Assembly: GCA_947457845.1 (NCBI GenBank)
Contig: CANGXM010000003.1
Location: 1 to 42,085 of the forward strand
DNA from: Rhodospirillales bacterium
GTDB taxonomy: Bacteria > Pseudomonadota > Alphaproteobacteria > Azospirillales > Azospirillaceae
Length of the DNA stretch: 42,085 nucleotides
Reading direction: 5' to 3'
The translations under genes were made by a program, and so were the position numbers. Shown here piece after piece: positions 1-42,085 of the stretch (position 1 is its first letter; every line of letters starts with the position of its first letter). The notes below the pieces were generated by a model. The model made no database searches, was not told the origin of the DNA, and saw only the letters and a list, made by a program, of their open reading frames with translations.

Positions 1-162
1 CAGGCGGCGGCACCGCCTGCGACCGATGCGCCCACACGGCCCGCGGCCTCCGCCCGCACGGCGCCGCCGCCGGCCGTCTCGGTCCTGGGCGGCGTGCCGC
101 AGCCGGTTTGGATCGCCATCGTCGTGGCGGCCGTCGCCGTCGCGCTCTGGGCCGTGTTCTGA
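1..162 (+). CDS. C-terminal end of a protein with a Pro/Ala-rich linker and a C-terminal transmembrane helix (truncated at window start)
   Basis: Frame 1 reads [52 protein letters not shown], with TGA at 160-162; not in the ORF track because the start lies outside the window. Confidence 0.6.
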
Positions 163-188
163 TGCTTTCGTGACGGGGCGGAGGGTCG

Positions 189-208
189 CTTGACCGTGTC
201 CGGTCAAG
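189..208. promoter_or_regulatory. Perfect inverted repeat CTTGACC-N6-GGTCAAG upstream of coxS (operator or terminator)
   Basis: CTTGACC (189-195) / GGTCAAG (202-208), 6-nt spacer. Confidence 0.45.
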
Positions 209-322
209 GGCCTAGCCTCACATTGGGTTGTATCGACTCCAACGTCGCGGGCGGGATCATCGGCCGGAAGAACGGTCGCCGCGGACGACGAACCGCAGAT
301 CGCAGTCAGGGGAGGTTTTTCG

Positions 323-820
<498 letters not shown>

Positions 821-848
821 GAACGAACGAGCGGGGAGGACATCGACG

Positions 849-3200
849 ATGGCACCACTGGATGGCATCGGCGCTTCGCTGCGCCGCAAAGAGGACCAGC
901 GCTTCCTGACCGGGAAGGGCCGGTACACCGACGACTTCAACCGCCACGGCCAGCTCCACGCCTATTTCCTGCGTTCGCCGCACGCCCATGCGCGCATCCG
1001 CGGGATCGACACGGGCCGGGCGAAGGCCGCGCCGGGCGTGGTCGACGTCTTCACCGGCGCCGACACGAAGGCGATCGGCGGGCTGATCTGCGGCTGGATG
1101 ATCACGTCGAAGGACGGGACGCCGATGAAGGCGGGCTCCCACCGCCCACTGGCCGAGGACAAGGTGCGCTACGTCGGCGACCACGTCGCCATCGTGATCG
1201 CCGAGACCTACAACGAGGCCAAGGACGCGGCGGAGCTGATCGACGTCGACTACGACGTGCTTACGGCCGTCGTGGTGACCGACAAGGCGCGCGCCCCCGG
1301 CGCCCCGCTCGTCCACGACGAGATCGCGAAGAACACCTGCTACGAGTGGTCGCTGGGCGACAAGGCGGCGACCGATGCGGCGTTCGCCAAGGCCGCGCAC
1401 GTCACGAAGCTCGACATCGTCAACAACCGGCTCGTGCCCAACGCGATCGAGCCGCGGGCCGCGATCGGTGACTACGACAGCGGCATGGACAGCTTCACGC
1501 TGTACACGACCAGCCAGAACCCGCACGTCGCCCGCCTCGTGCTGTCCGCCTTCAACGGCATCGCGCCGGAGCACAAGCTGCGCGTGATCGCCCCCGACGT
1601 GGGCGGCGGCTTCGGCTCGAAGATCTTCATCTACGCCGAGGAGACGGTCTGTCTCTGGGCGTCGAAGCAGGTCGGCCGCCCGGTGAAGTGGACCGGCGAC
1701 CGGTCGGAGGCCTTCCTCGCCGACGCGCACGGCCGCGATCACGTGACCACCGCCGAGATGGCGATGGCGCGGGACGGCACGATCCTGGGCCTGCGGGTCC
1801 ACACGACGGCCAATCTCGGCGCCTATCTGTCGACGTTCGCGTCCTGCGTTCCGACCTATCTCTACGCCCCGCTTCTGTCGGGCCAGTACCGCATCCCGGC
1901 GATCTACGCCGAGGTCGACGGCGTCTACACCAACACCGCCCCCGTCGACGCCTATCGCGGCGCCGGCCGGCCGGAGGCGACGTTCGTCATCGAGCGGATG
2001 GTCGAGACCGCGGCGCGGGAGATGAAGATCGACCCGGCCGAGTTCCGCCGCCGCAACTTCGTCCCGGCGGACGCGTTCCCCTACCAGACGCCGGTCATCA
2101 TGACCTACGACAGCGGCCAGTATCACAAGGTGCTGGACGAGGCGCTGACGCTCTCCGACTACGCCGGCTTCCCGGCCCGCAAGGCCGAGTCCGCCGCGCG
2201 CGGCAAGCTGCGCGGCATCGGCTTCTGCAGCTACATCGAGGCCTGCGGCATCGCGCCGTCGGCGGCGGTGGGCTCGCTGGGTGCCGGCGTCGGCCTTTGG
2301 GAGAGCGCCAAGGTGCGCTTCAACCCGACCGGCAACGTGCTGCTCTACACGGGTTCGCACCAGCACGGGCAGGGCCACGAGACGACCTTCGCCCAGCTCA
2401 TCTCCACCTACCTCGGCGTTCCGACCGACCAGGTCGAGGTGATCCACGGCGACACCGAGAAGACGCCCTTCGGCATGGGCACCTACGGCTCGCGGTCGCT
2501 GGCCGTGGGCGGTTCGGCCATCGTGAAGGCGTGCGAGAAGGTGATCGAGAAGGGTCGCAAGATCGCCGCCCACCTGCTCGAGGCCGCCGAGGGCGACATC
2601 GAGTTCAAGGACGGCAAGTTCACCGTCGCCGGCACCGACAGGGCCAAGTCGATCCAGGAGATCGCCTTCGCCGCCTACGTCCCGCACAACTATCCGCAGG
2701 GCGTGGAGCCGGGGCTGGAGGAAAGCGCCTTCTACGATCCCGTCAACTTCACCTTCCCGTCGGGAACGCAGGTCTGCGAGGTCGAGATCGACCCCGACAC
2801 CGGCGTGACGACGATCGTGAACTTCGTCGCCATCGACGATTTCGGGAAGATCATCAACCCGATGATCGTCGAGGGGCAGGTCCACGGCGGGATCGTGCAG
2901 GGCATCGGGCAGGCGCTGCTCGAGAACGCCGTCTACGACCCGGAGTCCGGACAGCTGCTGACCGGGTCGTACATGGACTACACGATGCCGCGCGCGGACG
3001 ACGTGCCGTCCTTCAAGGTCGGCCTCGTCGAGACGCCCTGCCCCCACAACCCGCTGGGCGTGAAGGGTTGCGGCGAGGCGGGCGCCATCGCCGCCCCCGC
3101 CTCGGTGATGAACGCCGTCACCGACGCCATCGGCAAGCACATGCAGATGCCCGCCACGCCCGAGCGCGTGTGGCGTGCGATCCACGGCACGGCCGTCTGA
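849..3200 (+). CDS. coxL: Molybdopterin-binding large subunit, form II CoxL-like
   Basis: 783 aa; [16 protein letters not shown] active-site loop, [14 protein letters not shown]. Confidence 0.92.
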
Positions 3201-3213
3201 GGGAGCCTCCACC

Positions 3214-4008
3214 ATGTATTCCTTCGACTATCACAAGCCCGCCAGCCTCTCCGACGCCGCCGCCCTGCTGGGCAAGGCCGAGGAGGGCAAGCTCATGGCC
3301 GGCGGCCAGACCCTCATCCCGACCCTCAAGCAGCGCCTCGCCCGGCCGACCGACCTGATCGACCTGGGCGCCATCGCCGAGCTGAAGGGCATCAAGGAAG
3401 AGGGCGGCGCCCTCGTGATCGGCGCCATGGCCCGCCACGCCGACGTCGCGGCGTCGGACGTGGTGAAGCGGATGATCCCCGGCCTCGCCGACCTCGCCGA
3501 CAACATCGGCGACGCCCAGGTGCGCAACCGCGGGACCATCGGCGGCTCGATCGCGAACAGCGATCCGGCGGCCGACTATCCGTCGGCGATCGTGGCGCTG
3601 AACGCGACCGTGCACACCGTCAAGCGCACGATCGCGGCCGACGCCTTCTTCACCGGCATGTTCGAGACCGCGCTGGAGGAGGGCGAGATCATCACCGCCA
3701 TCCGCTTCCCGCGGGCCGAGAAGGCGGCCTACGCCAAGTTCCGCAACCCCGCCAGCCGCTATGCGGTCGTGGGCGCGTTCGTGGCGCGGACGGGCGGGAG
3801 CGTGCGGGTAGCGATCACCGGTGCGGCCCCCAGCGTCTTCCGCTGGACCGAGGCCGAGGCGGCGCTGTCGGCTAACTGGTCGGCGGCGGCCATCGACGGG
3901 CTGTCGGTGAAGGCGGACGGTCTGAACGCCGACATCCACGCCTCGGCCGACTACCGCGCCAACCTCGTAAAGGTGATGACCAAGCGCGCCGTGCTGGCGG
4001 CGGGCTGA
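3214..4008 (+). CDS. coxM: FAD-binding medium subunit of the same hydroxylase
   Basis: MYSFDYHKPASLSDAAALLGKAEEGKLMAGGQTLIPTLKQRL...RNRGTIGGSIANSDPAADYP; ATG at 3214 after an RBS-like stretch (track ORF starts earlier). Confidence 0.9.
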   Translation: MYSFDYHKPASLSDAAALLGKAEEGKLMAGGQTLIPTLKQRLARPTDLIDLGAIAELKGIKEEGGALVIGAMARHADVAASDVVKRMIPGLADLADNIGDAQVRNRGTIGGSIANSDPAADYPSAIVALNATVHTVKRTIAADAFFTGMFETALEEGEIITAIRFPRAEKAAYAKFRNPASRYAVVGAFVARTGGSVRVAITGAAPSVFRWTEAEAALSANWSAAAIDGLSVKADGLNADIHASADYRANLVKVMTKRAVLAAG

Positions 4009-4068
4009 TCCGACGCCATATGGTCGGGGGGGCCGTTCGCGCCCTCCCGCCGATGGCCGGAGGACCCC

Positions 4069-4557
4069 ATGGACGTGTTGGAGACGCTTTACCGGCGCGA
4101 CTTCGTGGAATGGACCACGGCCCAGGCCGAGGTCCTGCGCCGCCAGGGTGCCGCCCGCCCCGACGACGACCCCGGGATCGATTGCGAAAACCTGATCGAG
4201 GAGATCCTCGACAGCGGCCGGAGCGTCCGTCGGCGGTATCGGTCGCTCCCAACCCAGCACGTCGCCCACCTTCCGAAACTCGAGCATTCCCCGGCGGACC
4301 AGCCCCGACGCCCCTGGATGGCAGAGGCGTCGACCTTTCGGATCGACGCGAAGCGGAAGGCGGACGACGCGCCGTCGATTCGCGCCGGGCTCGATCTGGC
4401 CGGGATCCATGCCGACGCGCGGCGCATCGTGGCGGACGGGATGGCGGTCGACGGCCTGGACGTGCCCGACCTCCCGACCGTCTGCCCCGACGACCTCGAC
4501 GCGCAGATCCTCGCCGACGGCTGGTTCCCCGGGAACCGGCACGGAATCGCGCCATGA
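4069..4557 (+). CDS. DUF29 family protein, copy 1
   Basis: LYRRDFVEWTTAQAEVLRR...ENLIEEILDSGRSVRRRYRS...HLPKLEHSP pattern typical of DUF29. Confidence 0.8.
   Translation: MDVLETLYRRDFVEWTTAQAEVLRRQGAARPDDDPGIDCENLIEEILDSGRSVRRRYRSLPTQHVAHLPKLEHSPADQPRRPWMAEASTFRIDAKRKADDAPSIRAGLDLAGIHADARRIVADGMAVDGLDVPDLPTVCPDDLDAQILADGWFPGNRHGIAP
4502..4544 (+). repeat. 43-nt direct repeat, copy 1 (3' end of DUF29 copy 1)
   Basis: CGCAGATCCTCGCCGACGGCTGGTTCCCCGGGAACCGGCACGG, identical to 5014-5056. Confidence 0.9.
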
Positions 4558-5069
4558 CGGCGAAGCACAGGCCGGTCGATCCGCCTTTCGACGACACCCT
4601 CTACGAAAGGGACTACGTGGAATGGGCCGAGGCGCAGGCCGAGGCGGTGGGCCGCCTCCGGGACCTGCGCCCGGCCGCGGACGTCGGGATCGACCACGAC
4701 AATCTGATCGACGAGATCCTCGACATGGCGAGAAGTTGGCGCCACGCTTACGAGTCGCAGATCATCCAGACGATGGTGCACCTGCTGAAGCTCGAACATT
4801 CGCCGGCGAGGGATCCCCGTCTTCATTGGCGATCCGAGGTGACGAACCACCGGTTGCAGGCACGACGAAGGGCAGCGGCCGCGCCGAGCCTGCGGTCACG
4901 GATCGACCTCCGGGATCTTTACGCCGACGCGCGAAAGCTGGCCCTGATCGCCCTGGAGCAGGACGCCGTCCCCGCCTCCACGCTGCCGGCCACCTGCCCC
5001 TACGACCTCGACACGCAGATCCTCGCCGACGGCTGGTTCCCCGGGAACCGGCACGGCCTTCTCCCCTGA
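4554..5069 (+). CDS. DUF29 family protein, copy 2
   Basis: MTAKHRPVDPPFDDTLYERDYVEWAEAQAEAVGRL...DNLIDEILDMARSWRHAYESQIIQTMVHLLKLEHSP; ATGA overlap with copy 1. Confidence 0.82.
   Translation: MTAKHRPVDPPFDDTLYERDYVEWAEAQAEAVGRLRDLRPAADVGIDHDNLIDEILDMARSWRHAYESQIIQTMVHLLKLEHSPARDPRLHWRSEVTNHRLQARRRAAAAPSLRSRIDLRDLYADARKLALIALEQDAVPASTLPATCPYDLDTQILADGWFPGNRHGLLP
5014..5056 (+). repeat. 43-nt direct repeat, copy 2 (3' end of DUF29 copy 2)
   Basis: Identical to 4502-4544. Confidence 0.9.
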
Positions 5070-5097
5070 TCCCCGCTCGCCCGACCGGACACCCCTG

Positions 5098-6021
5098 ATG
5101 GCCCCTTCCCTTCCCGCCTCGGTCGACGAGACGGTCGCCCTCCTCCAGCGCGGCGACTACGTGACCGACCGCGCGCTCGCGACCGCCCTGTTCCTCGCCC
5201 TCAAGCTCGGGCGCCCGCTGTTCCTGGAGGGCGAGGCCGGCGTCGGCAAGACCGAGATCGCCAAGGTCCTGTCGAAGACGCTGGGCCGGAAGCTCCTGCG
5301 GCTCCAGTGCTACGAGGGTCTCGACGTCTCCTCGGCCGTCTACGAGTGGAACTACGCCCGGCAGATGATCGAGATCCGCCTCGCCGAGGCCGCGGGCGAC
5401 ACGGACCGGGGCGCGCTCGCGTCCGACATCTTCGCCGACCGGTTCCTGATCCGTCGCCCCCTCCTGCAGGCGCTGGAGCCCCAGGCCGACGGACCGCCCG
5501 TCCTCCTGATCGACGAGCTGGACCGGACCGACGAGCCATTCGAGGCGTACCTGCTGGAGATCCTGTCGGACTTCCAGGTCACCATCCCGGAACTGGGCAC
5601 CATCGCGGCCGAGCGGCCGCCGATCGTGATCGTGACGTCGAACCGCACGCGCGAGATCCACGATGCGCTGAAGCGCCGCTGCTTCTACCATTGGGTCGAC
5701 TATCCGGCGCCCGAGCGCGAACTGGCGATCCTCAAGGTTAAGGCCCCGGGCGCCGACGACCGCCTCGCCCGGCAGATGGTCCAGTTCGTCCAGCGCCTGC
5801 GGGGCATGGACCTGTTCAAGGCGCCGGGGGTGGCCGAGACGATCGACTGGGCGCACGCTCTGACCCAGCTCGACCGGATGGAACTCACGCCCGGCCTGAT
5901 CGACGACACGCTCGGCACCCTGCTGAAGTACCAGGACGACATCGGCCGGATCCGCGGCAGCGAGGCCGCGCGCCTCCTGGCCGAGGTGCAGGACGAGATC
6001 GCCGCCGCCGCCCGGGGCTGA
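5098..6021 (+). CDS. coxD: MoxR-type AAA+ ATPase, CoxD-like
   Basis: Walker A GEAGVGKTE, Walker B VLLIDELDR, position upstream of a VWA gene. Confidence 0.88.
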   Translation: MAPSLPASVDETVALLQRGDYVTDRALATALFLALKLGRPLFLEGEAGVGKTEIAKVLSKTLGRKLLRLQCYEGLDVSSAVYEWNYARQMIEIRLAEAAGDTDRGALASDIFADRFLIRRPLLQALEPQADGPPVLLIDELDRTDEPFEAYLLEILSDFQVTIPELGTIAAERPPIVIVTSNRTREIHDALKRRCFYHWVDYPAPERELAILKVKAPGADDRLARQMVQFVQRLRGMDLFKAPGVAETIDWAHALTQLDRMELTPGLIDDTLGTLLKYQDDIGRIRGSEAARLLAEVQDEIAAAARG

Positions 6022-6025
6022 CCGG

Positions 6026-7258
6026 ATGGCCGAGATCGACGGCATCCAGGCCGACGGGCGCCTCGCCCGCAACATCCTCCAGTTCGGCCGCGTGCTGCGC
6101 CGGGCGGGGCTCCCCGTCGGCCCGGGCCGGGTGCTGCAGGCGATCGAGGCGGTAGAGGCGGTCGGCATCGGCGACCGGACCGACTTCTACTGGACGCTCC
6201 ACGCGGTCTTCGTGAACCGGCGCGACCAGCGGGAGGTGTTCGACCAGGCGTTCCACGTCTTCTGGCGGAACCCGAACCTGCTCGAACGCATGCTCACCGT
6301 GATGCTGCCGCCGTCCCCCGGCGAGGCGTCTCCCGACGACACCGAGATCTCGCGCCGCGTGTCGGAGGCGATGATGCCGGAGAAGGGCCAGGGCCAGCCG
6401 CAGCCGCCGCAGAACCAGGACGTCGAGTTCGACGCCGCCTTCACCTGGTCCGACCGCGAGATCCTGCGGACGATGGACTTCGAACAGATGAGCGCGGAGG
6501 AGATCCGCCGCGCCAAGGCCGTCCTCGCCCGCATGCGCCTGCCGCTGATGGACGTTCCGACCCGCCGCTTCCGCCGCGATCCCACCGGCCCGCGCATCGA
6601 CCTGCGGGCGACGATTCGCGAGAGCCTGCGCGGCGGCGGCGGCCTCGTGGACCTCGCCCGGCGGCGGCGCCGCGTGCGGCATCCGCCGCTGGTCGTGCTG
6701 TGCGACATCTCGGGCTCGATGAGCCGGTATTCGCGGATGCTGCTGCACTTCCTGCACGCGGTGACGAACGACCGCGACCGGGTCCACGTCTTCGTCTTCG
6801 GCACGCGGCTGACCAACGTGACCCGCGCGCTCCGGTCGAAGGACGTCGACGTGGCGCTGGGCAGGATCGGGGCCCAGGTGCAGGACTGGTCGGGCGGCAC
6901 CCGCATCGGCCACTGCATCGATGGGTTCAACCGCGACTGGTCGCGCCGCGTGCTGGGCCAGGGTGCCGTCGTGCTGCTGATCTCCGACGGGCTCGATCGC
7001 GACGGCGGGGTCGGGCTGTCGGTGGCCATGGACCGGCTGCACCGCAGCTGTCGCCGGCTGATCTGGCTGAATCCCCTGTTGCGCTGGGACGGGTTCGCGC
7101 CGAAATCTTCGGGTATCCGCGCCATGCTTCCCCATGTGGACGAGTTCCGCTCGGCCCACAGCCTCGAGAGCCTCGAGGAACTGGCGCGGCTCCTGGCCGC
7201 CGAGCGCCCCGCGGGGCCCGACGGCGTCCGCCGCTGGCTGAAGGAGATGGCCGCATGA
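6026..7258 (+). CDS. coxE: VWA domain protein, CoxE-like
   Basis: MIDAS-like VLCDISGSMSRYSRMLLHFLHAV; gene order coxD-coxE. Confidence 0.88.
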   Translation: MAEIDGIQADGRLARNILQFGRVLRRAGLPVGPGRVLQAIEAVEAVGIGDRTDFYWTLHAVFVNRRDQREVFDQAFHVFWRNPNLLERMLTVMLPPSPGEASPDDTEISRRVSEAMMPEKGQGQPQPPQNQDVEFDAAFTWSDREILRTMDFEQMSAEEIRRAKAVLARMRLPLMDVPTRRFRRDPTGPRIDLRATIRESLRGGGGLVDLARRRRRVRHPPLVVLCDISGSMSRYSRMLLHFLHAVTNDRDRVHVFVFGTRLTNVTRALRSKDVDVALGRIGAQVQDWSGGTRIGHCIDGFNRDWSRRVLGQGAVVLLISDGLDRDGGVGLSVAMDRLHRSCRRLIWLNPLLRWDGFAPKSSGIRAMLPHVDEFRSAHSLESLEELARLLAAERPAGPDGVRRWLKEMAA

Positions 7259-7572
7259 CCGCAGCGTCCGAGATCGAGACCGCCGCCCTCTGGCGCGCCG
7301 AGGGGCGCCGGGTGGCCGTGGCGACCGTCGTCGCCACCTGGGGCTCCTCGCCCCGCCCGGTCGGGAGCCAGATGGCGATCGACGGCGACGGGCGGATGGT
7401 GGGCTCCGTCTCCGGCGGCTGCATCGAGGGGGCGGTCGTCCACGAGGCGATGCAGACCATGGCCGACGGCGAGCACCGGATGCTCGACTTCGGCGTCAGC
7501 GACGAGATGGCCTGGGAGGTCGGGCTCGCCTGCGGCGGGCGCGTCCAGGTCTATGTGGAGCCGGTGGAGTGA
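7255..7572 (+). CDS. XdhC/CoxI N-terminal domain protein
   Basis: VATVVATWGSSPRPVGSQMAIDGDGRMVGSVSGGCIEGAVV; ATG overlaps coxE stop. Confidence 0.85.
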   Translation: MTAASEIETAALWRAEGRRVAVATVVATWGSSPRPVGSQMAIDGDGRMVGSVSGGCIEGAVVHEAMQTMADGEHRMLDFGVSDEMAWEVGLACGGRVQVYVEPVE

Positions 7573-8279
7573 AGGCCGCCCTCCTCGACCGCCTGCTCGC
7601 CGCCAAGCGCGCGAAGCAGCCCCTCGCGATGGTGACCGACCTCGGCACCGGGCAGCAGACGCTCGTCTTCCCCGACGCGGTGCACGGTCAGGCCGGTCTC
7701 GAGGGCGCGCTGCTCGACGAGGTGCGCCGTCGCCTCCGCCTCGACCTCAGCGGGATCGTCGAGACGCCGGATCACCGGATCTTCGTCCATGTCCACAATC
7801 CGCCGCTGCGCATGGTCGTGGTGGGTGCCGTCCACATCGCGCAGCCGCTCGTCCGCATGGCCGTCGTCGCCGGCTACGACGTCACGGTCGTCGATCCCCG
7901 CGCCGCATTCGCCTCGGAGGAGCGGTTCCCGGGCGTCGCGCTCTCCAACGACTGGCCGGACGAGGCGATGACGGCGCTGGCGCCGGACGCGCGGACGGCC
8001 GTCGTCACGCTCACACACGACCCGAAGCTGGACGATCCGGCACTGATCGTGGCGCTGCGCTCGCCCGCCTTCTACGTGGGCGCGCTGGGCAGCCGGAAGA
8101 CCCATGCCCGGCGGGTGGAGCGCCTGTCGGCCGAGGGACTGACGGCGGCCGAGATCGCCCGCATCCACGGCCCGGTCGGCCTCGCGATCGACGCCGTCAC
8201 CCCGGCCGAGATCGCGGTCTCGATCCTCGGGCAGGTGACGCAGGTCCTCCGCCGGCGGGCGGAGGACGACGGGCCGTGA
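7569..8279 (+). CDS. XdhC Rossmann-domain protein
   Basis: MVVVGAVHIAQPLVRMAVVAGYDVTVVDPRAAFASEERFPG...YVGALGSRKTHARRVERL; GTGA overlap. Confidence 0.85.
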   Translation: MKAALLDRLLAAKRAKQPLAMVTDLGTGQQTLVFPDAVHGQAGLEGALLDEVRRRLRLDLSGIVETPDHRIFVHVHNPPLRMVVVGAVHIAQPLVRMAVVAGYDVTVVDPRAAFASEERFPGVALSNDWPDEAMTALAPDARTAVVTLTHDPKLDDPALIVALRSPAFYVGALGSRKTHARRVERLSAEGLTAAEIARIHGPVGLAIDAVTPAEIAVSILGQVTQVLRRRAEDDGP

Positions 8280-9910
8280 GGTTCGGCCCGACGCCGCTGG
8301 CCGAGGCGGAGGGGGCATTCCTGGCGCATGCGCTCCGCGTCGGCGGCGCCGTGTTCAAGAAGGGACGGCGCCTGTCGACCGACGACGTCGCTCTCATGCG
8401 GATCAACGGCTTGACGGAGGTCGTGGCGGCGCGGCTCGAACCGGGCGACCTCGACGAGGATCTGGCCGCCGCCCGCATCGCCGCCGCCCTGGCGGGGCCG
8501 GGGATCACGGCCGGCGCCGCCTTCACGGGCCGGGTGAACCTCTTCGCGCAAGCCCATGGCCTGCTGACGATCGACACCGCGCGCATCGACCGGATCAACG
8601 TCGTCGACGAGGCCGTGACCGTCGCGACGCTCCCTGCCCACACGCCGGTCGCCCCCCGCCAGATGCTGGCGACGGTGAAGATCATCCCCTTCGCGGCGCC
8701 GCTGGCGGCGGTGGAGGCGGCGGAGGCGGTGGCGCGGGAGGCCGCGCCCGTCGTCGTGGTGCGCCCCTTCCGCCCGCGCACCGTGGCGCTGATCCAGACC
8801 CGCCTGCCGGGAACCAAGGACGGCGTGCTGGACAAGACGGTGACGGTCACGGCGGAGCGGGTCGCCGCCTACGGCAGCGCCCTGGCGCCCGACGTTCGCG
8901 TACCGCACGAGCCGGGGGCGTTGGCGGCGGCGGTCGCGGCGGCGATCGGCGACGGGGCCGGCCTGTTGCTGATCGCGGGGGCGTCGGCGATCACCGACCG
9001 GCGCGACGTGCTGCCGGACGCGATCGAGCGGGCCGGGGGGACGGTGGAGCACTTCGGGATGCCGGTCGATCCCGGCAATCTGCTCCTCCTCGCGCGGGTC
9101 GGAACGGTGCCGGTCCTCGGCCTGCCGGGCTGCGCGCGTTCGCCGAAGCTCAACGGCTTCGACTGGGTTCTTCAGAGATTGCTCGCGGACGTGCCGGTCG
9201 GGCGGGCGGACGTGATGCGGATGGGCGTCGGCGGCCTGCTGGCGGAGATCCCGTCCCGGCCCCTGCCCCGGGCCGACGCGTCCCCCCGGCCGGCCCCGAA
9301 CGCGCCGCAGGCGCCGCGCGTAACCGCCGTGGTGCTGGCGGCCGGGCGCGGGACCCGCATGGGTGGGCCGAACAAGCTCGCCCTGCCCCTCGACGGGCGG
9401 CCCATCGTCGACCACGTGGTCGCCGCGGCCCAGGCGTCGCAGGCCGAGCGGGTGGTGGTGGTGACGGGGCACGAGCCCGAGCGGGTGCGGGCGTCCCTCG
9501 CCGGCCGGACGGCGACGTTCGTGCACAATCCCGACCATGCCGACGGGCTGTCCACCTCGCTGCGCGCGGGCCTCGCGGCGGTCGGGGAGGAGACGGACGC
9601 GGTCGTGGTCCTGCTGGGCGACATGCCGCGCGTGAACGCGGGTCTGATCGACAGGCTGATCGCCGCCTATGCGCCGGTGGAAGGGCGGTCGATCTGCGTC
9701 CCGACGGTCGGCGGCCGGCGGGGGAACCCGATCCTGTGGGACCGCGCGTTCCTGACCGAGATGTCGCGGATCGAGGGCGACACCGGCGCCAGGGCGCTGC
9801 TGGAGCGCCACGCCGACGTGGTGTGCGAGGTTGCGGCCGGCGACGACGCGGCCCTGACGGACGTCGACACGCCCGCGGCCTACGCCGCGGTCACCGGGTC
9901 CGCGCCGTGA
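8276..9910 (+). CDS. Fusion of a molybdopterin-binding (MoCF-like) domain and a MobA-like NTP transferase
   Basis: GTG at 8276; C-terminal half VTAVVLAAGRGTRMGGPNKLALPLDGRPIVDHVV is a MobA-like nucleotidyltransferase start. Confidence 0.85.
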   Translation: MRFGPTPLAEAEGAFLAHALRVGGAVFKKGRRLSTDDVALMRINGLTEVVAARLEPGDLDEDLAAARIAAALAGPGITAGAAFTGRVNLFAQAHGLLTIDTARIDRINVVDEAVTVATLPAHTPVAPRQMLATVKIIPFAAPLAAVEAAEAVAREAAPVVVVRPFRPRTVALIQTRLPGTKDGVLDKTVTVTAERVAAYGSALAPDVRVPHEPGALAAAVAAAIGDGAGLLLIAGASAITDRRDVLPDAIERAGGTVEHFGMPVDPGNLLLLARVGTVPVLGLPGCARSPKLNGFDWVLQRLLADVPVGRADVMRMGVGGLLAEIPSRPLPRADASPRPAPNAPQAPRVTAVVLAAGRGTRMGGPNKLALPLDGRPIVDHVVAAAQASQAERVVVVTGHEPERVRASLAGRTATFVHNPDHADGLSTSLRAGLAAVGEETDAVVVLLGDMPRVNAGLIDRLIAAYAPVEGRSICVPTVGGRRGNPILWDRAFLTEMSRIEGDTGARALLERHADVVCEVAAGDDAALTDVDTPAAYAAVTGSAP

Positions 9911-10706
9911 CGAACCGGACGATGGCGTCGCCGGCGCCGCGGCTCCAGAGGTCGTTGTGGTGGCCGCCGGGGATCCACACGGCCTCCTTCGGGTCGGCCG
10001 CGGCATCGTAGAGTTGGCGCCCCAGACGCTGCGGCACGACGTCGTCGCGATCGCCGTGCAGGACGAGGACCGGCGCGCCGACCTGCGCCACGTCGCGTAG
10101 CGCGTCGAACCGGTCGACGATGATCGAGCGGAACGGAACCAGCGGATAATGGTGCTGCGCCACGTCGGCGAGGCTGGTGAAGGGCGTCTCGAGCACCACC
10201 GCGGCGACCGGCGTCGCGCGCCCGGCGAGCCCGTGGGCGATCCGGACGGCGACCGCGGTCCCCAGCGATTCCCCGTAGAGGACGAGACGCGCCGTCCCGA
10301 TTCCCTTCGCGCCGAGCCAGCGGATCTGCGCCGCCGCGTCGCGCATGAACCCCGTTTCGCCGGGCGAGCCCGGATTCCCGCCGAAGCCACGATAGCCTGC
10401 GAGGAACACGCCGAAGCCCGCCGCGGTCAGTTCGCGCGCCTTGAAGACGCGGTGGCCGACGTGGCCGGCGTTGCCATGGAACAGGACCACGACCGGGCGG
10501 TCGTCGGCGGCGGGGGGGTGGTACCAGCCGGTGATGTCGAGACCGTCCTCTGTCCGCGTCCCGACCAGTTCGAAATCGGCGGCGCCCCAACGGCCCGGAT
10601 CGGGGCGCTGGGGATCCGGATAGAACAGCAGCGCGCGCTGGACGGCCTGCATGTTGTCGACGGCCATGCCGTAGACCGCGGCGCCCATCGCCAGGAACGG
10701 CAGCAT
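9891..10706 (-). CDS. Alpha/beta hydrolase
   Basis: VVVLFHGNAGHVGHRV, LYGESLGTAVAVRIA nucleophile elbow, VLHGDRDDVVP. Confidence 0.85.
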   Translation of the reverse strand: MLPFLAMGAAVYGMAVDNMQAVQRALLFYPDPQRPDPGRWGAADFELVGTRTEDGLDITGWYHPPAADDRPVVVLFHGNAGHVGHRVFKARELTAAGFGVFLAGYRGFGGNPGSPGETGFMRDAAAQIRWLGAKGIGTARLVLYGESLGTAVAVRIAHGLAGRATPVAAVVLETPFTSLADVAQHHYPLVPFRSIIVDRFDALRDVAQVGAPVLVLHGDRDDVVPQRLGRQLYDAAADPKEAVWIPGGHHNDLWSRGAGDAIVRFVTARTR

Positions 10707-10720
10707 CCGGTCCGGATCCT

Positions 10721-11464
10721 TCAGGCCGCAGCGGCGACGGTGGCCCGGACCAGGGCGGCGAACCGGTCCCCCAGCACGCGGGCGAAACCGTTCGCTGCAT
10801 CGATGTGACGGTCGAGTTCGCCGTCGATCCGGTCCCGCAACCCGGGATAGTCCCGATCGACGTCGCCCTCGTGCGTCGCGATCCAGTGGAGCACGTCCGC
10901 GCGGGTGACCTCGGGGTGGAACTGCACCCCGTACTGCGTGCGCCCGAGCCGGAAGGCCTGGACACGCGTGCTCGCCGAGGTGGCGAGCCGGACCCCGCCG
11001 GGGGGCAGGTCGAAGACGTCATGGTGCCACTGCATGAGCGGCAGGCGCGCGGGCGCGTGGGCGAAAAGCGAATCGCGACGCGCATCGGGAAGGAACTCCA
11101 CCGCCACGTCGAAGCCGATCTCGACAACGTGGTTCGGGCGGACGGGCGTCGCGTTCCCCGGCGCCGCGTGGGCCCGCGCCATCAGCTGCGCACCGAGGCA
11201 GATCCCCAGCACCGGCCGGTCCGAGGCGGCGAAATCGCGCAGCAGACCGACGATCCGATCGAAATAGGGATGGCGGGCGTCGTCCATGGCGCTCTGCGGA
11301 CCGCCAAGGACGAGGGCCCCGTCGAGGCCGTCGATCGTCGACGGAAGCGGTTCGCCGGAAATCGGCGCGAGGTCGAGGAGATCGATGCCCGCCGCCCGCA
11401 AGCGTTCGCCGATCAATCCGCTGCCTTCGTGCGGGTGATTTCTTACGACCAGCAAACGTCCCAT
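10721..11464 (-). CDS. Class I glutamine amidotransferase domain protein
   Basis: GALVLGGPQSAMDD, PVLGICLGAQLMARA, YGVQFHPEV; start MGRLLVVRNHPHEG at 11464. Confidence 0.85.
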   Translation of the reverse strand: MGRLLVVRNHPHEGSGLIGERLRAAGIDLLDLAPISGEPLPSTIDGLDGALVLGGPQSAMDDARHPYFDRIVGLLRDFAASDRPVLGICLGAQLMARAHAAPGNATPVRPNHVVEIGFDVAVEFLPDARRDSLFAHAPARLPLMQWHHDVFDLPPGGVRLATSASTRVQAFRLGRTQYGVQFHPEVTRADVLHWIATHEGDVDRDYPGLRDRIDGELDRHIDAANGFARVLGDRFAALVRATVAAAA

Positions 11465-11600
11465 CGTCCCGAACACCCCGCGTCGTGCCCCAGATTCCTT
11501 CGCCCCGACGGGACGTCGACGGCAGCATTTGGGGAGAAGCACATGCCCGCCGCAAGGGGGCTGGCGCCAGCGTGGCGATAGGGCCCGAAGCACAACCGGG

Positions 11601-11616
11601 CGTTAACGATTATCGA
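11601..11616 (+). promoter_or_regulatory. CGTTAACGATTATCGA motif upstream of cheY (CtrA half-site-like, tentative)
   Basis: Matches 13 of 16 positions of 18765-18780 upstream of another receiver gene. Confidence 0.25.
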
Positions 11617-11694
11617 CTAGCCTAGACGTGCAATTCGTTGGTAACCCTACCGAGAGCGACCGTTTGGGGTGCCCGGTTCAGTTCGGAGCGAAAT

Positions 11695-12066
11695 ATGAGC
11701 ATGAAGGTTCTCGTCGTGGATGACTACGCAACAATGCGGCGCATCATCCGCAACCTCTTGACCCAGATCGGTTTCACCGACGTCGACGAGGCGGCCGACG
11801 GGGCGAGCGCGCTGAGCAAGCTTCGCGAGGCGAAGTTCGGCCTCGTCATCTCCGACTGGAACATGGAGCCGATGACCGGCCTCCAGCTCCTCAAGGAGGT
11901 CCGTGCCGACAAGGTGCTGAAGGACACGCCCTTCATCATGGTCACGGCCGAGAGCAAGACCGAGAACGTGGTCGCGGCGAAGCAGGCGGGTGTCAACAAC
12001 TACATCGTAAAGCCGTTCAACGCCGAAACGCTGAAGAGCAAGATCCAGTCGGTCATCGGAGAGTGA
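11695..12066 (+). CDS. cheY: Chemotaxis response regulator CheY
   Basis: MSMKVLVVDDYATMRRIIRNLLTQIGF...LVISDWNMEPMTGLQLLKEVR...PFIMVTAE...AGVNNYIVKPFNAETL. Confidence 0.93.
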   Translation: MSMKVLVVDDYATMRRIIRNLLTQIGFTDVDEAADGASALSKLREAKFGLVISDWNMEPMTGLQLLKEVRADKVLKDTPFIMVTAESKTENVVAAKQAGVNNYIVKPFNAETLKSKIQSVIGE

Positions 12067-12983
12067 CCGTGCACCGGCCGGCCGACCTCAGCGACGACGA
12101 ATTCGACCAGATCGAGGAACGCCTTTCGGAGACGCCGAAGGGTCGCGCTTTCCTTCGGCGCTACGCGCGGCGTTCCGCGGCAATGGGCGTCGACGAGGTC
12201 CGTACGATCGTCGCGGACCTGCGCGACATGATCTCCGGCCGGGGGGAGGGCGTCGGTCCGGCCGGGCACATGGATGTGCTCCGGCGCGAACTGATGGAGA
12301 TGGCGGCGTCGATCGAGCGGGCCCGGCGCGAGATCGCGTCGCTCCGTCCGGCCGACGAGACGGCGAGCGGGAACAGCAAGATCCTGACCGCCACCAACGA
12401 GCTGGACGCCATCGTCAGCTCGACCGAGCGCGCGTCGATCGAGATCCTGAATTCGGCCGAACGGCTGATGGAGCTGGTCTCCAAGCTGCGCCGGACCGGG
12501 GCCGATTCCGAGATCTGCTCGGACATCGAGAGCGAGGTGACGGGCATCTTCACCGCCTGCTCGTTCCAGGACATCACCGGACAGCGGACGTCGAAGGTCG
12601 TCAACGCGCTCCGCTACATCGAACAGCGCGTCGCGGCGATGATCGGGATCTGGGGAATCGAGGGCATCGCCCCGAACGAGGACGACGACAACGCGGACCG
12701 GCGCCCGGACGCGCATCTCCTCGGCGGGCCGCAGCTCGACGGGATGGGCGTCAGCCAGGACGACATCGACCGGATGCTGAACGACGACAACTTCGCCGTC
12801 GTCTCGGCCCCGGCGGAACCCGAGTGGGACCTCGACCCGCCTCCGGCACCGCCGCCCCCTCCACCGCCGCCCCCTCCACCGCCGCCCCCGGCCAAGAAGG
12901 CCAAGAAGGCGGCCGAGGAGCCGCCGCCGAAGGCGGAGGGCAAGGCGCTCGACCAGTCGGCCATCGACGCGCTCTTCGGCTGA
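12063..12983 (+). CDS. cheZ: CheZ-type CheY-P phosphatase with a poly-Pro linker and CheY-binding-like tail
   Basis: Catalytic-type motif ACSFQDITGQRTSKVVNALRYIEQRV; C-terminal DQSAIDALFG; GTGA overlap with cheY. Confidence 0.85.
   Translation: MTVHRPADLSDDEFDQIEERLSETPKGRAFLRRYARRSAAMGVDEVRTIVADLRDMISGRGEGVGPAGHMDVLRRELMEMAASIERARREIASLRPADETASGNSKILTATNELDAIVSSTERASIEILNSAERLMELVSKLRRTGADSEICSDIESEVTGIFTACSFQDITGQRTSKVVNALRYIEQRVAAMIGIWGIEGIAPNEDDDNADRRPDAHLLGGPQLDGMGVSQDDIDRMLNDDNFAVVSAPAEPEWDLDPPPAPPPPPPPPPPPPPPAKKAKKAAEEPPPKAEGKALDQSAIDALFG
12848..12890 (+). repeat. 15-bp tandem repeat ACCGCCGCCCCCTCC, about 2.9 copies, encoding poly-Pro
   Basis: 12848-12862, 12863-12877 and a partial copy from 12878. 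Confidence 0.85.
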
Positions 12984-13014
12984 CGGTCGCCCGAGGGACG
13001 CACCCAGCCCACCG

Positions 13015-13986
13015 ATGTCCCAACCGGTCCGACAGGCACCCCGCATCGGCCTCGCGCTCGGCGGCGGTGCCGCGCGCGGCTGGGCGCACATCGGCGTTCT
13101 TCGGGCGCTTGCCCGGATCGGGGTGCAGGCGGACATCATCGCCGGAACCTCCATCGGCGCCGTCGTGGGCGGTGTCGCTATGGCCGGCAAGATGGACGCG
13201 CTGGAGGATTGGGCCCGGGCCCTCAACCGTCGGCGCCTCGTCGGCTATCTCGACTTCCGGATCCGGGCCGGCGGCCTGATCGGTGGCGAGCGCCTCCTGA
13301 CGGAGCTGAAGCGGCACCTCGGCGGAACGACGATCGAGTCGCTGCCCCTGCCCTACACCGCGGTCGCGACCGACCTCGTCACGGGCCACGAGGTCTGGAT
13401 CTCGAACGGCATCCTCATCGACGCGATGCGCGCCTCGATGTCACTGCCGGGCGTCTTCCCGCCCTGGCGCTGGGAGGGGCGTTGGCTCGTCGACGGCGCC
13501 CTCGTGAACCCCGTTCCGATCAGCGTCTGCCGGGCGCTGGGCGCGCAGATGGTCATCGCGGTCAACCTCAACGCCGACGTCATCGGCAAGACCCGCCGCC
13601 CCGGGACCTCGATTCCCACGGCAGCCGGCTTCGACCTCCTCACGCTCATCGACGAGGACGGCGAGGCACCGCCGGTACCCTCGCGTCTCGACGCGTTGGT
13701 CCGACGGGTGTTCCGGCGCGAGCCCGACCAGCCGAGCCTGTTCGGGACCATGGTCGGCTCGCTCGGCATCATCATGGACCGCATCACCCGGTCCCGGCTG
13801 GCGGGAGAGCCGCCGGACGTCCACATCACGCCGCGGATCGGGCACGTCGGGCTGCTGGAGTTCGACCGGGCCGAGGAGCTGATCGCCGAGGGCGAGGCGG
13901 CGGTGCAGCGCGCACTCCCCGACATCCGCGACGCGCTCGCGGTCTTCGGCATCCGCGGCCAGGGACCGACGGGACCGACGTCCTGA
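13015..13986 (+). CDS. Patatin-like phospholipase family protein (RssA-like)
   Basis: IGLALGGGAARGWAHIGVLRAL, GTSIGAVVGG, DGALVNPVP. Confidence 0.9.
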   Translation: MSQPVRQAPRIGLALGGGAARGWAHIGVLRALARIGVQADIIAGTSIGAVVGGVAMAGKMDALEDWARALNRRRLVGYLDFRIRAGGLIGGERLLTELKRHLGGTTIESLPLPYTAVATDLVTGHEVWISNGILIDAMRASMSLPGVFPPWRWEGRWLVDGALVNPVPISVCRALGAQMVIAVNLNADVIGKTRRPGTSIPTAAGFDLLTLIDEDGEAPPVPSRLDALVRRVFRREPDQPSLFGTMVGSLGIIMDRITRSRLAGEPPDVHITPRIGHVGLLEFDRAEELIAEGEAAVQRALPDIRDALAVFGIRGQGPTGPTS

Positions 13987-14027
13987 GGCTGCGGCCGGTG
14001 GAATAATCGGGCATCGAAGGTGTTGTT

Positions 14028-14111
14028 CCGGTCCGGACCGGCATTACAATCCTCGGACGAGGTGTTCCCGCCGGGAACGGACGCCGCCGCCACGCGGTCC
14101 CGGAGGCCGCG
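14028..14111 (+). promoter_or_regulatory. Palindrome-rich leader of the antiporter operon
   Basis: CCGGTCCGGACCGG (14028-14041), CCTCG-GA-CGAGG (14051-14062), GTTCCCG-C-CGGGAAC (14064-14078), CGCGG (14093-14097)/CCGCG (14107-14111) enclosing the SD GGAGG. Confidence 0.5.
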
Positions 14112-14113
14112 AC

Positions 14114-16078
14114 GTGATCGACATCATCAATCTATCGATCCTGATCGGGTCGGGCCTTCTCGTCCTCAGCATCCTGACGAGCCTGCTTTCCTTCCGGTTC
14201 GGCGCGCCGCTCCTCCTGATCTTCCTCGCGGTCGGCCTCGCCGCGGGCGAGGACGGCCCGGGCCGTCTCATGTTCGACAACGCGCAGGCCGCCTATCTCA
14301 TCGGCAGCGTCGCGCTCGCCGTGATCCTCTACGAGAGCGGGCTGGGGACGCGGCTCTCGGCGTTCCGCTCGGCCGGTCCGCCCGCCATCGCGCTCGCCAC
14401 CGTCGGCGTCGTCGTGACCATGACCATGGTCGCGCTCGCCGCGCGCTATCTGTTCGGATTCTCGTGGATCAACGCGTTCCTCGTCGGCGCGATCGTCAGC
14501 TCGACCGACGCGGCCGCCGTCTTCTTCCTCCTGCGCGTCGGGGGCATCACGCTGCGCGACCGCGTCCGCTCGACGCTGGAGATCGAATCGGGCTCGAACG
14601 ACCCCATCGCCATCTTCCTGACGATCGGGCTGGTCGAACTCGCCGTCTCGGGCGAGAGCGAGCCCTTCGCGGTGGCGATGGTGTTCGTTCAGCAGATGGG
14701 GATCGGCGCGGTCGCGGGGCTGGCCGGCGGCATGCTCGCGGTCGTCGCCCTCTCCCGGCTCAGGATGGACGCCGGCCTGCACGCGGTCTCGTCGCTGGCC
14801 ATGGCGCTGTTCCTGTTCTCGCTCACGGCGGTGATCGGGGGCAGCGGATTCCTGGCCGTCTATCTGGCCGGCCTGTGCGTCGGCAACCGCCGGATTCCAG
14901 GGGGCCAGACCCTCCAGCGGTTCCACCAGGGGCTCGCCTGGCTGGCGCAGATCGTCATGTTCGTGACGCTCGGGCTCCTTGCCACGCCGTCGCAGTTCCC
15001 GGCGATCGCGCCGACGGCGCTCGGACTCGCCGTCGTCCTGGTGCTGGTTGCGCGCCCCCTCGCCGTCTGGCTCTCGCTGCTGCCGTTCCGCTTCAGCCGG
15101 GCCGAGGTGACTTTCATCGCCTGGGTCGGCCTGCGCGGCGCGGTGTCGATCCTTCTCGCCATCGTCCCGATCCTCGCCGACCTGCCGGGCAGCCGCGACC
15201 TCTTCAACATCGCGTTCCTCGTGGTCCTGATGTCGCTGCTGGTGCAGGGCTGGACGATCCGCCCGCTCGCCCGCGGCCTGCGCCTCATCGTTCCGCCGCG
15301 GGCGGGACCGGTCGACCGCGTCGATCTGGAACTGCCGGGAAAGGCGGACTACGAGCTGGTCGCCTACCGGGTGCATGAGCAGAGCCTCGCGGCCCGCGGC
15401 GGCCGGCTTGAGCGCTGGGCCCGCCCGTCGCTCCTCGTCCGGGAGGGGCACGTGCGCCCGCTCCACGGGGCGGGCGCGCTGCAACCGGGCGACCTCGTCT
15501 ATCTGTTCGCGCCGGCCGCGCGCATCCCCCTGCTCGACCGGCTGTTCGGCGCCGCGCGCGAGCATGCCGCCGAGGACCGGGCCTTCTTCGGGGATCTCGC
15601 GCTGCGCCCGGACATCCGCGTCTACGCGCTGGCCGAACTCTACGGCCTACCTCTGGTCGCGGGTGCCGCCGACGACACGCTCGCCGACCTGTTCCACCAG
15701 CGGTTCGGCAGCGGCCTCGAGGTCGGCGATCGGCTGTCGCTCGGTGGCGTCGACCTCATCGTCCGCGACATCGAGGAGGGGCGGATCCTCGAGGTGGGCG
15801 TGGACCTCGACCCCGCGACGGCGCCCTCGCGCCGCATCCCGGTCTTCCAGAGCCCGGCCGAGATCCTCCGGGGGCTCGCGGGCGTCGTGGGGCGCGTGCG
15901 GTTCCGCATCTGGCAGATGCGGGAGCGGCGGCGCGAACGCCGCGTCAATGCGGCGGCGATATCGTCGCTCACATCGAACGCGCCCGATCCTGTGGTAGAA
16001 AGACGGGCGTCCGGCGACGGTCGGACGGCGACGCCGGGCGACGGCGGATCGGAACTCGAACGGACGGGACGGGAATGA
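14114..16078 (+). CDS. K+/H+ (monovalent cation:proton) antiporter, NhaP2/CvrA-like, with cytosolic TrkA_C-type domain
   Basis: Multi-TM CPA1 pattern, [47 protein letters not shown]; soluble C-terminal region. Confidence 0.88.
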
Positions 16079-16401
16079 CCTCGGGTAGCAGGGACGACGC
16101 GCTGGTGGAGATCCGCAAGGAGCTTGCGGGCCTCAAGAACGAGATCGAGAAGGTCGGGACCGTCGCCAAGCAGATCGACACCATCGCCAAGCAGACGAAC
16201 CTCCTCGCCCTGAACGCCACGATCGAGGCGGCGCGGGCGGGCGATGCGGGGCGCGGATTCGCCGTGGTCGCGGGCGAGGTGAAGAACCTCTCGGGACAGA
16301 CCGCCTCGGCCACCGCGGACATCTTCGCGGTGCTCGAGAGCCTGACCCGGCGGACGCAGCTGCTCGACGGTCTCGTCGAGAAGGCGTCCACGGCAGCCTG
16401 A
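16075..16401 (+). CDS. Stand-alone methyl-accepting chemotaxis protein signalling tip (108 aa)
   Basis: [44 protein letters not shown]; no TM, HAMP or sensory domain; ATGA overlap with antiporter. Confidence 0.88.
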
Positions 16402-16414
16402 CCCTCGGGCGACG

Positions 16415-17113
16415 ATGGTCCTCACCCGCGAGAGCCTCCGCGACGGCACGCTCCGCCGGATGCTCGAACAGTCGGGCGATCACGGCCTCGCCCTGATGCT
16501 GAGCGACGAGGAGCGCAACGCGTCGCTGCGGACGCTCCTCGACGGTCATCAGGCGGACTCGGACCTGTGGGTGTTCGGCTACGGATCGCTGATCTGGAAC
16601 CCGGCCATCCACACCGTCGGGCGCAGCATGGCGCGGCTTCGCGGCTGGCACCGGCGGTACTGCCTGTGGACCGTGCTGGGCCGGGGAACGCCGGACCGCC
16701 CGGGTCTGATGCTCGGTCTCGAACGCGGCGGGAGCTGCGTGGGCGTCGCGTGGCGGGTGGCCGCGGCCGACGTCTCCGTCGAACTCGACATCCTCTGGCG
16801 GCGGGAGATGATCAGCGGCGCCTACGTGCCCCGCTGGGTCGCGGTGGAGACGCCGGACGGGCCTGCGCGCGCAATCACCTTCACCATCAACCAAGCCCAT
16901 CCGCGCTACGCGGCGCGTCAGGACGACGACGCGGTGGCGCGGGTGGTGGCGCAGGCGACCGGGCCGCTGGGCACCTGCCGCGAGTATCTGGAGAACACGG
17001 TCTCGCACCTGCGCGATCTCGGCATCCGCGACGCCCGGCTGGAGCGGATCGCGGCGCGGGTGAACGCCCTGCGCGCCGAGGCCTCAGAGCAGGCCGCGAA
17101 GGCGGGCGTGTAG
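16415..17113 (+). CDS. chaC: Gamma-glutamylcyclotransferase, ChaC family
   Basis: DLWVFGYGSLIWNPAI...RLRGWHRRYCLW...RGTPDRPGLMLGLERGGSCVGVAWRV. Confidence 0.9.
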   Translation: MVLTRESLRDGTLRRMLEQSGDHGLALMLSDEERNASLRTLLDGHQADSDLWVFGYGSLIWNPAIHTVGRSMARLRGWHRRYCLWTVLGRGTPDRPGLMLGLERGGSCVGVAWRVAAADVSVELDILWRREMISGAYVPRWVAVETPDGPARAITFTINQAHPRYAARQDDDAVARVVAQATGPLGTCREYLENTVSHLRDLGIRDARLERIAARVNALRAEASEQAAKAGV

Positions 17114-17782
17114 GACGGCGCCCAGCGTGCAGGCGTCGGTGATCCGCCCGTCGCGGATCATCGCCTCCAGCTCCGGAACCGGCACCGCCTCGATCCGGGC
17201 GATGCCTTCCGACGCCTGCGGCGCGCCGAAGGACGAGACCGTCGCATGGAACAGCTCCACCGCCGCGCCCGACAGCGCGGTCGACGTTTGCATCGGGGCG
17301 AGGTGGACGACCGACGTCGCTACGGCACCCATCTCCTCCGCCAGTTCGGTGACCGCTGTCTCCGCCGCCGTGGCGCCGGGTTCGATCATCCCGCGCGGGA
17401 TCTCGAGCTGCCAGGACCGGGTGGCATGGCGGAAATGCCGCAGCAGGAGGACGCGACCCTCCATGACCGGGAGAACCGCGGCACCCGACCGTTCGCCGAA
17501 CCCGGGACGCGCGATCCGGTGATGGATCACCCGCGTCCCGTCGGCATAGGTAATCGCGTCGCGCATCAAGAACAGGTAGGGGTCCTCGTAGTGGACGCCG
17601 ACCGTGGCCCAGTCGCGGGGTAGGCCGCGCGCCTCCAGCCGATCGCCGACGGTCGCCTCGATCGCCGCGATCCCGTCGGGGTCGAGGGCGACGACGGCGC
17701 CGCCCGGCGGGGTCGCGAACTGTTCGGGATGCTTCGCGGCGAGGGCGAGATAGCGGGCGAGACGGTCCGCGCGACCGGTCAT
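17084..17782 (-). CDS. NUDIX hydrolase with a degenerate Nudix box
   Basis: SWQLEIPRGMIEPGATAAETAVTELAEEMGA; overlaps chaC 3' end by 30 bp tail to tail. Confidence 0.82.
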   Translation of the reverse strand: MTGRADRLARYLALAAKHPEQFATPPGGAVVALDPDGIAAIEATVGDRLEARGLPRDWATVGVHYEDPYLFLMRDAITYADGTRVIHHRIARPGFGERSGAAVLPVMEGRVLLLRHFRHATRSWQLEIPRGMIEPGATAAETAVTELAEEMGAVATSVVHLAPMQTSTALSGAAVELFHATVSSFGAPQASEGIARIEAVPVPELEAMIRDGRITDACTLGAVLHARLRGLL

Positions 17783-17788
17783 CGCGGG

Positions 17789-17944
17789 TCAGTGCGCGTG
17801 GCCGTGGCCGCCGTGCGCATGGTCCCCGTGCGCATGGTCCCCGTGGCCGCCGGAGCCGCCGGCGTCGGGAACGACGCCGCCGCTCATAAGCCCGACGATG
17901 GCGATCGCGACGACGGCCGTGGCGATCAGCAGCGAGACGACCAT
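17789..17944 (-). CDS. 51-aa membrane-anchored His-rich small protein (not in the ORF track)
   Basis: MVVSLLIATAVVAIAIVGLMSGGVVPDAGGSGGHGDHAHGDHAHGGHGHAH*; preceded by GGAGGTG five nt before ATG; stop lies 6 nt before the NUDIX start. Confidence 0.75.
   Translation of the reverse strand: MVVSLLIATAVVAIAIVGLMSGGVVPDAGGSGGHGDHAHGDHAHGGHGHAH
17813..17842 (-). repeat. 15-bp tandem repeat GTGCGCATGGTCCCC x2, encoding the His-rich motif
   Basis: 17813-17827 and 17828-17842 identical. Confidence 0.9.
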
Positions 17945-18091
17945 GGAACACCTCCGGAACCCGTATGGCGACGGTGCCCCAGCCGGGGCGGCGGCGCAAG
18001 CGTCGGCACGGTGATCCTTGGTGGCCGCGTCGCCCCCGCGGTATCATCATCCGATCGTTCACGAGACGTCCGGCGAGGAGTTCCGATCCGC

Positions 18092-18691
18092 ATGCGGCTT
18101 TCGATCGTCCTGACCGCCGCGGTCATCGCCGTCGCCGGCCCCGTCCGTGCGGCCGACCCTCCCCCGCCGCAGCCGGCGACGCGCAACGCCTCGTCGGCGA
18201 AGTCCGCGCAGGAGCTCCGGGCCGAGAAGGGGTGGCAGACGACCGAGGAGACGGCGGCGGGCGAGGGCCGGGTGCTGCGCGTCTTCGCCGACAGCTTCCC
18301 GGCCGAGAACAACATCGGCACCGATGAGATGATCGCGACGCTTTCGATCCGCTGCTACGCGGACCGGCAACTGCTGATCAACTTCATGACGACCGTCAAT
18401 CTCGTGACCCTCGACCAGATCCAGCGCTACGAACCCTTCACGATCGAATACCGGGTGGACAGCCAGCGGCGGACCTCGGCACCGGGCATGCTCGTCCTGC
18501 CGCAGGTGATGATGTTCCGCAATGTCCGGGACGCCCAGGCGTTCGCCGCCGCCGTCGCGGGGGCGCGCCGAACCATCGAGGTCGATGCGGTGACCCGGGT
18601 CGTCCGCATGCCCGGCCGGTTCGCGGTGACGAACGTGGCCACGGCGATGAGGCCCGTCATCGAGGGCTGCGGCCGTCCGCCGACGAGCTGA
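18092..18691 (+). CDS. Secreted/periplasmic hypothetical protein
   Basis: Signal peptide MRLSIVLTAAVIAVAGPVRA; 199 aa; no family recognised. Confidence 0.7.
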   Translation: MRLSIVLTAAVIAVAGPVRAADPPPPQPATRNASSAKSAQELRAEKGWQTTEETAAGEGRVLRVFADSFPAENNIGTDEMIATLSIRCYADRQLLINFMTTVNLVTLDQIQRYEPFTIEYRVDSQRRTSAPGMLVLPQVMMFRNVRDAQAFAAAVAGARRTIEVDAVTRVVRMPGRFAVTNVATAMRPVIEGCGRPPTS

Positions 18692-18764
18692 CCCGGCCGA
18701 CCCGAAGGACTACCCCGTCTGCCACGACCGGAACGGCCGCCCCGAGGGGGTGCCGTCAATTGAT

Positions 18765-18780
18765 CGTTAACCACGATCGG
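18765..18780 (+). promoter_or_regulatory. CGTTAACCACGATCGG motif upstream of the receiver gene (CtrA half-site-like TTAACCA)
   Basis: Similar to 11601-11616; 54 bp upstream of the 18819 start. Confidence 0.25.
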
Positions 18781-18818
18781 CGAACCTCGAGCGTCGTCTG
18801 GCGGAGGGAGGTCGTCGC

Positions 18819-19319
18819 GTGGGCACCATCGGATCCGGTCGACCGCAGGCATTCGGGGCTCCCGTCGCCCGACGGCTCGTCCGGCGGTCGGGGCTCGCGG
18901 CCGGCCCAGGCGCGGGACCGGAAGGCCCCACCGGCGACACCCGGCCGCCGCGCCGCCGCGTCATGATCATCGAGGACGACGCCATCGTCCGCCTCGGGCT
19001 CCAGGCGGTGCTCGAGGACGGGGGCGACGAGGTCATCCTGGCAGGATCCGCCGCGGAGGCGCTGGCCCGCCTCGCGGCGGGGGCGTCGGTTCCCGACGTG
19101 ATCGTCGCCGACTACCGCCTGCGCGACGGGCAGGTGGGGACCGACGCGATCCGCCGGGTCCGCGACGCGGTGGGGCGGGCGCTTCCGGCCGTGCTCCTGA
19201 CGGGCGAGGCGGCCTCCGATCTCCAGGAGGAGGCGGCCCTGCAGGGCCTGCTCGTGGCCGGCAAGCCGATCGGGTCGCGGGACCTGTTCCGCGTCATCGG
19301 CCTCGCCATGGCGACATGA
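18819..19319 (+). CDS. Single-domain response regulator (receiver only)
   Basis: RVMIIEDDAIVRLGLQAVLEDGGDEVILAGSAAEAL...DVIVADYRLRDGQVGTDAIRRVR...VLLTGEA...VAGKPI; start uncertain. Confidence 0.85.
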   Translation: MGTIGSGRPQAFGAPVARRLVRRSGLAAGPGAGPEGPTGDTRPPRRRVMIIEDDAIVRLGLQAVLEDGGDEVILAGSAAEALARLAAGASVPDVIVADYRLRDGQVGTDAIRRVRDAVGRALPAVLLTGEAASDLQEEAALQGLLVAGKPIGSRDLFRVIGLAMAT

Positions 19320-19326
19320 TGGCGGG

Positions 19327-19824
19327 TCAGTCGAACAGGGCGTCGATCGCCGACTGATCGGAGGAGCCCTCGGTCGTCCCGGCCGTGGCGACGCCGTGGA
19401 CGACGCCGCTCCCCTCCCCCACGAGGTTGGTCAGGTCGCGCATCGCCGTGTCGCAGACGTGGCGGAACTCCGGATCGGTCCCGCAGACATCGAGCCGCGC
19501 CACCGCATCGGCGATCCGCCCCTCGATCCGCGACACGACCGCGTCGAAGTCGCTGCGCACCTGCGGCTCGGCCGCGTCGTAGCACTCGATCGCCAGATCG
19601 GCGAACGGCAGCGACGAGCCGCGGAAATGCTCGGCATAGCTCTTCGGCCGCCACGCCTTCAGCTCGTCGAGCATGTCCGGCATGTCCGGCAGAAGCCCGA
19701 GGAGCATGATCGCCTCGTTGGCGTGATTGAAGAAATCCGTGCTGAGGAGCGAGCGGTCGTCGATCGTCGTGCCGTCGATCCTGCGCCTCAGGCTCTCGAT
19801 GCGAGTCGTCCCGTCGGACACCAT
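19327..19824 (-). CDS. Uncharacterised 165-aa protein with CheZ-like C-terminal tail DQSAIDALFD
   Basis: Ends SSDQSAIDALFD*; lacks the FQDxTGQ phosphatase motif. Confidence 0.75.
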   Translation of the reverse strand: MVSDGTTRIESLRRRIDGTTIDDRSLLSTDFFNHANEAIMLLGLLPDMPDMLDELKAWRPKSYAEHFRGSSLPFADLAIECYDAAEPQVRSDFDAVVSRIEGRIADAVARLDVCGTDPEFRHVCDTAMRDLTNLVGEGSGVVHGVATAGTTEGSSDQSAIDALFD

Positions 19825-19944
19825 GCCACAACCGATCCCTGCAACACCGCTGTCGTCGATCCCGAAAGGACGGCACGGAGTTTCCGTCGCCCCGACGACG
19901 TCAAGACCCTATCGCAACCCGACGTGGTCGCAAGGGATTTGCGC

Positions 19945-20793
19945 TCACGACCGCCCGCCGTCACGCAGCGTGGGGTCCATCACGTCGCGCAGCCAATCCC
20001 CGATCAGGCTGATTGACAGCGTCGTCAGCACGATCACGATGCCGGGGAAGACGGCGATCCACCACGCGTTCAGCAGGAAGTCCCGCCCCTCGCCCAGAAG
20101 CTGGCCGAGGCTGGTCAGCGGCGGCTGGATGCCGAGGCCGAGGAAGCTCAGCCCCGTCTCCAGCAAGATGGTCTGGGGGAAGTTGAGCGTGAACTGGACG
20201 ATCAGCACGCCGGCGACGTTGGGCAGCAGGTGGCGCAGATAGAGCCGCAGCGGCGAGGCGCCGAGCGCCTTCACCGCCTTGGCGTAGGGCTGGCTGGCGG
20301 CCGAAAGGACGACGCCGCGGGCGAGCCGCGCGTAGTTCTCCCAGCCGTTCAGCCCCATGAGCACCACGAACAGGGTGATCGAGTTCCCGAAGAACGCGAG
20401 CAGCGTCAGCGCGATCAGGATGAAGGGGAGAGAGGCCTGGACGTCGACCAGCATCATGATCGCCTCCTCCGCCCAGCCGCGCAGGTGCGCGGCGACGAAG
20501 CCGATGGCGGTGCCGATCACGGCGCCGATGAGGGTTCCCGCCAGCGCCACCGCCACCGAGATCCGCGTCGCCATCACGAGCCGCGCGACGATGTCGCGGC
20601 CGATCCGGTCGGTGCCGAGCAGATAGCCCTCCGGTCCGCCGAGCCAGGACGGGGGACGCAGGCGCAGGCGCAGGTTCTGCGCCGTGGGCGAATGCGGGGA
20701 GAGCGCGTCGCCGAACAGGCAGACGCCGACCACCGCGGCGAGCACGAGCATCGCCAGCATCACGAGCGGCGGGACGGCGAAGAGGCGCCTCAT
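19945..20793 (-). CDS. Peptide-type ABC transporter permease (DppC-like)
   Basis: MRRLFAVPPLVMLAMLVLAAVVG...LLGTDRIGRDIVARLV...ALGASPLRLYLRHLLPN. Confidence 0.9.
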   Translation of the reverse strand: MRRLFAVPPLVMLAMLVLAAVVGVCLFGDALSPHSPTAQNLRLRLRPPSWLGGPEGYLLGTDRIGRDIVARLVMATRISVAVALAGTLIGAVIGTAIGFVAAHLRGWAEEAIMMLVDVQASLPFILIALTLLAFFGNSITLFVVLMGLNGWENYARLARGVVLSAASQPYAKAVKALGASPLRLYLRHLLPNVAGVLIVQFTLNFPQTILLETGLSFLGLGIQPPLTSLGQLLGEGRDFLLNAWWIAVFPGIVIVLTTLSISLIGDWLRDVMDPTLRDGGRS

Positions 20794-21722
20794 GCGTCCA
20801 CCGAGGCGACGCGGATGCGGGGATCGAGGAGGCCGTAGAGAAGATCGACGACCAGATTGGCGATCACCATCGTCGCCGCGATGAGGAGGACGAGGCCCTG
20901 CACCACCGCGAGGTCGCGCGCCGCGACGGCGCTGACCAGAAGCCGCCCGACGCCGGGCCACGCGAACACCGTCTCGGTCACGATCGCCCCGCCGATCAGG
21001 CCGCCCAGCGAGAAGCCGAGGACGGTCACCACCGGGATCGCCGCGTTCGGCAGGGCGTGGCGCAGGATGCGCCCGCCGGGCGCCACGCCCTTCGCCTGGG
21101 CGGTGCGCATGTAGGGCCGCCGCAGCACCTCCAGCATGGAGGAACGGGTGAAGCGCGCGAGCGCGCCCGCGGTCGCGAGGCCGAGCGTGCAGGCCGGCAT
21201 GATCAGGTGCCACGGCGTGCCGGTCCCGCTCGACGGGAGCCAGCGCAGCGTCAGCGAGAAGGTGAGGATCATGAGGATCCCCAGGAAGAAGTTCGGGATG
21301 GCGAAGCCGAGCACCGCGAACGCCATCGTCAACCGGTCGAGAAGCGTGTTCCGCCGCACCGCCGCGAGGATGCCGAGCGGCACGCCGACCATGAGGGCGA
21401 GCGCCAGCGCGGTCAGGCCGAGCAGCGCCGTCGCCGGCACCCGTTCGGTCACGAGGTCGATCACCGGGCGCGTGTCGCGCAGCGAGATGCCGAAGTCGCC
21501 CTGGAACACGGCGGCCATGTAGCGGAGGTACTGGACCGGGAGCGGCCGGTCGAGACCCCAGAGCGTGCGGTAGTACGCGATCACCTCCGGCTCGCTGTCG
21601 GCCGGCAGCAGCGAGACGAGCGGGTCGCCCGACGTCCGGAGCACCACGAAGACGAACGTCACCACCAGCCAGAGCGTGAGCGCCGTCCGGAACGCCTTCA
21701 TGCCGAGGAAGCGGAGGTTCAC
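20790..21722 (-). CDS. Peptide-type ABC transporter permease (DppB-like)
   Basis: LGMKAFRTALTLWLVVTFVFVVLRTSGDP...YMRTAQAKGVAPGGRILRHALPNAAIPVVT; GTG start overlapping the ATPase stop. Confidence 0.9.
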   Translation of the reverse strand: MNLRFLGMKAFRTALTLWLVVTFVFVVLRTSGDPLVSLLPADSEPEVIAYYRTLWGLDRPLPVQYLRYMAAVFQGDFGISLRDTRPVIDLVTERVPATALLGLTALALALMVGVPLGILAAVRRNTLLDRLTMAFAVLGFAIPNFFLGILMILTFSLTLRWLPSSGTGTPWHLIMPACTLGLATAGALARFTRSSMLEVLRRPYMRTAQAKGVAPGGRILRHALPNAAIPVVTVLGFSLGGLIGGAIVTETVFAWPGVGRLLVSAVAARDLAVVQGLVLLIAATMVIANLVVDLLYGLLDPRIRVASVDA

Positions 21723-23386
21723 GCCCGTCCCTCCGCGCCGCCGGCGCCCGCCCCGGCGCCCGCCCCGACACCCGCAACGTCGAACCACGCCCGGCCCGGG
21801 ACGGCCGCCAGGAGCGTGCGGGTGTAGTCGTGCCGGGGGCCGGCGAAGACCGCCGCCGTCTCCCCCTCCTCCACGACCTTTCCGCGGTGCATCACCGCGA
21901 CGCGGTCGCAGATGCGTGCCGCGACCCTGAGATCGTGGGTGACGAACAGCATCGCGAAGCCCAGCTGGCGCTGCAGCACGTCCAGCAATGCGAGGATCTG
22001 CGCCTGGACCGAGACGTCGAGGGAGGAGACCGGCTCATCGGCCACCAGGATCTCCGGCTCGACCGCCAGCGCCCGCGCGATGCACAGGCGCTGGCGCTGG
22101 CCACCCGAGAACTGGTGCGGGAACCGGTCCCCCGCCTGGGGGTCGAGGCCGACCTGCGCGATCAGACGGCGTGCCCGCTCGATCGCGTCGGCCCAGGGGA
22201 CGCCATGGATGATCGGCCCCTCGGCGATGGCGTCGACCGCGGTCTGGCGCGGGTCGAGCGAGGCCCACGGGTCCTGGAAGATGATCTGGATGCGGCGGCG
22301 CAGGGGCCGGAAGCGACGCTCGCCCATGCGCGTCACCTCGTCCCCGCCGAGTCGGATGGCCCCCGCCTCCACGTCGACGAGGCGGAGCAGGCTCTGGGCG
22401 AGGGTCGACTTGCCCGATCCGCTCTCCCCCACGAGGCCCAGCGTCTCGCCGGGCGCCAGCGTCATCGAGACGCCGTCCAGCGCCGTCGTGCGCCGCCCGG
22501 CGCCGAAGAGCGACCGGCGCGCGAACACCTTGCGCAGCCCCTCGGCCGCGAGCACCGGCCGCGCGTCGGTCGCGGCCCGCTGCGCGCGGGGGACGGGCCG
22601 CGGCACGGCGGCCACGAGGGCGCGCGTATAGGGATGGCGCGGGTCGCCCAGCACGGAGGCGACCGTTCCCGTCTCGACCGTCCGCCCCGTCTGCATCACG
22701 ACGATGCGGTCCGCGATCTCGGCCACCACGCCGAAATCGTGGGTGATGAAGAGGACGCCGGCCCCGTGCCGGGCCCGCAGGTCGCGGATGAGGGACAGGA
22801 TCTGCGCCTGGGTCGTCACGTCCAGCGCGGTGGTCGGCTCGTCCGCGATCAGGAGCTTCGGCTCCAGCGCCAGCGCCATCGCGATCATCACGCGCTGGCA
22901 CTGTCCGCCCGACAGCTGGTGCGGATAGGCGCCGAACACGCGCGCGGGGTCGGGAAGGCGCACCTCCTCGAACAGGGCGAGCACCCGCCGCCGCCGCTCG
23001 GCCCCGTCGCCCGCGCCGTGGACGCGAAAGACCTCCTCCACCTGCCGGCCGACGCGGTAGAACGGGTTCAGCGCCGCGATCGGCTCCTGGAACACCATGG
23101 CGATGTCCCGGCCGTTGAGCCGCAGCCGTTCCGCCCGCGGGAGGGGGAGAAGCTCACGCCCCGAATAGCGCACCGAACCCGACGCGACGGCAAGGTCGGG
23201 GGGCAGCAGGTCCATCACCGCCTGCGCGGTGACAGACTTCCCCGACCCGCTCTCCCCCACCACGCAGACGATTTCGCCGGGGCGGACCTCCAGCGACAGG
23301 TCCTCGACGGCGAAGGGACGGTCGGCCCCGCCGGGCAGGCGGACGGACAGCCCCTCGACCGCGAGGACCGGCACCGGTCCGCTCAA
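21719..23386 (-). CDS. Duplicated (DppD-DppF fused) ABC transporter ATP-binding protein
   Basis: Two Walker A motifs ([22 protein letters not shown]) and two signature motifs ([18 protein letters not shown]); start TTG 23386 or GTG 23374. Confidence 0.9.
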
Positions 23387-24972
23387 CGGGCGACCTTGAA
23401 GTGCGCCGCGTCGAACCGCATCGCCTCGCTCGACGTCGACGTCCACTCGTAGCGCTTCTTGTGGGCGTAGGAGACCACGGTCCGCCACAGGTACATGGCG
23501 GGGGTCACGGTCTCCCACTCCTCGACGAGCTGGAGGTAGAGGGCCTTGCGCTTCGCAGGATCGTTCTCGAACTCGAACGCCTGGCCGAGTTCCAGGAACT
23601 TCGGGGTCGGGACCCAGGTCTTGTGGCTGGCGGCCACCCGGTTCGACCCGGGACCCCAGTCGATCCAGAGCGGCCGCATCGGGTCGCCGCTGAACTCCGA
23701 CGACATCGACATGTTCAGCAGGTGGAACGGCCGGCGGTAGGCGAGGTCGAAGTTCTCGACCACCACCATCTGCACGTTGATGCCGACCTGCTTCCACTGC
23801 TCGACCATGATCTCGGCCGCGCTCTCATAGTTGGGGAAGAAGCCGCGGACGATGTGCCAGCGGAGTTCCTGGCCCCTGTAGCCCGAGCGCTGGAGAAGCT
23901 GGCGCGCCTGCGCCGGGTCGTGGCGGGTGTAGCGACCCTTGCGCGCGGCGTCGAAGTAGCCCGGTCCGTATTCAGGGAAGTTGAAGGGGGCGGAGGGCGT
24001 GAAGGTGGCGTTCCCCCACAGCGCGTCGGTGATCGCGTCCATGTCGATCGCCATCACCATCGCCTTGCGCAGGTCGGCGTTGACGAGCGGGTTCGCGGGC
24101 TGGCCGTCCGGCGCCGGCAGGGTGTCGAACGAGAACATCGGATAGTTCTCGAGCTGGCGGTCCAGCAGCGTCACGTCCGCGTACCGGCGCATCACGTCCC
24201 GCTGGTCGAAGGGCACCAGCACGATGAAGTCGAATTCGCCCGAGACGAGGCCGGCGAGGCGGGCCGAGAACTCCGGCACGATCCTGAACGTCAGGGACTT
24301 GGCCGGCGGGCGGCCGCCCCAATAGGCGTCGAAGGCCTCCAGACGGATCGCGTCGCCGGAATTGAAGCTGACGACCCGGTAGGGGCCGGTGCCGATCGGC
24401 CGCAGCCCGAACTGGTCGGCGCCCATCCGCAGATAGGCCGCCTTCGGCACGACGTAGGCGATCATGAGCGCGAGCTTGTCCGGCACCGTCGGGTCGGGCG
24501 CGGTCGTCTCGATCTCGACCGTCAGCGGCCCCGTCGCCTCCACCCGCTTGAAGCCGCGGGCGAAGGTCTTGCCGCGCGGCGCCATCGGCCGGTCGCCCCA
24601 GAGCCGCTCGGACGAGAGGGTGAAGGCCACGTCCTCGGCCGTCATCGTGGTGCCGTCGTGGAACGTCACGCCCTCGCGCAGGCTGACGCGCCACACGGTC
24701 GGCGCCGTCTGCTCCACCTTCGTGGCGAGCATCGGCTCCTTCTCCACGCCCGCGGGGTCGCCGACGAACCTGCGGCGCAGCAGCGTGTCGTAGATCGACG
24801 GGTGGACGCGACCGCCCGTGGTGGAGATGCCGTTCACCGGCTCCATCGTGGGCCAGAGGTTGTCCACGGCGATGACGAGGTCCGGCCGGGTGTCGGCCTG
24901 GGCGAGCGCCGACCCGAAGGGGGCCAGCGCGAGGGTGAGCACGGCGAGGGCCATGCCGAGGAACGAGCGCAT
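23383..24972 (-). CDS. ABC transporter substrate-binding protein, family 5 (peptide/nickel type)
   Basis: Signal peptide; VTFHDGTTMTAEDVAFTL and RPIGTGPYRVVSF signatures. Confidence 0.92.
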   Translation of the reverse strand: MRSFLGMALAVLTLALAPFGSALAQADTRPDLVIAVDNLWPTMEPVNGISTTGGRVHPSIYDTLLRRRFVGDPAGVEKEPMLATKVEQTAPTVWRVSLREGVTFHDGTTMTAEDVAFTLSSERLWGDRPMAPRGKTFARGFKRVEATGPLTVEIETTAPDPTVPDKLALMIAYVVPKAAYLRMGADQFGLRPIGTGPYRVVSFNSGDAIRLEAFDAYWGGRPPAKSLTFRIVPEFSARLAGLVSGEFDFIVLVPFDQRDVMRRYADVTLLDRQLENYPMFSFDTLPAPDGQPANPLVNADLRKAMVMAIDMDAITDALWGNATFTPSAPFNFPEYGPGYFDAARKGRYTRHDPAQARQLLQRSGYRGQELRWHIVRGFFPNYESAAEIMVEQWKQVGINVQMVVVENFDLAYRRPFHLLNMSMSSEFSGDPMRPLWIDWGPGSNRVAASHKTWVPTPKFLELGQAFEFENDPAKRKALYLQLVEEWETVTPAMYLWRTVVSYAHKKRYEWTSTSSEAMRFDAAHFKVAR

Positions 24973-25121
24973 CCGATGCCTCCCGAAACGCGAGCCGCCA
25001 GCTTAACCCGCCGGCGCGAAGGGGCAAGCGCCCCCTTGCTGCCCGAACCCGCTTGCCGGAAGCCGTGCCGCGACGCCACTGTCTGCGCTCCTGAGGGAAC
25101 GGAACGACGAGGAGTGCCCAG

Positions 25122-25823
25122 GTGCGCATCGCGGAGATGACCTGGCGGCAGGTCGAGACCTATCTGAAGGGCGACGACCGGGCCGTCGTCCCGCTCGGCT
25201 CGACCGAGCAGCACGCCGACCTGAGCCTGTCGGTGGACAGCATCCTGGCCGAGCGCGTCTCGGTGGAGGCCGCGGCCCCGCTGGGGATCCCGGTCTTCCC
25301 CGTCGTCGCCTACGGGATCACGCCCTACTTCTCGGCCTTCCCCGGCACGGTCACGCTCTCGGCCGACACCTACACGCGGGTCGTGCGCGACATCCTGTCG
25401 AGCCTCGCGAACACCGGCTTTCGCCGCATCCTGCTGGTGAACGGGCACGGCGGGAACCAGCCGGCGGCGACGACGGCGGTGGAGTTCCTGACCGACCGCC
25501 CGGACTGCCGGGTGCGCTTCCACAACTGGTGGATCGCCCCCAGGACCTCCGCGAAGGTCAAGGAAACGGACGCGATCGCCTCGCACGCGTCCTGGATGGA
25601 GAACTTTCCCTGGACGCGCCTGCCCAATATCGCCCTGCCCTCCCACCAGAAGCCGCCGGTCGACCTCGAGGCCATGCGCACCCTGCCGCCCGGCGCCGTG
25701 CGCGACCTGATCGGCGACGGCAACCTCGGCGGCCACTATCAGCGGCCGGACGCGGAGATGCAGGCGATCTGGGACGTCGCGATCGAGGAGACGCGCGAGC
25801 TGCTGCGGACCGGCTGGGCATGA
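25122..25823 (+). CDS. Creatininase family protein
   Basis: VVPLGSTEQHADLSLSVDSILAERV...LLVNGHGGNQPA. Confidence 0.9.
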   Translation: MRIAEMTWRQVETYLKGDDRAVVPLGSTEQHADLSLSVDSILAERVSVEAAAPLGIPVFPVVAYGITPYFSAFPGTVTLSADTYTRVVRDILSSLANTGFRRILLVNGHGGNQPAATTAVEFLTDRPDCRVRFHNWWIAPRTSAKVKETDAIASHASWMENFPWTRLPNIALPSHQKPPVDLEAMRTLPPGAVRDLIGDGNLGGHYQRPDAEMQAIWDVAIEETRELLRTGWA

Positions 25824-26857
25824 GCGGGCCGATCCTGATCTGGGGCGCCGGCGCCATCGGCGGCACGCTCGGTGCCTTCCTCGCCCGGGCGGGCGAGGAC
25901 GTCCTGCTGGTCGACGTGGTGGCCGACCACGTCGCCGCCTGCGCCGGGCCGGGCCTCGCCATCGAGGGGCCGGTCGACGCCTTCGTCCAGCGCGTTCCCG
26001 CGGTGACGCCGGACCGTGTGACCGGAACCTTCGACCGCACGATCCTCGCCGTGAAGGCGCACCACACGAAGGACGCGATCGCGGCCCTCGCCCCGCACCT
26101 GGCGGACGACGGCTGGGTCCTGTCGGCGCAGAACGGACTGAACGAGCTTGAGATCGCGCGCGCGGTGGGCGAGCGGCGCTCGATCGGCTGCTTCGTCAAC
26201 TTCGGGGCGGACTGGCTGGGCCCCGGCCGCATCCTGTTCGGGAACCGGGCGACGGTGGCGGTGGGGGAACTCGATGGCACGATCGGCCCGCGCATCCGCG
26301 AGATCCATCGGCTCCTCTCGATCTTCGAGCCGGACGCGATCCTCACCGACGACGTCTGGGGCTATCTCTGGGGCAAGCTGGGCTACGGCGCGATGCTCTT
26401 CGCCACCGCCCTCGACATGGGCTCGATGAGCGAGAACTTCGACCGGCCGCGCTACGCCCCGGTCTGGCGCCGGCTGGGCCAGGAGGTGATGGCGGTGGCC
26501 AGGGCGAAGGGCGTGCGTCCGCGGGGCTTCAACGGCTACGACCCCGACGCCTTCATGCCCGGCGCACCGGACGCCGGGGCGCTCGCCTCGATCAGGGCGA
26601 TGGCGGACTTCAACCGCCCGGGTGCGAAGACCCATTCCGGCATCTGGCGCGACCTCGCCGTCCGCAGGCGGCGGACGGAGGTCGATGCGCAGATCGCCGT
26701 GATCGGCGAGATCGCGGCCGGCCTCGGCATCGACACGCCCGCGATCCGCACCCTCGTCGCGCTGATCCACGACGTCGAGGAGGGGCGGCGGCCGCAGGCG
26801 TGGGAGACGCTGGACGTCCTGCTGGCCGTCTGCGAGACCGCCCCGCCGCTGGCGTGA
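25820..26857 (+). CDS. Ketopantoate reductase family (ApbA/PanE-like) protein
   Basis: ILIWGAGAIGGTLGAFLARAGEDVLLVD; ILAVKAHHTKDAI; ATGA overlap. Confidence 0.88.
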   Translation: MSGPILIWGAGAIGGTLGAFLARAGEDVLLVDVVADHVAACAGPGLAIEGPVDAFVQRVPAVTPDRVTGTFDRTILAVKAHHTKDAIAALAPHLADDGWVLSAQNGLNELEIARAVGERRSIGCFVNFGADWLGPGRILFGNRATVAVGELDGTIGPRIREIHRLLSIFEPDAILTDDVWGYLWGKLGYGAMLFATALDMGSMSENFDRPRYAPVWRRLGQEVMAVARAKGVRPRGFNGYDPDAFMPGAPDAGALASIRAMADFNRPGAKTHSGIWRDLAVRRRRTEVDAQIAVIGEIAAGLGIDTPAIRTLVALIHDVEEGRRPQAWETLDVLLAVCETAPPLA

Positions 26858-26920
26858 CCGGGTCCGGACAGGTCCGGCCGGATCGTCCCCGCGATGGCGC
26901 ACGGGGCCGATCCGTGGTAT

Positions 26921-26953
26921 TCATCACAGATAGATATCAAAAGGCAGTGATGA
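26921..26953. promoter_or_regulatory. Inverted repeat TCATCAC-N19-GTGATGA overlapping the antitoxin start codon (candidate VapB operator)
   Basis: Arms at 26921-26927 and 26947-26953, perfect 7 bp; surrounding DNA is locally AT-rich. Confidence 0.5.
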
Positions 26954-27207
26954 CCCGGACCACGGCGAAGCTCTTCCGGCACGGACGAAGCCAGGCCGTC
27001 CGCCTGCCCAAGGAATTCCGGCTTCCCGGCACGGAGGTTCGCGTCAGCCGGGAGGGGGAGCGGATCATCCTCGAGCCGATCGCCCGGTCGGCGGCCGACG
27101 TGGCCGCGGTTTTCGCGGACATCGACCGGTTGCGGGCGGGCGCGGACGACCTTGACCGTCCGGTCGATCCGCCGGTCGCCCCCGATCCTCGTGTCCTCTT
27201 CGACTGA
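26950..27207 (+). CDS. vapB: VapB-like (AbrB/SpoVT swapped-hairpin) antitoxin
   Basis: MTRTTAKLFRHGRSQAVRLPKEFRLPGTEVRVSREGERIILEPI. Confidence 0.9.
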   Translation: MTRTTAKLFRHGRSQAVRLPKEFRLPGTEVRVSREGERIILEPIARSAADVAAVFADIDRLRAGADDLDRPVDPPVAPDPRVLFD

Positions 27208-27614
27208 TGCGCTGTCTCGACACGAACGTCGTCATCGCGGCGCTGAAAGGACGACCGGGGGAGGTTCGCGACCGACTGCTATCGACGCTCGCCGGAGGAG
27301 ATCCGGTCGCACTCTCGGCCGTCGTGCTCTTCGAATTGCGATACGACATCGCCAGGAGCCGATTTCCGGAGCGGAACGCCGCGTCGCTGGCTCGCCTTCT
27401 GTCGCTCGACCTGACGATCCTTCCCTTCGAACCGGAGGACGCGACCGTCGCGGGCATGATCCGGGCCGAACTCGAACGCGCCGGAACGCCGATCGGGCAT
27501 TACGATCTCCTCATCGCCGGACAGGCCCTCCGCCACGGCGCGGTGCTGGTGACCGCGAACCGATGGGAGTTGCCGCGCGTTCCGGGGTTGACGATCGAAA
27601 GCTGGTCGGCTTGA
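27207..27614 (+). CDS. vapC: VapC-like PIN-domain toxin
   Basis: MRCLDTNVVIAALKG...SAVVLFELRYDIARS...PIGHYDLLIAGQAL. Confidence 0.9.
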   Translation: MRCLDTNVVIAALKGRPGEVRDRLLSTLAGGDPVALSAVVLFELRYDIARSRFPERNAASLARLLSLDLTILPFEPEDATVAGMIRAELERAGTPIGHYDLLIAGQALRHGAVLVTANRWELPRVPGLTIESWSA

Positions 27615-27664
27615 CCATGCCCCGGCACCGCTCCACGACGAACGAAACGTCCGAGGAAACCCTC

Positions 27665-28426
27665 ATGAGCTTCGCGACATATCCAAGCCACCAGAACCGG
27701 ACCGTGTTCGTCAGCGGCGGCGGGTCGGGCATCGGGGCGGCCATCGTCCGCGCCTTCTGCGGCACGGGTGCGCGCGTCGGCTTCGTCGACATCGCCGAGG
27801 CGCCATCGCGCGCACTGGCGGACGAACTGACGAAGGCCGGCGGCACGGTGCGCTACGAGAACGCCGACGTCACCGACACGGCCGCGCTGACGGCCGCGAT
27901 CGGCCGCATCCGCGACGCGCTCGGCCCGATCACGGTGCTGGTGAACAACGCCGCGCACGACCAGCGCCACGACTTCTTCGCGGTCACGCCCGCGTACTTC
28001 GACGAGCGGATCGCGGTGAACCTGAAGCACGCCTTCTTCGCCGCCCAGGCAATCGTGCCCGACATGCAGGCGGCGGGCGGCGGCGCCATCGTGAACATCG
28101 GCTCGGCCAGCTATCTGATGGGCTCGGACGACCTCACCGTCTATGGCGCGGCCAAGTCGGCGGCCATCGGCCTCACCCGCATGCTGGCCCGCCAGTTCGG
28201 CAAGGACGGCATCCGCGTGAACTGCATCGTGCCGGGCTGGATCATGACCCAGCGACAGCTCGACCTGTGGGTGACGCCGGACGGCGAACGGCAGATCGCC
28301 GAGCGCCAGTGCCTCAAGCGCAAGCTGGTCCCCGACGACATCGCCCGCCCGGTCCTCTTCCTCGCCTCGGACGAGGCGGGCGGGATGACGAACCAGTCGA
28401 TCATCGTGGACGGCGGCTGGGTCTGA
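27665..28426 (+). CDS. SDR-family oxidoreductase
   Basis: VFVSGGGSGIGAAIVRAF, NNAA, SxxxYGAAKSA, CIVPGWI. Confidence 0.9.
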   Translation: MSFATYPSHQNRTVFVSGGGSGIGAAIVRAFCGTGARVGFVDIAEAPSRALADELTKAGGTVRYENADVTDTAALTAAIGRIRDALGPITVLVNNAAHDQRHDFFAVTPAYFDERIAVNLKHAFFAAQAIVPDMQAAGGGAIVNIGSASYLMGSDDLTVYGAAKSAAIGLTRMLARQFGKDGIRVNCIVPGWIMTQRQLDLWVTPDGERQIAERQCLKRKLVPDDIARPVLFLASDEAGGMTNQSIIVDGGWV

Positions 28427-28447
28427 CGGCGGCGGAGACCGCCGTCA
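28424..28447 (+). terminator. Hairpin TGACGGCGG-CGGAGA-CCGCCGTCA beginning at the SDR stop codon
   Basis: Perfect 9-bp stem, 6-nt loop, no T-tract. Confidence 0.45.
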
Positions 28448-28507
28448 CGAAACGCGCTCTCGACCCCCGAAACGGGGATTGCGCGCGTCACGGCCCCATG
28501 GTGTGAT

Positions 28508-28515
28508 TGTATACA
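28508..28515. promoter_or_regulatory. TGTATACA palindrome (GntR/FCD-type operator candidate) upstream of the transporter operon
   Basis: GATTGTATACATCG; about 25 bp upstream of the 28540 start. Confidence 0.45.
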
Positions 28516-28539
28516 TCGTACCAGACCAGGGGGACCGTG

Positions 28540-30075
28540 ATGCGTCGCATCGCCTTGACCGTCGCCGCGGGCGCGTTTCTCGCCGTCGCGGCGACGACCG
28601 CCGCCAGCGCCCAGCTCGCCCAGGGCATCGTCCGCGTCGGCACCGACGTCGACGCGCAGACCCTCGACCCGCGCCTGATGCGCGACACCACGGCCTACCG
28701 CGTCGTGAACCTGCTGTTCAGCGGGCTCATCCAGCTGGACGAGACCCTGACGCCCAAGCCTGACCTCGCGACGTCGTGGGAGAACCCGGATCCGCGGACC
28801 TGGGTCTTCACGATCCGGACCGACGCGAAGTTCCACGACGGCTCGCCGGTCACCGCCGAGGACATCGTCTACACCTACGAGACGACTCTCGACCCCAAGC
28901 TGAACGCGCGGTTCCGCTCGCTCTATACGCCGATCGACAAGATCGAGGCGGTGGGGGCGAACCAGATCCGCATGACGCTGAAGGAGCCCTACGCGCCGCT
29001 CCTGTCCTACCTCGACCTCGGCATCGTGCCGAAGAAGCTGGCCGAGGGCGGGGCGGACCTGTCGAACGCGCCGGTGGGCAGCGGGCCGTTCCGGCTCGCC
29101 CGCTGGCAGAAGGGCAGCCGCATCTCGCTCGCCGCCAACCCGGACCATTTCGGCGGCCGGCCGGGCGTCAACGGCATCGACTTCGTGGTCGTGCCCGACA
29201 ACACCGCACGCGCCCAGGCGTTCGAGGCGGGCGACCTGGAGCTGATCCAGTCTCCGCTGTCGCCGCGCGACATCAAGCGCCTGGAGGGCAACAGCCGCTT
29301 CGCCAAGTCGATCAGCACCGGCATCGCGGTCACCTACGTCAACTTCAACACAGCCAACCCGCTCCTGGCCGATCCCAGGATGCGCCGGGCGCTGGCGATG
29401 ATGGTCGATCAGGCGACGATCGTCGGCCAGATCTACGAGGGGACGGACAAGCCGGCCACCTCGCTTCTGCTGTCGGCCTCCGTCTGGTCCTATTCCGCTG
29501 ACGTGAAGCAGCCGGCGTTCGACCCGAAGGCGGCGGTGGCGCTGCTGAACGAGATGGGCTGGCGCGACACCAACCGGGACGGCGTGCTCGACAAGGACGG
29601 CCGCAAGCTCTCGATCGTGCTCTCGACCCACGCGGAGGATCCGAACCGGATCCAGACGGTCGAGTACATGCAGAACGTGATGAAGCAGAACGGCATCGAC
29701 GCCACCATTCGCGTCACCGACTGGCCCGCCTTTTCCGGCGGGGTCCAGCAGGGCCAGCACGAGGTGGCGCTGCTCGGCTGGACGCTGCTCGTCGATCCCG
29801 ACCGGCTGATGTATGCGCAGCTCCACTCCAAGGGCGGGCTGAACTGGGGCAAGTACGCCAACGCCGAGGTCGACCGCCTGCTGGACGCCGGCCGCGCCGC
29901 GCAGACCCTGCCGGCCCGCGCCGCCGCCTATCGCGACGCGGCCCGCATCCTCGGCCAGGAGGTGCCCTACTACGTGCTCTCGGAGCAGGGCTATCAGGTG
30001 TTCCACGTCCCCGCGCTCCAGGGCTTCAGGGCCGATCCGCGCGGCATGCTCCGCAGCCTCGCGGCGGCGAAGTGA
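28540..30075 (+). CDS. ABC transporter substrate-binding protein, family 5
   Basis: Signal peptide MRRIALTVAAGAFLAVAATTAASA; AKFHDGSPVTAEDIVYTYE; PVGSGPFRLARW. Confidence 0.92.
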   Translation: MRRIALTVAAGAFLAVAATTAASAQLAQGIVRVGTDVDAQTLDPRLMRDTTAYRVVNLLFSGLIQLDETLTPKPDLATSWENPDPRTWVFTIRTDAKFHDGSPVTAEDIVYTYETTLDPKLNARFRSLYTPIDKIEAVGANQIRMTLKEPYAPLLSYLDLGIVPKKLAEGGADLSNAPVGSGPFRLARWQKGSRISLAANPDHFGGRPGVNGIDFVVVPDNTARAQAFEAGDLELIQSPLSPRDIKRLEGNSRFAKSISTGIAVTYVNFNTANPLLADPRMRRALAMMVDQATIVGQIYEGTDKPATSLLLSASVWSYSADVKQPAFDPKAAVALLNEMGWRDTNRDGVLDKDGRKLSIVLSTHAEDPNRIQTVEYMQNVMKQNGIDATIRVTDWPAFSGGVQQGQHEVALLGWTLLVDPDRLMYAQLHSKGGLNWGKYANAEVDRLLDAGRAAQTLPARAAAYRDAARILGQEVPYYVLSEQGYQVFHVPALQGFRADPRGMLRSLAAAK

Positions 30076-30103
30076 GGACGGGCGGCGGCGCCGACGACGG
30101 GCC

Positions 30104-31084
30104 ATGCTGAGCTATCTCGTCCGTCGGCTCCTGCTGCTGATCCCGTTCTCGCTCGGCGTCGCCTTCGTCGTCTTCGCGCTCCTGCACGTCATCCCGGGCG
30201 ACCCCGCGATCGTGCTGCTGGGCGAGGAGGCGACGGCGGAGGCGCTGGCGCAGGTGCGGACGAACCTGGGCCTCGACCAGCCGCTGCCGGTCCGGTTCGG
30301 CCTCTATCTGCTCGACCTCGTGCGGCTGGATCTCGGCCGCTCGATCTTCCGCAACGAGGCGGTCTCGACGGTGATCGCCGAGCGGTTCGCCGCGACGGCG
30401 GAGGTGGCGCTTCTCGCCACGCTGCTCTCGGTCGTGGTCGGCGTCACGCTGGGGGTGGTCGCGGCGGTGCGGCGCGGCTCGATCGTGGATGTCGGCTGCA
30501 TGCTGTTCGCGCAGCTGGGCGTCTCGATGCCGGTATTCTGGCTGGGCATCCTGCTCATGTATCTCTTCGCCGTCCGCCTCGCGGTCCTCCCGTCCATCGG
30601 CCGGGGCGAGCCGCTGGTCGACGCGCTTCTGGCGGCCGCGATGGGGAACCCCGGTGTCCTGCGCACCTCGCTGGCCCACCTCGCCATGCCGGTCGTGGCG
30701 CTCGGCCTCAACGGTGCGGCGATCCTCAGTCGCCTCGTCCGCTCCTCGATGCTGGAGACGCTGTCGGCGGACTACGTCCGGACCGCGCGCGCCAAGGGCC
30801 TGCCGATCCGGCGCGTCGTGATGGGCCACGCGCTGCGCAACGCGCTCCTGCCGGTGATCAGCGTCGTCGGCCTTCAGTTCGGCGCGCTGCTGGGGGGTGC
30901 CGTGCTGACCGAGGGGATCTTCGGCTGGCCCGGCCTGGGCCAGCTGGCCGTGGGCGCCATCTCCCAGCGCGACATCCCCCTCGTGCAGGGGCTCGTGCTC
31001 GTGTTCGCGCTGATGTTCGCGCTCGTGAACCTCGCGGTCGACGTCCTCTACGTGGTCGTCGATCCGCGCGTGCGGCTCAGGTGA
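30104..31084 (+). CDS. Peptide-type ABC transporter permease (DppB-like)
   Basis: MLSYLVRRLLLLIPFSLGVAFVVFALLHVIPGDPA...DYVRTARAKGLP. Confidence 0.92.
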   Translation: MLSYLVRRLLLLIPFSLGVAFVVFALLHVIPGDPAIVLLGEEATAEALAQVRTNLGLDQPLPVRFGLYLLDLVRLDLGRSIFRNEAVSTVIAERFAATAEVALLATLLSVVVGVTLGVVAAVRRGSIVDVGCMLFAQLGVSMPVFWLGILLMYLFAVRLAVLPSIGRGEPLVDALLAAAMGNPGVLRTSLAHLAMPVVALGLNGAAILSRLVRSSMLETLSADYVRTARAKGLPIRRVVMGHALRNALLPVISVVGLQFGALLGGAVLTEGIFGWPGLGQLAVGAISQRDIPLVQGLVLVFALMFALVNLAVDVLYVVVDPRVRLR

Positions 31085-31977
31085 GGACCATGACCGCGCT
31101 GCGCCGCCTCGGCTCGAACCTGCCGCTCCTCGTGGGCGGGCTGATCGTCGTCGCGATCCTCTTCATCGCGATCTTCCATCCGTGGCTCTCGCCCTACGGG
31201 CCGGAACAGATGGACATGCGCAACCGCCTCGCCCTGCCCTCGGCCGCCCACTGGCTCGGCACCGACAACTTCGGTCGCGACCTGTGGACGCGTCTGGCCC
31301 ATGGGGCGGCCATCTCGCTCTCGATCGCGCTGGGCTCGGTGGCCGTCGCGGCGGCGATCGGCACGCTCATCGGGCTCGTGTGCGGCTATCACGGCGGCTG
31401 GCTCGACCTGATCCTCATGCGGATCGTCGATCTGTTCCTGGGCTTCCCCGCGCTCATCCTGGCGATGGCCCTGGTGGCCGTGCTGGGGCCGGGGGCGGTC
31501 AACGTGGCGATCGCGCTGGTCGCCGTCTTCTGGACCGAGTTCGCGCGGGTCGTCCGCGCGGCCGTGATGGCGGAGCGGCAGCGCGACTACGTGCGCTCCG
31601 CCCTCGCGCTGGGGGCGTCGGACGCGCGGGTCATCCTCGTCCACATCCTGCCCAATACGCTGGGGCCGATCGTCGTGCTGGCCACGCTGGCCATCGGCAC
31701 CGCCATCGTGGCGGAGAGCGGGCTCAGCTTCCTCGGCTTCGGCGTCCAGCCGCCCGCCCCGACCTGGGGCTGGACGCTCGCCTACGGCATGCGGTTCCTG
31801 CGGTCCGACCCCTGGCTCTGCACGGTCGCCGGCCTCGCGATCATGATCACCGTCCTCGGCTTCAACCTCCTCGGCGACGGTCTGCGCGACCTCCTCGACC
31901 CGCGCGGAATGACGCGCCGGGGCGAGGGCGCCACGCCCGCCGCCGGCCCCGACTCCAGCTCCGGGAGAGCCTCATGA
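31081..31977 (+). CDS. Peptide-type ABC transporter permease (DppC-like)
   Basis: HWLGTDNFGRDLWTRLAHGAAISLSIAL...DYVRSALALGASDARVILVHILPN; start GTG 31081 or ATG 31090. Confidence 0.92.
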   Translation: MRTMTALRRLGSNLPLLVGGLIVVAILFIAIFHPWLSPYGPEQMDMRNRLALPSAAHWLGTDNFGRDLWTRLAHGAAISLSIALGSVAVAAAIGTLIGLVCGYHGGWLDLILMRIVDLFLGFPALILAMALVAVLGPGAVNVAIALVAVFWTEFARVVRAAVMAERQRDYVRSALALGASDARVILVHILPNTLGPIVVLATLAIGTAIVAESGLSFLGFGVQPPAPTWGWTLAYGMRFLRSDPWLCTVAGLAIMITVLGFNLLGDGLRDLLDPRGMTRRGEGATPAAGPDSSSGRAS

Positions 31978-32891
31978 CCCTTCGCACCATCAAATTCTCC
32001 ACCTTCGCCGACGGGACCGACGCGGTCCTCCACCTGCACGAGATCAAGGGCACGAAGGGCGACGGCCCGACGGTGGGCATCAGCGCCGCCATCCACGGCG
32101 ACGAGCCGACCGGCACCCGCATCGCGATGGAGATCGCGCGGACGTATCGGGACGGGGGCTTCCGCGGCCGGATGCTGATCCTGCCGGTGGCGAACCCGAT
32201 CGGCTTCCAGAAGAGCCGGCGGCACACGCCGCTCGACGACGTGAACCTGAACCGCGTGTTCCCCGGCGATCCGGCGGGCTGGTACTCCGACCGCCTCGCC
32301 CACGTCATCACGACGGAGTTCCTGACCAAGGTCGAGGTGCTGTTCGACCTTCACGCGGGCGGACACAAGCCGACGGTCGACTACATCTACATCCGCACGG
32401 CCGAGGACCTCTCGCGCGCCTTCGGCTCGCCCATCCTCTACCGGGCGCACGTCGGGCTGCCGGGCACGGTCTTCACCGGGACGACGTCCACGGTGATCGA
32501 GGACCGGGGCGGCAAGGTGGTGACGGTCGAACTCGGCGGCGGGCTGATCGACCAGGAGGACTACGTGCGGCGCGGCGTGGTCGGCATCGACAACATGCTG
32601 AAGACGCTGGGCATGGTCGACGGCGCCCCCGTCCCGCCCCCGCCGCAGACGGTGTGCTCCGGCATCACGACCCTGCGCTTCGGGATGGGCGGGATCGTCT
32701 TCAACGAGGCGCCGCCGCTGGGCCAGCGCGTGAAGGAGGGGGCCGTCATCGGCCGCATCGTCAGCCCCTACACCTTCGAGGAGCTGGAGGTGATCCGGAA
32801 CCCGGTGGCAGACGGCGTGATGATCCTCGCCCATCTGACGCCCAACATCGTGGAGCCGGGCGACTACGCCTACATGATCGGGCATCCGTGA
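31974..32891 (+). CDS. Succinylglutamate desuccinylase/aspartoacylase family protein
   Basis: GISAAIHGDEPTGTRIAMEIAR, FDLHAGG; ATGA overlap with the permease. Confidence 0.88.
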   Translation: MTLRTIKFSTFADGTDAVLHLHEIKGTKGDGPTVGISAAIHGDEPTGTRIAMEIARTYRDGGFRGRMLILPVANPIGFQKSRRHTPLDDVNLNRVFPGDPAGWYSDRLAHVITTEFLTKVEVLFDLHAGGHKPTVDYIYIRTAEDLSRAFGSPILYRAHVGLPGTVFTGTTSTVIEDRGGKVVTVELGGGLIDQEDYVRRGVVGIDNMLKTLGMVDGAPVPPPPQTVCSGITTLRFGMGGIVFNEAPPLGQRVKEGAVIGRIVSPYTFEELEVIRNPVADGVMILAHLTPNIVEPGDYAYMIGHP

Positions 32892-32910
32892 GGGGGCGAG
32901 CGACGAGCCC

Positions 32911-33588
32911 TCACCCCCGCCGGAGCGTCGCCCGGTGATACGCCCACGTCTTGGCGAACAGCCCCGGCTTCCACAGGTTGGCGCGTGCCGCCGCGATCTC
33001 CTCGGCGTCGAACGGGCGCGGCGTGCCGATCTGGCGCGCCAGCACGTCGCGCCGGCAGTTCTCCTCCATGTGGATCATCAGCACGAACGCCTGCGCCAGA
33101 TCCTCGCCGACGACGACGGACCCGTGCGAGCGGATCAGCGCCGCCCGCCCCGCCCCCAGCACGCCCGCCAGTTCCGCGCCCAGCGCCGGCGTGTTGACCG
33201 ACCCGACCTTTTCGAAGATCCCGACGTCGCCGAGCAGCGTGCCCTGGGCGTAGACCGGGGTGTAGCCATGCCCGGCGATGGTGAGCACCGTCGACCAGCT
33301 GGGATGCGCGTGGATCACCGCGCCCACGTCCGGCCGGCGGCGATAGATCCCGGTGTGGATCGGGAATTCGAGCGGCGGCGGCGCGTCGCCCTCCACCAAC
33401 CGTCCGTCCGGGTCGATGGCGACGACGTCGGCCTCCGTCAGGACGTTGCGGAGCGATCGGCCCGAATTGATCAGGATCCGGTCCGGCGCGACGCGCACGC
33501 TCGCGTGGCCGTTGAAGTCGACGATCCCGGCGCGCTCCAGCATCAAGATCGCGTCGACGAGGTCGCGTCTGGCCTGGGCCTCATCCAT
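32911..33588 (-). CDS. Class II aldolase/adducin family protein
   Basis: GIVDFNGHASVRVAPDRILINSGRS...AVIHAHPSWSTVLTIAG...IRSHGSVVVGEDLAQAF. Confidence 0.9.
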   Translation of the reverse strand: MDEAQARRDLVDAILMLERAGIVDFNGHASVRVAPDRILINSGRSLRNVLTEADVVAIDPDGRLVEGDAPPPLEFPIHTGIYRRRPDVGAVIHAHPSWSTVLTIAGHGYTPVYAQGTLLGDVGIFEKVGSVNTPALGAELAGVLGAGRAALIRSHGSVVVGEDLAQAFVLMIHMEENCRRDVLARQIGTPRPFDAEEIAAARANLWKPGLFAKTWAYHRATLRRG

Positions 33589-33728
33589 GGCGCGGTCTCC
33601 CCTGCAAAGGTCTCCCGTCACTCTCGCAGCGCACGCCCGCCCTGCCAAGGACGGGGGGCTCGGTCGATGGACAGGGCCCGGCGCGCGGGCTACGAGGACG
33701 GACCGATGCCTGCGAGGAACGCGCGACC

Positions 33729-34958
33729 GTGGCCCTGAGGGAGTTCATCAGCACGCGCCGCGGTCTCGAACTCTTCGCCATTCCCGCCTTCGCCGGCTAC
33801 TGGACCGGCCGGTTCGGCGGCATGATGGCGATGCAGATGCAGACGCTGGCGATCAGCTGGATCGTCTACGACCTCACCGGCGATCCCTTCGCCCTCGGCC
33901 TGATCGGCCTCGTCCAGTTCGCGCCGACGCTGCCCCTCATCCTGTTCGCGGGACAGGTGGCCGACCGCGTCGACCGGCGCCTGATCTTGATGACGTGCCA
34001 GATCGTGCAGGGCGCCTGCGCGGCGCTCCTGCTCGTCCTCAAGGTCATGGGCGGGCTCGACCTCTGGGTCCTCTACCTCGTCATGGCGCTCATCGGCTCG
34101 GTCCGCGCGTTCGAGATGCCGGCGGGATCGGCGCTGCTGCCGAACCTCGTGCCGACCGAGGTGCGCAAGAACGCGCTCGCCCTCAACAGCATCGCGGGCC
34201 AGATCGCGGTGACCCTCGGACCGGCGACGGGCGGCCTCGTCTACGCGCTCGACCCGGAGATGGTGTTCGCGCTGGCTGCCCTGCTCAACCTGTTCGCCGT
34301 GGTCCGCCTGCGTCTCGTCGGCCCGCAGCCGCCGATGCGTTCGGGCGACGCGAAGGGCCTGCGCAGCCTGCTCGCCGGCTTCGCCTACATCCGCACGCGC
34401 AAGGACATCCTCGGCGCGATCACGCTGGACATGGTGGCCGTGCTGCTGGGCGGCGTGGTGGCGCTGCTCCCGATCTACGCCAAGGACATCCTGATGGTCG
34501 GGCCGGTCGGGCTCGGCATCCTGCGCTGCTCGCCGGCGGTCGGCGGGATCCTGATGGGCGTCTGGCTGGCGGGGCACACGATCGACAGGCGGGCCGGGCC
34601 GCTGCTGTTCATCGCCGTGGCCGCCTTCGGCGTCTTCACGCTCGTCTTCGCGCTCTCGACGAACTTCTGGCTGTCGGTGGTCATGCTGGCGCTCGCGGGG
34701 GCGGCCGACGAGGTGAGCGTCGTGATCCGCCAGACGTTGGTGCAGCTGACCACGCCCGACGATGTCCGCGGGCGGGTCAGTTCGGTCAATTCCATGTTCA
34801 TCGGCGCCTCGAACCAGCTGGGCCAGTTCACCTCGGGCACGACGGCGGCGCTGATGGGCACGGTGCCGGCGGCGGCGGCGGGGGCGATCGCCTCGATCGT
34901 GGCGGTGGGGATTTGCGCCCACGTCTTCGAACGGCTGCGCCGGACCGACCGCATCTGA
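33729..34958 (+). CDS. MFS transporter
   Basis: 12-TM pattern; [43 protein letters not shown]. Confidence 0.88.
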
Positions 34959-35040
34959 CGGACGGCATCCGACGGGCCGCTTCCGCCGCGGGCCGAAGCC
35001 TGACAGCATCCGGTCGGACCCAAGGGAGGAAGAAGAGACC

Positions 35041-35796
35041 ATGACCGCAACGAAGATCGCCCTCGTCACCGGTGCCGGCAGCGGCATCGGCCGCGCCGTC
35101 GCCGTCGCGCTGGCCGTGGCCGGACACGCCGTCGTGCTGGCCGGCCGCCGCAAGGACACGCTAGAGGAGACCGCGGCCACGATCGGGGCGGCCGGCGGCA
35201 CGGCGCTGGCGGTGCCGACGGACGTCACCGACCCGGCCTCGGTCGCCGCGCTGTTCGACCGGACGAAGGCCGCCTACGGGCGGCTCGACGTGCTGTTCAA
35301 CAACGCCGGCATCAACGTGCCGCCCATCCCGATGGAGGATCTGACGCTGGAGCAGTGGCGCGCGGTCGTCGACACCAACCTGACCGGCCCCTTCCTGTGC
35401 GCGCAGCACGCCATCCGCCTGATGAAGGCGCAGGCGCCCCGGGGCGGGCGCATCATCAACAACGGCTCGATCTCCGCCCAGGTGCCGCGCCCGCACTCCG
35501 CGCCCTACACCGCCACCAAGCACGCGATCACGGGCCTGACCCGCTCCATCGCGCTCGACGGGCGCAAGCACGACATCGCCTGTGGCCAGATCGACATCGG
35601 CAACGCCGCGACCGAGATGACACGCCGGATGACCACGGGCGTGCTCCAGGCCAACGGCACCATGGCGGTCGAGCCCACGATGGACGTGAAGGCCGTGGCC
35701 GACACGGTGGTGCTGATGGCCGGCCTGCCGCTCGATGCGAACGTGCAGTTCGTGACCGTGATGGCGACGGAGATGCCCTTCATCGGGCGTGGATGA
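35041..35796 (+). CDS. SDR-family oxidoreductase
   Basis: [46 protein letters not shown]. Confidence 0.92.
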
Positions 35797-35842
35797 TCCG
35801 CGGTCCTCGCCCGTCGTCCGAATCCGCCCGCTGGCGGCGAGG

Positions 35843-35870
35843 GCGAGGGCGGGGCGCGCCCCGCCCTCGC
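35843..35870. terminator. Bidirectional terminator-like hairpin between convergent genes
   Basis: GCGAGGGCGGGG-CGCG-CCCCGCCCTCGC, perfect 28-nt palindrome. Confidence 0.65.
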
Positions 35871-35894
35871 ACCGATAGCCCCGCGCACCCGTGC

Positions 35895-36206
35895 TCAGGC
35901 GTGCGCCCGCTGGCGGGTGTAGGCCTCGACGCAGGCGATCAGCACCGCGAGGTGCTCGGCGACCGCCAAGGGGGCGCTGTCGTCACGCAGGGTCCGCTCG
36001 GACGCCTCGGCGGCGGCGGCCAGGTCGTGGAAGCCGAGCGTGCCGGCCGAACCGACGAGGCTGTGGAGCTCGCGGCGAAGGTCCTCCGCCGCGACGGGGT
36101 CGCCGGGGGCGAGCGACATGGCCCGGCGGATGCGGTCGAGCCGCTCGTCCAGCCGGTCCAGGAAGCGCTCACGCACCTCGCGAAGCCCTCGTTCGATCCT
36201 GCGCAA
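35895..36206 (-). CDS. Stand-alone Hpt (histidine phosphotransfer) domain protein
   Basis: LRRELHSLVGSAGTLGFHDLAAAAEASERTL; TTG start. Confidence 0.82.
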   Translation of the reverse strand: MRRIERGLREVRERFLDRLDERLDRIRRAMSLAPGDPVAAEDLRRELHSLVGSAGTLGFHDLAAAAEASERTLRDDSAPLAVAEHLAVLIACVEAYTRQRAHA

Positions 36207-36353
36207 CGCCCTCTCCGGAAAACTTACGACGAAACATTAACAGTCTTCGCCGAGTCGAGCGAGCACGATGTCGGGTCGCCCGGTTCGCCGGTCTCGCCAC
36301 GGCGACGACGGCGGTGCACATTGGCGCCGATCCCGTGACCGAGGACGTCGCTC

Positions 36354-38378
36354 ATGTCCGACAATCCGCTGCTCGAACCCTGGACCGGCCCGTTCGGCCT
36401 CCCCCCCTTCGACCGGATCCGCCCCGAACACTTCCCGCCGGCGTTCGACCGCGCCATGGCGGACCATGCCGCCGAGGTGGACGCGATCGCGCGGAACCCG
36501 GCGGCGCCGACCTTCGCGAACACGGTCGAGGCGATGGAGCGGGCCGGGCGCCTCTACGACCGCGTGGCGCGGGTCTTCTTCAACCTGACCGGCAGCCACA
36601 CCTCCGATGCGCTGGAGGCGATCGCCCGGGACTACGCGCCGAAGATGGCGCGGCACCGCATGAAGATCGCCCTCGATCCTGTTCTTTTCGCACGCGTTTC
36701 CGCACTTCATGCCCGCGTCGACGACCTCGGCCTCGCCGAGGACCAGCGCCGGCTCCTCAACCGCCAGCACCTCGGCTTCGTGCGCGCGGGCGCCCGTCTC
36801 GCCCCGGAGGCGAAGGCGCGGATGAGCGAGATCACCCAGCGCCTCGCCACGCTCCACACCCTCTTCGGCCAGAACGTGCTGCACGACGAAAAGGACTGGC
36901 AGCTGGTCCTCGGCGAGGACGACCTCGACGGGCTCCCGCCCTCGCTGCGCGCCGCGGCGGCCCAGGCGGCGACCGAGCGCGGGCACGAGGGCAAGTTCGT
37001 CGTCACCCTCGCCCGCTCGCTGGTCGAGCCGTTCCTGACCTTCTCCGCCCGTCGCGACCTGCGGCAAGTCGCGTTCGAGGCGTGGACCCGGCGCGGGGAA
37101 CACGACGGGCCGCACGACAACCGGCCGCTGATCACCGAGATCATGGCGCTCCGCACCGAGCAGGCCCGCCTCCTCGGCTATCCGGACTTCGCGGCCTATC
37201 GGCTGGACGATTCCATGGCGAAGACGCCGGACGCGGTCGAGGACCTGCTGCTGGCGGTGTGGGAGCCCGCCAAGCGGCGGGCCGAGGAGGAGCGGGCGGC
37301 CCTGCAGGCGCTGGCCCGGGCCGAGGGCATGAACGCGCCCGTCGAGCCGTGGGACTGGCGCTACTACGCGGAGAAGGTGCGGCAGGCCCGCTACGCCCTC
37401 GACGAGGCGGCGATCAAGCCCTACTTCGCGCTGGAGAAGGTCGCCGCGGCGGCGTTCGAGACCGCCGGCCGGCTTTTCGGCCTCGGCTTCACCGAGCGGC
37501 CCGACGTCCCGGTCTATCACCCGGACGTGAAGGTCTACGAGGTGACCGACCGCGCGGGCGCGCACGTCGCGGTCTTCGTCCACGACAATTTCGCCCGCTC
37601 CTCCAAGCGGTCGGGCGCGTGGATGAGCAGCTTCCGGGTGCAGGAAGGCCTCGACGGGCCCGTGTCGCCCGTCATCGCGAACAACAACAACTTCTCCAAG
37701 GCGTCGCCGACGCTGCTGAGTTTCGACGACGCACGGACCCTGTTCCACGAGTTCGGGCACGCGCTCCACGGCATCATGAGCAAGGTGCGCTATCCCTCCC
37801 AGTCGGGGACGTCGGTGCGGCGGGACTTCGTCGAGTTCCCCTCGCAGGTGATGGAGCACTGGATCGCCTCGGAGGAGACGCTGCGGGAATTCGCGGTCCA
37901 TCACGAGACCGGCACGCCGATCCCGGAGGATCTGCTCGCCCGCATCCTCGCCGCCCGCACGTTCAACCAGGGCTTCCAGACGGTGGAGTACACCGCAGCC
38001 GCCCTTCTCGACCTCGAGATGCATCGCAGCCCCGACGACGGGCCGGTCGACCCGACCGCCTTCGAGGCCGCGGTGAAGGCGAAGATCGGCATGCCGTCGG
38101 AAATCGCGATCCGGCACCGTGCGCCCCACTTCCAGCACCTCTTCGCGGGCGACGGCTACGCCGCCGGCTACTACGCCTACCTCTGGGCGGAGGTCCTCGA
38201 CGCGGACGGGTTCGAGGCGTTCGTCGAGGCGGGCGACCTGTTCGACCCGGCCCTCGCCGAACGGCTCGGCACCGTGTTCGCGGCCGGCGACACGGTCGAT
38301 CCCATGGCGCTCTATGCCGGCTTCCGCGGGCGGCCGCCTTCGATCGATCCGCTCCTGCGCCAGCGCGGCCTCGTCTGA
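36354..38378 (+). CDS. M3 family metallopeptidase (oligopeptidase A-type)
   Basis: LFHEFGHALHGIMS zinc-binding motif; MSDNPLLEPWTGPFGLPPFDRIRPEHFPPAFD N-terminus. Confidence 0.93.
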   Translation: MSDNPLLEPWTGPFGLPPFDRIRPEHFPPAFDRAMADHAAEVDAIARNPAAPTFANTVEAMERAGRLYDRVARVFFNLTGSHTSDALEAIARDYAPKMARHRMKIALDPVLFARVSALHARVDDLGLAEDQRRLLNRQHLGFVRAGARLAPEAKARMSEITQRLATLHTLFGQNVLHDEKDWQLVLGEDDLDGLPPSLRAAAAQAATERGHEGKFVVTLARSLVEPFLTFSARRDLRQVAFEAWTRRGEHDGPHDNRPLITEIMALRTEQARLLGYPDFAAYRLDDSMAKTPDAVEDLLLAVWEPAKRRAEEERAALQALARAEGMNAPVEPWDWRYYAEKVRQARYALDEAAIKPYFALEKVAAAAFETAGRLFGLGFTERPDVPVYHPDVKVYEVTDRAGAHVAVFVHDNFARSSKRSGAWMSSFRVQEGLDGPVSPVIANNNNFSKASPTLLSFDDARTLFHEFGHALHGIMSKVRYPSQSGTSVRRDFVEFPSQVMEHWIASEETLREFAVHHETGTPIPEDLLARILAARTFNQGFQTVEYTAAALLDLEMHRSPDDGPVDPTAFEAAVKAKIGMPSEIAIRHRAPHFQHLFAGDGYAAGYYAYLWAEVLDADGFEAFVEAGDLFDPALAERLGTVFAAGDTVDPMALYAGFRGRPPSIDPLLRQRGLV

Positions 38379-38385
38379 CCCCCGT

Positions 38386-38422
38386 CCGAACGAGCGATCA
38401 CCGCCTATGATCGCTCGTTCGG
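38386..38422 (+). terminator. Perfect 15-bp inverted repeat hairpin 3' of the M3 peptidase gene
   Basis: CCGAACGAGCGATCA-CCGCCTA-TGATCGCTCGTTCGG, 7-nt loop, no T-tract. Confidence 0.65.
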
Positions 38423-38726
38423 GTCTGGTGATCGGATCGGCGCCGCGGCGTCGTGCGCACGGGCTACGGCAGGGTCACTTCGCCCAATCCGTCGGCCCGG
38501 AGCGCCGCAACCGCCCGTACCGGAGGTCGGCGGCGGGCGATCCCCGCATGTCGGGTCCTCCGGGTCGGCGTCGTGACGAAGGTCATGCGCGAGCGTGACC
38601 GTTCGATCACGAAAAGGAGGACCGGCCCGTCATCGAAACCATGACTTGTCGCGCCGGCGACGGCATGGTCGACGACAAAGGGGCCGCCGACCGACGTGTT
38701 CCCCACGACTGGAGACGACGAGAACG

Positions 38727-39704
38727 ATGAAGGCCGCCTGGTACAGCCGCAACGGAGCCGCCCGCGAGGTCCTCGCCGTCGGCGACCTGCCGACCCCCGA
38801 GCCGGGCCCCGGCGAGGTGCGCGTGCGCCTCGCCACCTCGGGCGTGAACCCGTCCGACGTGAAGAGCCGGCGCGGCGCGCCGCCCGCCTTCGAACGGATC
38901 GTCCCGCACAGCGACGGCGGCGGCGTGATCGACGCCGTCGGTGCCGGCGTGCCCGGAACCCGGGTCGGGGAGCGGGTCTGGATCTGGAACGGCCAGTGGA
39001 AGCGGGCGTCCGGGACGGCCGCCGAATTCGTCGCCCTCCCGTCGGAACAGGCGGTACGCCTGCCGGACGGGGTCGACTTCGCGGCGGCCGCCTGTCTGGG
39101 GATCCCGGCGCTGACGGCGCTCCAGGGCGTGCGGCTCCTCGGTCCGGTCGAGGGCCGGACGATCCTCGTCACGGGCGCCTCCTCGGCGGTCGGGCACTAC
39201 GTCACCCAGATCGCCGCGCGGGCCGGCGCCCGGGTGCTCGGCACCGTCGGGTCCGAGGCGAAGGCGGCGCACGCGCGCGCGGCCGGCGCTGCGGAGACGA
39301 TCGCCTACAAGACCGAGGACGTCGCGACGCGGGTGCGGGACCTGACCGGCGGCCGCGGAGTGGACGGCATCGTCGACATGGACTTCTCGACCACGGCGCC
39401 GATGCTGGCGCGGGGCCTCGTCGCCCCCCACGGCACGCACGTCGTCTACGGCTCGAACGTCCCCGGCGACAACGCGGTCCCCTTCCGGCCGTGCCTGTGG
39501 ACGAGCGTCGCGATCCGGTTCTTCCTCGTCTACGAACTGACGCCCGAGGATCGGCGGGCCACCCTCGACGCCCTCGCGGGGATGCTGGAGCGGGGGGACC
39601 TGGTCCACACGATCGGCGCCCGCTTCCCGTTGTCGGAGATCGCGGCGGCGCACGAGGCCGTCGAAGCCGGCGCCACCCTGGGGAACGTGGTCATCGACCT
39701 GTGA
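38727..39704 (+). CDS. Zinc-independent MDR family NADPH:quinone reductase-like protein
   Basis: MKAAWYSRNGAAREVLAVGDLPTPEPGPGEVRVRL...GVNPSDVKSRRG...ILVTGASSAVGHYVTQIA. Confidence 0.9.
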   Translation: MKAAWYSRNGAAREVLAVGDLPTPEPGPGEVRVRLATSGVNPSDVKSRRGAPPAFERIVPHSDGGGVIDAVGAGVPGTRVGERVWIWNGQWKRASGTAAEFVALPSEQAVRLPDGVDFAAAACLGIPALTALQGVRLLGPVEGRTILVTGASSAVGHYVTQIAARAGARVLGTVGSEAKAAHARAAGAAETIAYKTEDVATRVRDLTGGRGVDGIVDMDFSTTAPMLARGLVAPHGTHVVYGSNVPGDNAVPFRPCLWTSVAIRFFLVYELTPEDRRATLDALAGMLERGDLVHTIGARFPLSEIAAAHEAVEAGATLGNVVIDL

Positions 39705-39767
39705 GGGCCGGGTCGCGCGCGCGCGTGGGCTTGAGAACCCCGGGCGGGAGGTGGTAGAGCCCGACGG

Positions 39768-40649
39768 ATGACCCGATCCGCGCCGACCATTCCGCCGCCC
39801 CATCCGGCCCCCCGGATCCCGTCGTTCCGGCTGCCGCCCGGGGCGTGCGACACCCATTGCCACGTGTTCGGCCCGGACCGGCTCTATCCCTACGTGCCCG
39901 AGCGGCCCTATACGCCGCCGGACGCGCCGCTGGAGATGCTGCGGGGCTTTCACGACCGCATGGGCGTCGACCGGGCGGTGCTGGTGAACGCAACCCCGCA
40001 CGGGCGCGACAACCGCGTCGTCACCGACGCGATCGCGACCGACCCCGCCCGCTATCGCGGCGTGGGTAACGTGGACGAGGGGTTCGACGACGCAGAACTC
40101 CGGCGCCTCGCCGACGCCGGCATCGTCGGCTGCCGCTTCACCTTCATCCCCCGCCTCGGCAAGGCGCCGGACCTCGACATGCTGGACCGCATCGCGCGGC
40201 GGATCGCGCCGCTCGGCTGGCACGTCGACCTCTATCTGCCGGCCTCCGCGCTGGCCGACGTGGGCGCCCGGCTGGCCGCGCTGCCGGTGCCCTACGTGCT
40301 CGACCACATGGGCGTGGTGGGGGCCGCCGGCGGGACGGACCACGCCGACTTCAAGGCGTTGCTGGCCCAGGTCCGGCGCGATCCCAAGGCGCGGGTGAAG
40401 GTGACCTGCCCCGAGCGGATCACCGCCGCCGGGGCGCCCTATTCGGACGTGGCGCCCTTCGGCCGGGCGCTGGTCGAGACGGCGGGCGACCGTGTGCTCT
40501 GGGGCACCGATTGGCCGCACCCGAACGTGCCGGCCATGCCGGACGACGGAGACCTCGTCGACCTCGTGCCGCTGATGGCGCCGACGCCGGAACTGCAACG
40601 CCTTCTTCTGGTCGAGAACCCGGCGCGGTTCTTCGGCTTTCCGCCGTGA
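39768..40649 (+). CDS. Amidohydrolase family protein (2-pyrone-4,6-dicarboxylate hydrolase-like)
   Basis: GACDTHCHVFGP...VLDHMG...VLWGTDWPHPN. Confidence 0.88.
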   Translation: MTRSAPTIPPPHPAPRIPSFRLPPGACDTHCHVFGPDRLYPYVPERPYTPPDAPLEMLRGFHDRMGVDRAVLVNATPHGRDNRVVTDAIATDPARYRGVGNVDEGFDDAELRRLADAGIVGCRFTFIPRLGKAPDLDMLDRIARRIAPLGWHVDLYLPASALADVGARLAALPVPYVLDHMGVVGAAGGTDHADFKALLAQVRRDPKARVKVTCPERITAAGAPYSDVAPFGRALVETAGDRVLWGTDWPHPNVPAMPDDGDLVDLVPLMAPTPELQRLLLVENPARFFGFPP

Positions 40650-40683
40650 CGGCGGCCAACGACGGACCGAACGGGAGGATCCC

Positions 40684-41670
40684 ATGACCACGATCACGCG
40701 CCGCCGCGCCCTCGCCCTCGCCGGGGCGACGGCCGCCGCGTCCGCCCTGCCCCGCCCCGCCCTGTCGCAGGCGTGGCCCAACCGCCCGATCCGCGTGGTC
40801 CTGCCATTCGGTGCGGGCGGTGTCGCCGACGTGACGGCCCGGGTCGTGACCGAGCGTCTCGGCGACCGCATCGGGCAGCGCTTCACCATCGAGAACGTAC
40901 CGGGCGCCGGCGGGGCGACGGCGGCGCAGCGCGTGCTGCAGGCGCCCGCCGACGGCTACACCCTCGCCCTCTTCTCCAACGGCACGGCGGTCAGCGTCGG
41001 CCTCTTCAACCGGCTGCCCTTCGATCCCGTCACCGAGTTCGTGCCGATCTCGACGCTCGGCATCTTCGACTTCGTGCTCGCGACCGGCGCCGAGACCGGT
41101 TTCCGCACCCTGGCCGACCTCGTCGCGGCGGCCCGGGCGCGGCCCGGCACGATCAACATCGGCACCGTGACCGCGGGCAGCACGCAGCATCTCTCGGCCC
41201 TGCTGTTCGCCGGCGAGGTGGGCATCCGGGTCGAGCAGATCACCTTCCGCAACACGCCCGACGCCGTCGTCGCGCTGCTGCGCAACGATGTCCAGGTGGT
41301 CATCGACAGCTTCGCCTCGCTGAAGGCGTCGTTCGACGACCGGCGGGCGGTGGCGCTCGCCACGACCGGCAGCGCCCGCTCCCAGACCCTGCCGCAAGTG
41401 CCGACGGTGGCCCAGGCCGGCGGGCCGGCGACCTTCGACGTGACGTCGTGGAACGCCCTGTTCGCCAAGGCGGGAACCCCGCCGGAGGCGATCGAGGGGC
41501 TCTCGGCCGGGCTGCGCGATGTGCTCGGCCAGGCGGACATCCGGGCGCGGCTCCTCGATCTCGGCATCGAGGCGCGGTGGAGCCAGCGCGCCGAACTCGC
41601 CAACCGCCTCGTCCTCGACATCGAGCGCTGGTCGGCCGTGATCGACAGGGCCGGCATCCCCAAGCAGTGA
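40684..41670 (+). CDS. Bug family tripartite tricarboxylate transporter substrate-binding protein
   Basis: Tat-like signal TRRRALALAGATAAASALPRPALSQ; WPNRPIRVVLPFGAGGVADVTARVV; IENVPGAGGATAAQRV. Confidence 0.92.
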   Translation: MTTITRRRALALAGATAAASALPRPALSQAWPNRPIRVVLPFGAGGVADVTARVVTERLGDRIGQRFTIENVPGAGGATAAQRVLQAPADGYTLALFSNGTAVSVGLFNRLPFDPVTEFVPISTLGIFDFVLATGAETGFRTLADLVAAARARPGTINIGTVTAGSTQHLSALLFAGEVGIRVEQITFRNTPDAVVALLRNDVQVVIDSFASLKASFDDRRAVALATTGSARSQTLPQVPTVAQAGGPATFDVTSWNALFAKAGTPPEAIEGLSAGLRDVLGQADIRARLLDLGIEARWSQRAELANRLVLDIERWSAVIDRAGIPKQ

Positions 41671-41734
41671 TCCCCGGCCGGAACCCCGGCCACCGTCGAT
41701 CGGTTTCCACCGTGCCGAAGCATGGGGAACGCAG

Positions 41735-42085
41735 ATGCCGGACGGGGCCGGGGGGCGACGCCGCCCGACGTGGGTGGTGGAGGTCCGCGTCGACGGACAT
41801 CCGGGACCGCTGGTCGACGCCCTCGAAAACGACGTCCTGCCGCGCGTCCTCGCCGGCGCGCGCTGGTACGGCGCGAAGGACGCCGGGCCGCCGCACGTCC
41901 GCATCCTCGACCTGATCGGCTTCGGCCCGGACGGCGACGTCGCGGTCGCCCTCCTGTCGGCCACGCCGCCCGGACGGTCGGCGCAGACCTGGGTCCTGCC
42001 GCTCGCGGTGGAGTGGGGCCCCGCCGGGCAGGACCCATCGGTCGCCGCCGTCACCGACGGGCAGCGGACCGGGCGCCTCGCCGAC
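41735..42085 (+). CDS. N-terminus of a maltokinase/trehalose synthase-associated kinase-like protein (truncated at window end)
   Basis: MPDGAGGRRRPTWVVEVRVDGHPGPLVDALENDVLPRVLAGARWYGAKDAGPPHVRILD, resembling the LPxxLxxxRWFxxK cap motif; open to the window edge, absent from the track. Confidence 0.55.
   Translation, partial: MPDGAGGRRRPTWVVEVRVDGHPGPLVDALENDVLPRVLAGARWYGAKDAGPPHVRILDLIGFGPDGDVAVALLSATPPGRSAQTWVLPLAVEWGPAGQDPSVAAVTDGQRTGRLAD

Follow-up and report, generated by a model that had tools for sequence, protein, structure and literature searches.

An unnamed alphaproteobacterial protein family with a helical body and a putative CheY-binding C-terminal peptide

P0001, an uncharacterised protein of 165 aa encoded in the window (the whole stretch of 42,085 nucleotides that was analysed), is a member of a new, unnamed family which carries a known kind of motif. 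Judged from its sequence, it is probably a chemotaxis accessory protein that would capture phosphorylated CheY (CheY-P) by its C-terminal tail, with the body acting on CheY-P or relaying it. The features concerned are:

19327-19824, minus strand: uncharacterised 165-aa protein (P0001), with a helical body, a linker and a putative CheY-binding-type C-terminal peptide
19330-19359, minus strand: C-terminal peptide DQSAIDALFD of P0001, residues 156-165, a motif of the type found at the CheZ C-terminus and the FliM N-terminus
19360-19392, minus strand: variable linker of P0001, residues 145-155, from body to peptide
19693-19740, minus strand: helix of the body with the strongest conservation (residues 29-44), a candidate site of activity or interaction
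12063-12983, plus strand: CheZ with FQDITGQ, ending in DQSAIDALFG (12951-12980) and with an internal motif SQDDIDRML (12753-12779)
11695-12066, plus strand: CheY, likely partner of the P0001 tail by alignment to solved CheY
18819-19319, plus strand: convergent stand-alone receiver protein, unlikely partner

The translation of P0001 ends in SSDQSAIDALFD and that of the 306-aa CheZ in ALDQSAIDALFG. An earlier note on this DNA had reported a nonapeptide common to both C-termini, and the two translations agree with it at the positions given above. The DNA of both genes also bears out the four synonymous differences claimed for the nine shared codons, the ending being encoded by GAC CAG TCG GCC ATC GAC GCG CTC TTC GGC in CheZ (DQSAIDALFG) and by GAT CAG TCG GCG ATC GAC GCC CTG TTC GAC in P0001 (DQSAIDALFD). 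As had been stated, the motif FQDxTGQ is absent from the P0001 translation, and the body belongs to no recognised family in the searches of Pfam (no family at E≤1) and NCBIfam (no match).

Conservation of the tail was determined in 115 non-redundant homologs of P0001 (less than 80% identity). Loss of the tail in orthologs had been named in the earlier note as evidence against its reading; the tail is conserved, with Q157 in 97%, I160 in 90% and D161 in 95% of the homologs, a level close to that of the body core. A relaxed form of the motif is present within the last 16 aa of 106 of the 115 homologs, versus 2 of 1,052 neighbouring proteins that are not homologous to P0001, and this conservation in homologs and rarity in neighbours supports, at the level of sequence, a putative CheY-type binding tail. 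The family profile of the tail is DQ[SDA][EAD]IDAL[LF][GD]; the tails of Azospirillum end in IDLYL, a variant of the motif core. Between G144 and the motif most homologs have a spacer of 6 residues (range 4-50), and six homologs carry two tandem motifs, one proximal and one distal. With its linker of 4-50 aa and its tandem copies the tail resembles a free-standing linear binding motif, and a terminal QxxIDxL[LF] peptide of predicted helical propensity indeed follows a linker that is predicted to be flexible. One homolog (L274, genome G318) has much of the body deleted and the tail retained (VDQESVDALLDL).

The degenerate pattern Q..[IV]D has 33 matches in the own genome among those listed, and among the matches read in frame at least four are C-terminal, at most 9 residues from the end. 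The genome-wide search for such peptides that the earlier note had proposed found P0001 and three CheZ-type proteins, namely CheZ 12063-12983, a second CheZ and a CheZ-like protein. The last of these (L293:877-1527, genome G000, contig C32) has FHDLAGQ in place of FQDxTGQ and ends in SQSDIDALFG. The endings of CheZ-type proteins include DQSAIDALFG, SQADIDALFD, NQDDIDALFD and DQSEIDKLLASFD, and nearly all CheZ-type proteins examined end in the motif, with L351 and L356 as exceptions. In the CheZ of the window the internal motif precedes a long proline tract; with this second motif CheZ may hold two CheY molecules. FliM has NQDEIDSLLG near its N-terminus, and the FliM proteins of the clade have RVLNQDEIDSLLGF there. 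The profiles of CheZ ([DS]Q[AS][DE]IDALF) and FliM (NQDEIDSLLGF) both match that of the P0001 tail. The FliM N-terminus is a CheY-binding target, and phosphorylation raises the affinity of CheY for this N-terminus about 20-fold (PMC7355467). Taken together, these endings show the putative CheY-binding peptide to be a portable tail present on unrelated proteins.

The AlphaFold2 model of P0001 (pLDDT 89.6) has helices within residues 3-142, low confidence at residues 148-159 and a helix at residues 157-163, and the model of a Magnetospirillum homolog (pLDDT 89.3) has the same architecture. The body is confidently predicted to be an all-helical domain that is unrelated to CheZ. By Foldseek neither model has a PDB match at E≤0.001, and a PDB sequence search with P0001 gave weak matches only, to designed or unrelated proteins. 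Pfam and NCBIfam likewise contain no family that fits the homologs (Pfam sets of 41 and 58 homologs; CheZ not matched). The HMM and structure searches of the body suggested in the earlier note thus yielded neither a family nor a PDB fold, and the known CheZ or flagellar family that the note had said would overturn its reading was looked for and not found. Homology of the body with CheZ was considered and rejected (hhalign probability 0.7%, CheZ profile unmatched, conserved columns different), and the sequence LQDLIGQ, which occurs in a few homologs, was taken as a coincidence and not as a relative of FQDxTGQ.

In the 115 homologs conservation of the body equals or exceeds that of the tail. Residues L27, T29, D30, N33, H34, N36, E37, M40, W58, Y63, H66 and F67 are 96-100% conserved, D30 and N33 each 98-99%. 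Helix 29-44 contains the near-invariant residues T29, D30, Y31, N33, H34, N36, E37 and M40, with F at position 31 in P0001 itself, and a second conserved stretch, W-x-P-x-x-Y-x-x-H-F, spans residues 58-67. The near-invariant polar residues suggest a role in catalysis, in ligand binding or in tight contact with a protein.

Homologs of P0001 were found in 64 of 99 related genomes and in 76 of 387 sampled genomes from the same class, and in a phylum-wide sample every match lies inside that class. Relatives are encoded at no fewer than 547 places in GTDB genomes and are alphaproteobacterial; among the matches listed are Azospirillum, Niveispirillum, Nitrospirillum, Magnetospirillum, Thalassospira, Telmatospirillum and Novispirillum. 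Some homologs are encoded on Azospirillum chromids, and the annotation, where shown, is 'hypothetical protein'. Among openly licensed papers, literature searches returned none that was recognised as describing the family. The neighbourhoods of the homologs show no linkage to che or fla operons, and the neighbouring genes differ by genus.

CheZ was detected in 70 of the 76 genomes with the gene and in 81 of the 311 without it (Fisher p about 3e-27, uncorrected for relatedness). When only FliM-positive genomes are counted, the numbers are 65 of 67 with the gene versus 74 of 152 without (p about 6e-14, likewise uncorrected for relatedness). Of the copies from genomes with switch genes 66 of 68 keep the tail, versus 5 of 9 from genomes without (p about 0.001, in a test that was set after some tails had been seen). 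In family f66 the tail is missing or degenerate in genomes with no detected CheZ. In the f155 group and in genomes G484 and G527 FliM and CheZ are present, yet the tail is divergent or missing, and in genomes G162, G411 and G172 the tail is kept with no switch genes detected in assemblies that may be incomplete. Genome G085 has in-frame stops in both the gene (L231) and FliM (C4:54388-54582), and FliG was not found there; a joint decay of the gene and FliM is possible.

Almost the full length of the window's CheY can be aligned with solved enteric CheYs, including entry 1f4v, and the protein keeps the residues that form the peptide pocket in E. coli CheY (K91, Y106, V108, F111, A113, T115, L116 and K119). 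On this alignment CheY 11695-12066 is the likely partner of the P0001 tail. Positions 16075-16401 encode a 108-aa protein that resembles the signalling tip of a chemoreceptor alone, without a sensor or membrane part.

We infer that the flexible C-terminal peptide captures CheY-P, on whose alpha4-beta5-alpha5 face it would fold as a short helix, like the CheZ tail and the FliM N-terminus, and that it would compete with CheZ and FliM for CheY-P. The conserved helical domain would then act on the captured CheY-P or pass it to another partner. Against this reading stand the changing gene neighbourhoods with no che or fla linkage, the variant tail core of Azospirillum, and the genomes in which the tail does not go together with FliM and CheZ or with the switch genes. 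That the body is an adaptor or effector which couples CheY-P to a partner has about an even chance; a novel kind of protein that dephosphorylates or modifies CheY-P by means of the T-D-Y-x-N-H-x-N-E helix is possible but less likely, and a passive buffer has little probability. Tentatively, the family may even represent a further class of CheY-P-acting proteins, spread over much of the Alphaproteobacteria and with a fold unrelated to those of CheZ, CheC, CheX and FliY, in which a helical catalytic or ligand-sensing domain with a CheZ-type tail would dephosphorylate, modify or clamp CheY-P.

In CheZ (DxxxQ) and in CheC, CheX and FliY (ExxN) an acid-amide pair aligns water to attack the aspartyl phosphate. 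P0001 could by analogy be a new CheY-P phosphatase, in which the tail would tether CheY-P and an acid-amide pair from D30, N33 and E37 would align the water; this is doubtful. The predicted layout of a helical domain, a linker and a terminal CheY-type peptide is like that of CheZ, and the spacing of the highly conserved D30-x-x-N33 equals that of the ExxN motif. However, CheZ is already present in nearly all genomes that carry the gene, often in several copies, fold and profile comparisons link the protein to no CheY phosphatase, and the equal conservation of H34, W58, Y63 and H66 is left unexplained. Alternatively, P0001 might do nothing more than titrate CheY-P off FliM and CheZ as a passive sink or decoy, for which the tail by itself would be sufficient and the tandem motifs of six homologs would increase the capacity. 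This is improbable: a mere sink has no need of a body whose conservation matches or exceeds that of the tail, and the near-invariant polar stripe in the body points to a second, specific activity or partner instead of passive titration. The earlier reading of P0001 as an adaptor, sink or decoy is supported in part, for its putative CheY-binding-type tail, and is weakened with respect to the sink or decoy.

The partner proposed in that reading, the receiver 18819-19319, fared worse. A peptide that binds this or another receiver or CheY-like protein in a non-chemotaxis pathway would fit the convergent receiver gene adjoining that of P0001, and in Azospirillum the gene often adjoins a response regulator whose N-terminus is sigma-like. 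But no close homolog of the receiver was found beside P0001 homologs in other genomes, and its sequence, read by eye, has Val and Ile at the positions of CheY Tyr106 and Phe111, so that it is an unlikely partner; the association of the gene with CheZ also argues against such a pathway, which is given a low probability. A chance likeness of the C-terminal peptides is hardly credible, since a short linear motif arises easily but this one recurs in 106 of 115 homologs versus 2 of 1,052 controls and, at C-termini of the own genome, is otherwise found in CheZ-type proteins.

Few signalling circuits are understood as well as chemotaxis. If P0001 is a chemotaxis accessory protein, an unrecognised CheY-P partner would be added in a large bacterial class whose members include Azospirillum brasilense, a model organism with several coexisting CheY proteins (PMC8100600). 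A CheY-binding peptide that is portable would also make it possible to uncover further hidden components of chemotaxis by searching for the tail.

Compared with known systems, P0001 may share with CheC, CheX and FliY an analogy of D-x-x-N to E-x-x-N, which is a lead only, and differs from them in its predicted all-helical body and in matching no Pfam or NCBIfam profile. The core motif of FliM (NQDEIDSLLG) is the same as that of the P0001 tail, but stands near the N-terminus in FliM and at the C-terminus in P0001, which is without a FliM domain (no Pfam match of the FliM middle domain, PF02154, in P0001 or its homologs). From CheZ (PF04344) P0001 is set apart by a non-homologous body (hhalign 0.7%), the absence of FQDxTGQ and other conserved residues. 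The alphaproteobacterial type of CheZ has, like P0001, a helical domain, a flexible linker and a C-terminal QxxIDALF, and occurs mostly in the same genomes.
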